DNA of 64,000 nt from Halovenus rubra (GCF_026586665.1 NZ_JAODIY010000011.1:184533-248532); one strand, 5' to 3'. Positions 1 through 64,000 are shown, numbered from the stretch's first letter. A program made the numbers and translations. The notes: generated by a model not told the origin, from the letters alone.

Positions 1-1031
1 TCGTAGGACCCTTTGTTCAGATGGTCATCGTAGGTTTCTCGAAGCGCTCGCAGGAACGTCGAGATAATGTTGTATGCGCTATCGGAGCGCCGGTCATCAG
101 TACCGTCTCCAGGGCCATCCCCGCTTGACGTTTCCGAGACGCGATGGGTCTCGCCATCTAGCTCGTCGAGCGCGCTCTCGATGGTGTTCTCGGTGACTGT
201 CCGCCGGGCGTGGTCGCGGGCAGCATCTTCGACGTTGTGGGCCTCGTCGAAGATAGCGATAACATCCTCAGGGTCCCGACCCAGCCACCGGAAGAACTGC
301 TCGCGTATCATCGGGTCAAGCAGATGGTGGTAGTTACAGACCACGAGGTCGACCCCTTCAACGCCCTCCTTGAGGAGTTCGTACCCACAGAAGCCCCGTT
401 CGTGAGCGAACTCATAGATTTCGTCGGGCGTGCGCACGTCATCGTATAGCCATGCGAAGAAGTCGGTCGTGTCACCGGTCAAGTTCCGGTAGTAGTGGTC
501 GCAGGTGGCACGATCCTCGAACTCCGCGAGGTCAGACTCGGCGGCGTCGAGTTCGTCCATGAGGGCCGAGCGGGCTTCGGTCGCTTCACTATCACCCTGC
601 TGGCTCCGCTCGAGGAGGTCACGTTGTTTGCCTTCGAGTTCGGCAACCTCCTGTTCGGTGTCAACCAGTTCGCGCGTGGTGTCGCGCAGGGCCTGGCACT
701 CCTCGTAGCCCACGTCGATGTGACACATCGAGTTTTTCCCCCGGAAGACGACCGCCCGCACGTCCTCGGTATCGGCGATGGCGCTGGCTTCACGGCGAAA
801 CTGGCGCATCTGCTGGTGGACGTTCGTGGTGATGACGACCGTTTTGTCGGTTTCGCGGGCGTATTCGAGCGCCGGCGTCAGTGACGCCAGCGTCTTTCCC
901 GTCCCTGTTGCCCCCTCAAAGAGCATATCTGTCCCGTCTTCGAGCGCGTCGTACACCTGGGCCATGGCCTCACGCTGGTGGTCGTAGGGAGCATCGTACG
1001 GGAAGTACCGTAGGTACGACGGATCTGGCAC
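1..1031 (-). CDS. XPD/Rad3-type DNA helicase, N-terminal part (cut by window start)
   Basis: The gene runs off the window, so only the first 343 or so codons are visible. The protein shows a Walker A motif (GATGTGKT) soon after its start, a DEAH-type Walker B (DEAHNVED), and a cysteine set between them (SMCHIDVGYEEC, TCDHYY, RGFCGY) that fits the 4Fe-4S domain of XPD/Rad3/DinG helicases. Such superfamily 2 enzymes unwind DNA 5' to 3' in repair. The chosen start is GTG at 1031 because a TATAAA box lies 25-30 bases upstream, which fits a leaderless transcript. The frame stays open further upstream but has no ATG there. An XPD-like helicase is near certain; the exact subfamily is not. Confidence 0.9.
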   Translation of the reverse strand, partial: MPDPSYLRYFPYDAPYDHQREAMAQVYDALEDGTDMLFEGATGTGKTLASLTPALEYARETDKTVVITTNVHQQMRQFRREASAIADTEDVRAVVFRGKNSMCHIDVGYEECQALRDTTRELVDTEQEVAELEGKQRDLLERSQQGDSEATEARSALMDELDAAESDLAEFEDRATCDHYYRNLTGDTTDFFAWLYDDVRTPDEIYEFAHERGFCGYELLKEGVEGVDLVVCNYHHLLDPMIREQFFRWLGRDPEDVIAIFDEAHNVEDAARDHARRTVTENTIESALDELDGETHRVSETSSGDGPGDGTDDRRSDSAYNIISTFLRALRETYDDHLNKGSY

Positions 1032-1055
1032 GGGCAGTGCTACGGTGTTCTGGGA

Positions 1056-1061
1056 TATAAA
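1056..1061 (-). promoter_or_regulatory. TATA box of the XPD-like helicase gene
   Basis: TTTATA on the minus strand lies 25-30 bases before the GTG start at 1031. This is the usual haloarchaeal spacing for a leaderless transcript. Confidence 0.55.
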
Positions 1062-1129
1062 CGACAGCCTCGAAGTGGCTGTATCCCTTTCATCCGAACC
1101 ATTATTTTGATGTAGACAAAATATGTGAT

Positions 1130-2104
1130 ATGGTGGCATGCCACACGAGACGGCAAACACTCCAAGCGGGGGTTTCTCTTGCCGGAGCCATTGCAGGAGG
1201 TGGCTGTCTCTCTGGCAGGTCGTCATCCACAGACGATGTTCTCACGCTGCGGGTTGGTTCGAAAACTTTCATAGAAAGTGATTTTCTGGGCCACCTCTGT
1301 ATCGAACTTTTAAAAGAGAGAGACGACGCTAGCATCATCAACCGTCTTAGTTACTCGTCGCCGACACTCGGGGTTTGGAAAGGACTGACATCTGGGGAGA
1401 TCGATGTTTACTGGGAGTACTCTGGGACACTCTGGCACGAAATCCCACCTAACCGCGACACGCAGTACTACGAACTAGACGAGATGTACCGGCACGCGAA
1501 AACGCTCACAGAAGACAAGTACGATGTCGAGGTGTTGTCGATGGCCCCGTTCAACAACTCTTATAGCCTCATCACAACCGAGGCGTGGGCGGACAGAACT
1601 GGTGTCCGCTCGGTCAGCGATTTTGCCGCCTACCTGAACGCGGGCAACACCGATACCGTCGCCGGCGTCAGCCCGGGAACGTACGAACGCGAGGATGCTT
1701 GGCCGGGAATGTTATCTCACTACGATATCCGCCGGGAAACCATCGAGGAGTGGGACGAAAAGCGCCAGAACGTGCTGTTGCTCCCAACCGGGGAAATCTA
1801 TTCGCGACTCGTCCGTGGGAGTGTCAACGTTGCGCTTCGGTTTACCTCCGACCCCCAAATCGAGCACTACGATCTGGTCGTCCTCGATGACGACGGCAAC
1901 TACTGGTCGGTATACAGCCCTGCGCCGGTCGTTCCGGCGTGGCTGTCTGCCGATTATCCCGAGATTCATGCGCTTCTCGACCAGCTCGGTCCTGCGATCG
2001 GTGGCGTCGACACCATCCGCCGGCTGACATCCGAGTTGCTATTCGACGACCGGGACGCGAGTGAGGTTGCTCGTGAGTTTCTCGCACAAGCCGGCCTGTT
2101 GTAG
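1130..2104 (+). CDS. Orphan glycine betaine/osmoprotectant-binding lipoprotein (OpuAC family)
   Basis: A 324-residue substrate-binding protein of the OpuAC type, which captures betaine, choline or similar solutes outside the cell and hands them to an ABC transporter. The N-terminus has a twin-arginine motif (TRRQTL), a hydrophobic stretch and a lipobox-like AGGGC ending at about residue 26, so it is probably Tat-exported and lipid-anchored, as is common in haloarchaea. The body begins LRVGSKTFIES and contains YWEYSGT, both typical of the family. No permease or ATPase gene lies nearby, so the rest of the transporter must be elsewhere or lost. It ends 2 bases before the convergent histidine kinase gene. 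Confidence 0.85.
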   Translation: MVACHTRRQTLQAGVSLAGAIAGGGCLSGRSSSTDDVLTLRVGSKTFIESDFLGHLCIELLKERDDASIINRLSYSSPTLGVWKGLTSGEIDVYWEYSGTLWHEIPPNRDTQYYELDEMYRHAKTLTEDKYDVEVLSMAPFNNSYSLITTEAWADRTGVRSVSDFAAYLNAGNTDTVAGVSPGTYEREDAWPGMLSHYDIRRETIEEWDEKRQNVLLLPTGEIYSRLVRGSVNVALRFTSDPQIEHYDLVVLDDDGNYWSVYSPAPVVPAWLSADYPEIHALLDQLGPAIGGVDTIRRLTSELLFDDRDASEVAREFLAQAGLL

Positions 2105-2106
2105 TT

Positions 2107-3981
2107 TTATCTGACTGTCATCGAAGACGGGCGCGTGTCTCGGCCCTCGGCGGTCGTGTCTGGCCGGTGCAGTGTGATACAGACAACTGAACCGTGAGGG
2201 ACCCGCTTGTTGATTGTCATGTGTCCACCGGATTCACCGACGACCCACCGGACCATCCACAGGCCGACTCCACTGGAATGTTGGAGTTGGTCGGCATTCT
2301 TCTCACCCATGATGAGAGCCCGTTCTCTCTCGGGGATTCCCGGTCCGTTGTCTTCGACGTATACCTCGACTTTCTCGTTTTCTACTTCGACGCGAACGAC
2401 GATTCTCGGGTTCTCTGTGTCGTTGTGTCGAATAGCGTTGTCGACTAACTCATCGACTGCTTCGACGAATATCGGCAGCGCCACGGCCTCGGCCGACTGT
2501 AATCCCTTGAAGGTAATCTCTGCGGATGGATGCTCTGTGGCGACGCGGCGACAGAGCGACACGATATCCGTCCCGACATCGGTCGGCTGTGGTGTCATGT
2601 TCTGTGCAAGCGCTACCGTAATCAGTCGTTGTTTGTTGACTTTCTCGATGATGTCATCGATTGTCCGTTCCAGCGTCTGTATCTCTTTTTTCACGTCGTC
2701 CGAGCAGAGTTCACCGGCGCGTTCGGCGTTCAGCTTTGCGACGGTGAGCCTGTTATAGATGTTATGACGGAGTAGCCGGTCGACTAGCTGGAGGTGTTCG
2801 TTCGTCTGCTCGACTTTCCTGCGTGCGGCTTTCGCCTCTTCTATCTGACTGACCAACTCAATCCGCATCCCGTCAATCGATTTGTACAGTGTGCCGAGTT
2901 CGTCCGACCGGTCGCTCTCTAATTCGACATCGTAGTCACCTGCTTCGATGGTCGCTGCCTTCGCCGAAAGCGTCCGAACCGACTGGACCGTTCCCCGCCC
3001 GATAGTCAACCCGAACACCAACAGTCCGAGAAGCGCACCGCCAAGCAAGATGAGCAGTCCCCATTCGACGGTCGTTTGAATCTGGTATGCGTCTTCGGCA
3101 GGCACGTGTTTGATGACGGTCCAGTCGGTTCCCTCGACCGGCGCATATCCGACGACAAACCGCTGGTCTAGTTCCGCGTTCTTTTGATGCTCTTCGAGAA
3201 AGCCACGCTCACCTGTGACTCCTCGCCGGACGGCTGTCGACCTGCTGGGCGCTGAGACATATGGCCCGAGATCAGGTTTCTCGTTCGAGGCAAATATGAC
3301 TATTCCGCTAGAGTCGACAACCGTCGTAAAAGAATTTTTGAAGGCCTGTGTCGCCTCTTTGCGTTCATCTACCGGTGTCAGCAAAACCAGGAGTCGCCCC
3401 GGAACTTCGTTGACTGGGCTGATAAACGCCATCACGTCTCGGCCAGTGGCGTCGGTGTATGGGGCGGAAATGAATACGTCGTCGAGAGTGTTGAACTGGA
3501 GACGCGGATGCCATGGCTGCTCGGGGAGTTGCGCTGTTGAGTTTTCACTGCTTGCTAACACCGTTCTGTTTCTGAAATCTACGTAATGAATCTCGTAAGA
3601 TGGGTCCTGTAGCCGCTCGTCGCGAACCGATTCGAGATAGGTATCGAGTTCAGTGGCGTTGTCTCTGGCAAAGATACCGTTGGCACTTGCCAACCGGGTT
3701 GCCCGTTCATTACCGTCAATCCACCGGGTGTGCTCCCTGGCTTCGAGCGTTGCGAGGTTCACAACCGTCTCTTCAACATTCGCGTCAAGTGTCTCCGATG
3801 TCTGGACGAAGATACCGGTCCCGAGTACCGCAACGAGGCTAAGAATCAACACAAGTGCGAGCGCAACCTTCAACAGATACGAGCTACGAACGGCTGCCGG
3901 CAGCCGTCGCAACCGCCTTATTCCACGCAATTGCTCCCCTTGCTCTGCTCCGCCCGCGTTACTCACGTTCTCTCTTTCCAC
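2107..3981 (-). CDS. Membrane sensor histidine kinase with extracellular Cache-like domain
   Basis: A 624-residue sensor kinase that would autophosphorylate in response to an outside signal. Order of parts: transmembrane helix at about 37-58, an extracellular region at about 60-300 resembling a Cache sensor, a second membrane helix at about 307-328, HAMP at about 329-385, and a dimerisation helix with the phospho-acceptor His406 in LLRHNIYN. The ATPase domain follows at about 500-610, with an N-box (VDELVDNAIRHN), DNGPGIP and GVGLWMVRWVV. The HNxxN form of the H-box is typical of haloarchaeal kinases. The start is GTG at 3981. No response regulator is adjacent. The GH2-like gene diverges from it 108 bases away, so the two may share control. 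Confidence 0.9.
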   Translation of the reverse strand: MERENVSNAGGAEQGEQLRGIRRLRRLPAAVRSSYLLKVALALVLILSLVAVLGTGIFVQTSETLDANVEETVVNLATLEAREHTRWIDGNERATRLASANGIFARDNATELDTYLESVRDERLQDPSYEIHYVDFRNRTVLASSENSTAQLPEQPWHPRLQFNTLDDVFISAPYTDATGRDVMAFISPVNEVPGRLLVLLTPVDERKEATQAFKNSFTTVVDSSGIVIFASNEKPDLGPYVSAPSRSTAVRRGVTGERGFLEEHQKNAELDQRFVVGYAPVEGTDWTVIKHVPAEDAYQIQTTVEWGLLILLGGALLGLLVFGLTIGRGTVQSVRTLSAKAATIEAGDYDVELESDRSDELGTLYKSIDGMRIELVSQIEEAKAARRKVEQTNEHLQLVDRLLRHNIYNRLTVAKLNAERAGELCSDDVKKEIQTLERTIDDIIEKVNKQRLITVALAQNMTPQPTDVGTDIVSLCRRVATEHPSAEITFKGLQSAEAVALPIFVEAVDELVDNAIRHNDTENPRIVVRVEVENEKVEVYVEDNGPGIPERERALIMGEKNADQLQHSSGVGLWMVRWVVGESGGHMTINKRVPHGSVVCITLHRPDTTAEGRDTRPSSMTVR

Positions 3982-4089
3982 TGTCCCCCGCTACCGGAAA
4001 GTAATTAGTCAAACAACTTATTGTTTTGTGTTACCGTGTAACATAAATTACCCGTAAACGCTATCACGACGGCGGACGGCGGGCGACAT

Positions 4090-5925
4090 ATGGTTGAGGA
4101 GTGGCAGGCGTCGGCAATTGGAGGCGGGTCGTCGGAAGAATATCCCGTCACAGTCCCGGGTAAGCCCGAAGTGCTGACCGGCCACGACGCTGTCAAATAT
4201 ACAACGCGCTTTCCGGATCCCCGCGGACCCGACGACGACGTGGCAGTCCTCGAGTTGCGCGGTCTCTATGCACACGCCGAGATAGAGGTGACAGGGGTAC
4301 GAGTCGACGGCGAAGGAGCCGTCGAACACGACACCTACTTCAAGCCGTGCCGAATTGCGTTTGCACCCCACGAAGACAATGAGCTGGCTGTGACCTGTCG
4401 ACAGCCGGCAGACCGGTTCGGCGGTATTTACGATACTGAGAGTGTCCCTGAACGCGAACGTGTTCCGGGAATCTGGTGGGGAGCAGAGCTTACGGGACGA
4501 CCGCTCCCATATATCGAGGAGATGCGTGTCCGGCCCGAAATTACCGAAGCGGGAGTACACCTTCACGTTCAGACAACGGTTGTCAGCGACGAGCCTCTCT
4601 CGGAACGAGTGACGTACTCACTCAAGCCCGAAGGAAGGTCTCGCCAGTCCGGGATGATGGAACGTGCACGTGTGGAGACGGACGCCCCGGGGCGGAACCA
4701 AGTCGAACACACCATCGAAGTTCGTGACCCCGATCGCTGGTGGCCTCGAGAGTTGGGTGAACAGAATCGCTACACACTGCGAGCAACGCTCGGTGACTCC
4801 GAATACTCGGTTACCACTGGTATCTGTGAGATCAGTCGCGACGGCCAAACGTTACGTGTTAACGGCGAGCCAGTTTCGATACGTGGCGTCAATCTTGTTG
4901 GCGGTACCGAAGACGATATCGAACGTGCTCGAAGTCTCAACGCGACTGTTATTAGGGCGCATGCGGCTGTCCTTCCGGAGGTGTGTTACGAACGGTGTGA
5001 CAAGGAGGGTCTATTGGTCTGGCAGGATTTACCGTTGACCGGTTCCGGAACGTTCGACACCGGGCGCGCGAAGAAACTCGCTCGGCAACTCGCACGACAG
5101 CGTGCTCACAACCCGAGTATGGCTGTCTATACCGTCCACGATGACCCAGCCGACCCGTTCGGAGATGGACTCGGCACAGGGTTGTTTGACCGGCTTCGAC
5201 TGCGCTGGCGTGCTTGGCGGTCCAGTTACGACCACACAGCCGCCAATGCGGTTGCCGATGCGTTTCCGGCGAATCGACCCGTGGTCCCTGTCGTGGGAGC
5301 ACCCGGCATCGGCGCAGATGCTGGCTCGTACTATCCCGGGTGGACCTACGGCAAGGGTTCGGATATCGAGAGTGTGCTCAGCCGGTACCCGACAGACATC
5401 GTCGCCGAGTTTGGAGCCGGCTCGGTGGTCGAAGGGAGCCAAAAAGCCCAATCGATTGCAGGATTCGACGCTGCGAAGCAGCCCAACGACGCGAAGACAC
5501 CGGCAGACTCACAGACATATCAGGCTGAACTTCTCCAGACAGTTACCGAACAGCTCCGGATAACAGACGTTGGCGCACTTGCGTTTGCGCTCCGGGACAC
5601 CGACGATGGAGGAATGGGAGTCTACGGTATTGACGGGACAGCGAAACCCGCTGTTGAGACGTTATCAAACGCCTTTCAGCCGATACAGTCGTTCTTAGCC
5701 GATCCAAGTCCCGGCGAGAGCGAGGTCGTAATCATCAACGACCTACCAACATCGTTCGACGTGACACTTTCGTGGACCGCTGGTGATGAAAGCGGCGAGT
5801 TTTCACAGACTGTTGGTGAGGCCAGTCGGTGGCGTGGTGGGCCAGTGCCGACTCCGCAAGGAGAGACGGTCAAGCTTGTACTGTCAGTTGGAGACCACCA
5901 TATCGAAAATCAGTACGATTTGTAG
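4090..5925 (+). CDS. Glycoside hydrolase family 2-like protein with altered acid/base site
   Basis: A 611-residue protein with the layout of GH2 enzymes (beta-galactosidase, beta-mannosidase, glucuronidase): beta-sandwich domains to about residue 250, then a barrel-like domain opening with NGEPVSIRGVNLV and containing LVWQDLP. The nucleophile position looks kept: IVAEFGAGS puts a glutamate at 440, like the SEFG motif of mannosidases. Where active members carry NE as acid/base after HPS, this protein reads NPSMAVYTVHDDP (341-353), with no NE pair. It may be a weak or non-catalytic hydrolase, or a sugar-binding protein. There is no signal peptide. TATA-like ACATAAATTA lies about 45 bases upstream. 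The divergent neighbour is a sensor kinase. Confidence 0.75.
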   Translation: MVEEWQASAIGGGSSEEYPVTVPGKPEVLTGHDAVKYTTRFPDPRGPDDDVAVLELRGLYAHAEIEVTGVRVDGEGAVEHDTYFKPCRIAFAPHEDNELAVTCRQPADRFGGIYDTESVPERERVPGIWWGAELTGRPLPYIEEMRVRPEITEAGVHLHVQTTVVSDEPLSERVTYSLKPEGRSRQSGMMERARVETDAPGRNQVEHTIEVRDPDRWWPRELGEQNRYTLRATLGDSEYSVTTGICEISRDGQTLRVNGEPVSIRGVNLVGGTEDDIERARSLNATVIRAHAAVLPEVCYERCDKEGLLVWQDLPLTGSGTFDTGRAKKLARQLARQRAHNPSMAVYTVHDDPADPFGDGLGTGLFDRLRLRWRAWRSSYDHTAANAVADAFPANRPVVPVVGAPGIGADAGSYYPGWTYGKGSDIESVLSRYPTDIVAEFGAGSVVEGSQKAQSIAGFDAAKQPNDAKTPADSQTYQAELLQTVTEQLRITDVGALAFALRDTDDGGMGVYGIDGTAKPAVETLSNAFQPIQSFLADPSPGESEVVIINDLPTSFDVTLSWTAGDESGEFSQTVGEASRWRGGPVPTPQGETVKLVLSVGDHHIENQYDL

Positions 5926-6236
5926 CCCCGCTGTGTCACATTGTTTCTCTACATGATTTTCTCCCACACAGACAAACAGTTGCAACTACGGGCAGGTTGT
6001 GAGGGCTAAAACAGTAGTTGGTAAACATATGCGAACAACCGTCACACGGGGTGTCGACCGGAATATTTAAACGCTATCCGAAAGAAGTAGCAGTTACCAG
6101 AACGTCCCAGCGTTCGGGAAGTACAGTTCGACGACCGACATGACAGGCAACAATTGTTATCGGCGTCAGCAACTCAGTAGCTGTATTGCCGCCCACGGGA
6201 CGGATATGGCATCGACCCATAATCAGAGGGACAATC
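5926..6236 (+). other. Intergenic region with TATA box and long untranslated leader
   Basis: No gene is seen here. A clear TATTTAAA box at 6064-6071 would start transcription near 6095. That leaves a leader of about 140 bases before the ATG at 6237, which is long for a haloarchaeal gene. A short frame from 6140 and an upstream extension of the next gene (from 6186) are both possible but have no support. Confidence 0.45.
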
Positions 6237-7127
6237 ATGTCAAAGGTACTCGAAGAAGCAAACAACATCGAAGTAACAGAAGAACAACTCGAAAACAACT
6301 CCAAAGGCGAACTTATCAAGCTTGCAGGGAAGCTCCGAGACCGACGAAACGAGCTAAACCAGCTGGCTTCAGAAAAAGCCTCTGCCCGTGACGACCTCAA
6401 CGCGAAGACGCGAGAAAAGGTCGACAAGGCCCAAGAGCATCGTGAGAAGCGCGATGAGCTCAACGAGCAAGTCCAAGAGCACAAAGAGGAACGCAACGAG
6501 CTCAACGCCGAAGCCAATGATCTCTTCGAGCAGGTCGAACAGCGCAAAGACGACCTCAAAATCGATGAGGGCAAGCAGATAGAGGAACTCGAAGAGGAGA
6601 TTGAGGACCTCGAATTTAAGCAACAGACAGAGGTACTCGACTCCGAGGACGAGCGCGAACTCATCGAGAAAATTGAGGAAAAGCGTGAAGAACTGCAGGA
6701 AAAACGCGAGAAGCTCAACCAGAGCGGTGACCTCGAAGAAATTGAAGAGGAAGCCGAAGAAGTGCGCGCCGAAGCCTCAGAGCACCACCAGAAGGTGACT
6801 GAGCTTGCCGACGAGGCCCAGGAACATCACAACCAGATGATAGAGGCCTACCGCGAAGCCGATGACATTCGTGACGAAGCCGACGAAAAACACGAGGAAT
6901 TCGTCGAAGTGCAGGAAGCCGCCGACCAGCACCACGAGGACTTCGTTCGTGTCCAGAAACGCCTGCGCGAACTCGACAAGCAGGAAGAAGAAGAAGAGCG
7001 GGCAGAGCGCGAGGAAAAGGAAGAAGCAGCGCGCGAAGAAGCCGAGGAGATCTATCAGAAGTTCAAAGAAGGCGAAACCCTCGACACCGAGGACCTGATG
7101 AAGCTCCAGAAAACGGGACTTCTGTAA
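6237..7127 (+). CDS. Long coiled-coil protein (COG1340-like)
   Basis: A 296-residue, very charged, almost wholly alpha-helical protein, rich in Glu, Lys, Arg and Gln heptads from about residue 15 to 270. It resembles the archaeal COG1340 coiled-coil family, once annotated as phosphoserine-phosphatase-like without firm evidence. No catalytic motif, signal peptide or membrane segment is seen. ATG at 6237 is preferred over the upstream in-frame ATG at 6186 because GAGGG stands just before it and the protein then opens MSKVLEEAN. The leader is long (see the region before it). A structural or scaffolding role is a guess. Confidence 0.8.
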   Translation: MSKVLEEANNIEVTEEQLENNSKGELIKLAGKLRDRRNELNQLASEKASARDDLNAKTREKVDKAQEHREKRDELNEQVQEHKEERNELNAEANDLFEQVEQRKDDLKIDEGKQIEELEEEIEDLEFKQQTEVLDSEDERELIEKIEEKREELQEKREKLNQSGDLEEIEEEAEEVRAEASEHHQKVTELADEAQEHHNQMIEAYREADDIRDEADEKHEEFVEVQEAADQHHEDFVRVQKRLRELDKQEEEEERAEREEKEEAAREEAEEIYQKFKEGETLDTEDLMKLQKTGLL

Positions 7128-7188
7128 CGCGATTGTCCCTCGCAAACGGTGGGGTGTGCCATTCCGTGTCGACAGCAATTCTGTAACC

Positions 7189-7207
7189 GACGGTCGTCTC
7201 GACCGTC
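7189..7207. terminator. Hairpin between convergent genes
   Basis: GACGGTC and GACCGTC form a perfect 7-bp stem with a 5-base loop. A second small repeat (AGTCCA/TGGACT, 7232-7250) follows. It lies between the coiled-coil gene and the convergent cluster, so it could end transcription, but no T-run follows. Nothing else is seen in 7128-7415. Confidence 0.3.
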
Positions 7208-7415
7208 TGACGCCACCCCGTTTATCACTCTAGTCCAATTAGAGTGGACTTCTCTCATCTGTGAGGCGAGGCTCCGTAATAATTGCCTCGGGGACCTCTC
7301 TCGTTTCAGTCTCCTAGAAGTCAACGTGGCTGTTTAGCTCAGTAAGTCGGTCGTCACTCAGGTGTGAACTACTACACAGATATCGATGTTACATCGACGA
7401 CAGTCACGGCATTGG

Positions 7416-7940
7416 TCACACAGCGACGAGTACAACAACCTTCCCATCAAGTTCTAATTTTCGGATACGGAGTGTTCCGCTTGCAGGTTGCCACTCCGGT
7501 GTCTGATCCCAGAGATTTCTTCGCACCTCACTGACCGCACCGTGCAGGTCAGCTTCAGTGAGTCCAGCAAACTGTGGACGATTTAGTGCCACCGAGGGTG
7601 GTGTTCCATCAAGGAGTGCAAACAGTGCTGCCTGTTTGGTTGTGTTGCTCACGGCAGCAACCGGAGTAATTGGTCCGAACGTGATAGACGCATGTGCAGT
7701 TCCACCACCATTTCGCATCGAGAGTCGAGACATGTCAACCCGAACTTCCTCTGCGTCATGCTCGTAGCTGGCTCCGGCGACCTCCGTACTCCCAGCGACT
7801 CTATCGATGGTGTTAGCCACAGCAGTTGCATCCGGCGGCGGTTGTGTTGGAAGCGAGAGAGCAACACTGGCGATAGCGATTGTCGCAAACGCAACACCGA
7901 GCCACATATACCAGGCGTCAATTGGTGTCTCAAACTCCAT
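7416..7940 (-). CDS. Pilin-like membrane-anchored protein (DUF7283-like)
   Basis: A 174-residue protein with one N-terminal membrane helix (about 12-31, YMWLGVAFATIAIASVALSL) and an outside domain with little charge at its start. It resembles the short haloarchaeal proteins annotated DUF7283, found beside type IV pilus-like genes; that number is from memory. The frame is open upstream to 8102 but ATG 7940 is chosen. A strong TATTTAAA box sits 24-31 bases before it, and the longer form would overlap the previous gene. It is the last gene of the cluster and seems to have its own promoter. Function unknown. Confidence 0.7.
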   Translation of the reverse strand: MEFETPIDAWYMWLGVAFATIAIASVALSLPTQPPPDATAVANTIDRVAGSTEVAGASYEHDAEEVRVDMSRLSMRNGGGTAHASITFGPITPVAAVSNTTKQAALFALLDGTPPSVALNRPQFAGLTEADLHGAVSEVRRNLWDQTPEWQPASGTLRIRKLELDGKVVVLVAV

Positions 7941-7963
7941 ACTGCCATTTGCACGAGGTATCG

Positions 7964-7971
7964 TATTTAAA
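7964..7971 (-). promoter_or_regulatory. TATA box of the DUF7283-like gene
   Basis: TTTAAATA on the minus strand, 24-31 bases before the ATG at 7940. It sits in the 43-base gap after the large secreted protein gene. Confidence 0.5.
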
Positions 7972-7983
7972 AGAGCGGCTCTC

Positions 7984-10900
7984 TCAACCCCCTTTCGTGT
8001 CTTCTGTACAGTTAGCACTGTATGCTGGGTCAATCGCTCCAACAGAGGGGTAGGTTGGCGAACACTCGGGATTCTCACTATCACGGTCACCGACGCCAAC
8101 ACCCGGCGGCGTGATCACGACGAGTACCGACTGACTGTCGAATGTGATTGCATCGACCGAGCCAAGCGTACGTTCCACACCTCCGATTTCATAGCTGACG
8201 GTGTGGTTCTCACGGACGTAGGTGAGTTGTGGTCCGTCAGCAGGCGTCCCGATAGTAGCGGAAACCTCAAAACGGGCATATTCACCCGCAACATCGATTA
8301 CCCACGCGTTCGTGGTTGCGACCCACTGTCCCGGAATTGGCAGGAGTGGTAAGCCTGCCGGAACCCGTGCAGCACGGTTCACTGTTCTATCAGTATTTCC
8401 CAGCCAACGCTCGCCGACAGCTGTACCGATGGCTTCACCTGCACGAGAAACGCGCTCTTTGACGAGATCTGTCGTAGCCGTTCCAAGTGCTGCCTGAATT
8501 CGCTCGTCGATCTTTTTTGCCTGTTTCGCACTGCCAATTTTGACTGAGCGGCCGCTGGCATGGATAACAGACGATCTGACTGCTGCACCGACAAGTGGCG
8601 TCCACTGGCTACTGTTGTATCGTTCCTCAAAAGCGTTGTACTCGTAATACTCCCCATCAGCAAGCTGTCGGGTTACGTTGTCGACAATATACTCCGTCGC
8701 ATTTCCGCTGCCAACCAGTAGTGCTGCAGTCTCAGTATCGTACGGATTGAGCGAATTATTAACGGCGTCTTCGACTGCCACTCTCGCGTCGGTAACGATT
8801 GATTCGAGCCCGTTGTGTTCGGCTGAGTGGTTGTGACATGTCCTTTTCTCTGATGGTCTGTCGACCGTTACTGAACTGGAAAGGAGACACTCAACCGGGG
8901 CGCTTGGATACAATCGTGTGACGGTATGTGTTGCAACCTCCCGGGAAAACGCGTCGAGAGCCTCATTGACATTTGTTTCGAACGCCTTGATATCATGCTC
9001 AAATGTCTCAAGATCAGAAAGATACGTATCCTGTCGGTTCACGTGCTCTGCCTGTTTGTGAGCATCCACAGCGAGCTCTCCGGCCGCAAGAACGTCGCCA
9101 GCCATTCGGAACGTCACTTCCGCATCAGGTGTAGAAGTCCTTCCAAAAATCGCCGCTATTGCTTTTGTGAGTATCCCGTCAATGACCTTGTCATACGGCA
9201 TTTCAACAGCATTCTCGTTTTTTATTGCCATCGGCGCAAACGTGGTACCCTGATCAACCGCTGGTACGCGTTCAGTATCAACTGTCTGTCCCGCACGCAA
9301 ATACGTCGGTGCGCCCGACACCTCATATGAGATACTGTCAGTTAGTTCGGAAGTGGCGAACGCATCCGGATCTGTCTCCTGCTGTTGGATACCTTGTGTG
9401 AGAAATCGGGTAGCATTCCTAAGGGAATTGTCAATCTTTGCGATTCGATTGTCGAGTTCCGAGGTCGCTGTCTCGTGTGCGGCTGCGAGGTCATTTAGAT
9501 GATTGACAAGAGTGAGGTAGTACTGGTACCGCGTTTCGTAGATTACTTTCTCCCCCACGTTTTCGTACGGTTTTCCTTGTTTATCGATGTACCTGTCTTT
9601 GAGTTCTACAGCCACAGCATCGAGCAACTGACTCGTTGGATTACCTGTAACAATCTCTCGTCGTTCGTATTCAGCAGAGATGTTTGCCGCGATTGCCTGT
9701 AAGTCCACGATATCATCGGTCAATTTAGCGGTGAGTTTAAATTCACTGAGGAATTTATCAGGGTCCAGTTCGACAGTTTTGGTTTTTTCAAATACCCGAT
9801 CAGAAGGTGGATACTCCGCGTAGTTGGCCCGCTCCAGCATACTACTGAGCCACTGTTCGTGCGCCCCCGTGTTGATTCCGCCAAAAAATGCTCTCGTCAC
9901 TTCATCTTTTGCCCCATCGTAGTTGTTGAATTTGCCCCACTTCGAAGGACCAGGGTCGTACTTATGCTCAGAGTCAATCTGACTGGATGGGTTCACCTCG
10001 TCTATTTTCGCGGTGGGACTCACTGACTGCTCACCGACTGTCGTACTAATATCAAGGCTATAGCTGTCGGTATCGCGTTTCTGTATCGTCTCATTTGCTC
10101 CCCGTTTGTGACACGTTCGCTGTGCAGTAACAGCCACAGTGACCTGGGAGTCGTACTCGTAGTACTGATTGTCGTCGTGTTTGAGTTCCTCGCGATTCGT
10201 GGTCGTAACGTAGTGCGAGCCCTCTCGGGAAACGGGTCCGCCACGATATGCACGGGTGCAGTCGATATCGAAATCAAGATAGCCCGAAATATCAATATTG
10301 GCGTCGACAGAGCCTTCTATCGTAAATATCCGCTGAATTGCTTTCTCGAAAGACGCATTAGCTGTTGAGTTACGCATCTCGGTCAGCGGGAGGAACGCAC
10401 TCTCCCCGACTTCGATTGTTTTGGTCTCCTGTAACCGGTTTGGCCCGTCAAACAGGTCGGTGACTGTGGGTGTTTGAGGTTTATTATCGGTTGTCTGGGC
10501 AAGCAGTGATTGTGCGCCGTCACAGAGGTTACCGATGCCGCTGGGCGTATCAATTGTCTGGGAGCGGCTGGTTTTGTTCCGAGCTCGTTCAAATGGGAAC
10601 GCAGCGCTGTTTGTGTTATTTTGTTCCCCAGTATACACGTCAGCTGTTGCCTTGCCGTCTTTCAGTGCCATACAGGCCCAACCAAGACGGACCGCATTCT
10701 TGAGATCGGGGTCGGCAGCGCCGAAGACATCTTGCTGGGTTCGATAGAGTGCTGAGTTCGCTGACGGTTCGATATGCCGATTAGCTAACACTTCCGCAAT
10801 TGGAGCCTGATAGTTCTGTGCCCAGCCACGCGCCCAACCAATTGCGTACGTCCGGGCGTTAAACCGCTGTTTGAACCCCTGTTCGGTTACAGCTGCTTTA

Positions 10901-11541
10901 TCGATTGCGTGCTGGTAGGTGGAGACTTTTTTGTGCAGTTCCAAGACCGGTGTGAGAACAGTCACTTCAATAGTCAGCTCGCGCTGTTCAATAACCTCAC
11001 CGGCGTACGTCGCGGTGATTGTGACATTCGAGAGCCTGACTGTAAGCTCGGTCCCATTGTCTGTGATATTGACCCGGCGAATCGCTGCCCCGAATTCGTC
11101 TGGATTGTTGACTGCTGGCAGAGTTACATGTGTCGTCACTTGTCTCTCTTCTTGTCCAGCAATGCCCAAGTCCTGTTTTACTTCCATATAAATAAGGCCC
11201 CGAAGATAATTCTCGAATGGATTGCCCGAAAACGCACCGCTCGACCGGGTAAGTATGTTACCCCACGGAGAATCTGCAGTACTAGTCAACGGTTCCGCCG
11301 CCGCCATCTCAGCTGCCCGCTGTGTACTGTCACGGATAACCGTCTGCATCGTCGCTTCAGTCCGATCAAGAGCAAGGGTCGCGTCTACATCAGTGTCCGG
11401 TTCCGCTCTCGTGTCGATATACCCGACGATGAGCAGACTCGAAATGAGGAGGAACGCACCAATCACCGCTAGTGGGACCATCGCTCGTTCACTGCTTGTC
11501 AACTGCCCGATTTTTCGTGGTATTGAATTATCGTTAGTCAT
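7984..11541 (-). CDS. Very large secreted, membrane-anchored protein (DUF7286-like)
   Basis: An 1185-residue protein with one membrane helix near the N-terminus (about 21-43, AMVPLAVIGAFLLISSLLIV) and the rest predicted outside the cell. The outside part has many N-x-S/T sequons and few cysteines. It matches the pattern of the haloarchaeal DUF7286 family, which accompanies pilus-like clusters; that number is from memory. Its ATG overlaps the stop of the gene before it by 4 bases, so the two are probably translated together. Given its size and context it may be a tip, adhesin or scaffold of a surface structure, but no enzymatic motif supports a specific job. Confidence 0.75.
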   Translation of the reverse strand: MTNDNSIPRKIGQLTSSERAMVPLAVIGAFLLISSLLIVGYIDTRAEPDTDVDATLALDRTEATMQTVIRDSTQRAAEMAAAEPLTSTADSPWGNILTRSSGAFSGNPFENYLRGLIYMEVKQDLGIAGQEERQVTTHVTLPAVNNPDEFGAAIRRVNITDNGTELTVRLSNVTITATYAGEVIEQRELTIEVTVLTPVLELHKKVSTYQHAIDKAAVTEQGFKQRFNARTYAIGWARGWAQNYQAPIAEVLANRHIEPSANSALYRTQQDVFGAADPDLKNAVRLGWACMALKDGKATADVYTGEQNNTNSAAFPFERARNKTSRSQTIDTPSGIGNLCDGAQSLLAQTTDNKPQTPTVTDLFDGPNRLQETKTIEVGESAFLPLTEMRNSTANASFEKAIQRIFTIEGSVDANIDISGYLDFDIDCTRAYRGGPVSREGSHYVTTTNREELKHDDNQYYEYDSQVTVAVTAQRTCHKRGANETIQKRDTDSYSLDISTTVGEQSVSPTAKIDEVNPSSQIDSEHKYDPGPSKWGKFNNYDGAKDEVTRAFFGGINTGAHEQWLSSMLERANYAEYPPSDRVFEKTKTVELDPDKFLSEFKLTAKLTDDIVDLQAIAANISAEYERREIVTGNPTSQLLDAVAVELKDRYIDKQGKPYENVGEKVIYETRYQYYLTLVNHLNDLAAAHETATSELDNRIAKIDNSLRNATRFLTQGIQQQETDPDAFATSELTDSISYEVSGAPTYLRAGQTVDTERVPAVDQGTTFAPMAIKNENAVEMPYDKVIDGILTKAIAAIFGRTSTPDAEVTFRMAGDVLAAGELAVDAHKQAEHVNRQDTYLSDLETFEHDIKAFETNVNEALDAFSREVATHTVTRLYPSAPVECLLSSSVTVDRPSEKRTCHNHSAEHNGLESIVTDARVAVEDAVNNSLNPYDTETAALLVGSGNATEYIVDNVTRQLADGEYYEYNAFEERYNSSQWTPLVGAAVRSSVIHASGRSVKIGSAKQAKKIDERIQAALGTATTDLVKERVSRAGEAIGTAVGERWLGNTDRTVNRAARVPAGLPLLPIPGQWVATTNAWVIDVAGEYARFEVSATIGTPADGPQLTYVRENHTVSYEIGGVERTLGSVDAITFDSQSVLVVITPPGVGVGDRDSENPECSPTYPSVGAIDPAYSANCTEDTKGG

Positions 11542-12470
11542 GTCCAGGTATTGACTGTTAATGTGACAGTTCCTGTTGAGACGTGTTTTGCAGCCTCCAT
11601 CGCGTTTTCATAGCGGTTGCCATGGAGGGACTGAAGCTGTGATTTGAATATCGCTGTGAGACGCTGGCTGAGATACGCGTTCGCAGCGCCAGCATCTGCA
11701 TGAGAGGGGTTGAGCCAATCGTGTTCCGCAAAAACAGACGGGTCACCGTCACTCACTGTTGCCAGCCGCTTGTACCGGTATCGAGTAAGCTGGGAATCGA
11801 CACCGGTTCGCTCTAGCGCTAGCTGTGTTTCACGTTCGGGAAAGTAGCCCGAAATAGTCGCATTAGCGACCGCCCGAGCGACAGCATCGTAGGCCTGTGG
11901 TCCAGTAACTGCCTCGATGGCTGCCTGACGGGCATCAGGTATTCCGCTCGGCACTGCAATTGTTGTCGTGCTCACGTCAGCCCCGGGTGGTGGCTGCTCA
12001 CCCAGCAACGCATCTCCCTGCATCACAGCACCGCCAAACGGTGTCCAAACTGCTGAGACACCCATCTCAAACCGGGAACCGACCAGCCGAGTCTGAAGCG
12101 CCTCCTCAACGGCACGCTCGTAGTCGCCCACCCCCTTCAAGAGCTGTTGCCCGCCAATACTACTGTTTGCCACTGCGATATCCGCAATCAGTGACGCGAC
12201 TGGTTCGTGTGCGACGCGTTCAACGGCGTCGTCATCGGTGGAATTTATCGTCGACTGGGTTTCGTAATGTCGATCCATAGCTGGCAAAAGCGTGTAAGAG
12301 ACGTTCATCGTCGACGCGGCAATGGTTTGAACGCTGTATTCCGTCTGTTGTGGATTATGTTTAGTTGCGTTACCCCCCGCAAAGGCAGCGAGAACACCGA
12401 CCGCGGCGACAACAAGAACAAGCGCCAAGCTCACGTCGGCAACCGTACTAATGCCTCTGTTAGGCCTCAT
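11538..12470 (-). CDS. Pilin-like secreted protein (DUF7284-like)
   Basis: A 310-residue protein opening MRPNRGISTVADVSLALVL, with a hydrophobic helix to about residue 30. This resembles a class III (type IV pilin) signal with possible cleavage after NRG, although the usual Glu is not at the classic place. The body is polar and probably outside the cell. The frame is open far upstream (to 12761), but ATG 12470 gives the pilin-like start and an 11-base overlap with the previous gene. At its 3' end it overlaps the next start by 4 bases, so it is in an operon with the genes on either side. Family number is from memory; function unknown. Confidence 0.75.
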   Translation of the reverse strand: MRPNRGISTVADVSLALVLVVAAVGVLAAFAGGNATKHNPQQTEYSVQTIAASTMNVSYTLLPAMDRHYETQSTINSTDDDAVERVAHEPVASLIADIAVANSSIGGQQLLKGVGDYERAVEEALQTRLVGSRFEMGVSAVWTPFGGAVMQGDALLGEQPPPGADVSTTTIAVPSGIPDARQAAIEAVTGPQAYDAVARAVANATISGYFPERETQLALERTGVDSQLTRYRYKRLATVSDGDPSVFAEHDWLNPSHADAGAANAYLSQRLTAIFKSQLQSLHGNRYENAMEAAKHVSTGTVTLTVNTWT

Positions 12471-12939
12471 CCGAAACCACCACCGTGAGCGTCCCTGGCC
12501 GTATATCGCCGGTCTGATACTGTATCGGAATTGGACGGCTGAACGTCTCGCCGTCTGGAAGAGACATTGTCGATTGAACTGCGCCGTGGTCATCGAACCC
12601 TGCCCGCCCTCTCTCGACGAGATACCCCTGTGGCCCGAGGAATGTAATGTTGACTGTGACATGCTGACCCTGTGGCAGGTCTGTGGGGCCAATTGCTGTC
12701 GACAGGTTGGCATCAGCCGGGTAGATTCCGTCTTCACTGATGGCCTCCCAGATTCGTTCACCAGTTACCTCGGCGAGTTCCCGGTCACTGTGTAGTTCTG
12801 GAACCACTCCCATCACAACGGTCGCATACACTGAAACAGCAAGGCAAAACAGTGAAACGGCGACAAGAGCTGCCAGTGGCTCTGTTTGGCCGCGTCCAAC
12901 CGACTGAGACCGGCTCTTATGTATCTGAGATAGGGCCAT
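12460..12939 (-). CDS. Pilin-like protein (DUF7285-like), first gene of the coupled operon
   Basis: A 159-residue protein with a strong type IV pilin-like N-terminus: SVGRG, then QTEPLAALVAVSLFCLAVSV. Gly-Arg-Gly before the cut and Glu at +3 are as expected for prepilin peptidase PibD substrates. The rest is a small beta-rich outer domain. ATG 12939 is chosen because it puts the pilin motif about 15 residues in; the frame extends upstream to 13188 without family features. TATA-like ACATTTATG lies about 45 bases upstream and an inverted repeat about 80 bases upstream. The downstream gene overlaps it by 11 bases. Confidence 0.72.
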   Translation of the reverse strand: MALSQIHKSRSQSVGRGQTEPLAALVAVSLFCLAVSVYATVVMGVVPELHSDRELAEVTGERIWEAISEDGIYPADANLSTAIGPTDLPQGQHVTVNITFLGPQGYLVERGRAGFDDHGAVQSTMSLPDGETFSRPIPIQYQTGDIRPGTLTVVVSDEA

Positions 12940-13354
12940 CTCGGAACTCAACACGGACTGGTCCCATGTTGGTACATAAATGTAAGTATCGCTGACTATG
13001 CTGGCCGCCACGGACCATTTGCCTGTGACAGGCAAATAGAAGGCACAACAAAGGCCAACAGTATCCAAGTATAGCTTGTTGAGTGGACCTACTCGGACAA
13101 CCAACAAAACTTGATTATCCTCATGTACGCGGCAATAGATAGCGAGCAGTATTGTGGAAATATGCGCACAGTCGCGTCGTTTACCCACAACCCACGTGAG
13201 AGCACAGCGGCTGTCGATGTTCTGTTACCACCGAAACGCAAATAATCTGTGAATGGTCGGCAATGAAGCGGTATAGGCGCAGTACACAGCAGAAGCCACG
13301 CGGATTACCAACCGTCACGAACTTGACAACGCTCTGTAGACACGCCATCCAGAA
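12940..13354. other. Gene-free gap inside the pilus-like cluster
   Basis: These 415 bases separate the DUF7285-like gene from the DUF7311-like gene. No coding frame with family features is seen on either strand. The gap holds a probable minus-strand promoter near 12975 and the inverted repeat at 13017-13037. In clusters of this type known to me, the secretion ATPase and GspF/PilC-like genes would sit about here, so this may be the scar of a deletion. Confidence 0.4.
13017..13037. repeat. Perfect inverted repeat, possible operator
   Basis: ATTTGCCTG, a 3-base centre TGA, then CAGGCAAAT: a 9+9 perfect palindrome in a gene-free gap, about 80 bases before the DUF7285-like start and upstream of its TATA-like box. 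The position suits an activator or repressor site. A hairpin is also possible. Confidence 0.5.
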
Positions 13355-13831
13355 TCACGGTTCGTCCTGCAAGCCAATCCTCACCTGGACAACAGGTTTA
13401 TGCCCACTATCGGAGACGAGTTCGAGAACAAGAGTCAGAGAGGAGCTCCCGCTTATGTCGAGCGTCGCTGTGTCGTCTGCCGCGTTCACGAGCGGGACAT
13501 CGAGGAATACTGTATTAGTCGGTCGTCCATCTATCTTGTATCGAACGGCAGTCCAGTTGGACTCAGTAACCGGTTCAAATCGGAGGGTCTCGATATCTTC
13601 GGTAGTAAATCCGCCAGGCGGAATCTCAATGTCGAGAACACGGCGTGGCGGCGGGATGTCACCCGAAACAGGATCGTCATAGGCCAGCAGTGATACCGCA
13701 GCACGCTCGATATCGGTGATTGCACCCTCGACTTGTGTTTCAGTGCGGACCACAGCAACCTCTTGAACTGCAATGAGCCCGATACCAAGCAATGCTGTCG
13801 TCAACAGGACCGCAAGCACATACCGGATCAT
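13355..13831 (-). CDS. Pseudopilin-like membrane protein (DUF7311-like)
   Basis: A 158-residue protein whose membrane helix starts almost at residue 1 (IRYVLAVLLTTALLGIGLIA), followed by an amphipathic continuation with ETQVEGAITDIERAA, then a beta-rich outer domain. The layout is that of a type IV or type II pseudopilin without a leader. It resembles haloarchaeal DUF7311 proteins, which sit beside type II/IV secretion ATPase genes (family number from memory). Here the next gene in its direction is 415 bases away and is not an ATPase. It diverges from the HerA-like ATPase gene 98 bases away. Confidence 0.68.
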   Translation of the reverse strand: MIRYVLAVLLTTALLGIGLIAVQEVAVVRTETQVEGAITDIERAAVSLLAYDDPVSGDIPPPRRVLDIEIPPGGFTTEDIETLRFEPVTESNWTAVRYKIDGRPTNTVFLDVPLVNAADDTATLDISGSSSLTLVLELVSDSGHKPVVQVRIGLQDEP

Positions 13832-13897
13832 CCAGACAAGGTGGCTTTGCCATCATACCTAAACATCGGGACGACCGTCAGAGCCAGAGCGACCGGA

Positions 13898-13904
13898 TAT
13901 TTAT
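13898..13904 (+). promoter_or_regulatory. TATA box of the HerA-like ATPase gene
   Basis: TATTTAT lies 26-32 bases before the ATG at 13930, fitting a leaderless or nearly leaderless transcript. Confidence 0.5.
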
Positions 13905-13929
13905 CTATCAACGGGCGACCAGCGCCAGC

Positions 13930-14985
13930 ATGGCGTTCGTTATTGGACGAGAGACAAATAGAGACGAGAGCGGACCGACAGGACGACTCGGCAGCTACAG
14001 AGCTCTTGATGGGAGCGACGGTGCGAGTCTTCGTCTTGACGTCGATACCCCCCACGCGATTCTCGTCGTCGGGAAGCGCGGGTACGGCAAGTCGTACACG
14101 CTAGGGGTCATCGCCGAGGAGCTTGCGTGTACAGGGGGTGTTGCACCGATACTGATCGATCCGATGGGAGTATTCGATACACTTACCGACCAGGTCAAAA
14201 GCGAGTCAGTTCCCGCAGAAGTTATCCAGAACCCCACTGTTATGCCAGACGTACTCGACCCGAAGTCGTGGTGCTCGCTGCTCGGGCTTTCTCCCGAAAG
14301 TGGTGCTGGTGGATTGGTCTGGAAGGCTGCACAGGAATCTACAACGGTCGAAGGGATGAAAGCGAACGTCCGCGAGGCGACCGCAGCCGACCGAGACGTT
14401 CGTAGTGCACACAACCATCTGTCACTGGCTGACTCGTGGGATGTCTTCGACAGTGACGGACTGAATGCCGATACCCTTTCAACTGGCAAGGTAACCGTGG
14501 TCGACGTATCGGGCCACGATGACGCACCGATGAATGCAATCTGCCGTGGCGTTGGCAACGCGTTGTACCGGGCTCGTCTCTCAAATACTATCGACCGTCT
14601 TCCTTGGCTACTCGTTGATGAAGCACACGCCTTCTTTGGAGGTGTTGCAAACGAAACATTACAGTTACTTCTCACCCGTGGCCGTGCCCCGGGTGTGAGC
14701 CTTGTCACTGCAACCCAGCGTCCGAGCGCGATTCCAGCAGTTGGGATTTCACAGTCAGATATACTCATTTCCCATCGTCTCACCGCACAGTCTGACCTCG
14801 CAGCACTCGAATCGGCCAAGCCAACCTATTTGCAGGGTGAGTTCGGTGAACGGATGCCAACCACACCAGGGGATGTCGTTATCATCGACGACGCAACAGA
14901 AACTGTACATGGAGCACGGATTCGAAACCGGAAGACATCCCACGGCGGTAAGAGCCCTCGCGCCAGCACCGCAATGCGCAACTGA
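13930..14985 (+). CDS. HerA/FtsK-like P-loop ATPase
   Basis: A 351-residue ATPase of the HerA/VirB4/FtsK superfamily. A Walker A is visible at about residues 51-58 (GKRGYGKS), a Walker B as WLLVDEAHAFFG, and an ATQRPS segment that fits the motif after Walker B in this superfamily. These proteins pump DNA or protein through rings. ATG 13930 is supported by the TATA box upstream; the frame is open to 13792, but that would run into the DUF7311-like gene. The gene diverges from the pilus-like cluster, which suggests but does not prove a shared job. There is no membrane helix. Confidence 0.82.
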   Translation: MAFVIGRETNRDESGPTGRLGSYRALDGSDGASLRLDVDTPHAILVVGKRGYGKSYTLGVIAEELACTGGVAPILIDPMGVFDTLTDQVKSESVPAEVIQNPTVMPDVLDPKSWCSLLGLSPESGAGGLVWKAAQESTTVEGMKANVREATAADRDVRSAHNHLSLADSWDVFDSDGLNADTLSTGKVTVVDVSGHDDAPMNAICRGVGNALYRARLSNTIDRLPWLLVDEAHAFFGGVANETLQLLLTRGRAPGVSLVTATQRPSAIPAVGISQSDILISHRLTAQSDLAALESAKPTYLQGEFGERMPTTPGDVVIIDDATETVHGARIRNRKTSHGGKSPRASTAMRN

Positions 14986-15012
14986 TAGAAGAGTCGAGCC
15001 GAACACCCCGAT

Positions 15013-15570
15013 ATGCAATCGTACGCTCGCGAGCACGTGCGTGGGCTAGCGGCTGTCCTGTCCGCTCTCTCGCTCGCGCTCGTCTTTGGTGCTGTGGGCG
15101 GTTACGTCCCGGATGGGCTGTTGCCGCGGCTCGATCCATTAGTTGAGATGATTCCACACATTAACGTGGTCATCAGTGCGACCGCTATCGGGACAATTCT
15201 CCGAGGAGTCCGGGCCATTCGACGCCGCGATATCAAGACACACCGACAGTCTATGCTTGCTAGCGCGGCCCTGTTCGCGCTCTTTTTACTGTTGTACCTC
15301 TACCGTATCTCTCTGACCGGTCCAACCGAGTTTGGGGGACCTGATATCGTCTACCAGTTCATCTATCTGCCGATGCTGGCGATACACATTCTGTTCGCAA
15401 TTATCGCTGTGCCACTGGTCTACTACGCCCTCCTTTTAGCGACGACACACTCACTATCCGAGCTGCCGGGAACGGGACATGCCCGCATCGGCCGCGTGGC
15501 GGCAACCCTCTGGCTCGTCTCGTTTGCGCTCGGTATTTGTGTGTGGCTCATGATTCACATCCTGTTTTGA
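15013..15570 (+). CDS. DUF420 family membrane protein (CtaM/YozB-like)
   Basis: A 185-residue protein with five predicted membrane helices. The motif around MIPHINVVISATA, the RRRDIKTHRQSM loop and histidines near YLPMLAIHI fit the DUF420 family. A bacterial member, CtaM, helps assemble haem-copper oxidases, so a role in terminal oxidase maturation is reasonable. No oxidase gene is nearby. It follows the HerA-like ATPase by 27 bases and may be read through from it. Confidence 0.82.
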   Translation: MQSYAREHVRGLAAVLSALSLALVFGAVGGYVPDGLLPRLDPLVEMIPHINVVISATAIGTILRGVRAIRRRDIKTHRQSMLASAALFALFLLLYLYRISLTGPTEFGGPDIVYQFIYLPMLAIHILFAIIAVPLVYYALLLATTHSLSELPGTGHARIGRVAATLWLVSFALGICVWLMIHILF

Positions 15571-15631
15571 CGCCTCGTTGCGGTCATCGGTTTTGCTGAC
15601 TGCTGCTATTCCAGTGCTGTCTCGTCGTGAG

Positions 15632-16354
15632 CTACTGGTCATCCGCATACAGTGCTCGTCCAAAAAACACAAGCAGGCCGCCAGCCCCACCAAAGAAAAG
15701 CGGATAGATCGCACCTGCAAGAATGACGGCCCGTCCAAACGCCGGCCCGACTTCAAGGAGCAGGGCCTCACCGAAAACAGTAATCTCAAACGTGGCGATG
15801 GACGCGATGGCGGCGACGCCTGGAAAGTAACCAAGAGCAACAGTCATACCAGCAGTTGCCGCACTCCCGGGACTCCTCGAAACACGGCGTGCAGTCACAA
15901 AAGCTCCGGCCACCACGAGCAAAGCTGGCAGAAGAAATTGGAGGTTCGACGCTGTTGGTAGTAACGTTTCGACGTACTCACTCGTCCAGCTTGCAGCACC
16001 AAAGAGATCGCCAACAGCCGCTGAGACGGGGACCTGATGGTTTTCGAAGAACTCCCAGCTCAGAAAATAATACCAGTCAGGAATGACGTCTGACGCCACC
16101 GCACCAGCGATGCCCTCGGCATCGCGAACCGCCATAACACGGTCGCGGCTCCCGCGGACATCCGAGAAGAGGAACGTGGCAAGAAGTCCGAAACCAAGGG
16201 TGACGAGGCCGGCGATGAACCCAGCAACGGGGTCCGTCCAGTCCCGAGGTGGTCGGGATACCTGCTCCTCAGCGTCTGGAAGTGCGGTCCCACAGTTAGA
16301 ACAGTTGCCGGTCATCCCGGCCGTCGCTGTTCCACACTCTGGACAGTGTGACAT
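15632..16354 (-). CDS. Zinc-ribbon membrane protein of unknown function
   Basis: A 240-residue protein starting MSHCPECGTATAG, with a second CSNCG pair that completes a four-cysteine zinc ribbon in the first 25 residues. A linker follows, then about four hydrophobic segments (GFIAGLVTLGFGLLATF, LLPALLVVAGAFV and two near the C-terminus). This is a common haloarchaeal plan with no assigned role. ATG 16354 is chosen rather than 16396 because the ribbon then starts the protein. It diverges from rpsL. Confidence 0.72.
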   Translation of the reverse strand: MSHCPECGTATAGMTGNCSNCGTALPDAEEQVSRPPRDWTDPVAGFIAGLVTLGFGLLATFLFSDVRGSRDRVMAVRDAEGIAGAVASDVIPDWYYFLSWEFFENHQVPVSAAVGDLFGAASWTSEYVETLLPTASNLQFLLPALLVVAGAFVTARRVSRSPGSAATAGMTVALGYFPGVAAIASIATFEITVFGEALLLEVGPAFGRAVILAGAIYPLFFGGAGGLLVFFGRALYADDQ

Positions 16355-16506
16355 ACCTTCGGTACCGCCCCAACAAACAAGAACATACCGCCCCAAAGAA
16401 ATTCCGGCAGAGATTGTTACTAATCCGTGTGTTATGCTGACACGGCTGCTTTCTGGCGGGCGAAAAGGAGAGTGTTAAGTAGCTTCACCAAGTATCGTAT
16501 CGCACT

Positions 16507-16935
16507 ATGGCAAACGGCAAGTACGCCGCGCGCAAGCTGAAGAAAGACCGCCAGAAAAACCGGTGGTCTGACTCAGATTATGCGCGACGGGAGCGGGGTC
16601 TCCGCGAAAAGGCGGACCCTCTCGAAGGCGCACCGCAGGCACGTGGCATCGTCCTTGAAAAGATCGGTATCGAAGCGAAACAGCCCAACTCTGCAATCCG
16701 GAAATGTGTTGGTGTTCAGCTTATCAAAAACGGGAAGCAGGTTACCGCCTTCTGTCCCGGTGACGGCGCAATTTCGTTCATCGACGAGCACGACGAAGTC
16801 ACCATCGCCGGTATCGGTGGCGCAAAGGGTGGTGCAATGGGTGACATCGGTGGCGTCCGCTACAAAGTCGAGAAAGTAAACGGCGTGTCACTAATTGAAT
16901 TGGTTCGTGGAAACGCGGAGAAACCTGTCCGATAA
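16507..16935 (+). CDS. rpsL: 30S ribosomal protein S12
   Basis: A 142-residue archaeal S12 (uS12), part of the decoding centre. The conserved [13 protein letters not shown] and [18 protein letters not shown] segments are plain, and the length is normal for archaea. ATG 16507 is in the right place; GTTAAGTA about 30 bases upstream may be its TATA box. It is followed by rpsG after 2 bases. The usual upstream neighbours (RNA polymerase subunits, nusA) are absent. Confidence 0.97.
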
Positions 16936-16937
16936 TT

Positions 16938-17543
16938 ATGTCCACGGAACAACAAGACACCGATGCCCCGGCTGACGCCGAAGAGTCGAGTGCACTGCTG
17001 TTCGGTGAGTGGGGAACCGACGAAATCGAATTTAGCGATGCCTCGACAGAGCGATACATCACAGTCACACCAATCGCTCACACGATGGGCCGTCACGCTG
17101 ACAAACAGTTCAAGAAAAGCCAAATTTCTGTCGTCGAGCGCCTCATCAACCGATTGATGCAAACTGACGAGAATACTGGCAAAAAACAACTGACAATTAG
17201 CATCACGCAGGATGCCTTCGAGATTATCCATGACCGGACCGACGAGAACCCTGTGCAGGTGCTCGTTCGTGCGGTCGAACACTCGGCACCGCGTGAGGAG
17301 ACTGTCCGCCTGAAATACGGTGGTATCTCTGTGCCCAAGGCCGTCGACGTTGCACCCCAGCGCCGCGTCGACCAGGCACTGAAATTCATCGCCGAAGGCG
17401 TCCACGGTGACTCCTTCAAGACGGAGACTGACGCAGCTGATGCCCTTGCACGCCAGCTTATGGGTGCAGCAGACAACGACGTCGACACCTATGCAGTCTC
17501 ACAGAAAGAAGAAAACGAGCGCGTCGCGGCGGCTGCCAGATAA
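16938..17543 (+). CDS. rpsG: 30S ribosomal protein S7
   Basis: A 201-residue archaeal S7 (uS7), which nucleates the head of the small subunit. The family core is visible: VVERLINRLMQTDENTGKK, the middle VEHSAPREETVRLKYGGIS and the C-terminal ALARQLMGAA. The N-terminus is acidic, as in haloarchaea. It is in an operon with rpsL. Elongation factor 2 (fusA), often next in this operon, is not here; a hydrolase gene follows after a T-rich stretch. Confidence 0.97.
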   Translation: MSTEQQDTDAPADAEESSALLFGEWGTDEIEFSDASTERYITVTPIAHTMGRHADKQFKKSQISVVERLINRLMQTDENTGKKQLTISITQDAFEIIHDRTDENPVQVLVRAVEHSAPREETVRLKYGGISVPKAVDVAPQRRVDQALKFIAEGVHGDSFKTETDAADALARQLMGAADNDVDTYAVSQKEENERVAAAAR

Positions 17544-17554
17544 GCTCGACGATA

Positions 17555-17575
17555 TTCTTATTTTCTACCGTTTTT
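17555..17575 (+). terminator. T-rich terminator after rpsG
   Basis: TTCTTATTTTCTACCGTTTTT begins 12 bases after the rpsG stop. Runs of T on the coding strand are the usual archaeal termination signal. Confidence 0.6.
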
Positions 17576-17725
17576 GTCGTCCGTAGCTACGCCACCGTAC
17601 CGTCAGCGTCAACGATACGGCGAGAGCCCGGTAGATTTGAATGTTTACCCTCCAAAAACATAACCAAGAAGTAAATTACGTTTTCCATAGATTTTATCAC
17701 GAGTTCAGTCATATCGGGTAGTTGT

Positions 17726-18355
17726 ATGTGTCCAAGAGACGTGACACTTGAGGTTGGTGACAAGAACTTCCCGGGCCGGCTCAACGTCCCTGACAGGTCG
17801 TCAGAACACGGAGTCCTGATGGTTCCGGGGTCGGGACACGGCCCCTTTGGCGATATCTTTCTCAGATTCGCCAGAACGGCGGCGAAAGATGGCCACCACG
17901 TCGCTCGGTTCGAGACGTGGCCGTTTCCGGAGGTCCTCGAAGAGAAGACAGAAGAAGATTTTAGCCGTGAAATCGATGCCAGCGTCGATTTTCTCCAGTC
18001 TCAGGGCTGTTCGACGGTTACAGTCGTCGCAAAGAGCTTCGGTGGCAGGGTTGTACTCGAACACCTGCCCGAAACCGTCGACCGGCTCGTGCTCTGGGCG
18101 CCAGCAATCATGGCCGGTGACTACGAGGAGAAACCGTCGCTGACTGAAGAAGAACTGGCAGACATTGATATCCCGGTACGGATTCTACAGGGTGACGAAG
18201 ACGAGGTCGTGTCCGTCGAGAACGCGGCGAGCCTTGTAGATGGGTTGCCTAATGGTGAACTCGTCGAGCTATCCGGAGAGAACCACTCGTTCCGGGGCGA
18301 CTACGAGCGGATTATCGACGAGACGATGGCGTTCCTGCCGGACCAGCCCTCCTGA
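17726..18355 (+). CDS. Small alpha/beta hydrolase
   Basis: A 209-residue cytoplasmic alpha/beta hydrolase without a lid domain. The nucleophile elbow is VAKSFGGR (Ser in a K-S-F-G-G setting), the acid is in LQGDEDEVV and the histidine in GENHSF. The N-terminal HGVLMVPGSGHGP fits the oxyanion region. It resembles the dienelactone hydrolase/KANL3-Tex30-like group. Substrate unknown. It stands alone between rpsG and bioY. Confidence 0.82.
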   Translation: MCPRDVTLEVGDKNFPGRLNVPDRSSEHGVLMVPGSGHGPFGDIFLRFARTAAKDGHHVARFETWPFPEVLEEKTEEDFSREIDASVDFLQSQGCSTVTVVAKSFGGRVVLEHLPETVDRLVLWAPAIMAGDYEEKPSLTEEELADIDIPVRILQGDEDEVVSVENAASLVDGLPNGELVELSGENHSFRGDYERIIDETMAFLPDQPS

Positions 18356-18438
18356 CAGAACGACTGTTCCGTCCGGCAGTGTGGACTTGAACGCTGTAAA
18401 CCGTAGAAGTTATCACAGTTGACAGCACAGAGAGCGGT

Positions 18439-19032
18439 ATGGCAGGACAGTACGAGTCCGTCAAACTCGTGGGGGACAACATAGTAGAGTACTTTGCGAT
18501 GGCAGTCATCGTCGCTACGTTGACTGGGGCGTTCGCACAGGTTGCGTTTCCGTACCCGTTCTCGCCGGTACCGGTTACCTTACAGACCGTCGGGGTGTAT
18601 CTGGGAGGGCTGTTGCTTGGGCCGGTCTGGGGTGGGCTGGCGCTTCTGTTGTACGCGCTTGTTGGGACAGCAGGCGCGCCAGTGTTTGCGAACTTTGGTG
18701 CCGGCCTTGGAGTTATCACCGGTCCCACTGGTGGCTACATCGTCAGCTTCCCGATTGCAGCCGCCGTTATCGGTGGTCTTGTTCACCGACGAGTTAAGCC
18801 GCGGCCACTCGATACAGTCTCAATACCGCTGCAGGTGATTGGGATGCTGGTCGGTCTCACGGTTATTTACGCCATCGGCTCGGTCTGGCTCGCTGCCTCG
18901 ACCGACCAATCACTCGTTAGTGGCCTCATCGAGGGTGGCGTCGTTTTTGTCCCGGGAGACTTGCTCAAGGCAGTCGCTGTTATCTCGCTTGTCACCGGTG
19001 GCCACCTCGCACGCATCTCCTTTGTCGAGTAA
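18439..19032 (+). CDS. bioY: BioY, biotin-binding S component of an ECF transporter
   Basis: A 197-residue membrane protein with six predicted helices. FPYPFSPVPVTLQTVGVYLGGLLLGP near the N-terminus and TGPTGGYIVSFP in the middle are characteristic of BioY, which binds biotin in the membrane. It is followed 3 bases later by the ATPase and then by the T subunit, so one operon encodes the whole importer. This suggests the cell takes up biotin; no biotin synthesis genes are in the window. Confidence 0.95.
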   Translation: MAGQYESVKLVGDNIVEYFAMAVIVATLTGAFAQVAFPYPFSPVPVTLQTVGVYLGGLLLGPVWGGLALLLYALVGTAGAPVFANFGAGLGVITGPTGGYIVSFPIAAAVIGGLVHRRVKPRPLDTVSIPLQVIGMLVGLTVIYAIGSVWLAASTDQSLVSGLIEGGVVFVPGDLLKAVAVISLVTGGHLARISFVE

Positions 19033-19035
19033 CCG

Positions 19036-19758
19036 ATGATTCACATCGAGAACTTGACCGCAACGTACGGGGATGTGACTGCGGTTGACGATGTCTCCGT
19101 GAGTATCGACGACGGACAGTTCGTCCTGATTGTCGGCGCAAACGGCAGCGGGAAGACAACGTTCGTCCGTCATCTCAATGCCTTGCTCGAACCAGAGAAA
19201 GGAGTTGTAGAGATTGACGGCACCAGCGTCACGGACAACCCAATCGCTGCTCGGGCAAACATCGGGATGGTCTTTCAGCAGCCTCGCGACCAGTTCGTTG
19301 CCGCGACAATCGGCGCTGACGTTGCATTCGGGCCGGAAAATCTTGGATTCGACCGCAACGAGGTCGACCGCCGTGTGGAGTCAGCGCTCAACGCGGTCAA
19401 TCTCGATAGTCGCCAGACGGACCGCATTGACGAACTGTCTGGTGGCGAGCAGGCCCGCGTCGCAATTGCGGGCGCGCTGGCCATGGAGCCATCCTATCTC
19501 GTCCTCGACGAGCCTTTCACCGGCCTCGACCAGCCCGCACGAGAGTCAGTGCTTGACCAGCTCGACACACTCCACGCTGACGGCACCGGAATACTCGTCG
19601 TCACTCACGATATCCGTGACCTCCACAATCGGGCTGACCGTCTGCTCGGGTTGCACAACGGGGAAATTGTAGTCGACGGCCCACCCCGAGACGTTGCCGG
19701 AGAGTTGTCAGGAATCGACGTCCGGGTTGTCGACCGTCTCAACAGTCAACCCTCATGA
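19036..19758 (+). CDS. bioM: ECF transporter ATPase (biotin module)
   Basis: A 240-residue ABC ATPase. Walker A is GANGSGKT, the Q-loop is VFQQPRDQF (the QPRDQ form is typical of ECF ATPases), the signature is LSGGEQ, Walker B is LVLDEPFTGLD and the switch is VTHD. It powers the BioY/T complex. A single A subunit is present, so a homodimer is likely, as in BioMNY systems. It overlaps the next gene by 4 bases. Confidence 0.93.
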   Translation: MIHIENLTATYGDVTAVDDVSVSIDDGQFVLIVGANGSGKTTFVRHLNALLEPEKGVVEIDGTSVTDNPIAARANIGMVFQQPRDQFVAATIGADVAFGPENLGFDRNEVDRRVESALNAVNLDSRQTDRIDELSGGEQARVAIAGALAMEPSYLVLDEPFTGLDQPARESVLDQLDTLHADGTGILVVTHDIRDLHNRADRLLGLHNGEIVVDGPPRDVAGELSGIDVRVVDRLNSQPS

Positions 19759-20465
19759 TAACGTACGAATATGGGACAACGCTGTTACACCAGCTCGACC
19801 CGCGGTCAAAGCTTCTCGTGCAGTTTGGCTTTGCGTTTGCGGCTGTCACGACAACCGAGCCAGCAGCCCTCGTCACGCTAACCTTGCTGGCGATTGTGGC
19901 GCTTACACTCGCTCGACTCTCGGTGTTCCGTGTGCTCTGGACGTACCGGTTTGTTCTGTTGCTTTTGGGTCTTGCACCGCTGTTTGCGAGTCTGAAGTTT
20001 GGCTCGCCGTGGATTGCTTTGGAACAGGCACCGCCCTCCATCCTGGCAGGCTATCAGGTGGTCCTTGTGTTGTTTATCTCGGCGGCGTACGTCAAGACAA
20101 CACCAGTACGAGAGACACGGGCTGCCATCCAGCGACACGTTCCCGGGAAAGCCGGGCAGTTACTCGGCGTTGGTGTCGGCCTCGTGTTCCGCTTTTTCCC
20201 GGTCCTTCTCCGTGACGTTCGGCGGGCGAGACTGGCACTCCGTGCCCGGGGCGGGGATGTACTGTCGACCCGCGAGCGAGTGCGGCGACTCTCGCTTCTC
20301 ACTATCGAGCAGGCGTTCTCACGGGGGGAGCGGTTGGCGCTCGCACTCCGCGCACGGTGTTTCTCATGGAACCCGACCCTGCCACAGCTGGCGTTTACCG
20401 CTCCGGATTATCTATTCGTAGTTATCGGGCTGGTGCTTGTCGGCTGGGGCGTCTTGCAGGTCTGA
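19755..20465 (+). CDS. bioN: ECF transporter transmembrane T component
   Basis: A 236-residue protein with about five membrane helices and the two cytoplasmic Ala-Arg-x coupling motifs of EcfT/CbiQ proteins, seen as LRARGGD and LRARCFSW in the last third. These motifs touch the ATPases and couple hydrolysis to toppling of BioY. ATGA overlap with the ATPase gene shows translational coupling. It closes the operon. Confidence 0.92.
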   Translation: MITYEYGTTLLHQLDPRSKLLVQFGFAFAAVTTTEPAALVTLTLLAIVALTLARLSVFRVLWTYRFVLLLLGLAPLFASLKFGSPWIALEQAPPSILAGYQVVLVLFISAAYVKTTPVRETRAAIQRHVPGKAGQLLGVGVGLVFRFFPVLLRDVRRARLALRARGGDVLSTRERVRRLSLLTIEQAFSRGERLALALRARCFSWNPTLPQLAFTAPDYLFVVIGLVLVGWGVLQV

Positions 20466-20502
20466 CACACCAGTATCGGAGCCAAACAGAGTCAGCAGTT
20501 GA

Positions 20503-21066
20503 TCACAACGGTGGAGATTTCTCGCCGGCTGGGACAATGATATCTAGCCAGTTCTCTTCGGGCGGTAACGGACAGGCAAATGTCTCGCTGTAAGCACAAA
20601 ACGGCGAGTACGCAAGATTGAAATCAATCTCGATGCTGTCGCCGTCAGTAAGGTCCTGTTCGGTTTCGAGTTCGATGTAGCGACCATCTGTGTACGTCTG
20701 CTGACCGGTCGTTTTGTCACGAAACGGCACGAAAATTGCGTCCTCGGGCTGCTGACGGTAACCTGCGAGTGTCTGTGTCTGCCCACGTAGTTCAAACGAA
20801 AACTCAAATAGTCGGCTATATCGAACCGACCGACCGTCAGAAGTGTCGAGTTCGACTGTCTCGGGCTCCGAAAATCGTGTTACGTCGGCCTCGGCACGAT
20901 ACTCCATATCAGGGTCAAAATAGTCGAGACTGTCGAATGTGTCGCGGTGCTCTGGAGGGATAGGCGACTGGCGGTGCGTGGCGAAAAACTCGTTTTTCTC
21001 TGCACGTTTCTCGCGTAGCGTCCGGGCGTAACTCTCTTTGTCTGCATCCGTGGTTGAATCGTCCAT
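20503..21066 (-). CDS. DUF1684 family protein
   Basis: A 187-residue cytosolic protein. The C-terminal segment with DFNLAYSPFCAYSETFACPLPP and the closing PAGE motif is diagnostic of DUF1684, whose function is not settled. It is convergent with the biotin operon and divergent from hyuA. There is no signal peptide. The start ATG 21066 lies 93 bases from the hyuA start. Confidence 0.85.
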   Translation of the reverse strand: MDDSTTDADKESYARTLREKRAEKNEFFATHRQSPIPPEHRDTFDSLDYFDPDMEYRAEADVTRFSEPETVELDTSDGRSVRYSRLFEFSFELRGQTQTLAGYRQQPEDAIFVPFRDKTTGQQTYTDGRYIELETEQDLTDGDSIEIDFNLAYSPFCAYSETFACPLPPEENWLDIIVPAGEKSPPL

Positions 21067-21129
21067 GTCCGTTTGTCGGTGGCAAGCCGTATGAGAGTGA
21101 CGTTGGGATAAAACAGGTCGACAAGTATC

Positions 21130-21137
21130 TTTATATT
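21130..21137 (+). promoter_or_regulatory. TATA box of hyuA
   Basis: TTTATATT sits 22-29 bases before the hyuA ATG at 21159, giving a leaderless transcript. It also argues against the upstream start at 21054. Confidence 0.6.
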
Positions 21138-21158
21138 TGTCCCAGACCTGCGAGTAGT

Positions 21159-23159
21159 ATGAGTACGCCGAGCCAAGTCGGTGTAGATGTCGGCGGCACG
21201 TTTACTGATGTTGTCCTCGTCGCTGAGGGGACAGTTACAACAGCGAAAGTCCCGACAACCGACGACCAGAGTGTTGGTGTCGTCCACGGCATTGACGTTG
21301 CCTGCAAACAGGCTGGTGTCGAGCCAGCAAACATCAAGCAGTTCAGGCATGCGATGACCGTGGCGACGAACGCGATGCTCGAAGACACCGGTGCGAAGAC
21401 GGCCCTGGTCACGACAGCAGGCTTTCGTGACGTGCTCGAAATCGGGCGACAAGACAGACCTGCCCTGTACGACCACTCAGTCAAACGACCCGAGCCACTT
21501 GTCCCAGCAGAGCGACGATACGAACTCGACGAGCGGGCAACACCAGACGGCATCGAGACTCCGGTCGACCCTGACGATGTACGTGATATCGCGGCGAGCC
21601 TCAATGAGCCAGAGAGTGTGGCAATTTCTTTCCTACACGCCTACGCGACACCCGAAAACGAAAAAGTAGCCGCAGATGTACTCCGCGAGGAACTCGATAT
21701 TCCAGTGGTTGCCTCCCACGAGACGCTCACAGAGTTCCGAGAGTACGAGCGTACGTCGACGACTGTCGTCGATGCTTACGTCACGCCGACAATCGCGGCA
21801 TATCTCGACCACCTCACCGAGCGCGCAGCCGACCGTCATCTTGACCCGCCAGCGGTCATGCAGTCAAACGGCGGAATCACCGATAGTGACACGCTCACCG
21901 AACATGCGGTGACGACAGTTCTGTCCGGTCCTGCAGCAGGCGTCGTCGGGGCGTCACTGTTCGAGTCCGGGCACGATGGAATCATCACGTTCGATATGGG
22001 CGGTACGTCGAGTGACGTGGGGCTCGTTTGTGACGGCGATATCGAACGAACAAGCGAGGCGACAATCGCTGGGTATCCGGTCCACGTTCCGATGGTCGAC
22101 ATCGAGACAGTTGGGGCAGGCGGCGGGTCGATTGCATGGGTCGACGACGGCGGTGCTTTACGTGTTGGCCCAAAGTCGGCGGGGGCAAAACCTGGGCCTG
22201 CATGTTATGGCCACGGTGGCGATAAACCAACGGTTACCGACGCGAACCTCGTGCTGGGGTATCTTGGCGCGGACACGGAGCTTGGCGAAGGACTCACACT
22301 CGACAAATCGGTCGCTCACGATGTTGTATCGGACCTTGCAACCGAGGCAGACCTCACCGATGCAGTAGCAGCCGCACGAGGTGTCCATCGCGTCGCAAAC
22401 GCGACGATGGCACGGACAATCCGAACGGCGACAGTTGAGCGGGGTGACGACCCCCGAGAGTTTGGACTGGTTGCATTTGGGGGTGCGGGTCCGATGCACG
22501 CTGCCACGCTCGCTGCCGACCTCGGTATCGAGAGCGTCCGGGTCCCGCGTGCCAGTGGCGTCCTTTCGGCACTCGGGTTGCTGGCGGCAGATGAACGTCA
22601 CGACAGCTCTCGAACGTTCCGTGGCACGCTGGCAGACCTCGACAATGCTGCTATCGAGGAGCGTTACACGGACCTAGAAGAGGCGGTCGGCACCACAAGC
22701 ACTACTGATGGGCTGTCAATCACACGGCAAGCAGACCTGCGCTATGCAGGCCAGAGCTACGAGCTGACCATCGACATCTCTGGGACATTCGACAGAGATG
22801 CAGTTGAAGCACGATTCCATGACGCCCATGAGCGAGTTCGTGGGTACCGACTAGACGAAAAGCACGTCGAACTGGTTACCCTCCGTGTTACAGGCTCAGT
22901 CTCAAACCCGGCTCCGGAGCTTGCACATAATGGCAAAGAAGATATGCCGGTTGGGAGCCGCGAGGCGTTTTTTGATGGAGAGTTCCGCGAGACGCCAGTG
23001 TACGACCGGATGACACTCGCACCCGAAACAGCAGTTGACGGCCCAGCGCTGTTCGAGGGTGGTGAGAGTACCGTTGTGTTACCACCAGGGTGGACAGCGA
23101 CCGTCGACGATGCTGGGACATTACATATGCATGGAACACAGTTGGGTGGAAACCGATGA
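21159..23159 (+). CDS. hyuA: Hydantoinase/oxoprolinase subunit A
   Basis: A 666-residue ATP-binding subunit of the N-methylhydantoinase/5-oxoprolinase family. The actin-fold phosphate loops are visible: VGVDVGGTFTDVVL at the start and FDMGGTSSDVGL in the middle. HAMTVATNAMLE and GAGGGSIAW are also family segments. With HyuB it opens a cyclic amide using ATP; whether the substrate is a hydantoin, 5-oxoproline or something else cannot be told. Its TGA overlaps the hyuB ATG. Confidence 0.92.
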   Translation: MSTPSQVGVDVGGTFTDVVLVAEGTVTTAKVPTTDDQSVGVVHGIDVACKQAGVEPANIKQFRHAMTVATNAMLEDTGAKTALVTTAGFRDVLEIGRQDRPALYDHSVKRPEPLVPAERRYELDERATPDGIETPVDPDDVRDIAASLNEPESVAISFLHAYATPENEKVAADVLREELDIPVVASHETLTEFREYERTSTTVVDAYVTPTIAAYLDHLTERAADRHLDPPAVMQSNGGITDSDTLTEHAVTTVLSGPAAGVVGASLFESGHDGIITFDMGGTSSDVGLVCDGDIERTSEATIAGYPVHVPMVDIETVGAGGGSIAWVDDGGALRVGPKSAGAKPGPACYGHGGDKPTVTDANLVLGYLGADTELGEGLTLDKSVAHDVVSDLATEADLTDAVAAARGVHRVANATMARTIRTATVERGDDPREFGLVAFGGAGPMHAATLAADLGIESVRVPRASGVLSALGLLAADERHDSSRTFRGTLADLDNAAIEERYTDLEEAVGTTSTTDGLSITRQADLRYAGQSYELTIDISGTFDRDAVEARFHDAHERVRGYRLDEKHVELVTLRVTGSVSNPAPELAHNGKEDMPVGSREAFFDGEFRETPVYDRMTLAPETAVDGPALFEGGESTVVLPPGWTATVDDAGTLHMHGTQLGGNR

Positions 23160-24736
23160 CTGGTGAGGATAACACCGCCGACATGACAGTGTCGGAACTC
23201 GATGCAGTCGAGTTAGAGATAGTTCGCAATCAACTCAAAAACGTTGCCGAGGAGATGGGTGAGGTGCTGGTACGGGGTGCCTCTTCACCCAACATCACGG
23301 AGCGTCGCGACTGCTCGACGGCATTATTCGACGCGGCAGGCCGGATGGTCGCACAGGCCGAACATATTCCCGTCCACCTCGGGGCAATGCCCGGCGCAGT
23401 TGAAACTGTCCGCAAGCAAGACCCTCAGCCGGGCGAGACGTACATCCTCAACGACCCGTTCCGTGGCGGAACCCACTTACCTGATATCACGCTCGTTTCG
23501 ACTGTTGCACCCAACGATGTGATAGTGGGGTACGTCGTCTCGCGTGCACATCACGCCGATGTCGGTGGAATGGCTCCCGGGAGTATGCCAGCTGGTGCGC
23601 GTGACATCCAGCAGGAGGGTCTTCGTATCCCGCCAGTTCGGTTCGAAGCCAAAGGTACCATCGACGATGCGGTCGAATCACTGGTGCTTGCGAACGTCCG
23701 CAACCCGACGGAGCGACGAGCAGACTTACGGGCACAGTTCGGCGCTAACAAACGTGGCCGACAACGAGTCGCGGCGTTACTGACAGACCACGGCGACAAG
23801 CTGCTCGACGCTTTCGATGCAGTCATCGATTACTCTCGAAAACGTCTCAAAGCTGAACTCGCTGACATTCCCGATGGTACGTACGACGCCAGTGGCGTGA
23901 TGGAAGGCGACGGTGTCACCGATGAGGATATCCCAATCAGCGTGACAGTTACCGTCGACGGGTCCGCAATTGAGGTAGATTTCACAGGAACCGCTGTGCA
24001 GGTTGCGGGCAATATCAACGCGCCGCTGGCAGTGGCAAAAAGTGCTATCTATTTTGTCGTCCGGACTGTGACCGACCCCGAGATACCGCCAAACCACGGC
24101 TGTTATGAGCCAGTAACCGTTCGTGCTCCAACGGGATGTCTGGTGAATCCGGAGCCGCCAGCAGCGGTTGTTGGGGGAAACGTTGAGACAAGCCAGCGCA
24201 TTGCCGACGTGACCGCCAGCGCGCTTGCCAAAGCCGCGCCAGAACGGGTTCCGGCACAGGGTCAGGGAACGATGAACAACCTCATCATCGGCTCGTCGAC
24301 ATTTACCTACTACGAGACAATCGGCGGCGGTACAGGAGCAAACCCGGACAGTGACGGTCTGTCAGCCGTACAGGTTGGGATGACAAACACGCGTAACACG
24401 CCGATTGAAGCACTCGAAGCCACCTATCCGCTACACGTTGAGCGGTATGCTGTCCGCCGAGACAGTGGCGGCGACGGCCAGTATGAAGGCGGTGACGGCA
24501 TTGTCCGGACGGTGACTCTACAAGAGGATGCCACAGTCTCGCTGCTGAGCGAGCGCCGGCAACACACACCAAATGGGAGTCTTGGGGGTACCGATGGAAA
24601 ACGAGGGACCAATATTATCGATGACGAGACAGTTCCCTCGAAAGTAACAAGAGAAGTCACCGCCGGAACAAAAGTCACCGTTGAAACGCCGGGCGGTGGC
24701 GGGTACGGAACACCTGACTCCGCCGAGACAGAGTAA
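23156..24736 (+). CDS. hyuB: Hydantoinase/oxoprolinase subunit B
   Basis: A 526-residue partner of HyuA. The family stretches [32 protein letters not shown] and ETIGGGTGA near the C-terminus are all present, and TPGGGGYG closes the protein. The start is placed at 23156, in an ATGA overlap with hyuA, rather than at 23090 inside it. The two subunits form a complex in characterised members, so equal expression by coupling makes sense. Confidence 0.92.
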
Positions 24737-24737
24737 G

Positions 24738-25223
24738 CTAGCGCTGTTCGTCGATTGCGTCGAAGACCTCCTGTAGTTCTGGGCGGTCCCACGTTGAGGA
24801 TCCCTCATGGGTGTAGACGATGTCTGGCTCGTCACCCCGACAGTCAAGCAGCACTGCTTTGGGCATCCTGCCAAGCAGGTCGCTGAACTTCCCAAGGGGG
24901 CCGAACCGAACTGGTTGGTCGTAGTCGCCGCCAACAGTTGCCTCCGGGTCAGCACAAAGTGGGTAAGGAAGGTCATACTCTGCCTGCCAAGACTGGATGC
25001 GGTCGCGTGGCTCGGGAACAATAGAGACAATTTCTGTGTTGCGGTCACGGAACTCGTCGTACCAGTCACCGAACACCTGCACTTGTTTACGACAGTTACC
25101 GCAGTGAAAGTCCCGCTGAAGTAACAGCAGGACGAACTCGTTAGTTTCGGCGAGTTCCGTAAGCGAGAGCGGGTCCGGGCCGGCACCGACGTTTGGCAAC
25201 TCGAATGCTGATGCGAGAGTCAC
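24738..25223 (-). CDS. Thioredoxin-fold redoxin (peroxiredoxin-like)
   Basis: A 161-residue protein of the AhpC/TSA-like redoxin group. FVLLLLQRDFHCGNCRKQV carries a CxxC at the usual active-site position, the pattern of PRX-like2/bacterioferritin-comigratory relatives. PLCADPEATVGGDY follows as in the family. It probably reduces a peroxide or a disulphide. It is convergent with hyuB, ending 2 bases from its stop. Confidence 0.82.
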   Translation of the reverse strand: MTLASAFELPNVGAGPDPLSLTELAETNEFVLLLLQRDFHCGNCRKQVQVFGDWYDEFRDRNTEIVSIVPEPRDRIQSWQAEYDLPYPLCADPEATVGGDYDQPVRFGPLGKFSDLLGRMPKAVLLDCRGDEPDIVYTHEGSSTWDRPELQEVFDAIDEQR

Positions 25224-25497
25224 GTCTGTATATTGGGTGCTCAGACTGAAAAAGCTGCGTTGGGCGGCAATGCCTTCAGCACAGGAGATGACCGCTGTCA
25301 GACCTGACTACGCTAATTCCCTCCAGAAAGACGTCTGCTGTTTTCAGTTAGTCAGACTGGTGGCTGTAATTCTTTGAATCGCTGGTTCCTGATTCGCCAG
25401 ACGAGTGTCCTCACGGACAGCTTTGAGAGACCCACAATAGAAGACTGATTTATTAGGGCAAGGGTCAATCAGTAGTTCTGTTCGAAGCAATCGAGGA

Positions 25498-26241
25498 GTG
25501 ACACGACCGGGTAAATGCCAAGTACAACCAGTCCAAAGCAGTGATGTGACACGTGAGGCAGTTGTTGAGGGGTTTGAGCACTTCATCACGGATGCAATCG
25601 AGACAACAGTAGCGGAGTTCAGCGTGGCCCGTGCAGTTCAAAATGGTTCTCGCGGAGCGACCGGCGCAGCCGTTGACAGACTGTTGAAGAACTCGGAGAC
25701 ACTCCACAAGCGAGTCGTACAGCCAGAACTCAATGCGTACCGCCGACAGACACTCTCCCAGTTCCACGTCGTCCTCGACTGTGTGGAAGCAGGCGAAACT
25801 ATCGACGACAACCGGTCGAAGATTCTCTCGACGGGCGGTGTCGCCGAATCAATTCGGACTGATATCTCTCAAGAGCGTCGGGAGCGAGTCATGACGCAAC
25901 TCCTCGACCACCACCGCGGACTCGGGAATGCAGTCGAGCCGTTGCTCGCCTCACCCAAATCGGAGTTCTGGGCAGCCGCTCGGTCAGCATTGAATCGCAA
26001 GGAAGCCGAAAGGCTGGTGAGCGAGCATTTCGCGTTTGCCGACCCGCTGCGCCAGAATCGAGACGCCTTCGAGATGCTGACAACAATTGATATCAGCGCT
26101 GTGTTAGGCGGGTTAGCGACAGTCCTCCCGAGCAGTACTATTGAGGTCGAGTATACCGACGAGGCAGTCCGAGCGATGTACCGCGCCCAGCAGTCAGTGA
26201 TTCAGTCCGCAACCAGTGAAGTAGACCACCGGTTCGAATAA
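25498..26241 (+). CDS. Conserved haloarchaeal protein of unknown function
   Basis: Up to 247 residues, helical and acidic, with no signal peptide, membrane helix or motif that I recognise. TRRQ- and ERRER-type charged helices run through the middle. The start is uncertain. GTG 25498 has a TATA-like ATTTATTA about 45 bases upstream, while GTG 25546 (VTREAVVEGFEHF) would drop a weak N-terminal stretch. Codon use looks coding throughout. It could be an RNA- or protein-binding helical domain, but there is no evidence for either. Confidence 0.6.
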   Translation: MTRPGKCQVQPVQSSDVTREAVVEGFEHFITDAIETTVAEFSVARAVQNGSRGATGAAVDRLLKNSETLHKRVVQPELNAYRRQTLSQFHVVLDCVEAGETIDDNRSKILSTGGVAESIRTDISQERRERVMTQLLDHHRGLGNAVEPLLASPKSEFWAAARSALNRKEAERLVSEHFAFADPLRQNRDAFEMLTTIDISAVLGGLATVLPSSTIEVEYTDEAVRAMYRAQQSVIQSATSEVDHRFE

Positions 26242-26309
26242 GCGGGTGAGTGTGTCCGTGTCCAACAGAGCGGGAAACGCTCATGTAACTGGCAGTGTAA
26301 TGAACAGCC

Positions 26310-27038
26310 GTGACTGAGGACCCTGTCGCTGTCTCCGAGCAGTTCCTGCGAGCGATTCGATACGATGATCCGACCGGCAGACTCGAAGAGCGACTTGCAG
26401 CCTACGATAGCGACGATCTCGCGGCTCGTCTCGACTCTAATGGCGCACGCATCGCGTTCTGGTGTAACCTCTACAACGGCGCGACACAGCAGTTGCTCGA
26501 AACCGACCGCGATATGTACGAATCACGCGGGAAGTTCTTCTCGTTGCCAGCCCTGACTATCGCGGGCGAGACGCTGAGCCTCGACGATATCGAGCATGGT
26601 ATTCTCCGACGCTCCTACAGCAAGCTCGCGCTGGGCTACATCCGCAGCCCATTTCGGGATGCGTTCGCCGAAAAACACGAAATCAGCGAGCGTGACCCGC
26701 GTGTCCACTTCGCGCTCAACTGTGGGGCCGAAAGCTGTCCACCAATCGTCGCATACAGTCGAGACGACATCGAAACGCAGCTTGACCTCGCCACGCAAAG
26801 CTATCTCGACCAGACCGTCAAATACAATCCTGCAAGCGAACAGGTGCTTGTGCCGGTCATTATGCGTTGGTTCCGTGGCGACTTCAGGGTCACAGGCGGC
26901 CGTACCTTGTTCCTGCGCCGGTTCGACCAGATACCATCCGACGCGATGCCGGATATCGTCTACGACGACTGGAGTTGGTCGCTTACACCAAACAACTTCG
27001 CCGAGGACGACGACCTAGAAACGGCAGCCACAGACTGA
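26310..27038 (+). CDS. DUF547 domain protein
   Basis: A 242-residue cytosolic protein. ARIAFWCNLYNG near residue 50, LDDIEHGILR, and DPRVHFALNCGAESCPPI are the hallmark segments of DUF547. The Cys-His-Asn content has suggested a papain-like fold for the family, but its activity is not proved. The start is GTG 26310. It ends 5 bases before the convergent prenyltransferase gene. Confidence 0.85.
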   Translation: MTEDPVAVSEQFLRAIRYDDPTGRLEERLAAYDSDDLAARLDSNGARIAFWCNLYNGATQQLLETDRDMYESRGKFFSLPALTIAGETLSLDDIEHGILRRSYSKLALGYIRSPFRDAFAEKHEISERDPRVHFALNCGAESCPPIVAYSRDDIETQLDLATQSYLDQTVKYNPASEQVLVPVIMRWFRGDFRVTGGRTLFLRRFDQIPSDAMPDIVYDDWSWSLTPNNFAEDDDLETAATD

Positions 27039-27043
27039 GCAAA

Positions 27044-27934
27044 TCACGCTTGAACTGTCCAGAGCCACCCCAGTAGCTGGAGCGTCACAAGTGCAGTCAT
27101 CGCACTCACCGTTGGCCACGGCACATGTCGACGGGTGTATCCCCACGCACCCCACCCGACAAGTGGCGCGGTCGGCAGGCTCGCGAGCACGACCGGCGTT
27201 GGAATTACGACCGAATGTAACACCACAAGTGAGAGGCCCGCACTAAGCGCGATAGTCACGTAGGCAACCCGAAGGGTTGCCGGAGACCACCTGACGGCAA
27301 GCGTTCGTTTACCGACAGCCTCGTCGGCGTCTCGGTCGGGCCACTGCGTCGCAAAAAGGTTCAGTAGGACGATTAAAAAGAATGGGACAGATGCCAACGC
27401 GGCTGTCAAAAGTGGCCCCTCAAGCACCGCAGCACCATACACGGGTAGTATCAGGCCACCGAGAGCTGCGTTTGTCACTTCGCCAAGACCCCGCCACGCG
27501 AGTTTTAGCGGACGGACCGAATACTGCCAGCCCACGACCGTCCCACCAGCAAGGAGTGCCACCGCTGGTGTAGAGAGCACGTCACTGAACCAGAGCAGAA
27601 TCGTCATGACTGCGCCTATCACGAACGTAAACGCACCGGCATACAGCGGAATTGTTCTGTCAAAACCCAGCTCTGGGAGCGCGCCACTGCCACCCGAAAA
27701 CGGAGTTCTGTCGGTCAGCGTGTCGGTCTCAACGTCGGCAAACTCGTTTGCGTAGTGAACACTCGCCGAGAGGAACAAAAGCGGCACAGCACCGAGAGCA
27801 AACGTCTGTTCGGCAAATCGAGCAGCGTTTGCGACCGCAATTACGCCACCGAACAGGTAGACACCAGCAATGAGGAGCAGCTGAGAGGGCCGACTCGTCT
27901 GAAAGAGAGTGTACGTCAGCGTTCGGGTCCGCAT
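27044..27934 (-). CDS. UbiA family prenyltransferase
   Basis: A 296-residue membrane enzyme with about eight to nine helices. The first aspartate-rich motif appears as NEFADVETD near residue 65 and the second as DRDADEAVGKRT near residue 200; both bind magnesium and the prenyl diphosphate. Members attach isoprenoid chains to quinone rings, lipids or haem. Menaquinone synthesis is possible, but the N-terminus is unlike typical archaeal MenA, so the acceptor is left open. It lies 69 bases downstream of thiC on the same strand. Confidence 0.85.
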   Translation of the reverse strand: MRTRTLTYTLFQTSRPSQLLLIAGVYLFGGVIAVANAARFAEQTFALGAVPLLFLSASVHYANEFADVETDTLTDRTPFSGGSGALPELGFDRTIPLYAGAFTFVIGAVMTILLWFSDVLSTPAVALLAGGTVVGWQYSVRPLKLAWRGLGEVTNAALGGLILPVYGAAVLEGPLLTAALASVPFFLIVLLNLFATQWPDRDADEAVGKRTLAVRWSPATLRVAYVTIALSAGLSLVVLHSVVIPTPVVLASLPTAPLVGWGAWGYTRRHVPWPTVSAMTALVTLQLLGWLWTVQA

Positions 27935-28003
27935 TATCAGGGGATTGGCGCGAACTGGCTTATGTTCCCGGGGGTTGTGTTCTGATGGTCCACAACGGGC
28001 TGG

Positions 28004-29446
28004 TCAGTCGTCGTCGGAGTGGACGTGTGTGCCGAGGTCGACGTAATCGGACTGGTCTGGCACGTCAGCCTCTTCGTGTGTTCCCACGGGCGGCAGGTTT
28101 ACCTCCGAGGCCGGTGAGGCTTCGAGATTGGTTTCGTCATCGAGTTCGTCCATATCACCCGCGTCTCGGGCGTCTTGATCGATGCGCATCGAGCAAAACT
28201 CGACGCCACACATCGAGCAGAATCGTGCATCCTTGTAGTTGTCACCGGGTAGTGTCTGGTCGTGATACTCTTTGGCTCGCTCGGGATCAAGCGCGAGGTC
28301 AAACTGTCGTCGCCAGTCGAAGTTATAGCGAGCCTCGGAGAGCGCATCATCCCAGTCACGAGCACCGGGATGTCCCTGACCAACATCAGCAGCGTGAGCG
28401 GCAATACGGTAAGCTGCCAGTCCGTCGCGCACGTCCTCGCGCTCGGGAAGGCCGAGGTGTTCTTTAGGCGTCACATAACAAAGCATCGCCGCGCCGGCCT
28501 GTCCGGCTATGGCGGCACCAATAGCAGACGTGATGTGATCGTAGCCCGGTGCGATATCCGTGACGAGCGGGCCGAGCACATAGAATGGGGCACCGTCACA
28601 GACTTCCTGTTGTCGTTCGACCTGTTCGGCGACCATGTCCATCGGAACATGACCTGGACCCTCAACCATCACTTGGACGCCGTAGTCCCACGCGACGCGA
28701 GTCAGTTCCCCGAGCGTGTCGAGTTCGGCGTACTGCGCCTCGTCACCGGCGTCGGCGATACTTCCCGGACGGAGGCTGTCGCCGAGGCTAAATGTCACAT
28801 CGTGCTCGGCGAAGATATCACAGATTTCCTCGTACTTTGTGTAGAGTGGGTTCTGCATCCCTCGCTCTTCCATCCACTGTGCCATAATTGAGCCACCACG
28901 CGAGACGATGCCGGTCTTGCGCCCATCGGTTTTGGGGAGATGTTCCATCAGGATACCTGCGTGGATAGTCATGTAGTCGACGCCCTGCTTTGCCTGCTTC
29001 TCGATGACATCAAGGAGAAGTTCGTGGCTCAGGTCGGCAACATCGTCGACTTGTCTCCGGGCCTCGTAGAGCGGGACAGTTCCGACGGGAACCGGCGAGT
29101 GGTCGATATTGGCTTGCCGAATCCGATCGAGGTCGCCGCCACCAGTAGAGAGGTCCATTACCGTATCTGCTCCGTAATGAACCGCTGTATGGAGTTTCTC
29201 TACCTCCTCTTCGAGGTCACTTGTTGTCTCGCTTGCACCGATGTTCGCGTTGACCTTTGTCGAAAACTCGCTCCCAATTATCATCGCATCGAGAGCGTCA
29301 TGGTGGCGGTTCGCCGGAATAACCGCCTGTCCTTGGGCAACGTGCTCGCGGACCAACTCAGGGTCGACGTTCTCGCGCTCGGCCACGCGCTCTATCTCTG
29401 GCGTTATTGTTCCCTCACGTGCGTGCTGAAGTTGTGTTTTCGCCAT
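28004..29446 (-). CDS. thiC: Phosphomethylpyrimidine synthase ThiC
   Basis: A 480-residue radical-SAM enzyme that turns aminoimidazole ribotide into HMP phosphate, the pyrimidine of thiamine. The C-terminal cluster-binding motif [12 protein letters not shown] (CxxCxxxxC) is intact, and [22 protein letters not shown] and EGPGHVPMD are conserved substrate-site segments. A TATTATTA element lies about 30 bases before ATG 29446. I see no THI-box in the short leader, so control is probably at the promoter. Confidence 0.96.
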
Positions 29447-29710
29447 AAGAACTAGGTTGTAAAACTAAGTAATAATAGTTTCCCTCGGTATAGAAGACAT
29501 CGAGAGTCAAGCCAGTTCTCTACTAACCCCTCCGAAACTGCAGCGGTTAGGGCCAGGGTGGCTCCAGAGAGTCCCGTCAAAGCAGACAGAGTAGAACCGA
29601 GAGAGCAAGAATGAGTATAAAGGCAGTCAGAAATTAGAGAGGTGCTGTCAACGAATGGTCGTATATGGAATCGAAACCACTTTCAAAAGCGACCAGATAT
29701 AATCAGGTAA

Positions 29711-29795
29711 GCCGAGGTAGCCTAGCCCGGCCAAGGCGCCTGCTTCGAGAGCAGGTCTCCGCAAGGACTCATGAGTTCAAATCTCATCCTCGGCG
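29711..29795 (+). tRNA. tRNA-Ser(CGA)
   Basis: Acceptor GCCGAGG pairs with CCTCGGC. The anticodon arm is CCTGC-TTCGAGA-GCAGG, with CGA at 34-36, which reads UCG codons. A long variable arm (TCTCCGCAAGGACTC) marks a class II serine tRNA. The T-arm is ATGAG-TTCAAAT-CTCAT. G follows as discriminator; CCA is not encoded. GATATAAT just upstream may be part of the promoter. Confidence 0.96.
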
Positions 29796-29915
29796 TTTCT
29801 TCACGGACTACTCTTGTAGCGGCCGCTTTGTGTGTCGCTGGAGCCGCGAGTTTCTTTTCGGTTAACTAATCGGTAGACAGTGAGCAATGCGTGCGATTTG
29901 GACGAGAATAGCCGC

Positions 29916-31148
29916 TTACTCTTCGCACAGACGAAGGCGCTCAATGCGTGACTCGGTCGGCGGGTGAGTCCCGAGCAGACGGCGGTAGAAAAACCGAATG
30001 GCACCGTCGAGCACTTTTCGTTCCTCCCAGGGCGGCGGAACGATTCCGAACGCTGTCGAAGACCACTGCATCCGGAGGTCTCGTCGATAGTGGACCGCAT
30101 ACTCTTGGTCGAGTGTCGCCAGTGCGCTCGCCATCGCCGAGTGGGAGCCGATTAGTTCACCTGCCACGTAATCTGCGACGTACTCACGGTATCGCGTAAC
30201 TGTAGGGACAACAAGTCGGTTCACGATGTAAACGGGCGTCGACACAATAAGTAGCGGAAAGATAATCACGTCTGCATCTGAGGACGCCGAAGGTTCGAAC
30301 AGTAGATCAGCAATTTGTGCTATTTTGGCCCGTGGAAACGAGAGTGCCGTCAGCACTGCCGCATCTCGGTTGAGGAGATGTGCCAGTTCATGTGCAAGCA
30401 CCGCATCAAGTTCGTCGCTATCAAGGGAGTCAACCAGCCCACGGGAGACAAGAATAACCGAATTCGACGGACGGTACCCGACGCTGGCCGCCTTTGGGAG
30501 CGTTGACGCCCCAACTTCAACAGCTGGTGCCGGACTATCTGCCTGTCGTGCGAGGCGGCGCACGCGGCGCTGAACGTCGTGTTCTCGCTCCGGGTCCGAA
30601 ACAATATCGTACTCCGATTCAAGATCAGTGCGGATACTGCTCGTCGAGGACAACTCGTCGTAGACCAACCATCCGGTGAATCCGACGACAATAACAGCCC
30701 CGGAACCGACAGCGAACAGAACCGGTGAGACCTCAAAGGCCCCAAGGATGACGCTGTGTGTGAGCAACACGCCGACACCTGTACCGACGAGTATGGCAGT
30801 TGTGCGTTTTATCTTTTGAGCCGAAGGCAACTCGTCTGTGGAAATCCCCTCATCCGTGGAACACTGGTCGCCGGAAGCTTCGTCGTTGGGTGAAACACGC
30901 AGGTCCGACCACTCCACAGCTCCACGGCGGACGGCTATCAGCCACTGGAGTCCAAAGAAGACCAGAAGAAACCCTGCCCCAAAGAGCAGTAATCCCCCAA
31001 GCAGGGGCGCAAGCACAAGAGCAAAAAACGAGACACCAGCCGCAAGCACGAACTCAGCAGCAAGTAACACGAGGAGTCCACAGACGCTAAGCAGAACGGC
31101 TACCGTCATTCGTACCCACAGCCCGAGGTACAGTTCTCGGCTACCCAT
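29916..31148 (-). CDS. M48 family membrane zinc protease (HtpX-like)
   Basis: A 410-residue membrane metalloprotease. Zinc motif HELAHLLNRDA (HExxH) is intact in the middle of the protein, and the third ligand is likely the Glu in YREYVADYVAG. Two N-terminal helices (about 12-66) and two more before the catalytic domain anchor it. HtpX-type proteases cut damaged membrane proteins. Compared with HtpX of about 290 residues it is long, because of a polar insert between the helix pairs. Confidence 0.9.
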   Translation of the reverse strand: MGSRELYLGLWVRMTVAVLLSVCGLLVLLAAEFVLAAGVSFFALVLAPLLGGLLLFGAGFLLVFFGLQWLIAVRRGAVEWSDLRVSPNDEASGDQCSTDEGISTDELPSAQKIKRTTAILVGTGVGVLLTHSVILGAFEVSPVLFAVGSGAVIVVGFTGWLVYDELSSTSSIRTDLESEYDIVSDPEREHDVQRRVRRLARQADSPAPAVEVGASTLPKAASVGYRPSNSVILVSRGLVDSLDSDELDAVLAHELAHLLNRDAAVLTALSFPRAKIAQIADLLFEPSASSDADVIIFPLLIVSTPVYIVNRLVVPTVTRYREYVADYVAGELIGSHSAMASALATLDQEYAVHYRRDLRMQWSSTAFGIVPPPWEERKVLDGAIRFFYRRLLGTHPPTESRIERLRLCEE

Positions 31149-31263
31149 GCTGTGTCGGCATACGGAAGCAATTCATAAAAACGGCTAGAAAGCATCGCTA
31201 ATTGTGAAACACGTGCCAGTCGATGCTGGCTAACAGTCAGAGAATCACAACGGCATCTCCAGC

Positions 31264-31968
31264 TTAGCGTAGCGCCTCAAGCATGCTCCGGATACTCTCA
31301 GGACCGTGTTCAACGAACGCTTTCGGGAACGACAGTGGTCCTGCATCGAGGGCGGTGTCGAGTGCCGTGGCTGCGTCTTTGTCGATTGGTTCTCCATGTC
31401 CGACCAGTATACGGTTGGGGTTCAGTCCACGGAGTTGTTTCGGCGGGCGAAGTCGACACAGCGTTACCAGCCCAAGCCGTTCGTCACGAATCCGATTTTG
31501 GTCACAGGTACCAAGAGAGTCAGGGATGACAAGAGTCTCAGTAGGGTCGTGATAAAGAAACACCTCCTGCCACCCAGGGAACGGGCGACACAAAAAAGTG
31601 TGAAACCCGGTCTCAGAGCCACCAGGAGCGAGCGTGTAGCGCTTAACTGGCGTGTCGAGACGTTCCGCAATGCGACCCATCCACTCGGGAACGTGAACTG
31701 GAACGTCGTGGCGGCGGGCAACGGTGTCAGCGTCCCGGGCGTGATAACACGAGAGGACGGCAACGCCAGCGACATCACCAAGGTCAGCAACGAGGTCGTC
31801 GACGTTTGGTGCGTCAAGAGGGTCCAGTATCCAGACACCCTCGTCGGTTCGGATGGCGTGGCTTGCCCGCTTGCCATCCTCGTCGGGATAGGAAATCCAC
31901 GAAACGGCATCGCTCCACTCTCCGACGACCCGTGCGCGGCCTGCTGTGCTACGGTTGTACATCGTCAT
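31264..31968 (-). CDS. Metallo-beta-lactamase-fold protein lacking the usual metal ligands
   Basis: A 234-residue protein with an MBL-like outline: DEGVWILDPLDAPNVDDLVADL near the N-terminus, PDSLGT in the middle and ILVGHGEPI near the end. Where active members have HxHxDH it reads SCYHARDAD, so the metal site looks degraded. It may still bind a ligand or keep one metal. ATG 31968 is chosen over the frame start at 32067 because TAATATAAG lies 24-32 bases before it. Function unknown. Confidence 0.68.
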   Translation of the reverse strand: MTMYNRSTAGRARVVGEWSDAVSWISYPDEDGKRASHAIRTDEGVWILDPLDAPNVDDLVADLGDVAGVAVLSCYHARDADTVARRHDVPVHVPEWMGRIAERLDTPVKRYTLAPGGSETGFHTFLCRPFPGWQEVFLYHDPTETLVIPDSLGTCDQNRIRDERLGLVTLCRLRPPKQLRGLNPNRILVGHGEPIDKDAATALDTALDAGPLSFPKAFVEHGPESIRSMLEALR

Positions 31969-31991
31969 ACCGAGAACTGTACACCGCGCTC

Positions 31992-32000
31992 TAATATAAG
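31992..32000 (-). promoter_or_regulatory. TATA box of the MBL-like gene
   Basis: CTTATATTA on the minus strand, 24-32 bases before the ATG at 31968, fitting a leaderless transcript. Confidence 0.55.
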
Positions 32001-32029
32001 AGCTAGTTGTGTTTCTGTGGTGTGACCAG

Positions 32030-32488
32030 TCACCGGCAGTCAAAGCTCGGAGAGAATGACTGGTCACGAGCCACTACTGTCTCTGGTGAGAACTCGATAA
32101 ATGACCAGCGCTCTGCATCAAGGTTGGCAAATCGGTCGTCCCACGTGTCGGTGTTCTCACCGAGATACCGTCGAAGAAGACGAGATACCCGGTCCATGTT
32201 CAGTGGCGAGAGAACAGCACGGCCACGCATGCCGACGTGTTCGACTCGGCCAGTGTGTACGTCGAAGTCAACAATTGCAACGGCAGTCTCAGGGTGTTGT
32301 TTGACTCGACTTGCGTAGGATTTCCCAACGGTGTCAGCGATAATCCAGAGACGGTTGTCCTCCCAGAGATACCACAACGGCGAGAGACGTGGTGCTCCGT
32401 CGGAGGAAATCTGTCCGAGAAAGCAAAACAGTGGGCGGTCGAGGAAGTCAGCGAGGGACGGTTCAAGTGAGTTCTCAATGACGTCCAT
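32030..32488 (-). CDS. Pyridoxamine 5'-phosphate oxidase-like flavin/F420-binding protein
   Basis: A 152-residue split-barrel protein. FCFLGQISSDGAPRLSPLWYLWEDNRLWI is the typical N-terminal strand pair, and HPETAVAIVDFD with MRGRAVL completes the cofactor face. Members bind FMN or F420; several in F420-containing archaea are F420-dependent reductases, and this cell has npdG at the other end of the window. Substrate unknown. Confidence 0.8.
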   Translation of the reverse strand: MDVIENSLEPSLADFLDRPLFCFLGQISSDGAPRLSPLWYLWEDNRLWIIADTVGKSYASRVKQHPETAVAIVDFDVHTGRVEHVGMRGRAVLSPLNMDRVSRLLRRYLGENTDTWDDRFANLDAERWSFIEFSPETVVARDQSFSPSFDCR

Positions 32489-32544
32489 CTAAAAAATATT
32501 GGCAACGCGATGCAAAAAGCTGCAGTAAACGGAACAAAAGGCCG

Positions 32545-33093
32545 CTACTCGCAGAGTGTGAGGAAGTTCTCGAACACTTCCTCGCCGCGCTCAGTGTGGG
32601 CAACTTCGGGATGCCACTGGACACCATAGAGGTCACGGGCAGTGTTACTCATCGCTTCGACACCGCACACGTCGCTTTTGGCGGTCCGCTCGAATCCTTC
32701 AGGGACATCTTTGACTTCATCAGCATGGCTAGCCCAGACACGGGTATCAGGGGCAAGCGAGCCGACAAGCGGGTCTGTATCGTCGGTCACTTCAACAGTC
32801 ACGTCGGCGTACCCACCGTAGTCGCCGGAACCAACGTCGCCGTTGAGTTCTGTCGCAATTATCTGCATGCCAAGACAGATGCCGAATACGGGGATGTCGA
32901 GGTCGAGGTAGTCGGGACAGTTGCCGATACGGTCGATATCTGGTCCGCCAGAGAGGACGAGTCCGTCGGCGTCGATATTTTCCGGCGGCGTTTCGTTGTC
33001 CACGATGTCGACGTCGACACCCATATCGCGGAGTGCACGCTGTTCGAGGTGCGTGAACTGCCCGTGATTGTCAATAACGTCGATGCGCGTCAT
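32545..33093 (-). CDS. guaAA: GMP synthetase glutaminase subunit
   Basis: A 182-residue class I glutamine amidotransferase. The catalytic Cys is in FGICLGMQ and the His-Glu pair in QWHPEV. In archaea the glutaminase and the ATP-pyrophosphatase of GMP synthetase are separate proteins; the length and the opening RIDVIDNHGQF match the archaeal glutaminase. It supplies ammonia for XMP to GMP. The partner gene is not in the window. Confidence 0.94.
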   Translation of the reverse strand: MTRIDVIDNHGQFTHLEQRALRDMGVDVDIVDNETPPENIDADGLVLSGGPDIDRIGNCPDYLDLDIPVFGICLGMQIIATELNGDVGSGDYGGYADVTVEVTDDTDPLVGSLAPDTRVWASHADEVKDVPEGFERTAKSDVCGVEAMSNTARDLYGVQWHPEVAHTERGEEVFENFLTLCE

Positions 33094-33218
33094 TACCCGC
33101 TGATAGTCGGTCAGGCATTAAATGTTGTCCGTTCTGTTCTCGGTAGCACCTATCTAGCGACCGGCCCAGCAAGTGACTCCGATGGGCTTAAGCAATCCAA
33201 CAAAAAACGTTGAATTGC

Positions 33219-33295
33219 GCCAGGGTGGCAGAGTCCGGCCCAACGCATCCGCCTGCAGAGCGGAACCCCCGCCGGTTCGAATCCGGCCCCTGGCT
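33219..33295 (+). tRNA. tRNA-Cys(GCA)
   Basis: Acceptor GCCAGGG pairs with CCCTGGC. The anticodon arm is TCCGC-CTGCAGA-GCGGA with GCA at 34-36. The T-arm is GCCGG-TTCGAAT-CCGGC. T is the discriminator, as expected for cysteine; CCA is not encoded. GCTTAAGC about 30 bases upstream may act as the TATA element. Decayed integrase debris lies downstream. Confidence 0.96.
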
Positions 33296-33437
33296 TAACG
33301 TTCTTAATCTAAGTCCATCACACCCCGAGAGTCCAGAGTATTCGGTTTTAGGTGGAGCCAACTGGTTGTACTGCGGCTAGTCGCGAGCGGGAGACCCGGC
33401 GTACAAGTGTCGCCGACGACGGGCACGCAACCTATAG

Positions 33438-33599
33438 ATACCCCAGAACGACATCATAATAGCACGAATCAAGGAACACTCCCCGGACACGGGTGGGGAT
33501 ATCGAGACGGTCAGACGGATTCAGCGAGCACAGGAGGAGTGCTCGATGAGTGACAAACTCGCTCAGTTTGGAAACGATATTTATCGATTGTCCTCACCC
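33438..33599 (+). pseudogene. Unidentified coding fragment
   Basis: From 33438 one plus-strand frame is open and reads like real protein, including EHSPDTGGDIETVRR, then QRAQEECSMSDKLAQFGND. It has no ATG at its head. An ATG at 33546 with AGGAGG before it would give only a short tail. It runs into the opposite-strand gene at 33594. It is probably the remains of a gene lost beside tRNA-Cys. The family is not recognised. The rest of 33296-33437 holds nothing I can name. Confidence 0.3.
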
Positions 33600-33815
33600 A
33601 GATATCATGATAAAGATACCGATAGCACCGATGCCCGTCATTCCAATCCCAATTACTCGAGTGAGAGCGATTCGCCAGTCCGCAGGTTCAATTTCAGACC
33701 ACGATCGACGGCTCCCAATACCGTCAAGTCGCTCGTTGAACCGTGCGATCTTGTACGGCCAGACCGCAGCAGGGAGGCCGAAAACGAGCAAGACGAAGAC
33801 CAGTACGAGCTCCAT
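33594..33815 (-). CDS. Small two-helix membrane protein (DUF6199-like)
   Basis: A 73-residue protein with a hydrophobic helix at about 2-20, the polar centre YKIARFNERLDGIGSRRSW, and a second helix at about 50-71 (TRVIGIGMTGIGAIGIFIMI). The pattern of two helices around an RFxERLDxIGS loop is one I know from small haloarchaeal membrane proteins annotated DUF6199. Function unknown. It lies between two decayed fragments but itself looks intact. Confidence 0.65.
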   Translation of the reverse strand: MELVLVFVLLVFGLPAAVWPYKIARFNERLDGIGSRRSWSEIEPADWRIALTRVIGIGMTGIGAIGIFIMISG

Positions 33816-33846
33816 ATTGGATGCTGACTAGGAAGTAGTATAGCTT

Positions 33847-34031
33847 TTATGGAATGTTACCACAGGCCATTAACCGCTGGCGCTTATCGGCGTCCTCGAT
33901 TTTGACGGCAGTCTCGGGGTCAAGAACCTGCCCACAGCGAGCACAAAACGATGCTTGTCGGTCGTGGGGCTGCCACAAGTCGAGCAGTCGAGGGGACTGA
34001 CCGTCTCTGGCTCAGTAGCCGAGAACGTCAA
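33847..34031 (-). pseudogene. Relic of a tyrosine integrase C-terminal zinc ribbon
   Basis: Two minus-strand frames together spell a zinc ribbon tail: CSTCGSPTTDKHRF in one, then FCARCGQVLDPETAVKIED in the next, ending at the TAA at 33847. The shift falls at a run of four T (33945-33948 on the plus strand), where one more base would restore a single frame. The FCxRCGxxLDxETA tail is like those of some haloarchaeal phage-type integrases. Nothing of the catalytic domain remains. It lies about 550 bases from tRNA-Cys, a typical integration target. Confidence 0.5.
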
Positions 34032-34075
34032 TCAGTTTCGTCGTGATGCAAGCAGCCACTGCTGGTTTTGTCTCC

Positions 34076-35023
34076 TTACGGAAGCAACTCGTTCGTGTAG
34101 AGTGTCGACACGTCGATTTCGCTGGCGTGGATATGGTCACCGTCGACGGTCGTCAAAATCTCCTCGTCAGCAAGCCATTCAACGAACTGCTCCCAGCGCT
34201 CGCTGTTCATCCGGCCCCACATCCCGTCGTCGGTGAGGTAGTTACCCGTGAGGTGGTTTTGACTCTCTACAAGGAACGCTTCATCATCGAGCGAGTCCGG
34301 ACCAGTAGCTGTCTCCCCGAGAATCCGGGCGGCATCGGCAGGATTGTCTGTTGCAAACTCGTAGCCACGACCCGTCGCATCGAGGAAGCGTTCGAGCGCA
34401 TCGGCTCGTTTCGTGATTGTGTCTTCGCGGGCAAGCATGAGCGGCGTGTATCCGTATGGCACCCCGTACTCGTCAAGATAAAATGGTGTCAGTTCGATTC
34501 CGTCTCGTTTGGCCATTACACCTTCCCAGGGCATGAACACCCAGGTCGCATCGGCTTCGCCCTCGACAAGTGTGTTCCAGATACCTAGTTTCGGTGGGGT
34601 CGTGATGTCGAGAGTCCCGTCTCCACCGTCGTTTCGAACCAACTGTTCGACGATGTGGTCCTCGAAGCGCGCGTCGTAGGATGCATACGACTTGCCGTCG
34701 AGGTCCGCTGGGCGGTTAATATCGCTGTCCCCAAGGGCGACAATTGCACTGGTGTCCTGTTGGCAGACAGCAGCGATTGCTGTCAGAGAGTCGTAGTCAG
34801 GATGCGTGTGGTAGCTGATTGCACTTTCTGAGGGAGCAATAGCGATCGTCGAGTCACCCGTTGCGACTCGCTTCGCCGGTGTTTCGTCGTAACTGTCCGT
34901 AGCTGGGGAACGAATCCTCACATCCAGTTCGACATCGTCGTAGTAGCCGTTGGCCTTGGCAACGTAGATTCCGGAATGGTTCGTGTTTGGCGTCCAGTCA
35001 AGTGCAAGTTCGATAGTAGACAT
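34076..35023 (-). CDS. Cytosolic NMT1/THI5-like (ThiY-like) protein
   Basis: A 315-residue periplasmic-binding fold protein of the NMT1/THI5 group. It opens IELALDWTPNTNHSGIYVA, very like ThiY, which binds formyl-aminopyrimidine for thiamine salvage, and like yeast THI5, which makes HMP phosphate from its own histidine and PLP. There is no signal peptide or lipobox, so it should stay in the cytosol, which is odd for a transporter component. The Cys-rich motif of fungal THI5 is not seen. No permease or ATPase is adjacent. ATG 35023 is used; a TATATCC box lies about 28 bases upstream. Confidence 0.75.
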   Translation of the reverse strand: MSTIELALDWTPNTNHSGIYVAKANGYYDDVELDVRIRSPATDSYDETPAKRVATGDSTIAIAPSESAISYHTHPDYDSLTAIAAVCQQDTSAIVALGDSDINRPADLDGKSYASYDARFEDHIVEQLVRNDGGDGTLDITTPPKLGIWNTLVEGEADATWVFMPWEGVMAKRDGIELTPFYLDEYGVPYGYTPLMLAREDTITKRADALERFLDATGRGYEFATDNPADAARILGETATGPDSLDDEAFLVESQNHLTGNYLTDDGMWGRMNSERWEQFVEWLADEEILTTVDGDHIHASEIDVSTLYTNELLP

Positions 35024-35117
35024 CAAGGGCTGTTCGAGCGCGAAGGATATAACCAGCCGGTATTATCGAGTGGTAATGCGTGCTGCTGACCACACCATGC
35101 TGGCACAACCCGTGTTC

Positions 35118-37733
35118 TCACGGTGTCTCGTTTCGCGTACGCTTGTCGGGAATAGTAATGTGCACTGTCGTTCCTTCCATAACGTCGAACGAGAGTTCAC
35201 CGTTGAGTTTGTCGACACTCCACCGGAGTTGCCAGAGGCCAAGCCCTCGCCCATGTCGGAGGTTGGTTTCGGTGCCAACTTCAATTGGGATGAGTTCTTC
35301 TTCCGGGATGCCTGGCCCATCATCATCGATTGTGAGAACGTAGCCGTCTGTGCACTCCTGTAACGCGACGGTCACTGACGACGCTGCGTAGGCAAATGCG
35401 TTTTCGAGTGCACTCTCGGCGGCGAGCGTGACTGCGTTTTCGTTGGTTGTCAGTCGCGCCGAGCCTGGTAACTCGGTGGTTACCGTTATACCGTTCAATT
35501 CTGTCGCCTTCGACTGGACGAGAGTGTCAATCACTCCAACAAGGTCGGTTTCACCGACAGTCTCCTCTGTAGACATAATTCGGTCAGTTTTCCGGGCACG
35601 AGCACCCATTGTTGCCAGTCCGTCGACGGCATCGATGATTCGCTCGGCGTGGTCGTCTGTCGACTGCTCGTCTAGGATTTCAGCATGAGTTCTGATGACA
35701 TCAATCTGGTTTCGTAAGTTGTGACGTAAGATTCTGTTAAACACTTGAAGACGCTGTTCGCGGCGTTTGCGTTCGGTGATATCGTCAACGATACCAACAA
35801 ATCGCCGCGTATCGCCCGGGAATTCGACGGAGTATCCGGTCGCGTTGACCCATCGCATTTCGCCGTTTGGCTGTCGGAGCCGAAACTCGAAGTCGTAGCT
35901 CTCGTCGTGATCGCCCTCCTGTATCTCACGGAGCATCTCGTCAAAGTCAGCCTCGAATCTGGCTCGGTCACGGTCGTCGACTGCATCAAGAAAGACTCTC
36001 GAATCGCTGTACAGCATCTCGACTGGCTGACCCCAGATTTCTTCGTAAGCGGGATTGACGTACAGAATCTCCGAGAAATCAGGCTCAGCAAGCGAGATTA
36101 CCTCATCCATGCGTTCGGCAATCAGACGGAACCGCCGCTCGCTATCACGGACGGCTTTCTCCCGTTCGACTCGGTCAAGAGCTGTCGTGACGTGGTCCGT
36201 CAGTGCCTTCGCGATATCGAGAACAACACGATCAGCTTTGTTTTCGCAGTGTGTTCCAGCGACGACGAGACCGTGGTCAGCGAGGGGCAACAACACACCG
36301 GTCTCAAGCGGATTATCCACGCCGTGCTTGCTGGGCGTGTACTCGACGACAGTCCCCTCTCTGAACACCTCGTACTCGTAGCGCCCCGCTGAAATCGGCG
36401 AAACCAATCCGGCCTCGTGAACTGGTTCAGTCGCTGCAGCAGGCTTGAGCCGGTCGCTATCAGCGTCGTGGAACCAACAGAGTGCAAGTGGTAGGTCAAG
36501 CGCGTCGCTGGCCGCCTCGACAGCAATCGTAGCGACTGCATTGGGAGTCTGAGCTGACTGGAGCCGTTCGGTGGCATCCTGTAAGGCCTGAATTGCCTTT
36601 TCACGGCGCTTGCGCTCTGTAATGTCGCGCTGGATAGAGACAGTGCGTTGCTCCCCACCAATGCTGGCCGGCGTTACTTTGACCTCAAGCCAGAGGTGGT
36701 CTCCACTGCTGGTCTCACCTTTCCACTCGACGATCTCGGGCTGGCCACTCTCGACAACCCGCTGGTGAATCTCTCGTCCCCGTTGCTCAGTATACCCCTC
36801 CTCGGTGACGCTGAGGCCCGCAACACCTTCCTCACGAAGCTCGCTCTGGCTCTCGTACCCAAATAACTCAAGATAGGCCTCGTTGGCGTCAAGCGGGTTA
36901 AGCGTCTCTGGGTCCCAGACAACGATTGCATCCTCAACGCTGTTGAAAATCTGCTCGTACTCGCGTTTTCGACGTTTTCGCTCGGAGATGTCTCTGACAC
37001 TCGCGAGAACATGCTCACGCCCCCGAATCTCGATTGTTCGAAGATGGACTTCACCGACAAATGTGTCCCCGTTTTGTCGTCTCCCCTTGAATTCGAACAG
37101 TTGGGTCCCCTCTTTGCGGGCTTGCTTGATGCGCGTCATAGCGTCGTCGTACGTGTACGCTGGGTTGTCAGGGATGATTTGTTGGATTGTGTCGTTGAGC
37201 AGTTCCTCACGGTCGTACCCAGTCAGCTCGCAGTACCGTTTGTTTACTTCGAGGATTTTACCAGTTTCTGGGTCATGAATAACCAGTCCATCCGAGACGT
37301 TCTGGAAAACCGCACGGGCAGGTTGCTCATCGAGCATCCTGCCAGCCGGTGATCTGTCAGCTTTACTAGCGAGCCGCTCATACACCAGTTCGTACTGCGT
37401 GACCGCTGTCGCCCGCGGAAAGACATCGATTGCACCTGCCTCGATTGTGTGGTGAACTGTTTCGTCGCCCACTGTTGAATCGCTCAAGATGACAACCGGG
37501 AGGTTCCATCTATTGGTCAGTTGCTCGACAACAGTTACTGGCTCTGCTATCGTAGCGTCAACAACGACACCGTCAAGACTTGCAATCTCATCTGCTGTCC
37601 ATGTCGATACCGTGTCGGTCTGTCTTGTTGTGACAGTCCGGCCTGCCTCCTCGATTGCCTCTGTGACTTCGCTGCCAAATACCTGGTCTCTGGTAACGAC
37701 CAGTAGCTCAAGTCCCCCTGAAGTGTCGGTCAT
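35118..37733 (-). CDS. Soluble multi-PAS/GAF sensor histidine kinase
   Basis: An 871-residue cytosolic kinase. Order: a receiver-like domain at about 8-125 (an Asp at 59 in VVVDA, but other receiver residues are weak), PAS at about 140-255, PAS at about 260-375, GAF at about 385-525, PAS at about 530-655, His671 in RILRHNLRN, and the ATPase domain at about 740-860 with DDDGPGIP and GRGLGLWQLRW. The ERKRR ends of the PAS domains are typical of haloarchaeal kinases. Such proteins often sense redox state or light through bound cofactors; the signal is unknown. No response regulator gene is next to it. Confidence 0.9.
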   Translation of the reverse strand: MTDTSGGLELLVVTRDQVFGSEVTEAIEEAGRTVTTRQTDTVSTWTADEIASLDGVVVDATIAEPVTVVEQLTNRWNLPVVILSDSTVGDETVHHTIEAGAIDVFPRATAVTQYELVYERLASKADRSPAGRMLDEQPARAVFQNVSDGLVIHDPETGKILEVNKRYCELTGYDREELLNDTIQQIIPDNPAYTYDDAMTRIKQARKEGTQLFEFKGRRQNGDTFVGEVHLRTIEIRGREHVLASVRDISERKRRKREYEQIFNSVEDAIVVWDPETLNPLDANEAYLELFGYESQSELREEGVAGLSVTEEGYTEQRGREIHQRVVESGQPEIVEWKGETSSGDHLWLEVKVTPASIGGEQRTVSIQRDITERKRREKAIQALQDATERLQSAQTPNAVATIAVEAASDALDLPLALCWFHDADSDRLKPAAATEPVHEAGLVSPISAGRYEYEVFREGTVVEYTPSKHGVDNPLETGVLLPLADHGLVVAGTHCENKADRVVLDIAKALTDHVTTALDRVEREKAVRDSERRFRLIAERMDEVISLAEPDFSEILYVNPAYEEIWGQPVEMLYSDSRVFLDAVDDRDRARFEADFDEMLREIQEGDHDESYDFEFRLRQPNGEMRWVNATGYSVEFPGDTRRFVGIVDDITERKRREQRLQVFNRILRHNLRNQIDVIRTHAEILDEQSTDDHAERIIDAVDGLATMGARARKTDRIMSTEETVGETDLVGVIDTLVQSKATELNGITVTTELPGSARLTTNENAVTLAAESALENAFAYAASSVTVALQECTDGYVLTIDDDGPGIPEEELIPIEVGTETNLRHGRGLGLWQLRWSVDKLNGELSFDVMEGTTVHITIPDKRTRNETP

Positions 37734-37860
37734 ACATCCACGTTAGCACAGTACACAGGCTGTCGATTAATATTCTTGTCGCTACTCAGGCTAAAAACAG
37801 TTGTCCGTTGCCCTTCGCAAAGTCAGGGTAAAAACGCGTGCCGGGCCGACAGCCAGAGTG

Positions 37861-40395
37861 TCAGTCTTGTGGTGCTGGGTCGAGGGTAACCTGTGAACTC
37901 GTCTCTGGCACCGTCGCATGGCGACTCCACAGTAGCAAGGCACTCGGCAAAACGACCAAACTGACAATGAATGCGGTCAGCAGTGCGATGACCACAATGC
38001 CACCGAAGCTCTGCATCTGTGGATGGGGCACAAGCCAGATAGAACCAAAGGCACCGACAGTCGTGAGCGTGCTACCGAGCAGTGCACCGCCGGTACCGGT
38101 GACAGCGACACGCAGGGCCGCAAGTGGCTTTTTGCCAGCAGCGAGTTCGTCGGCGAAGCGGTCGCCAATGTGGATGTTGTAATCAACGCCGAGTCCGACT
38201 ACCAGACTCATCAACAACGCGGTCAGTAACGTGAGTGGGATTTCGAGCAGGTACATCCCCCCAACGACCAGGCCGACAACAAGAGTAATCGGCAAAGCGG
38301 TGACCGCACCTAGGGTCGCGCTCCCGTGCATATACCGGAACACGGCGACCAACGTGACGATTATTGCCAATAGGGCGATTATCATCGTCAAGAAAATACC
38401 GCCGACAATCTCGTCAAGAATTGCACTGCCGACACCGAATGAGCCGGCAGCGGTGGCGGTCCGCTGACTGTTCCCTTGCATTGTAGCGGCACCGTCATCG
38501 AGTTGCGAGACAACAGCCTTGCGATCGGAATGCTCGGCATCAAGCGCCAGCGTCACCAGTACGGTGCGGTACTCGCCATCGGTACGCTCAATGACCTGTG
38601 CTGCGGTCTGGCTGTCAGCAGCATAGAAGGCGTCGTAGACTGCTTCGAGATTTTGGTCGGGGACTCCGTTACCATTCGTGTCTGCTTGACTCAAGACTGT
38701 GGCGAAGGTCTCATTTTCCTTGGCGATGCGAGCCATTGCAGTCGTCGGTGACTGCTCTGCCTGACCGCTGGACTGAGTGACTAACAGCCCCTCCTCTTCG
38801 ATGTCGGCAACACCCCTGTCGATATCTTCGAGCGTGCTGTCAGCCGTCACATTTCCGTCAACAAGGATAGTCGACTGGGCAGCGTCGTCGGCGTTTGCGG
38901 GCTGGTAGACCTCCTCGGTACGCAATAGCTGTTGTCGGAATTCGACAGGCTCCCAGGCCACCGGGTCAGGCAGTTGTTGTTTCCATTCTGCAACATCGCC
39001 GTTGCCTTGCTGGAAACTCTCCTGGCTGAGTTCTGTCCATGCGAGGCCACCGGCTCCAGCGATGAGTACTGACACCACCAACACGACTGGGGCCGCACGC
39101 CTTGCAAGGGAGACACTCAGTTCAAGCGCTGGGCGGAGATAGCTGCCGCGTCCAAGCACCGCCTTCCGACGGTCGAGACCAATCCATTCGAGTAGGCCGT
39201 CAATACTGATTTTTAGCGCGGGAACAATGGTGACGAAGATAGCGAGCGCAGAGATAACACCGAGTGTAATGCTCACGCCAAGGTCCTGAATTACCGGTAG
39301 TGGATTCGCCAGATTCGCCAAAAAACCGATTGAAGCAGTTACGGTTACCAAAATCAGGGCTGTCGATACAAATCGGATACCGCGTTCCATCGGGCTACGG
39401 ATGCCGTCGTCAGGACCGCGCTCCTCACGATAGCGGTTGAATACGTGGAAGCCAAAGTCAATGCTGAGTCCAGTAATCAGGACGACTGGAACGACAGTTA
39501 TCGTACTGGCCTGAACGCCGAGCCAGCCCATAATCCCGAGCATCCACAGAATCGAGAGCACAACGCCGCTCATCCCGACTGTGACGTCGACAATGTCGCG
39601 GTACGTGAAGACGAGAATACTCAGAATAAGCAACAACGCGACTGGAACAACCAATTCCAGCATTTCGCTGTTGAACTGACTTCTCATCTCCCCAAACGCG
39701 TCGTCGGTCGCGACGAAGAACCCGGAGTCGGAGTATTTGTTTGCAGTGTCATACAGCGTGGTGTCCACGGTATCGAGGGTTTCGTCGTCAACGCTCGTGT
39801 CTATCGCCACAAAGATGCGCCGGTCGGTCGAGCTCGCCGAACTGTCGTGGTCGGTTGGGAGGAACCGCTGTGCAATCGGGTCCTCGGCTATTGTCTGACC
39901 AACTAACTGTTCGACCCCGGCAGCACTCGTGTTCTCTATAGCACGAATTTGCTCGTCTACGGTGGCATTCTGTGTGCCCGCTGCACGCGTGGCAACGAGA
40001 TTTTCGATGCCGACCACCCCATCGTCGTGGAGTGCCGTCCGCACAGCCTCGCTATCGGTAATTTCCTGCTGATAACGTAATCCAGTGAGCAGTGATTCTT
40101 TCGAGAGGGCGGTCCCGTTCTTCCGCTCAACGTAGACTGGCTCTATGACTCGTTCTGTCTGTTTAGCTGTGTCATTCCCGTAGTGTTCGTCGATATACTG
40201 GCTCGTCTCAACACGGTCAAGATTGTCAAATTCGTCTGCCGAACCACCAACCTGGTTTCCAAAGTCCAGTTGTGGAATACCGGCGACGACCAGTCCTGTC
40301 AAGACTAACATCACCAGTAACGTGACCCAGTTGTGTTTCGAGACGAAGGTTGTTGTCCGTTGCAGTATCTGTCGAATCATCGTGGTTCGATACAT
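37861..40395 (-). CDS. RND superfamily (MMPL-type) exporter
   Basis: An 844-residue membrane protein with the two-fold repeat of RND/MMPL transporters: one helix, a large outer loop, five helices, then the same again. TITVVPVVLITGLSIDFGFHVFNRYREE in the first half and SLVVGLGVDYNIHIGDRFADE in the second are the matching sterol-sensing-like segments with their Asp residues. Members export lipids or hydrophobic compounds by proton or cation exchange. It may start at ATG 40380 instead. There is no accessory gene nearby. Confidence 0.9.
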   Translation of the reverse strand: MYRTTMIRQILQRTTTFVSKHNWVTLLVMLVLTGLVVAGIPQLDFGNQVGGSADEFDNLDRVETSQYIDEHYGNDTAKQTERVIEPVYVERKNGTALSKESLLTGLRYQQEITDSEAVRTALHDDGVVGIENLVATRAAGTQNATVDEQIRAIENTSAAGVEQLVGQTIAEDPIAQRFLPTDHDSSASSTDRRIFVAIDTSVDDETLDTVDTTLYDTANKYSDSGFFVATDDAFGEMRSQFNSEMLELVVPVALLLILSILVFTYRDIVDVTVGMSGVVLSILWMLGIMGWLGVQASTITVVPVVLITGLSIDFGFHVFNRYREERGPDDGIRSPMERGIRFVSTALILVTVTASIGFLANLANPLPVIQDLGVSITLGVISALAIFVTIVPALKISIDGLLEWIGLDRRKAVLGRGSYLRPALELSVSLARRAAPVVLVVSVLIAGAGGLAWTELSQESFQQGNGDVAEWKQQLPDPVAWEPVEFRQQLLRTEEVYQPANADDAAQSTILVDGNVTADSTLEDIDRGVADIEEEGLLVTQSSGQAEQSPTTAMARIAKENETFATVLSQADTNGNGVPDQNLEAVYDAFYAADSQTAAQVIERTDGEYRTVLVTLALDAEHSDRKAVVSQLDDGAATMQGNSQRTATAAGSFGVGSAILDEIVGGIFLTMIIALLAIIVTLVAVFRYMHGSATLGAVTALPITLVVGLVVGGMYLLEIPLTLLTALLMSLVVGLGVDYNIHIGDRFADELAAGKKPLAALRVAVTGTGGALLGSTLTTVGAFGSIWLVPHPQMQSFGGIVVIALLTAFIVSLVVLPSALLLWSRHATVPETSSQVTLDPAPQD

Positions 40396-40858
40396 GTCTC
40401 TTTATCAATTCACTCATAGCGCTAGTTATCTCAACGGCTGTTCGATTAGCATCTAGCTATCCGGAAACGCGTATTTTCGGTACTATGCTACGTTATCATC
40501 TAACAAAGCAAGCAACTCAGACTGAAAACAGTGCGCTGGTCGGGCTGTCTCGAGTATGAATCGTCTCAGAGACAGTGGAGTCGATTCATCAAGGAACGGC
40601 TTGAGAGCGTACGAATCTAATCGAATCGGTGAGCAGAATCAACGCGGTGTCTGTGGGTCAATTACACCGATATCTACAGAAACAACCGGGTAGACGGTTC
40701 TGGCACTGAGGCGGGCACAATCAGCGAATATCGTTCGGAGCGACAAGACCGAACAGGGGTTCACTCAGGGGTTTCTGTATGGCTAGATAGACTGCTAGGT
40801 GAGAGTTCGAATACTAGCATGTTGAGTCAGGTAGACTGGGCGTGTTGTATCAAATACG
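40396..40858. other. Gene-free stretch, content not recognised
   Basis: No supported gene. A plus-strand frame is open for about 90 codons into the next gene's start region, but it lacks a start codon and any known motif. No inverted repeats or insertion-sequence ends are seen. Confidence 0.4.
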
Positions 40859-41239
40859 ATGTTGAGCCCAGACGAGAGCAAAGTTGATGGGGCCGGAAGT
40901 TACCTGACGCCCAGAGGCAGCACGGAAATACAGAACAGGGTTACTCGCCGGAGCGAAGAGATTCACATCCGGAACTTCGACGTAAGTCGAGATTACGACC
41001 TGACCATCGAGGTCCGTGACGCAGACAGCGTGGTCTTTTCGAGTCGGTACCACCTCACGCCGGGCAAGACGGTGAGTGAGTTCGGGCAGTTGTCACCCGG
41101 TACGTACGAGGTCTACGTCGAACTTGATGGGCATCGCCAGCAGACCGTTCGCTGTGAGGTCGACGAGTGGCCCGACCAGACAGTGCTGGTCGAAGTTGGA
41201 AACGGGACCGTCTCCGTGACTGAAGGACTCTATCCGTGA
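40859..41239 (+). CDS. Small beta-sandwich protein of unknown function
   Basis: A 126-residue acidic protein. After about 30 polar residues comes a strand-rich part: HIRNFDVSRDYDLTIEVRD, then FSSRYHLTPGKTVSEF and LSPGTYEVYVELDG. The last segment is the kind seen in carboxypeptidase-regulatory or Ig-like repeats. There is no signal peptide, although haloarchaeal relatives of such domains are often secreted. The start is ATG 40859. Role unknown. Confidence 0.6.
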   Translation: MLSPDESKVDGAGSYLTPRGSTEIQNRVTRRSEEIHIRNFDVSRDYDLTIEVRDADSVVFSSRYHLTPGKTVSEFGQLSPGTYEVYVELDGHRQQTVRCEVDEWPDQTVLVEVGNGTVSVTEGLYP

Positions 41240-41350
41240 TTCGCTGTACTTGATTATCAGAACCACACACGCGTTAGAAGAAATAACAGTATGTACCCAC
41301 CCAGATTGCACCCACACCCAAAAGAACACCCACAACGGAGCTAACTCGCA

Positions 41351-41611
41351 ATGTCCCAGATACCCGGGAAGAAAACAGCAACACAGCACTCAAAAACGGC
41401 TGACAAGAGGCGTCCGTTGAGTTGCGTACTGTACACCTTCGTACGCAGCGCGGTCCAGACTGCTAGCTTCTGGGGAGCCGTTGTCCTCCCATTTCTTTCG
41501 CTCCCGCTGTTGCTCACTGGCATCGACTCTCATTCTGGCCTCCTGGCGTTTCTTGTGTTGCTCGTCACTAACGTTGTCGCGTTGCTGGTTGGTCACACTC
41601 ACCGGAAGTGA
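41351..41611 (+). CDS. Small two-helix membrane protein
   Basis: An 86-residue protein with a basic N-terminus and two hydrophobic helices (about 40-56 and 61-80), ending HTHRK. Codon use looks real. Its end overlaps the open frame of the next gene, but that gene really starts 123 bases later. No family is recognised. Confidence 0.5.
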   Translation: MSQIPGKKTATQHSKTADKRRPLSCVLYTFVRSAVQTASFWGAVVLPFLSLPLLLTGIDSHSGLLAFLVLLVTNVVALLVGHTHRK

Positions 41612-41700
41612 CTCACCCCTCCCAGACCTACCTGACGGGCATTGGCCAGGTACGAACCCACCAAGACTCCCGTTTTAGCGCGTGGACTAACACAAGCAGT

Positions 41701-41710
41701 AGATATTTTA
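41701..41710 (+). promoter_or_regulatory. TATA box of the Bat-like regulator gene
   Basis: AGATATTTTA lies 24-33 bases before the ATG at 41734, fitting a leaderless transcript and deciding the start. Confidence 0.55.
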
Positions 41711-41733
41711 CCGACACGGCCTGTCCGATAGCC

Positions 41734-42420
41734 ATGGCACTCGTCGCGGAGTTCGATATCGACTGTGACCAGCTTCCGTTCGTCGAAGTTGCTACTATGG
41801 CCCCTGACGCGACCCTTGTTCTGGACCTGCAGTTCAATCACGACGAACTCCCGCTGTTTGTCCTTTCGGTGACCGATGGTAATCAGGAGCGAGTCGAGCA
41901 GGCAATCGAGAGCGCGCCAGTTACCGGAGGCTACAGCGTGCTCGGGGAAGCCGGGGACACCCGCCGATATCAAGTACAGCCGGGGCCGACGTTGGCAGAA
42001 CATCTGGGCCCACATCTCGACGACCTCTCGGGGCTGAAGGCACTGGCCAGCACTGAGGCAGTTATCGAACGCATCGAGGTGCTTCAGACAGGGTGGCGGC
42101 AGTCAGGGTGGTTTGCGCACTACGGGGCATTCGACGAGTTTCGTCGGTTCTGGCAACGGAACTGTGGCTTCCATCTCCACCGGCTCACAAAAGAGGGTGA
42201 CAGTGAGCCACCCGGAGATGGTCTCACAGATGGTCAGCGAGAAGCATTACGAATCGCCTACGAACGCGGCTACTTCGACATTCCGCGCAAGGCGTCCCTC
42301 GAAGATGTCGCCAAAGAGCTAGATATCTCTGCCTCATCGGCGTCCGAACGGCTCCGGCGTGCCCAGACCCAACTCATCGAGGAAACTGTAGCGACGACGT
42401 GGCCACCACTTCCCACGTAA
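41734..42420 (+). CDS. Bat-type (HTH_10) transcription regulator
   Basis: A 228-residue regulator of the bacterio-opsin activator type. An N-terminal sensor-like domain of about 150 residues is followed by the HTH_10 domain: LTDGQREALRIAYERGYFDIPR and then LDISASSASERLRRAQ as the recognition helices. Haloarchaea carry many of these. There is no PAS or GAF domain, so it belongs to the short group. Its target is unknown; the hydrolase gene downstream has its own TATA box. Confidence 0.9.
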   Translation: MALVAEFDIDCDQLPFVEVATMAPDATLVLDLQFNHDELPLFVLSVTDGNQERVEQAIESAPVTGGYSVLGEAGDTRRYQVQPGPTLAEHLGPHLDDLSGLKALASTEAVIERIEVLQTGWRQSGWFAHYGAFDEFRRFWQRNCGFHLHRLTKEGDSEPPGDGLTDGQREALRIAYERGYFDIPRKASLEDVAKELDISASSASERLRRAQTQLIEETVATTWPPLPT

Positions 42421-42497
42421 TAGGACCTGAACGGAGACGGTATTTAAACAGCCGAACAGCTGAGAGACATCTATTCCCCGGAACACCACCAAGACAG

Positions 42498-43280
42498 ATG
42501 TACATGCAAAGAGTGACATCCGCTGATGGAACCAGTATCGCCTACGAGCAACACGGAGATGGACCGCCGCTGGTGCTCGTTCATGGGTCCTCTGGAACCC
42601 GCCACGCCTGGGATGCTGTGATCCCGCAGTTGGTCGATGACTTTCAGCTGATTGTGCCCGACCGCCGTGGGCGGGGTGACAGCGGTGACGCAAACGAGTA
42701 CGACCTTGAGCGGGAGGTCGAGGATCTCCAGGCGTTGCTTGACACAATCGAGGGCGAGATAACAGTATTTGGTCATTCCTTTGGCGGCCTCGTTACACTG
42801 GCAGCCACAGAAAAAACAGCAATCGACCGGCTGATTCTGTACGAACCAGCCGTGCTCGTCGGTGAGTACCGCGATGACGATTTAGCCGCTCGAATGCAAG
42901 ACTGCCTCAACGAGGACAATCGCAAGGCGGCGATGAAGCTGTTTTTCCAGGACGCGGGCGGGGTTCCTGCCCCCGAACAGCTCCCTATCTGGCCCGAGGA
43001 AGTACAGTTCGAACTCGCCGAAACCGTCGTCCGAGAGAACAAAGCAGTCGAGACATACGAACTGCCAGCCGACCCCGGTATTGCAGCCAGGACGCTACTG
43101 TTGACTGGCGAACGTGGCCCGACGCATCTGCGCGAGGCCGTCCAGACGCTTGCTGATCGACTGGCAAAGAGTGAGCTTGTTGAGTTTGAGGATATCGGCC
43201 ACGTCGGAACCCAGTCAGCACCAGGTCAGATTGCCGCGGCTGTTCGGTCGTTCTGTCTCGAAGAGCAACCGCAGGCATAA
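42498..43280 (+). CDS. Alpha/beta hydrolase
   Basis: A 260-residue alpha/beta hydrolase. LVLVHGSSGTRHAWD carries the oxyanion hole, FGHSFGGLV the nucleophile Ser, and DIGHVGT the His; the PDRRGRGDS segment is usual for the family. A TATTTAAA box at 42441-42448 points to a start near 42475, so ATG 42498 or 42504 is used, not the frame start at 42399 inside the previous gene. Esterase, peroxidase-like and dehalogenase functions are all possible. Confidence 0.85.
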   Translation: MYMQRVTSADGTSIAYEQHGDGPPLVLVHGSSGTRHAWDAVIPQLVDDFQLIVPDRRGRGDSGDANEYDLEREVEDLQALLDTIEGEITVFGHSFGGLVTLAATEKTAIDRLILYEPAVLVGEYRDDDLAARMQDCLNEDNRKAAMKLFFQDAGGVPAPEQLPIWPEEVQFELAETVVRENKAVETYELPADPGIAARTLLLTGERGPTHLREAVQTLADRLAKSELVEFEDIGHVGTQSAPGQIAAAVRSFCLEEQPQA

Positions 43281-43479
43281 CTATCTGCTCCAAGCCGACG
43301 CTGGCACCGGCTTAGTTACACGCTCTTTGGCGACAACGTCACATAATCGGTTGTTCACTGTCTGGCTCGCAACAATCGCCTCACGCATTTTTAGATGGTA
43401 CAGCCGATGAGCTTTCCTTTCGCTCCCGATACGATATGAGACAAGCAGTCGTTGATGGAGTCGCTTTTCAGTCTAGTTA

Positions 43480-44445
43480 TCAGAGCGTTACCGGCGCTTC
43501 GCAATCGACGCTCTCATAGAGTGCATCGACGACACGCATCGTTCTGACGGCTTCGTTGCCGTCGGTTCGGGGCGATTCTCCCGACTCGACAGCGTCGAGG
43601 AACGCCTCAACCTCGAGCTTGTACTGGTCGACAGGGTCGAATCTCTCCTCGACAGTCCGGCCATCGACTGTGTAGCACAACGTTGTCTCACCATCGGGGA
43701 CAAACGCGCGGTCGACTTCAAGGCGACCCTCGGTTCCCAAGACGGTGTACTGGTGGACAGATTCATCAAATCCTGACGAGATAGTCGCTGTCTTACCTCC
43801 TGAGAATGAAAGGTGGCCGGTCAAGTTGGTCTCAACCCCACAGCCCCGGTTGTCAACCGCGGTCGCGTAGACTGACTTCGGTTCTCCGAGGAACAACCGG
43901 GCCGCGGTAACGGTATAGCAGCCAACATCCATCAGACTCCCGCCAGCAAGGTCAGGGTCAAGCCGGACGTTGTACTCGTCGGGAAGCGTGAAGTGAAACT
44001 GTGCGTCGACACGGCGGATTTCTCCAAGATGGTTCGCTGCAATGTCGCGAGCACGCTGTGTTCGAGGGTGGTAGCGGTACATGAACGCCTCCATCAGCGT
44101 GACGCCCCGGTCCTCGCAGTAGGCGGTCATCTCTTTGGCTTCTTGAGCGTTGACGCCAAGTGGTTTCTCACAGAGGACGTCAAGCCCTGCGTCGGCCGAC
44201 CGCTTCGTCCATTCGGCGTGGAGGCTGTTTGGCAGCGGGTTGTAGATGGCATCAATGCGATCATCCTCAAGCAACTCTGCATAGGAGCCGTATGCGGTCG
44301 GAATGTTGAACTCGGCTGCAACCTCCTCGGCGTGCGTTTGGTCACGGGAGGCGATAGCTGCGACTGTCGCGCCGTCAGTCTGTTGGATAGCTGGGATGAC
44401 TCGCTTGCGGCCAATGGTAGCCGTACTGATGACGCCAAAATGCAT
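43480..44445 (-). CDS. Gfo/Idh/MocA family sugar dehydrogenase-like oxidoreductase
   Basis: A 321-residue NAD(P)-dependent oxidoreductase. The Rossmann start MHFGVISTATIGRKRV and the catalytic Lys in CEKPLG are clear, and the substrate region LMDVGCYTVTAARLFLGEP matches xylose/glucose dehydrogenase-like members. In Haloferax and Haloarcula a related enzyme oxidises D-xylose. No other pentose pathway gene is here, so the substrate is open. ATG 44445 is chosen; the frame extends to 44769 without family features. Confidence 0.88.
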   Translation of the reverse strand: MHFGVISTATIGRKRVIPAIQQTDGATVAAIASRDQTHAEEVAAEFNIPTAYGSYAELLEDDRIDAIYNPLPNSLHAEWTKRSADAGLDVLCEKPLGVNAQEAKEMTAYCEDRGVTLMEAFMYRYHPRTQRARDIAANHLGEIRRVDAQFHFTLPDEYNVRLDPDLAGGSLMDVGCYTVTAARLFLGEPKSVYATAVDNRGCGVETNLTGHLSFSGGKTATISSGFDESVHQYTVLGTEGRLEVDRAFVPDGETTLCYTVDGRTVEERFDPVDQYKLEVEAFLDAVESGESPRTDGNEAVRTMRVVDALYESVDCEAPVTL

Positions 44446-44531
44446 ACCTGAATGATACGTAGCAAGAAAAAAAGCGTTTGTGGTCCGTATGGTAGCGTTC
44501 CGTGAATGGGTTTCTATATCTATAAAGACAT

Positions 44532-44973
44532 ATGAGCAGCAGTATATTTTTGCCTGTTCGGCACTGTCTAGTTGAGGGATTGAGAAGTGAACAGGCCGTA
44601 GCGAGAACTGCTCGGGGAACGCACAGACCTGCTCAGCGGAGCGTTGGGCGGACAGTCGAGATGTTTGGGAGAACGAGCGTACCCCAACACCCATCCGGCG
44701 ATTTGGGGTGCGTCTCCACGCGGCGGGGTTGTCGTAATCAGTGGGCTCTTTCTTGCTACTGGAAAGCAATCATTGGCCGAACTATTCATTGATTTATCGA
44801 TTCTACTGTCCGGGTTTTACTTTGTCTTCGATATCGGATCGTATCTCAGTGACTCCCGAAAGCGGGGATATACTGGCGACTTCTCGGCACTCTGGAAACA
44901 CTCCCCCATTGGCGCCATCGGAGTCATATTCTTCTTCGCAATCATGCATGGAAGTCTCTATTTCCTGTTGTAG
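44532..44973 (+). pseudogene. Probable decayed small membrane protein gene
   Basis: TCTATATCTATAAAG at about 44513-44527 and an ATG at 44532 look like a gene start (MSSSIFLPVRHCL). The good membrane sequence (GGVVVISGLFLATGK, then LFIDLSILLSGFYFVFDIG and IGVIFFFAIMHGSLYFLL) is in another frame that has no ATG, only a TTG at 44644. Three helices remain. A frameshift between the two parts would explain this. A short intact gene from the TTG is the alternative. Confidence 0.4.
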
Positions 44974-44979
44974 GAGGAA

Positions 44980-45226
44980 ATGAACGGAGAAAACGGATCC
45001 GGCCAGCAATGCGAGTACACCAGAAGACAAAGCACGCCTCGAAAAAGTCGCGGCGTTCGAGCAGACACCAGGCCGAGAGTTCCATATCGAGCCAACGGAG
45101 ACATCCCGGGATGGTACCAACATTCCTGTCAATATACAGGGCGGTGTCATCCGACACAATGACGAGCTTAGCTGTATCGGGCTGCTGTGGCGACAGTCTC
45201 CAGAGCAGACGAGGGACGTACAGTAA
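44980..45226 (+). pseudogene. Frameshifted small gene behind a strong ribosome-binding site
   Basis: TAGGAGGAAATG joins the stop of the previous frame to a new ATG at 44980, with an excellent AGGAGG. After about ten codons the coding-like sequence continues in another frame (TPEDKARLEKVAAFEQTPG, later HNDELSCIGLLWRQSP), ending at 45226. The family is not recognised. It is most simply a frameshifted partner of the decayed gene before it. Nothing further is seen up to 45301. Confidence 0.35.
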
Positions 45227-45301
45227 CCCAGAAGCCGACATCTCGGGTCAGGGTCTTCAGAACAGGATACTTCTATCAAACAGAGAACCGACCGTGGAAA
45301 A

Positions 45302-45859
45302 CTAGTCGCTTGGGCTGATACTGACCGCAGAGTGCCCATCGGTTGCAGTAACCCCATCTTGTGTCGCAAACGCCTCGTGGAGCCGTTCGTACGTGTCATC
45401 AACGGCTTCGACGATAACGTTTGTCTCACTGATGGCTGGCATGAAATTTGTGTCGCCAGTCCATCGTGGGACAACGTGTGCATGGAGATGGTCATCAATT
45501 GAGCCGCCCGCGGCTGCTCCACCGAGGTTGTAGCCGACGTTATGGCCGTCGGGTGCCAGCCCTTCATTCATCGCGTCAAGCGTTCGCTGGAGCAGTGTGT
45601 TGAGTTCAAGCAACATGTCAGGTTCGAGGTCCTGATACCGGCCAGTATGTGTATGGGGAATGACCATCGCGTGCCCAGGATTGTACGGATAGTTGTTCAA
45701 GAGGACGTACGCAGTCTCACCTCGGGCAAGCAAGCGGTTCTCGCGGTCATTCGAGCGGTCGGGCAATTCACAGAAGACACAGTCATCGAACGAGTCGTTG
45801 CCGCCGTCCTGCTCAACCCAGTCGATACGCCACGGTGCGAACACCTGCTCCATACGCAA
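45302..45859 (-). CDS. HIT family hydrolase (AP4A-phosphorylase-like)
   Basis: A 185-residue HIT protein. The triad DDHLHAHVVPRW (HxHxH) is intact, and CVFCELP near the N-terminus is a half zinc-binding motif as in the AP4A hydrolase/phosphorylase branch. YNPGHAMVIPHTHTG is also typical. It cuts nucleotide conjugates such as Ap4A. The start may be ATG 45859 or 45853. It lies 53 bases downstream of map. Confidence 0.92.
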   Translation of the reverse strand: MRMEQVFAPWRIDWVEQDGGNDSFDDCVFCELPDRSNDRENRLLARGETAYVLLNNYPYNPGHAMVIPHTHTGRYQDLEPDMLLELNTLLQRTLDAMNEGLAPDGHNVGYNLGGAAAGGSIDDHLHAHVVPRWTGDTNFMPAISETNVIVEAVDDTYERLHEAFATQDGVTATDGHSAVSISPSD

Positions 45860-45912
45860 TATGTGAGTTCACTGCTGAAAATCTTCCCGCCTCTTACCGG
45901 TAGGTTTCGGAG

Positions 45913-46803
45913 CTACCGTGTTGTCACTTCACAGCCATCCTCGGTGACGATGACAGTGTGTTCTTTCTGGCTGACTAGACTCCCCTTCTTTTCTTTGAGT
46001 ACGGGGTAGCCGTGGACGATATCGCGCTGTTTGAGACGGCGAAGCGTCATCTCGGGACGGTCAACATCGAGCCACCGCGTTGCGAATGGCAGCGTTCTAA
46101 ACTCCTCGGTAATCTGGTCGAGTGCTTCCCGAGCCTGTCGATTCCGGACCGATGTCTCGTGTTCCAGTGCGTAAATCTGCTCGGCGTTACCTTCACCGAC
46201 ACGCCCGCGGCCATCAGTGGCGAATGGCTCGATTGCAACAACATCGCCCACCTCCAGCTCAACGCCTTCTGGGACCTTTTTGTTCGGGATGTTCGGCGAA
46301 GTATGCTGTTCGTAGTGATCGAGGCCATGGCCAGTCAGGTTCACAACCGGCTGGTAGCCGTAGCCCTCGATAGTGCGGCCGATAACGTCACCGAGGACGC
46401 CGGTGTCGATGCCGGGTTCGACCATCTCGATAGCCGCATCAAGTGCTTCACCAGAGGCTTCAGCGAGTTCGTCGTTACCGGAGAGGTCAACCGTGATAGC
46501 GGCGTCGGCGATCCAGCCGTCGACGTGAACGCCGATGTCAACGTTGACCATCTCCTCGCCAAACGTGGACTCGTCATCCGCACTTGGCGTGCCGTGGGCG
46601 GCTTCCTCGTCGACACAGACGTTCATCGGGAACGCCGGTTCCCCACCGAGTTCGCGAATACGGGATTCGACGTGTTCAACAAGGTCGAGGTGGCTGGCTC
46701 CAACCTCGATTCGCTCAACTGCCTCTGCACGGACGGTCTGAAGTATTTCGCCCGCTTTTCTGTGTTTCTCGTATCGCTCGCTGTCGAGATCCATACTGCT
46801 CAT
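45913..46803 (-). CDS. map: Methionine aminopeptidase, type II
   Basis: A 296-residue enzyme that removes N-terminal methionine. Metal ligands are visible in VNVDIGVHVDGWIADAA (two Asp), LTGHGLDHYEQH (His), AIEPFAT (Glu) and the C-terminal EHTVIV (Glu). The insert of the archaeal/eukaryotic type II enzyme is present. ATG 46803 (MSSMDLD) is chosen over 46821. It diverges from the DUF2237 gene. Confidence 0.95.
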   Translation of the reverse strand: MSSMDLDSERYEKHRKAGEILQTVRAEAVERIEVGASHLDLVEHVESRIRELGGEPAFPMNVCVDEEAAHGTPSADDESTFGEEMVNVDIGVHVDGWIADAAITVDLSGNDELAEASGEALDAAIEMVEPGIDTGVLGDVIGRTIEGYGYQPVVNLTGHGLDHYEQHTSPNIPNKKVPEGVELEVGDVVAIEPFATDGRGRVGEGNAEQIYALEHETSVRNRQAREALDQITEEFRTLPFATRWLDVDRPEMTLRRLKQRDIVHGYPVLKEKKGSLVSQKEHTVIVTEDGCEVTTR

Positions 46804-46914
46804 GCCACCATCTTGGTCCATCTGCGTGATAGGCGTACCGTTCGAAGAGCGTGAATCGCGTCACAGTCGGTCGCAGGCCGTGGTGTTTTTGCTTTTACAC
46901 CGAATGAATACAGT

Positions 46915-47307
46915 ATGACCGAACAAAACGTCCTCGGCGAAGCGCTAGCAGATTGTAGCACGGATCCGATGACCGGTGTCAAACGGGATGGCTGTTGTGG
47001 AACTCACCCCGACGACCAGGGGCGTCACGAACTCTGTGCAGTGATGACCGATGAGTTTCTGACGTTCAGTAAACAGCGCGGCAACGACCTCATTACACCA
47101 CGACCCGAGTTCCAATTTCCCGGATTGGATCCGGGTGACCGGTGGTGTCTCTGTCTTGGCCGCTGGGTCGAAGCACTCGAAGCGACCCGCGAACAGCGTC
47201 TCCCTGAGACAACAGTTCCGCCCGTTGTCCTTGCTGCAACCAACGAGTCAGTCCTCGATACTGTTGAGTTAGAGACTCTCAAAGCACACGCGTACGACGA
47301 ACCGTAA
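46915..47307 (+). CDS. DUF2237 family protein
   Basis: A 130-residue cytosolic protein. LADCSTDPMTGVKRDGCC at the start, CAVMTDEFLTFSKQRGNDL, and DRWCLCLGRW are the diagnostic DUF2237 segments, with conserved cysteines. The role is unknown. TTTTACA about 25 bases upstream may be its TATA box. It ends 6 bases before the convergent asparaginase gene. Confidence 0.88.
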   Translation: MTEQNVLGEALADCSTDPMTGVKRDGCCGTHPDDQGRHELCAVMTDEFLTFSKQRGNDLITPRPEFQFPGLDPGDRWCLCLGRWVEALEATREQRLPETTVPPVVLAATNESVLDTVELETLKAHAYDEP

Positions 47308-47313
47308 GTCGCG

Positions 47314-48168
47314 CTACTGTGTGTCTTGGGCCGTCTGCATCGCACTGGAGTTGAATGCCTCGCCAGTTCGGCCCTCGCTGTCGACAGCGATAACACCAGC
47401 AGTTGCGTCCGTGGTCTCGTCAAATTCGTCGATGAGTCGCGTGGTGGCCTCGGCTGGCGTGTCTCCTGTTTCGATTGCGTCTGCGACGTGTCGAGCCAGA
47501 CCGAATTTTGCAATTGCTTCGCCAGCACCAGTCGTACTGACAGCAGTGTTTTCGGTTGCGTAGAATCCCGCACCGACCTGTGGGACGTCACCGACTCGGC
47601 CAGCGACTGCACACCATCGTCCGCCGGTCGACGTGGCCGCGGCCATGTGTTCCCCATCACTCGCAACGGCACCGACAGTGTCGCTCCCACCGAACTTTTC
47701 GCGGAGCCACGAGAGATGCTCGCGCATGTTGTTGCTCTCGACCGGGTCAAGTTCTGTCCAGCGCGTGCGAGTGCGCTCGGTCCAGAGGTCTTGCTCGGTC
47801 GGGACATCAAATGCATCGGCAAGCGAGAGGGCGTGTTCGCCCGAAACCATGATGTGAGGTGTTTCCTCGGCAACAACACGTGCAACCTCGATAGCGTGTT
47901 CGACACCTGGCATCGAACAGGCCCCACCGGTTGTACCGTCACCGGTCATCAGTCCGGCGTCGGTCCGAACAACACCATCACTCTGGACCGCTCCACCAAC
48001 GCCTGCGTTGAATCGCGGCCCGGATTCAAGCACCCGTGTTGCCTCGATGACAGCATCTGTTGGCGTCTCAGCCATCGCGCCCGTCGATGCGGCCTCGTCA
48101 AGCGTCTTCTGTCGTGGTTCTGGCTCCCGTGGCTCACTTCCTGCGCCGCCGTGGACGAGTAACTGCAT
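47314..48168 (-). CDS. Isoaspartyl peptidase/L-asparaginase (Ntn hydrolase)
   Basis: A 284-residue plant-type asparaginase. It opens MQLLVHGGAGS, has SGPRFNAGVGGAVQSDG, and a probable self-cleavage site before the Thr in GSDTVGAVASDG; STTGAGEAI lies in the beta subunit. Such enzymes mature by autoproteolysis and hydrolyse beta-aspartyl peptides or asparagine. ATG 48168 is chosen because it gives the family start; GTTAAA lies about 30 bases upstream. It diverges from the S9 peptidase. Confidence 0.93.
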   Translation of the reverse strand: MQLLVHGGAGSEPREPEPRQKTLDEAASTGAMAETPTDAVIEATRVLESGPRFNAGVGGAVQSDGVVRTDAGLMTGDGTTGGACSMPGVEHAIEVARVVAEETPHIMVSGEHALSLADAFDVPTEQDLWTERTRTRWTELDPVESNNMREHLSWLREKFGGSDTVGAVASDGEHMAAATSTGGRWCAVAGRVGDVPQVGAGFYATENTAVSTTGAGEAIAKFGLARHVADAIETGDTPAEATTRLIDEFDETTDATAGVIAVDSEGRTGEAFNSSAMQTAQDTQ

Positions 48169-48283
48169 GTATCGTCTCTTGACAGCGCCCGGTTTAACTG
48201 CCCTGTTTCCGTAGGGCGATGTCTTCCAAAGTGCATGGTACCAATCCACAATTGATTTGACAAAGAGAGCCAAAGGCAGAGAT

Positions 48284-50122
48284 ATGTCAACGGAGACAAC
48301 TCCTGCAGTAGACCCCGAGACTCTTGCCAGCCTTCCAGAGTTTTACCATCCAATGGCATCGCCAGATGGTGACGAAATTGCGTTTTATTACGACGAACAC
48401 GGCCGGAACGACCTCTATTTGCTCGATCGTGAAAGCGGCGACTACGAACGGGTCAGCGATGGTGATGTGCCACGAAACGCCCGCTGGCCTATTCTCTGGA
48501 GTCGAGACGGCGGCCGCGTCTACTTCCACCGTGACGAGGCCGGTAACGAACAGAACGATATCGCTGCCTGGAACCGCGACGGCGAGACCGAAACTGTCGT
48601 CGAGGTCGACGGACAGGGGATGCTCTCAGACACCACTCACGACGGACGGTACCTCCTCTATGCCAGCGACGAGGGCACACAGCTGAATCTCTACCGCTAC
48701 GATACTGAGACTGACGAGTCAATTCAACTCACTGAGTACGCCCAACCGGCAGGCGGGGGCGTCTTCGGTCCAGACGACCAACGCATCGCGTACGTCACGA
48801 ACGAGTCGGAGACACTCGAAAACAGCGACGTGTACGTGATGGATATCGACGGCAACAACAAGCGTCGGCTGGACATCGGCATCGACGGCTCGGAGTCGAC
48901 TGTCGCAGAGTGGTTCCCGGGCGGCGAACGGTTGCTCATCGCAGACAACGCTGACGACCTCACGCGTGCTGGTATCTACGACCTCGATACGGACGAGATC
49001 GAGTGGCTGGGTCCACACGAGCACGAGGAGTCACCACAGACGGTGTCACCAACGGGCCGGTATGTTGTGGTCAGTCGTGTCGTCCGCGGTGCCTCCGTTC
49101 CGGTTGTCTACGACCGAGAAGACGAGACGGAGCGTGAACTCGACATTCCAGACGGTGTCGCGTCGTTCCCGCCGGGGCGAGAACGGACGTTCGTTGACGA
49201 CACGACGCTCGTATTCTCGCATTCCCGTCCAGACGAGCGACAGGAGCTCTACCAGTACGAACTCACGACCGACGAACATGAAGTTCTACTCGAAGCTGCT
49301 TACGAGGATGTCGACCGTGATATCTTCGCCGACGCCGAGTACATTACCTACGAAAGCGAGGACGGCCTCGAAATCGGCGGCCTGCTCTATGACCCGCGGG
49401 GAACTCCCGCCTGCGACACGGACACAACAGATGTTCCCGCAGTCGTGTCGGTCCACGGTGGCCCACAGGCCCGGGCTTCGAAGTCGTTCAATCTGCTTGC
49501 ACAGTTCCTCTTGACACGTGGCTATGCCGTCTTCCAGCCGAACTACCGCGGCTCAACCGGCCGTGGACGCGAGTTCAAGCACACAATTCACGACGACTGG
49601 GGTGGCATGGAACAGGTCGACGTGGCCGAGGGTGGCAAATGGCTCATGGACCGTGACTGGGTTGATGAAGACCGCGTCGCTGTCTTTGGTGGTAGCTATG
49701 GTGGTTACTCGGTGTACTCACAGCTTACACAGTATCCCGACCTCTGGACGACTGGCATCGCCTATATTGGCATCACAGACCTGCATCGGCTCTACGAAGA
49801 AGATATGGCCCACTTCCAGCACAGTCTGCGCATGCAGATGGGCGACCCCGAAGAGAACTATGACCTCTGGCGGGACCGCAGCCCTATCGAACACGTCGAC
49901 AACGTAAAACAGCCACTCTACATGGTTCACGGCGTGAACGACCCTCGGTGTCCGGTCGAGCAAGCACGCATCTTCAGGGACGCACTCGAAGAGCGGGGCT
50001 GGGAGGAAGACGAAGACTTCGCCTACACCGAACTCACTGATGAGGGGCACGGCTCAACAGATATCGACCAGAAGATTCGGATGTTCACGCTCGTCAGTGA
50101 TTATCTCGACGGCTGGCTCTGA
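48284..50122 (+). CDS. S9 family serine peptidase (acylaminoacyl-peptidase-like)
   Basis: A 612-residue cytosolic peptidase with a beta-propeller in about the first 340 residues (YHPMASPDGDEIAFYYD begins the blades) and a C-terminal alpha/beta hydrolase. The nucleophile is Ser471 in FGGSYGGYS, the Asp is in HGVNDPRCP and the His in DEGHGS. SVHGGPQA and NYRGSTGRGR are typical of the acylaminoacyl/dipeptidyl branch. It probably trims short peptides. ATG 48284 fits the family start. Confidence 0.93.
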   Translation: MSTETTPAVDPETLASLPEFYHPMASPDGDEIAFYYDEHGRNDLYLLDRESGDYERVSDGDVPRNARWPILWSRDGGRVYFHRDEAGNEQNDIAAWNRDGETETVVEVDGQGMLSDTTHDGRYLLYASDEGTQLNLYRYDTETDESIQLTEYAQPAGGGVFGPDDQRIAYVTNESETLENSDVYVMDIDGNNKRRLDIGIDGSESTVAEWFPGGERLLIADNADDLTRAGIYDLDTDEIEWLGPHEHEESPQTVSPTGRYVVVSRVVRGASVPVVYDREDETERELDIPDGVASFPPGRERTFVDDTTLVFSHSRPDERQELYQYELTTDEHEVLLEAAYEDVDRDIFADAEYITYESEDGLEIGGLLYDPRGTPACDTDTTDVPAVVSVHGGPQARASKSFNLLAQFLLTRGYAVFQPNYRGSTGRGREFKHTIHDDWGGMEQVDVAEGGKWLMDRDWVDEDRVAVFGGSYGGYSVYSQLTQYPDLWTTGIAYIGITDLHRLYEEDMAHFQHSLRMQMGDPEENYDLWRDRSPIEHVDNVKQPLYMVHGVNDPRCPVEQARIFRDALEERGWEEDEDFAYTELTDEGHGSTDIDQKIRMFTLVSDYLDGWL

Positions 50123-50186
50123 CGGTCACAGAGCCACAGAACAAAAGCGGGCATTACTTTAGACCGCGTTGAGAACGTGAGAGTAT

Positions 50187-51449
50187 ATGGAGTTCGACAA
50201 AATTGAGGTGCCCGACAAGGGCGAACCAGTAGAAGTAATCGACGAGGAGGCTGATAAATTCGAAGTCCCGGACACTCCTATTGTCCCGATTTTGCACGGT
50301 GACGGTATCGGCGAGGATGTCGGTCCGGCCGCCCAGCAAGTGCTCGAAGCCGCGGCCAACGCGACCGGCCGCGACATCGCCTGGATGCGCGTCTACGCCG
50401 GCGAGGCTGCCCGGGAGATGTACGACGAGAACCTGCCCGAGGACACCGTCAAGGCCATCGAAGAGTTCCGCGTCGCCATTAAGGGTCCGCTCACGACGCC
50501 GGTCGGGGCAGGCTTCCGCTCGCTGAACGTGGCACTGCGAAAGAAACTCGACCTCTATGCAAACGTCCGACCGACCTACCATCTCGACGGCGTCCCGTCG
50601 CCGGTCAAACGTCCCGAGCAGATGGACATGGTCACGTTCCGTGAGAACACCGAAGACGTCTACGCCGGCATCGAGTGGGAAGAAGGCACCGAGGAGGTCG
50701 AGCAGGTCCGTGAGTTCGTCGAAGACGAAATGGGCTACGACGAGACTATCCACAGCGGTGATGTCGGTATTGGTGTCAAGCCAATTACCGAGTTCGGCTC
50801 AAAGCGGCTCATCCGACGCGCAATCGACTACGCCCTCGAACACGACCGCGACTCGGTGACGCTTGTCCACAAGGGCAACATCATGAAGTTCACCGAGGGT
50901 CAGTTCCGCGACTGGGGCTACGAGGTCGCACAAGAGGAGTACGGCGAAGAGGTCATCACCGAGGACACCCTCTGGGAGGAACGCGACGGCGAACAGCCTG
51001 ACGACGCCGTCGTCGTCAACGACCGAATCGCTGACAACATGCTCCAGCAGATTCTTACCCGGACCGACGAGTACGACGTTATCGCGACGATGAACCTCAA
51101 CGGCGACTATATGTCCGACGCCTGTGGCGCCCAGATTGGCGGGCTCGGCATCGCGCCAGGTTCCAACTTCGGTGACGCCCGCTGTCTCGCCGAGCCGGTC
51201 CACGGTTCCGCGCCCAAGTACGCCGGCCAGGACAAGGTCAACCCGACCGCGATGATTCTCTCGGGTGTCCTGCTGTTCGATTACATGGGCTGGAAAGACG
51301 CCGCCCAGCTTGTCAAGGACGCTGTCGAGGAGACAATCTCCTCGAAACAGGTCACCTACGACCTCCACCGCCAGATTGAGGGCGGCGAGAAGCTCGCCAC
51401 CTCCGAGTTCGCCGAGGCAGTCGTCGAGAATATCGAGAAGTCGGCGTAG
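50187..51449 (+). CDS. icd: Isocitrate dehydrogenase (NADP type)
   Basis: A 420-residue citric-acid-cycle enzyme converting isocitrate to 2-oxoglutarate. FRENTEDVYAGIEW, VTLVHKGNIMKFTEG, NLNGDYMSDACGAQIGGLG and EPVHGSAPKYAGQ are all conserved active-site segments; haloarchaeal enzymes of this group use NADP. The gene is richer in G+C than most here (44 of 60 bases in 50341-50400 by hand count). A protease gene relic follows it. Confidence 0.96.
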   Translation: MEFDKIEVPDKGEPVEVIDEEADKFEVPDTPIVPILHGDGIGEDVGPAAQQVLEAAANATGRDIAWMRVYAGEAAREMYDENLPEDTVKAIEEFRVAIKGPLTTPVGAGFRSLNVALRKKLDLYANVRPTYHLDGVPSPVKRPEQMDMVTFRENTEDVYAGIEWEEGTEEVEQVREFVEDEMGYDETIHSGDVGIGVKPITEFGSKRLIRRAIDYALEHDRDSVTLVHKGNIMKFTEGQFRDWGYEVAQEEYGEEVITEDTLWEERDGEQPDDAVVVNDRIADNMLQQILTRTDEYDVIATMNLNGDYMSDACGAQIGGLGIAPGSNFGDARCLAEPVHGSAPKYAGQDKVNPTAMILSGVLLFDYMGWKDAAQLVKDAVEETISSKQVTYDLHRQIEGGEKLATSEFAEAVVENIEKSA

Positions 51450-51505
51450 GCCAATTGCTCGGACTCTCGCGGCTCCACCGCGAGAATATCAAGCGACTCG
51501 CGTAA

Positions 51506-51695
51506 CTGCGAAAGTATCGCGCAATCGGCGTCGGCGGTCGCCAGCACACCGTCACCGCGAGTGTCGGGGGACCGCTCACACATGGACTATCCGCTGTTGC
51601 TCGGCCGGGACATTCTGGAGCACTACCAGGTCAACGTCCGCAAACGTGCCGACGGACCAGAAACGGAAACCGACGGCGAGATTCTCGAAGAGTAA
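51506..51695 (+). pseudogene. Relic of a RimK-associated/retropepsin-like zinc protease gene
   Basis: The tail RSHMDYPLLLGRDILEHYQV is the C-terminal signature of the 'ATP-dependent zinc protease' (retropepsin-like) family. The preceding part (KYRAIGVGGRQHTVTASV) is in another frame. The break is at a run of five G (GTCGGGGGACC), where four G would join the two frames. A TAA stands just before the fragment. Only the last third or so of the gene remains, and it is broken. Confidence 0.6.
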
Positions 51696-51812
51696 CGCTG
51701 TCCCCGACATCACGATAAGTCCGAAAGGGCCGTCTACCGGGAACACGCCAATTCCCACAGAATGACAACTGCGTGGTAGTTTTTCCTGCCAGCGAGCGTA
51801 GAACGAGATGGT

Positions 51813-52583
51813 ATGACAGCAATAGACCTCTCGGGAGACGTGGCAGTCGTCACCGGCGGCGCCAGTGGCATCGGCCGCGAAATCAGTGTACAGTTCGCGG
51901 ACGCGGGCGCTGACATCGTGGTTGCGGACCTGCGGGAGGAGCCACGTGAAGGTGGAACACCAACTGTCGAGCGGATTCGAGCGGAGACCGACAGCGACGC
52001 ACAGTTCGTGGAGTGTGACGTGACCGAACAGGGTGACCGAGAGAACGTGGCGAAACGAGCCGCCGAGATGGGCGGTGCGGACGTGCTCGTCAACAACGCG
52101 GGCATCTTCCGTGGCGAGGAGTTCACCGAGGTGAGCGAAGCGGAGTTCGACCAGCTCATGGATGTCAACGTCAAGGGTGTGTTCTTCGTCACGCAGGCGC
52201 TCATTGACCAGTTGCTCGAAGACGGTGGGCGGGTCATCAATCTCTCCAGCGTCGCGGGCCTCGAAGGCTCCGGCGACTTCATCAGCTACTGTACGTCGAA
52301 AGGCGCAGTCAGGCTCATGACGTACTCTCTGGCGGACAAGTACGGCCCGGAAGACGTCCGCGTCAACGCCATCCATCCGGGCGTCATCGAGACGGCGATG
52401 GTCACCGAGGACGTGCCCATCATCGGTGGCGAGAGCGAAGCCGAGTTCCGCCAGACGGTACCGCTTCGCCAGTTCGGCCAGCCCGGCGACATCGCCGACG
52501 CCGCGCTCTACCTGGCGAGTGATTTGAGCGAGTACGTCAACGGCGAGTCACTCGTCGTCGACGGCGGGATAGCGAGCACGTAA
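51813..52583 (+). CDS. Short-chain dehydrogenase/reductase
   Basis: A 256-residue classical SDR. The cofactor motif is VTGGASGIGRE, NNAGIFRG follows, the catalytic Ser is in NLSSVAG, and Tyr-Lys is in YCTSKGAV. VADLR at the end of the second strand suggests NAD(H) rather than NADP(H). The closing SLVVDGG is typical of the glucose/3-ketoacyl dehydrogenase-like group. Substrate unknown. It stands alone between the relic after icd and a convergent kinase. Confidence 0.9.
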   Translation: MTAIDLSGDVAVVTGGASGIGREISVQFADAGADIVVADLREEPREGGTPTVERIRAETDSDAQFVECDVTEQGDRENVAKRAAEMGGADVLVNNAGIFRGEEFTEVSEAEFDQLMDVNVKGVFFVTQALIDQLLEDGGRVINLSSVAGLEGSGDFISYCTSKGAVRLMTYSLADKYGPEDVRVNAIHPGVIETAMVTEDVPIIGGESEAEFRQTVPLRQFGQPGDIADAALYLASDLSEYVNGESLVVDGGIAST

Positions 52584-52610
52584 CTCCCGGGCTGTGGCTG
52601 GTCCGTCCGG

Positions 52611-54149
52611 CTACTGGGCTGTCAGCGGGTTACTGGTGACCTCCCGAACGATGAGGAGGTGCTGGCCCGGGAGAATGTCCGTCGTCGCTGAGTACTCGAC
52701 CCGTCTGTCGACCCCGTCGGCACCAACGATAGTCGTCACGTCATACACCGACCCCGCCTGCTTAAACTCAGTCCACGCGGACTGGAAGTCAAAATCGTCC
52801 GGGAGAAACTCGGGGATTGACCGACCGAGCAGCTTCCGGGGTGCCAGCCCGTAGATGTCACTGGCTCTGGTGTTTGCCTCGACAATCACCGCGTCGTCGT
52901 TGATGAGTACCATCGCGTCCGACGACTTCTCAAACAGCGCCTGATACCGGTCGCGTGCCTGTTTGAGTTCTGTCACCGACGGGCCACTCTCAGCCTCGGG
53001 TATCCGTGGTATCGATACGCTCAGCGTCGTCCCGTCGGATGTGGCCGTCGCCTCGACGGAACCGCTGTGACTGGAGATGACCCAGTGGACAATCCAGAGA
53101 CCGATGCCGCTCCCGTGAATCAGCGGCGATTCTTCCCCTGTTCTGAGAACACGCCGCTCGGCCTCCGAGATCCCGGGGCCATCGTCAGCGATGTGAACGT
53201 CGACAGCGTTCGGGACCTGCTCGACGGTGACGGTCACCGTTGGCGAATCACCGCCGTGTTTTGCGGCGTTTTCGACCAGTTCCTCGATAGCCCGCTCGAA
53301 GCTCTCGAAGACGGGGATCGTTACGTTTTCCTGCCCCTCCACGTGAAATGTCGCCTCCGAGTGCTCGGTCGCCGTTCGCTCGACGACACGCTCGACGAGT
53401 CCCGTCACGTCGACGGGCTGGCGCTCGAACTCTCTGTCAACAATCTGTTCTAAGTCACGGGCTTTCTGACTCAACTCGATGAGTTCGTCGATCTTCTTCA
53501 TCGCTATCGTCCCATCAGAGTCATCTTCCAGCCGGTCGGTCATCAGCTGGACGCGCCCCCGGACGACGGATATATCGTTGCGAACGTTGTGCCGGAGCAC
53601 GCGGTTCAGCACATTCACGAGGTTCGCCCGCCTGGTGAGTTCGGCCTCGTGTCGCTCGCGTTCGATTTCGTGTTCGAACAGCCGGGCGAGAAGTTCCGCG
53701 AACATGGTCTCCCTGTCGGTGAATTCTTGTTCCCGTGGCTCCTCGGCGACGAAACAGACCGTTCCGTACGGCTCCCCGTCGACGACCAGCGTCGTGCCGT
53801 GATAGCAATGGAGTCCGTGTTCCTCAAACGCGGGATCGTCCTCCCAGCCCTGCTCTAGTGCGTCGTGCAACGCAATCGACGAATCCGCTGCGAGAGTTCG
53901 ACGACAATACGTCCGTGCGAAGTCGTGTTCCATCCCCGGAGGAAACTGCTCGTCGGGAGCGTCGGTGCTGACCATCGCCTCCCAGTGGTCCGTCTCGGTA
54001 TCGATTCTCGTGAGATGACCGTTGTCCACGTTTAGATACTGTTCGCCGAGTTCGAGTGCCGCCTGGGCCTTCTCTTCGAATGATTCATCACGTCGCAGTA
54101 TTTCGTAGAGCCTCTCTCTGGCCACCTGACAGGAAAGCTGAAGAGCCAT
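52611..54149 (-). CDS. Soluble histidine kinase with a PAS domain after the ATPase domain
   Basis: A 512-residue cytosolic kinase with unusual order: GAF-like domain at about 25-165, dimerisation helix with His187 (VLRHNVRND), ATPase domain at about 285-385 (DDGPGIS, GSGIGLWIVHWV), then a PAS domain at about 400-505 (FEKSSDAMVLINDDAVIVEANTRA). Sensor domains normally precede the kinase. It could be a fusion or a real design in which PAS regulates from behind. No response regulator is adjacent. Confidence 0.88.
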   Translation of the reverse strand: MALQLSCQVARERLYEILRRDESFEEKAQAALELGEQYLNVDNGHLTRIDTETDHWEAMVSTDAPDEQFPPGMEHDFARTYCRRTLAADSSIALHDALEQGWEDDPAFEEHGLHCYHGTTLVVDGEPYGTVCFVAEEPREQEFTDRETMFAELLARLFEHEIERERHEAELTRRANLVNVLNRVLRHNVRNDISVVRGRVQLMTDRLEDDSDGTIAMKKIDELIELSQKARDLEQIVDREFERQPVDVTGLVERVVERTATEHSEATFHVEGQENVTIPVFESFERAIEELVENAAKHGGDSPTVTVTVEQVPNAVDVHIADDGPGISEAERRVLRTGEESPLIHGSGIGLWIVHWVISSHSGSVEATATSDGTTLSVSIPRIPEAESGPSVTELKQARDRYQALFEKSSDAMVLINDDAVIVEANTRASDIYGLAPRKLLGRSIPEFLPDDFDFQSAWTEFKQAGSVYDVTTIVGADGVDRRVEYSATTDILPGQHLLIVREVTSNPLTAQ

Positions 54150-54235
54150 CTACATAACACATGTAACCAATCAGCATACAAATATCCGCGTCTTTTTTCA
54201 GGTTCAAATTTCCTAAATATAAATACAGGAACAGC

Positions 54236-55096
54236 TTACTTGACAACAGTAACGGAGACGGGAGAGCGGCGGACGACCGTTTCGGCGACGCTGCCCAGGA
54301 GGAGACGGGTCAGCCCGTCCCGGCCCGTCGAGCCGAGGATAATCCGGTCAATGTCGTGGTCTTCGGCGTATTCGACAACTGCGCGAGCAGGCGTTCCATC
54401 GACGCTATCGGTCTCGACCGTACGGTCATGTTCCTTAGCAACTTCAGTCGCCGTTGAGAGTATCGACTCAACGTGGTCGGTCCGCTCTGTTTCCCAGTTT
54501 TCGAGGGTATCGAAGACATCTTGAAGGTCACTTTCCTCGTCGTCAGCTGGATATGCGACATAGAGCGCGGTCGTGGTCGTTTCGTCGTACTGTTCGAATG
54601 CAAACGAGAGCGCGTGTTCTGATGTCTCCGAGCCTTCAAAGGGAACGAGGACTCGGTCAGGATGTTCGTGGTTATCAGTCGGCTGTCGAACGACCGTTAC
54701 CGGGACGGGTGAACGTCGCGCGACGGTTTCAGCGACACTTCCAAGGAGGAGTCGTGCTGCACCATCCCGACCGTGGCTCCCGATGAACACTTGGTCGATA
54801 TCTTCCTCATCAATCGTCTGGAGAATACGGTGTACCGGGCGACCGTAGTGGACAACTGACTCGATGCGGTCGGAATCGTCGTACTCCGCTCGAACTGTCT
54901 CTATCAGCTCCTCAGTGTTTTCGAGTTGCTGTTTATACCGCGTCGTATCGTATCCGGCACCGCCTGTATAGTCGGTGAATGGTTCGATAACATGTTCAAG
55001 CACGATTGTTGCTGACTCGAACTCCGCAACGGCGTGTTCAAGCGCATACTCTGCTTGGTCTGAGTTGTCGAAGGGGACAAGCACGCGAGTGGTCAT
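54236..55096 (-). CDS. Tandem universal stress protein (two UspA domains)
   Basis: A 286-residue protein of two UspA domains (about 1-140 and 148-286). Each ends with the ATP-binding loop: GSHGRDGAARLLLGSVAE in the first and GSTGRDGLTRLLLGSVAE in the second, followed by RRSPVPVTVV or RRSPVSVTVV. The likeness suggests internal duplication. ATG 55096 (MTTRVLVPFDNSDQAEYAL) is chosen over 55123. It probably binds ATP and acts in stress responses. Confidence 0.93.
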   Translation of the reverse strand: MTTRVLVPFDNSDQAEYALEHAVAEFESATIVLEHVIEPFTDYTGGAGYDTTRYKQQLENTEELIETVRAEYDDSDRIESVVHYGRPVHRILQTIDEEDIDQVFIGSHGRDGAARLLLGSVAETVARRSPVPVTVVRQPTDNHEHPDRVLVPFEGSETSEHALSFAFEQYDETTTTALYVAYPADDEESDLQDVFDTLENWETERTDHVESILSTATEVAKEHDRTVETDSVDGTPARAVVEYAEDHDIDRIILGSTGRDGLTRLLLGSVAETVVRRSPVSVTVVK

Positions 55097-55313
55097 ATCC
55101 AGATGTTGGACTGGCAGTATCAAGAAGAGTGGTGGTCAATCCCATCAGACGGGAAACTCACAACATTGTTGTTGTCTCCGTGCACCCAGACAACTGGTCA
55201 GAAACGAGTCGGTCAGATAAACCTGTCACTGGTTAGATGAAAAACAGTGACAGGGATAGTCACGAAGCACCGAAATCGGGAAATACATTACGCCACCGTA
55301 GGCACGACAACCT

Positions 55314-55979
55314 ATGGGTATCGACTGGCGGGAACGAGCAGGCGAACTCTGGACGATACCGAATCTAGTATCGCTCGCTCGGCTTCCCCTGCTTATTGTT
55401 CTTGTAGTGCTTTTGGAGTCGCTCTGGCGGTATCCACTGTTTGCACTTATCGTGTTTACCGACGCTTTAGATGGGTGGCTCGCGCGACGACTCGACCAGA
55501 CAACTGAGCTCGGCGCAATGCTTGATCCCGCACTCGATAAGCTTACTGCACTGTTGTTGTTTTTCGTGTTATTCCCACGAACAGAGCTGGCTATAGAGTA
55601 TCTTGTTCTCTTTTTTGCTCGGGATGGGTTTGTTATCGCACTCGGTGTGCTCTCGCCGCTGCTTACAATCGACGCCGGAGACGTACAAGCAAACACACTC
55701 GGGAAAGTGGTGACAAATGTGCAGTTCATGACGATGGTCGCAATGCTCGTCCCACAGGTCCCGGCAACACAACTCTTGATGTGGCTACTGGGAGTGGCTT
55801 CGGTGCTTGCAATTGCCGATTATCTAGTTTTTGTCGGCCGTGAGATGACTGCTACAGGGCTATTCGAGAGCCGTGAAGCCGCCGCCGGGGTCTACGTGGG
55901 CACCGCGCTCGTCTTCCTCGTGGTCGTCCGGCTTCTGCTGTTCGAGGAGTTACAGGAGACGGTCGAACTTATCATCTGA
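55314..55979 (+). CDS. CDP-alcohol phosphatidyltransferase
   Basis: A 221-residue membrane enzyme that joins a CDP-activated lipid to an alcohol in polar lipid synthesis. The catalytic motif is complete: DALDGWLARRLDQ, then GAMLDPALDK (D-xx-DG-xx-AR...G-xxx-D-xxx-D). About six helices. Archaeal members make archaetidyl-glycerol phosphate, -serine or -inositol phosphate; which one is not clear here. It diverges from the UspA gene. Confidence 0.9.
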   Translation: MGIDWRERAGELWTIPNLVSLARLPLLIVLVVLLESLWRYPLFALIVFTDALDGWLARRLDQTTELGAMLDPALDKLTALLLFFVLFPRTELAIEYLVLFFARDGFVIALGVLSPLLTIDAGDVQANTLGKVVTNVQFMTMVAMLVPQVPATQLLMWLLGVASVLAIADYLVFVGREMTATGLFESREAAAGVYVGTALVFLVVVRLLLFEELQETVELII

Positions 55980-56063
55980 TAGTGCCATGTCGTGTTCACG
56001 ACTCGGGACGCCACGTCTTCCGTTCTCGTCAGCTTTTTTTGGGCACCCACAAAAGGAGGGGGT

Positions 56064-56960
56064 ATGCTGACTGTCCGGGCACCAGCGACAAGTGCAAATC
56101 TCGGTAGCGGGTTCGATGTCTTCGGTGTAGCGCTATCCGGGCCAGCGGACGTTTTACGAGTCGAAAAAGCCACACGGACAACACTTACCGTGGTGGGTTC
56201 TGGGAGCCAATACATCCCCGAGGACCCAAAAAAGAACACGGTCGGAGCAGTCGTCGACGAGTTGGACGCACCGGCACGCATCCGTATCGATAAAGGAGTT
56301 CGGCCAGCCTCGGGGTTAGGCTCCTCGGCAGCATCTGCCGCGGGTGCGGCAGTCGCGCTGAATGAACTCTACGACAGGGGCTACTCGCGGGAGGAACTCG
56401 TCCCTGTCGCCGCCAAAGGCGAGGCCGTCGCGACAGGTGAAGCCCACAAAGATAACGTCGCGCCATCACTCCTTGGCGGGTTCACAATCGTGGCCGACGG
56501 ATGCGTGACCACAATGGAATCGGATCTCTCATTTGTTGTCTGTCTGCCTGATGTGGTGGTGTCGACAAGCAACGCCCGGAAGGTTTTGCCGGACGGTGCA
56601 CGACTTGACGAACTGGTCGAAACAGTCGGAAACGCATCGACACTTACCGCAGGCATTGCACGCGATGACCCGTATCTCGTCGGACGTGGCATGTCAGACC
56701 CGGTGATTACGCCGGCCAGAGCGAGTCTCATTGATGGATACGAAACAGTACATAACCGGGCCGTTGAAGCAGGTGCGGCCGGTGTTACCGTCAGTGGGTC
56801 AGGCCCAGGCGTCATCGCAGTCTGTCCCGACGGCCTCCAGCGTCGGGTCGCTGCTGCGATGGTCGGCGGGTTCGAAGACTGCGGCGTGGATGCCCGAGCC
56901 TACCAGACTGGCGTCGGAGAAGGCGCACAGATAGTCAGGAACGAACGGAACTCAGAGTAA
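56064..56960 (+). CDS. thrB: Homoserine kinase
   Basis: A 298-residue GHMP kinase of threonine synthesis. [21 protein letters not shown] is the homoserine kinase start, and [20 protein letters not shown] is the ATP-binding loop; [11 protein letters not shown] is the third motif. AAAGGAGGGGG before ATG 56064 gives a good ribosome-binding site and decides against the upstream frame. It overlaps the convergent NUDIX gene by 9 bases at the 3' end. Confidence 0.95.
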
Positions 56961-57512
56961 GCCCTCTGTTTCGGCAAGCAGGATACCCTCGATAGTTGCG
57001 TCGTTTGCCGGTTCGGCACGGGCAACATCAAGTGCGTTCTCGACGGGAAGTGTCTCGACGGTGAGGAACTCGTTTGTATCACGGGTCGGCATGCCGGGTT
57101 CGAGTCCTTCAGCGAAGACGATTCCCCGACGATGACGGAGTACACCTGTCGCCACCCAGAACTCCTCTAGCAGCGAAACGCCAGCCGGGTCGAACCCGGT
57201 CTCCTCACGGAGTTCTCGCGCACCAGCGGTGGTATAGGATTCACCGTTTTCCACAAGCCCAGCCGGAAGTTCGATACAGTGCTCGCCGATGGCCGGGCGG
57301 AACTGTTTGACCACGACTAGTTCGTCGTCGGCGACAGCAACGATGACCACAGCAGGTTGAATCTCTGCCCAGTAGTATCTCTTTTGCGTGCCGTCTGGCT
57401 GTTCAAGAAGGTCGTATCCACCCTGGTACCAGCCGGTTTCGTACTCAACAACGGAGTCGAGTACTTCCCAGTCGTCGTGAGTCGTGTTCTGGTCGGCGTG
57501 TTCGTCAGTCAT
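56952..57512 (-). CDS. NUDIX hydrolase (ADP-ribose pyrophosphatase-like)
   Basis: A 186-residue NUDIX protein. The box is intact: [20 protein letters not shown], then TGFDPAG. ELPAG before it, and [14 protein letters not shown] after it, fit the ADP-ribose pyrophosphatase branch. It probably clears ADP-ribose or a similar nucleoside diphosphate. It is translationally coupled (ATGA) to the DUF5809-like gene upstream. Confidence 0.9.
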
Positions 57513-57934
57513 CTGTCCTCACCCAAGAGATCCTTATATAGTCGCCCAAAGGCCTGTCGACGGAGCGTCGCAACTGCCGCGTCTTGCTCGTTTTCAAAGG
57601 TAGCGGCAATCGCAGTCTCCTGAAACGGCACAGCGTGCCAGACAACGCGGTCGGCTTCTGGGTGGCCCATCTGGATGGGTTCACACTCGTAGTCCTCACA
57701 CCACTGTTCGTACTGGTCGTAGTCACCAATATGTACCTCTAACAGCGAGGCGTACATGGCTTCGCGTGCGGTTTCGATGATTTCGCCAGTAACCCGCTCG
57801 TCGTACTCCTCAGTCCCAAATTCCATCTCCTTTGCAACAGCCCGAACGACCTCGCTGGCCGCCGGTGCGAGCAGTTCGAACCGCTCCCGTGCCTCGCGCT
57901 CGGTCTCCGGCGCGAACAGCCCTTCGGATTCCAT
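57509..57934 (-). CDS. Haloarchaeal DUF5809-like protein
   Basis: A 141-residue acidic cytosolic protein, mostly helical, with [25 protein letters not shown] in the middle and [14 protein letters not shown] at the end. It resembles DUF5809, a haloarchaea-only family usually next to DUF5810, which is indeed the gene upstream (family numbers from memory). It overlaps the NUDIX gene by 4 bases. Function unknown. Confidence 0.75.
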
Positions 57935-58029
57935 GGTATCCCGACTTGGACTGCCCGAAACTACCTTCTTTTCCTTTCGGCGCCCCCGAACGGTGAGCCG
58001 GCTCGCCCAACGCGTGGCGATGGTGTCGG

Positions 58030-58440
58030 TTACGAGTCGTCGTCAGAATCAGACTGCCGACGTTTTTCGGTCAGTTCTCGGGCTTGTTCGATTGCATCAG
58101 TAGCCTCCGACGAGAGGTCTTTTTCATCGGGAAGATCGGCGAGTGACATCTCGTCTGGAACGCCACTGCGACTGCCCTGTGTGTGGGTGTGCTTGTTTTC
58201 ATGAGTGTGGTCACGCTGGGCGGCTGTATCCTCGAATACCTGTGGATACTCTGTTTCCTCGGCGATTTCAGTTACCTCTGGGGCAAGTGACTCCTCGTCC
58301 ATCGACTCCCAGTCGGGGACGTGCTCGTCGAGCCAGTCCTCGTGGTCACCACCACGTACCAGTGCAGTAAAAGCCAGATGGTTGGCAAGATGGCGCGCGT
58401 CAGCCTGTGGGTCGCCACAGACCGGACAGCTGTATCCCAT
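58030..58440 (-). CDS. Haloarchaeal zinc-binding DUF5810-like protein
   Basis: A 136-residue acidic protein opening MGYSCPVCGDPQADARHLANHLAFTA, a C2H2-like zinc site (CPVC...H...H), followed by a WLDEHVPDWESM segment and a disordered, His- and Asp-rich tail. It is typical of DUF5810 (from memory). It probably forms an operon with the DUF5809-like and NUDIX genes. Nucleic acid binding is possible but unproved. Confidence 0.78.
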   Translation of the reverse strand: MGYSCPVCGDPQADARHLANHLAFTALVRGGDHEDWLDEHVPDWESMDEESLAPEVTEIAEETEYPQVFEDTAAQRDHTHENKHTHTQGSRSGVPDEMSLADLPDEKDLSSEATDAIEQARELTEKRRQSDSDDDS

Positions 58441-58597
58441 GTTCCATAGTTGTGGCCCGAAGACAAAGGCGTTTCACTCGACAGCCTCGGCGTCTCGCCA
58501 ACTATAGTCGACCGAAAAAGTACTGTTACAGCCAAGGTTGGCAAGACGGGGCAGGATATCGGTCATTTGTCAGACGCACGTCAGACGTGGCCTCGGG

Positions 58598-58605
58598 CTT
58601 TAATA
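58598..58605 (+). promoter_or_regulatory. TATA box of the bactofilin-like gene
   Basis: CTTTAATA sits 24-31 bases before the GTG at 58629. It supports a leaderless GTG start in place of the long upstream frame. Confidence 0.5.
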
Positions 58606-58628
58606 CGACTGAACACGCGTATGTTACT

Positions 58629-59813
58629 GTGTCGTCGTTTCGTTCGGACCCCCTCGACGAACTCATCATCCCGGACGGGACTCACGTCCAAGAACACGAC
58701 CTCGTGACCGAGGGTGACGTTATCGTTGGGGGCCAGAGTACTATTGCGTTTGGCGTTCGTGGCGGGAACGTCATTGCCGGCGAGCGCGTCGAGTTCGGTG
58801 GCCACATCGAAGCCGAGGGCGACTGCCGGCTCGATATGTGGTGTGATATTACCGATAACGTCCTCGTCGGCGAAGACGCCTATCTCGGCGAACGGGTCCA
58901 CATCGAAGGAGAGCTACGCGTCGCAGGAAATCTCGATATCGGCGACGATGTAGATATCGAAGATGGGTTCGACGCCAGTGGCTGGATTGTCATCCGCAAC
59001 CCGATGCCAACGATTGTCTTCCTGTTTATGTATCTCTCACAGCTCCTTCGCATCGGTGAAGAGGAGAAAGCCGAGGAGTTACTGAGTGCAGTTGTCGATG
59101 AAGACCAGGCCCATGACCCTGTCGTTATTCCGCGTGGCAGTTACGTCAGCGACGACGCCTGGCGTGTCTCGACACCGGGACGAGTCGGCAGCGACTGTCG
59201 CCTTCACGGGAACATCCGTGCACAGTCACTGATAGTCGGCCGTGATAACGAGATTTTCGGGAGTCTACGCGCCAAGGATGGTATCACCGTCGGTTCCGGA
59301 ACCGAGGTTACCGGGAACGTCACGACTCGAAGCGGAACAGTCAGAATCGGCCCGGAAACCGATGTTCGCGGCGATATATCCGGCGAATACGTCGAAGTCC
59401 ACCGAGATGCCGAAGTTGAGGGCGCTATCCGTGCACGCGAAGAGATGACCATCGTCTCCGAGCCAGTTCTTGATGACAGTGTCGTCGAGGGCGACGCAGA
59501 GACCGCTAACGGAGGGACGGGCGTTGAACAGGACGAAGCCACACCATCTACAGCGGCGTCGGACGACAATGCTGTATCGACACCGCCAACCGAGGACGAA
59601 CCAGCAGCCACAGCCACCCCGGCCGACGACTCGTCCAAATCAGGCGGAGACAGCGTGAGTGACTCAAACGAGACAGTCACAGACGAAAAGACCGAAGACG
59701 GACATTCAGAGCCAACGGCTGACGCACGAACCGATGGCGAAAGAACTGAAAACGGTGCAGGCCCCAATTCGCGTCCGTACTACCCGCGGCGCGCTGAAGT
59801 CGACGACCGCTAA
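58629..59813 (+). CDS. Bactofilin-like polymer-forming protein with inserted hydrophobic segment
   Basis: A 394-residue protein. Residues about 10-115 are short beta-helix repeats rich in Gly-Asp (VTEGDVIVGGQS, GDDVDIEDGFD). Then comes a hydrophobic helical insert (MPTIVFLFMYLSQLLRIG) with charged helices, a second beta-helix part at about 155-285 (IVGRDNEIFGSLRAKDG), and a disordered acidic Ser/Thr tail of about 100 residues. The repeats fit the bactofilin/polymer-forming family, which makes filaments. The insert may dock the filament to the membrane. The start is GTG 58629, from the TATA box. YchF follows. Confidence 0.78.
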   Translation: MSSFRSDPLDELIIPDGTHVQEHDLVTEGDVIVGGQSTIAFGVRGGNVIAGERVEFGGHIEAEGDCRLDMWCDITDNVLVGEDAYLGERVHIEGELRVAGNLDIGDDVDIEDGFDASGWIVIRNPMPTIVFLFMYLSQLLRIGEEEKAEELLSAVVDEDQAHDPVVIPRGSYVSDDAWRVSTPGRVGSDCRLHGNIRAQSLIVGRDNEIFGSLRAKDGITVGSGTEVTGNVTTRSGTVRIGPETDVRGDISGEYVEVHRDAEVEGAIRAREEMTIVSEPVLDDSVVEGDAETANGGTGVEQDEATPSTAASDDNAVSTPPTEDEPAATATPADDSSKSGGDSVSDSNETVTDEKTEDGHSEPTADARTDGERTENGAGPNSRPYYPRRAEVDDR

Positions 59814-59862
59814 CGCTGCTGTGAACCGAAAGTCAGTTTCTTCCCCCCGGACAATGGTGACT

Positions 59863-61044
59863 ATGCTCTCGCTTGCGCTTGCCGGCAAACCCAATGCTGG
59901 CAAGTCGACGTTTTATACAGCAGCCACGATGGCCGATGTCGAAGTGGGGAACTACCCGTTTACGACAATTGATGCCAACCGAGGCGTAAGCTACGCCCGG
60001 ACGAACTGTCCCTGTCTGGACCGCGACAGTCGCTGTGACAGCGATAACTGTCAGGCTGGCAAGCGATACGTTCCGGTGGACCTGTTTGATGTCGCCGGAC
60101 TCGTTCCGGGTGCCCACGAAGGCCGTGGCCTTGGCAACCAGTTTCTCGACCAGTTAACCGACGCAAACGCAATCTTGCACGTCGTCGATGCCGCCGGTTC
60201 GACCAACGCCGAAGGTGAACCAATCGAAGTCGGAGAACACGACCCTGTTGAGGATATTAGCTTTATCGAAGAAGAGATGGACAAATGGCTCGCCACCATC
60301 ATCTCTCGTAACTGGGAGTCGATTGCGCGACAGTCGCGTGCCCCCGACTTTGATATCGACGAAGGGCTTGCCGAGATGCTGACCGGTATCGGTGCAACCG
60401 AAGCGGATGTGGCGCGGGTTCTCCGTGGACTGGACTACCCGGAGGACCCACGCGAATGGACTGACGAGGACCGAACCCTGCTCGCGACAGATATTCGTGC
60501 GGAGACGAAACCACAGATTGCCGTCGCCAACAAAGCCGACATTGCCCCCGATGAGAACATCAAGCGTCTTCGGGATGCAACAGAGGAGGTGGTTCCCGCG
60601 ACGGCGGATGGTGAACTCGCGCTTAGACGGGCCGCAGATGCTGGCGTCATCGAGTACGATGCAGGCGACGATGACTTTGACATTGTCGGTGACATCAGCA
60701 CCCAACAGCAGGATGGTCTCGAACAGATTCGGGACGTCATGGGCGAATACGGCGGGACAGGTATTCAGAACGCACTCGATACCGTTGTCTATGACCTGCT
60801 CGACCACATGACGGTCTACCCCGTTGAAGACGAAACACACTGGACAGACAGTCAGGGCAGGATGTTGCCTGACGCTCACCTGCTACCGAGCGAATCGACA
60901 CCCCTTGACCTTGCGTATGACGTTCACTCGGATATCGGCGACGGCTATATCCACGCTATCGACGCGCGCGAGGGCCGGCGTATCAGCGACGACCACGAAC
61001 TCTCTGAAGGCGACGTGGTCAAGATTGTGAGTGACTCAAGCTGA
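59863..61044 (+). CDS. YchF/Obg-type GTPase with C-terminal TGS domain
   Basis: A 393-residue P-loop protein of the archaeal YchF-like branch. G1 is LAGKPNAGKST, G3 is DVAGLVPGAHEGRGLGNQF and G4 is VANKADIA. An insert with NCPCLDRDSRCDSDNC follows G1, which is usual for the archaeal branch. The C-terminal TGS domain ends the protein. It probably acts at the ribosome. The NKAD form of G4 suggests GTP use. ATG 59863 is chosen over 59854 as the closer fit to the family start. Confidence 0.92.
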   Translation: MLSLALAGKPNAGKSTFYTAATMADVEVGNYPFTTIDANRGVSYARTNCPCLDRDSRCDSDNCQAGKRYVPVDLFDVAGLVPGAHEGRGLGNQFLDQLTDANAILHVVDAAGSTNAEGEPIEVGEHDPVEDISFIEEEMDKWLATIISRNWESIARQSRAPDFDIDEGLAEMLTGIGATEADVARVLRGLDYPEDPREWTDEDRTLLATDIRAETKPQIAVANKADIAPDENIKRLRDATEEVVPATADGELALRRAADAGVIEYDAGDDDFDIVGDISTQQQDGLEQIRDVMGEYGGTGIQNALDTVVYDLLDHMTVYPVEDETHWTDSQGRMLPDAHLLPSESTPLDLAYDVHSDIGDGYIHAIDAREGRRISDDHELSEGDVVKIVSDSS

Positions 61045-61058
61045 CCGACTGAGGCAGT

Positions 61059-61066
61059 ATTTTATT
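61059..61066 (+). promoter_or_regulatory. TATA box of the metallophosphoesterase gene
   Basis: ATTTTATT lies 25-32 bases before ATG 61091, pointing to a leaderless transcript and settling the start. Confidence 0.5.
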
Positions 61067-61090
61067 CAGGACCGACACATAACGACGCCT

Positions 61091-61585
61091 ATGGAAGCTG
61101 TACTTATCGGTGACTCCCACGTTCCCTCACGGGAGCCACACATTCCCGACGAGTTCGTCGACAAGATTCGGACCGCGGACCACGTCATCCATACTGGTGA
61201 CTTCGATTCGAAAGGTGCACTGGCAGACGCCCAAGACCTCGCGTCGGAGTTGACGGCCGTACATGGAAACATCGACCCACAGATGGGGCTTCCTTCCGTT
61301 GCCACTGTCGAGCTTGGCGGCGTCGAGTTTGTCGTCACACACGGCACCGGCTCCAGGCGGGGCTGGGAGGACCGGGTCGCAACGGTGGTCCGCGACCACG
61401 CGCGTACGGAGACTGCTGTCGGCGTCGCGGGCCATACACACGAAGTGACCGATACCGAACACGAAGGTGTTCGGATTCTTAACCCTGGGAGTGTGACCGG
61501 CGCGAATCCGGCAAATAAAGCAACGATGATGACAGTCGTCGTCGACGACGGACTCCGTGACGTGACTGTTCAGACAAGAGTGTGA
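61091..61585 (+). CDS. YfcE-type metallophosphoesterase
   Basis: A 164-residue calcineurin-like phosphodiesterase. All five metal motifs are present: GDSH, HTGDFD, VHGNID, VTHG and GHTHE. The small size matches the YfcE/MJ0936 group, which cuts phosphodiesters with manganese or nickel in vitro. Natural substrate unknown. It starts 47 bases after the YchF gene and ends toward npdG. Confidence 0.93.
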   Translation: MEAVLIGDSHVPSREPHIPDEFVDKIRTADHVIHTGDFDSKGALADAQDLASELTAVHGNIDPQMGLPSVATVELGGVEFVVTHGTGSRRGWEDRVATVVRDHARTETAVGVAGHTHEVTDTEHEGVRILNPGSVTGANPANKATMMTVVVDDGLRDVTVQTRV

Positions 61586-61636
61586 TAACGGTTTGTCGAC
61601 CCTCCAGAACGTATCGTTTGGCTGTGCTGTTATCAG

Positions 61637-61654
61637 TACTACTACTACTACTAC
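61637..61654 (+). repeat. TAC trinucleotide repeat (six copies)
   Basis: Six perfect TAC units between two convergent genes. It is a short simple repeat, probably by slippage, with no clear role. Confidence 0.8.
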
Positions 61655-61690
61655 AAGCCGGTCGATCCAAGCGTCAGTCGGTAGCGTCTC

Positions 61691-62347
61691 CTACTCGAAA
61701 TGAACGCCGAGGTCATGCATCCCGTCGTTGTGCTGTGCAAGGTTGATGAGCAGCGGCGTCAGTGATTCGATCTCCGCGGCGTTCGAAAGGTCACCGGCGA
61801 CCAGCGGACGAAGCCCGTCGATATCCGCAACGAGTGAGACAACTGGTTCTCGTGCCGCCTCGTCAGTGGCAACAACAGGTACATCCCAGTTGAGGTCTGC
61901 GTCAAGGGCGGCAAGTTTTCCGGCCGCAAGGTTGTGGAAAGCCCCGGCAACAGGAGTGTCACTCGGGGCTGTCTTCGCAGCGAGTTCAGTGACGCTCCCG
62001 ACACCCGGCGGGTTATAATGCATCCCAGACTCGTCACGTTTCATCCCGACTGCCGGCGAGACCAGCACGGCATCACCAAGGTCGTCGGCAACTGCCTCGA
62101 TAGTATCTGTTAGATGGTAGGCAGGAACACAGCAGATAGCAATATCGGCCTTTGCCGCGGCGTCGGGGTTTGCATGCCCGTCAAAACTGTTCCCCGTACC
62201 GAGTGCATCCGTGTAGTCGTCGGCGACTGCCTGTGCTTTCTCGGCGTCCCGCGAGCCAATTGTCACGTCGTGGTCGGTGTCGCGTCCCACTCTGAGTGCG
62301 AGTCCTTCGCCAATATCGCCCGTGCCACCAAGCAGTGCAACGTGCAT
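61691..62347 (-). CDS. npdG: F420H2:NADP oxidoreductase
   Basis: A 218-residue enzyme that passes hydride between coenzyme F420 and NADP. The NADP loop is LLGGTGDIGEGLALR with IGSRD after it, and CCVPAYHLT and GAFHNLAA mark the F420 site. The length is usual. It implies that this cell makes or uses F420, as haloarchaea do. Confidence 0.94.
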   Translation of the reverse strand: MHVALLGGTGDIGEGLALRVGRDTDHDVTIGSRDAEKAQAVADDYTDALGTGNSFDGHANPDAAAKADIAICCVPAYHLTDTIEAVADDLGDAVLVSPAVGMKRDESGMHYNPPGVGSVTELAAKTAPSDTPVAGAFHNLAAGKLAALDADLNWDVPVVATDEAAREPVVSLVADIDGLRPLVAGDLSNAAEIESLTPLLINLAQHNDGMHDLGVHFE

Positions 62348-62401
62348 ATGTCCAACTTAGGCAAGGGGGTGACTAAGCGTTGGTGCTTGTCTATTGTCGA
62401 C

Positions 62402-62635
62402 TTACAGAATCACAGGCTTCAGCCCGTCATTGTCCTGACGGTGGACCCGGAAGCGGTGTAGGTCTCGCCCGGTCAGGTTGTTGAGGTTGTGAATCCCGTC
62501 GTCATCGCACCACTCGGCAAACTGCTAGAGCCGATACACGTGTGATTTGAGAGCTTCAGACGAAATCTCGCCTTCGCGGTGCTGGACGTAGAGTTTCACA
62601 GCATCTTCGGGAGCTCCCCACACTGCTACTATCAA
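62402..62635 (-). pseudogene. Broken tyrosine integrase, N-terminal domain
   Basis: The minus strand reads APEDAVKLYVQHREGEISSE, then LKSHVYRL, an in-frame TAG, QFAEWCDDDGI, NLNNLTGRDLHRFRVHR and a TAA at 62402. This is the SAM-like DNA-binding N-terminus of haloarchaeal XerC/D-type integrases; NLNxLTGRDLHxFRVxR is diagnostic. The premature stop and missing catalytic domain show it is dead. No tRNA lies close. Confidence 0.75.
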
Positions 62636-63050
62636 GGCATCTTCGCTACACGCCCAGTCACACGAGAACGCTGAAATACACTGAGTTGGCCGTCCTGTGG
62701 CTTCGAGAAACCGCCCTCACGAGACGTTGTTACCCCGCCATGTCCGCAACTCTTCGACGATCTCGATGCTGCGCTCTCTCTGTGACGAGTTCAGCCAGCT
62801 TCGACTGAGTCAAGCCTCACTCGCCGATACCCGACTCGTCACGATACCGACGTTGCTTTGAATTTCCCTCGAACTGGACAACGATCAGCTGCCGATGCAT
62901 GGGGTCTCATCGATGCGATTAGCGACGCCCAGAACTGAGAGACGAGACAGCTACGTGCAACGAACTCGTTCGGTACTTGGGTTGTCCTGATACAAACCGG
63001 CCGGGGGTCGATTCGGGACTTGGGAGAGTGTCGGTACCGCCCCCCGAGAA

Positions 63051-63056
63051 TTAATA
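63051..63056 (+). promoter_or_regulatory. TATA box of the precorrin-2 dehydrogenase gene
   Basis: TTAATA lies 25-30 bases before ATG 63081 in an otherwise G+C-rich stretch. Confidence 0.55.
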
Positions 63057-63080
63057 CTGTGCGCGGCCGTCCGTCCGGGT

Positions 63081-63722
63081 ATGATCCCACTGTTGCACGA
63101 CTTTGACGGCGAAACAGTGCTCGTCTTCGGCGGCGGCCCCGTCGGCGCGCGCAAGGCCCGCCGGTTCGCCGATGCGGGCACTGTTCTGGTCGTCAGTGCC
63201 TCGTTCGCCGGGACGGACTTCGGTGGTGCCGAGCAGGTCCGGGCCGCGGTAGACGCCGACTACGCACGCGAACTGTTGGCGCGGTGCGACCCGGCCTTGG
63301 TGGTCGTGGCGACCGACGACGAAGCGCTCAACGACGCGATCCAGGAGGCCGCCGACGTGACGACGTTGGTCAACCGCGCCGACAGACCGGGGGCACGCCA
63401 GCAAGGGAGCGTCGTCGTCCCGGCCACGCTCCGCTCCGGGCCTGTGACGGTTTCCGTGGCGACCGACGCAACCAGTCCGGCGGTGAGTCGGCACCTCCGG
63501 GAGCAGATAGAAGGCATCGTCGAAGGAGCCGGCCTCGTCGCCAAGGCCACTGGGGCGCTCAGGGCGGACCTCCGAGAGCGGCCGATCGCCCCCGAAAAGC
63601 GACAGAAAGCGGTGTCCGCTGCGGCCGACCACCCCGGGGTCTGGACGGCGGCACGCGACGGTGACCTCGAAGAAGTCCGGGACCTCGTTCGTACGGTCAC
63701 AGAGGATACACTGGGTGGGTGA
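63081..63722 (+). CDS. Precorrin-2 dehydrogenase/sirohydrochlorin ferrochelatase-like protein
   Basis: A 213-residue protein of the CysG N-terminal/Met8 group, which oxidises precorrin-2 to sirohydrochlorin with NAD for sirohaem or haem. The NAD loop is VLVFGGGPVGARKARRF; NRADRPGARQQGSVVVPATL and TDATSPAVSRHLREQI are family segments. The length is typical of archaeal members. It is far richer in G+C than most of the window (48 of 60 bases in 63121-63180). Its usual haloarchaeal neighbour hemA does not follow; trpD faces it instead. Confidence 0.9.
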   Translation: MIPLLHDFDGETVLVFGGGPVGARKARRFADAGTVLVVSASFAGTDFGGAEQVRAAVDADYARELLARCDPALVVVATDDEALNDAIQEAADVTTLVNRADRPGARQQGSVVVPATLRSGPVTVSVATDATSPAVSRHLREQIEGIVEGAGLVAKATGALRADLRERPIAPEKRQKAVSAAADHPGVWTAARDGDLEEVRDLVRTVTEDTLGG

Positions 63723-63728
63723 CCCCGA

Positions 63729-64000
63729 TCAGTCCTGGGCGTTCACCCGTGGGTAGTCGGCTCCGCGAAGCGCCGCCAAGGTATCTTCGGCCTCGCCCGA
63801 ATCGATCGTCGCTGCGGCCACCTCAACGCCCTCCGCGATGGAATCGACGTCGCCACCGGCGTAGATCCGAATGCCAGCGTTGACCGCCACCGCATCGGCC
63901 AGCGAGTCTGTTCGCTCGCCCGCGAGGACGGCCTCGGTGGCACGGGCGGAGTCCGACCGGACGTTATCGACCTCGATGTCGCTTCGGTCGAAGTCAAACC
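63729..64000 (-). CDS. trpD: Anthranilate phosphoribosyltransferase, C-terminal part (cut by window end)
   Basis: Only the last 90 or so codons are visible. ARATEAVLAGERTDSLADAV followed by AVNAGIRIYAGG is the usual TrpD C-terminus, where anthranilate phosphoribosyltransferase closes with helices over the active site. The gene is convergent with the precorrin-2 dehydrogenase gene, 6 bases away, and has the same high G+C. A TrpD-like paralogue cannot be excluded from the tail alone. Confidence 0.75.
   Translation of the reverse strand, partial: FDFDRSDIEVDNVRSDSARATEAVLAGERTDSLADAVAVNAGIRIYAGGDVDSIAEGVEVAAATIDSGEAEDTLAALRGADYPRVNAQD

Follow-up and report, generated by a model that had tools for sequence, protein, structure and literature searches.

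The hybrid group of type IV pili (T4P) includes subclade 4F, for which the accessible part of Makarova et al. 2016 describes an ATPase whose N-terminal domain is Cys-rich, joined in Halobacteria by a unique coiled-coil protein (PMC4858521). In Haloferax, PilB paralogues have been shown to cross-complement (PMC6491452). In Sulfolobales, the Ups pili are paired with CedB, a DNA-import ATPase of the VirB4/HerA-like kind (PMC9905601). The locus described here lies in a window of 64,000 nucleotides (G000:C3:184533-248532) from a haloarchaeal assembly of 3.57 Mb in 48 contigs. At first sight it is a pilus without a motor, and an earlier note presented it as such: a set of pilin-like genes lacking both the GspE ATPase and the GspF platform, next to a HerA-like ATPase that might power the structure in their place. 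We read it as the pilin/assembly half of a split halobacterial type IV pilus-like operon, driven by a GspE/GspF pair on another contig, C34, chimeric in ancestry, and accompanied by the HerA-like protein as a co-inherited accessory ATPase rather than a motor. We put the probability of this reading at roughly 0.78.

The window cluster and the motor pair on C34

Rechecking the coordinates bore out the minus-strand reading frames, their order and their overlaps, which are 11 bases for DUF7285/DUF7284 and 4 bases for DUF7284/DUF7286 (Table 1; family names are those of Pfam). The best start for DUF7283 is the ATG at 7940, 43 bp past the DUF7286 stop and without overlap, and the conserved start MEFEAPVDAWY of its relatives makes this the most likely one. 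All five cluster genes have open, full-length reading frames and score highly against their Pfam families, and the HerA-like gene is divergent from DUF7311.

Table 1. Features of the pilin cluster and its flanking ATPase gene, in window positions.
Feature	Positions	Strand	Evidence
DUF7283 family protein; last gene of pilin half; single N-terminal membrane helix	7416-7940	minus	Pfam PF23954 E=1.4e-45; HMM maps
DUF7286, 1185 aa, secreted/membrane-anchored; candidate tip or surface component	7984-11541	minus	Pfam PF23957 E=3.7e-196
DUF7284, pilin-like; prepilin site MRPNRG/ISTV (cut at slash)	11538-12470	minus	Pfam PF23955 E=2.4e-70; weak Pilin_N E=0.038
DUF7285, pilin-like; prepilin site GRG/QTEP (cut at slash)	12460-12939	minus	Pfam PF23956 E=6.8e-22
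Gap, 415 bp; position of GspE-GspF(-DUF7283) in intact operons	12940-13354		Order in relatives; tblastn
DUF7311, small, N-terminal membrane helix; first gene of pilin half	13355-13831	minus	Pfam PF23993 E=8.4e-41
HerA/FtsK-superfamily ATPase without HAS-barrel; Walker A GKRGYGKS, Walker B LLVDEAH	13930-14985	plus	Pfam DUF87 E=1.6e-7; 29-sequence alignment; AF2 model

The N-termini are as the earlier note described them, those of DUF7285 and DUF7284 resembling ordinary prepilins and those of DUF7286 and DUF7283 mostly not. A FlaFind-like motif is conserved in 58/65 relatives of DUF7285 and 52/60 of DUF7284, and both proteins have the class III signal peptide combination of motif and hydrophobic stretch. 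Most DUF7286 and DUF7283 proteins lack that combination, the motif being present in just 12/57 and 13/63 relatives, respectively. Two cluster proteins, not five, thus look like ordinary prepilins; the remaining three (DUF7283, DUF7286 and DUF7311) each have an N-terminal membrane helix. The one in DUF7286 is the protein's single TM segment (residues 18-44). The AF2 model of DUF7286 (pLDDT 79) matches known folds weakly (best Z 6.0; helical bundles and SecB-like folds), and we therefore assign it no fold; none of the papers searched names the family.

As the earlier note stated, neither GspE nor GspF is present in the window cluster, and tblastn with four families detected no recognisable remnant of either in the gap between DUF7311 and DUF7285 (best E=0.012). 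The note had allowed that the motor might lie elsewhere, and it does. A GspE-GspF pair matching the cluster type is found in the same genome at G000:C34:83242-86861 (locus L041), where the flanks of the ancestral operon are kept: the coiled-coil protein DUF7310 upstream, and DUF5791 and an epimerase downstream, the same as in intact operons. The C34 GspE matches T2SSE at E=3.6e-15, has a Cys-rich N-terminus (CRCQTTFDEEALVIDATDC...CADC) and is 47-60% identical to the GspE of intact operons; the adjoining GspF gene (L041:6240-7946) matches T2SSF at E=3.7e-6. Apparent internal stops (TGA) in several GspE genes were dismissed, as they are natural C-terminal stops in the three loci checked. In a tree of cluster-linked GspE and four other GspE of the same genome, the C34 protein is orthologous to the cluster-linked ones, falling inside a clade of 63 of them (SH-aLRT 100), and the four others fall outside. 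The genome has six T2SSE matches altogether, five with GspF genes nearby; the remaining match, at C2, appears to be a stand-alone ATPase.

The gene contents of the two loci are complementary, and their association extends to relatives. Across 116 of these, DUF7286-positive genomes have one cluster-type GspE each, with few exceptions, and DUF7286-negative genomes have 0. Two copies occur in G030 and G036, each of which carries two systems. GspF of the cluster type follows suit at about one per DUF7286 genome. In G017, an assembly that is 79% complete, the pilin half is present and the motor was not found. We infer from the complementarity and the one-per-genome co-occurrence that the C34 motor works on the window pilins; another GspE paralogue of the genome could serve them. 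With motor genes elsewhere in the same genome, nothing replaces the motor, and the idea of a motorless machine falls by a finding that the earlier note itself had set as refuting it. Our verdict is an ordinary split pilus locus of known kind.

Gene order and ancestry of the two halves

Family HMMs were built and about 100 loci were mapped with them. The common order in Halobacteria, seen in about 40 genomes, is DUF7310-DUF7311-GspE-GspF-DUF7283-DUF7285-DUF7284-DUF7286-DUF5791-epimerase; a GspE/GspF pair between DUF7311 and DUF7285, for which the earlier note had proposed searching relatives, is thus present in intact operons. Genomes of the window's genus have the motor half, DUF7310-GspE-GspF-DUF5791-epimerase, at the ancestral site (C34 here; L159, L160, L161, L162 and L165 in relatives) and the pilin half, DUF7311-DUF7285-DUF7284-DUF7286-DUF7283, at another. 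At least 14 of the genus's genomes have the two halves apart; two of its members, G011 and G014, retain the undivided order. Contig breaks were considered as a source of the split and rejected. Both halves lie deep inside their contigs here, and in the few-contig assemblies G001 and G015 they share a single contig, at distances of 423 kb and 779 kb, respectively. Other genomes show a split in three pieces (HerA-DUF7310-DUF7311, GspE-GspF-DUF7283-DUF7285 and DUF7284-DUF7286, in G020 and G064) or in two (G043, G049, G060 and G089).

One could suppose that the pilin half of the genus is a decaying, functionless remnant and that the motor serves other pilins. A decaying example does exist, in G110, where everything from GspE to DUF7286 is deleted save 57 codons of DUF7286 and the HerA gene has an in-frame TAG. 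The window genes, however, are all five open, of full length and high-scoring, and at least 14 species of the genus have conserved the split arrangement, which leaves such decay an improbable explanation here.

The two halves differ in lineage. In trees from quick searches, with SH-aLRT as the only support, the motors of the genus group in the GspE tree with G011 and other first-type intact operons, whereas its pilin halves group with a second type in the DUF7284 and DUF7286 trees. In both of the latter, the second type is split from the first, which includes the same-genus G011, at SH-aLRT 100. Members of the second type in genus g2 (G018, G037 and G051) have their own second-type GspE. Gene order agrees with the pilin-half trees: among the mapped loci, DUF7283 comes after DUF7286 only in the window's genus and in g2. 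Because the GspE tree conflicts with the other two, the present machine looks like a chimera, a native motor with a second-type pilin set. On the simplest account, the native operon would have lost its pilin genes, their place taken by a second-type set that lacked a motor of its own. The seemingly motorless cluster is settled in this way as a split, chimeric operon, and it makes a clear case of a type IV pilus whose pilin and motor halves differ in ancestry yet are kept in one genome.

We propose that the C34 GspE, a PilB/VirB11-type ATPase, and GspF, a PilC/TadC platform, both encoded at the ancestral operon position, would drive the pilin half in the window. A prepilin peptidase would process DUF7285 and DUF7284, which the trans-encoded motor would then assemble; the same probably holds for further membrane-anchored subunits, among them the large DUF7286. 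Judged from its genes, the system would produce a filament, which may act in adhesion or cell-cell contact, with the HerA-like protein as its putative accessory ATPase.

A HerA-like ATPase co-inherited with the pilus system

The HerA-like protein has a core of about 350 residues with a mean column identity of 64% over 29 orthologues. The stretch ahead of Walker A is about 47 residues long in the window protein and of similar length in the other 28 aligned orthologues. Its AF2 model (pLDDT 78, pTM 0.83) is closest to HerA 4d2i (Z 26.3), with VirB4 4ag5 also near (Z 21.0), and its best PDB profile matches are likewise HerA. Since the model aligns only to residues 113-450 of 4d2i, the N-terminal HAS-barrel of true HerA is absent. 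Pfam gave no T2SSE match at E<=1, just DUF87/HerA-type and generic P-loop matches. The neighbours of the gene are DUF7311, DUF420, a zinc-ribbon membrane protein and ribosomal protein S12 (identified from its own sequence), and no NurA was found among them.

We surveyed 391 genomes of the class for HerA orthologues at E<=1e-35 and compared the sets by hand. DUF7286 is present in 299 genomes and the HerA orthologue in 283; both occur in 279, DUF7286 only in 20, HerA only in 4 and neither in 88. The orthologue is therefore found in 279/299 DUF7286-positive and 4/92 DUF7286-negative genomes (Fisher p 4e-62, uncorrected for phylogeny). Moreover, HerA and the operon have been lost jointly within genera, in G063 (g2), G039 and G052 (g4), and G074 (g28). 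As 13 checked genomes that lack or are losing the system still have 2-6 T2SSE ATPases, the link is specific to this system rather than to type IV pili generally. Haloferax volcanii, a tractable haloarchaeon, is a carrier of DUF7286. HerA is not strictly required, since genus g10, G049 and G060 have the system without an orthologue; conversely, G025 and G034 have HerA without DUF7286.

The two are also recurrent neighbours. HerA immediately precedes DUF7311 or DUF7310-DUF7311 in G005, G017, G018, G020, G030, G036, G037, G051, G064 and G090, and is divergent from DUF7311 in the window genome, G001, G003 and G016. In G018 HerA and DUF7311 remain a pair, about 200 kb away from the other genes of the system. 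The HerA tree requires six changes in this adjacency, supported branches forcing at least three of them, so it has changed repeatedly. Co-occurrence and recurrent adjacency uphold the weaker of the claims made for this protein, that it is coupled to the system: the link is real, and the two are inherited together across hundreds of haloarchaea.

The stronger claim had the HerA-like ATPase replacing the absent GspE and powering a new surface or secretion structure. Being the sole ATPase of the window cluster, a divergent neighbour of DUF7311 and a companion of the system across genomes, it was a natural candidate. Its orthologue, however, adjoins GspE/GspF-bearing operons in G030, G036, G037, G051 and G090 and lies within about 3.5 kb of a cluster GspE in 29 further genomes (a hand count from coordinates), which argues that HerA is an addition to the motor, not a replacement for it. 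The motor-bearing g10, G049 and G060 lack it altogether, and the window's own genome retains a matching motor. We reject HerA as a substitute motor; that reading is largely refuted and has very little left to recommend it.

The HerA-like protein is instead an apparently undescribed, co-inherited second ATPase. Among the HerA regions retrieved, it is paired divergently in 14 genomes, at 88-135 bp, with a pilin-like gene that weakly matches DUF7382 (E=5e-6, just below Pfam's cut-off). A gene of this type is present in 79/82 DUF7286-positive and 3/34 DUF7286-negative genomes; in the window's genome it is at C36:7079-7492, away from HerA. We tentatively suggest that these may be two-ATPase pili, in which GspE is joined by a dedicated HerA-like functional component, often with the DUF7382-type protein, perhaps for DNA translocation or filament retraction. 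We know of no PilT established in archaea for filament retraction.

A further and rather unlikely reading makes the HerA-like ATPase a DNA translocase and the pilus a DNA-exchange device, comparable to CedB and the Ups pili of Sulfolobales. The closest folds are indeed translocases, HerA (Z 26) and VirB4 (Z 21), the protein is co-inherited with a type IV pilus, and Ups pili with CedB are a known pairing (PMC9905601). Yet a fold alone is no proof of a DNA substrate, the HAS-barrel is missing, and neither a CedA-like channel nor a nuclease was identified in the neighbourhood of HerA. This ATPase tracks one pilus system through losses across Halobacteria and is a candidate for a second energy source or a DNA-handling role, and we regard its role as the more interesting point than the split locus.

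Comparison with described systems

With the HerA-NurA DNA-end-resection helicase, the window protein shares the FtsK/HerA ATPase core; unlike that helicase, it is without HAS-barrel, has no NurA among its neighbours and is distributed with a pilus operon. For the pairing of a HerA/VirB4-like ATPase with type IV pili, the crenarchaeal Ups/Ced system offers the single published parallel we found, and we take it as a lead only: no Ced channel component stands beside HerA here, and the pairing is known from co-inheritance and neighbourhood alone. In the accessible parts of PMC4858521 and PMC6491452 we found no mention of a HerA-like partner.

The available texts on Haloferax PilB3-C3/PilA describe an ATPase/platform pair that acts on trans-encoded pilins, and paralogues that can exchange pilin sets (PMC4858521, PMC6491452), much as the C34 motor would act on the window pilins; the Haloferax system differs in its ATPase clade (clade 2) and in its pilins. 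By its gene features the split locus is similar to subclade 4F of Makarova et al. 2016. As described in the accessible part of that paper, the shared features are a GspE with a Cys-rich N-terminal domain (here in trans to the window), GspF/TadC and prepilin-like proteins (PMC4858521). For the intracellular coiled-coil protein of the halobacterial system, DUF7310 is the candidate here and may correspond to arCOG07564. Unlike subclade 4F, the operon here is split, and its pilin half is of another lineage than its motor (PMC4858521).

The DUF7382-type pilin-like gene

The DUF7382-type pilin-like gene, which co-occurs with the DUF7286 system, is usually the divergent neighbour of the HerA-like ATPase gene. 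In Halovenus rubra (G000) the two are not adjacent; the gene that adjoins the pilin-like gene there resembles the neighbour of its counterpart in the haloarchaeal genome G110.

Features and their coordinates (C, contig; L, mapped locus)
Feature	Genome	Coordinates	Remark
DUF7382-type pilin-like gene	G000	C36:7079-7492 (L203 7070-7591)	N-terminus very conserved: RAIEGLPIRLVIALVVGVA
Adjoining gene	G000	L203 6320-7051	
Similar neighbour gene	G110	L204 8369-9130	
Operon remnant and HerA orthologue, jointly	G110	L118 (C1:2360000-2379900); L204	
Four further loci, jointly	G000	C5:178000-195999, C3:74000-92000, C1:351000-369000, C3:152000-170000	outside the window
Zinc-finger gene	G001	L043 8114-9820	

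Loss and duplication of the system

G110 is a genome in the course of losing the DUF7286 pilus system: immediately after DUF7310-DUF7311 comes a stub of DUF7286, its final 57 codons, and then DUF5791 and the epimerase gene; the HerA orthologue carries an in-frame TAG, its pilin-like partner being intact. G036 (L090, L091) and G030 (L085, L113, L174) each hold a first-type intact operon plus a second-type system, with the single HerA of each genome located at the latter.

Motor loci and the motor site

Outside the window, G000 has three more type IV pilus-like GspE/GspF loci and one archaellum-like locus. Its congener G001 carries, inserted between DUF7311 and DUF7285 and on the strand opposite to both, a zinc-finger gene with DnaJ-like CxxCxGxG repeats, at the position that GspE-GspF occupy in intact operons.
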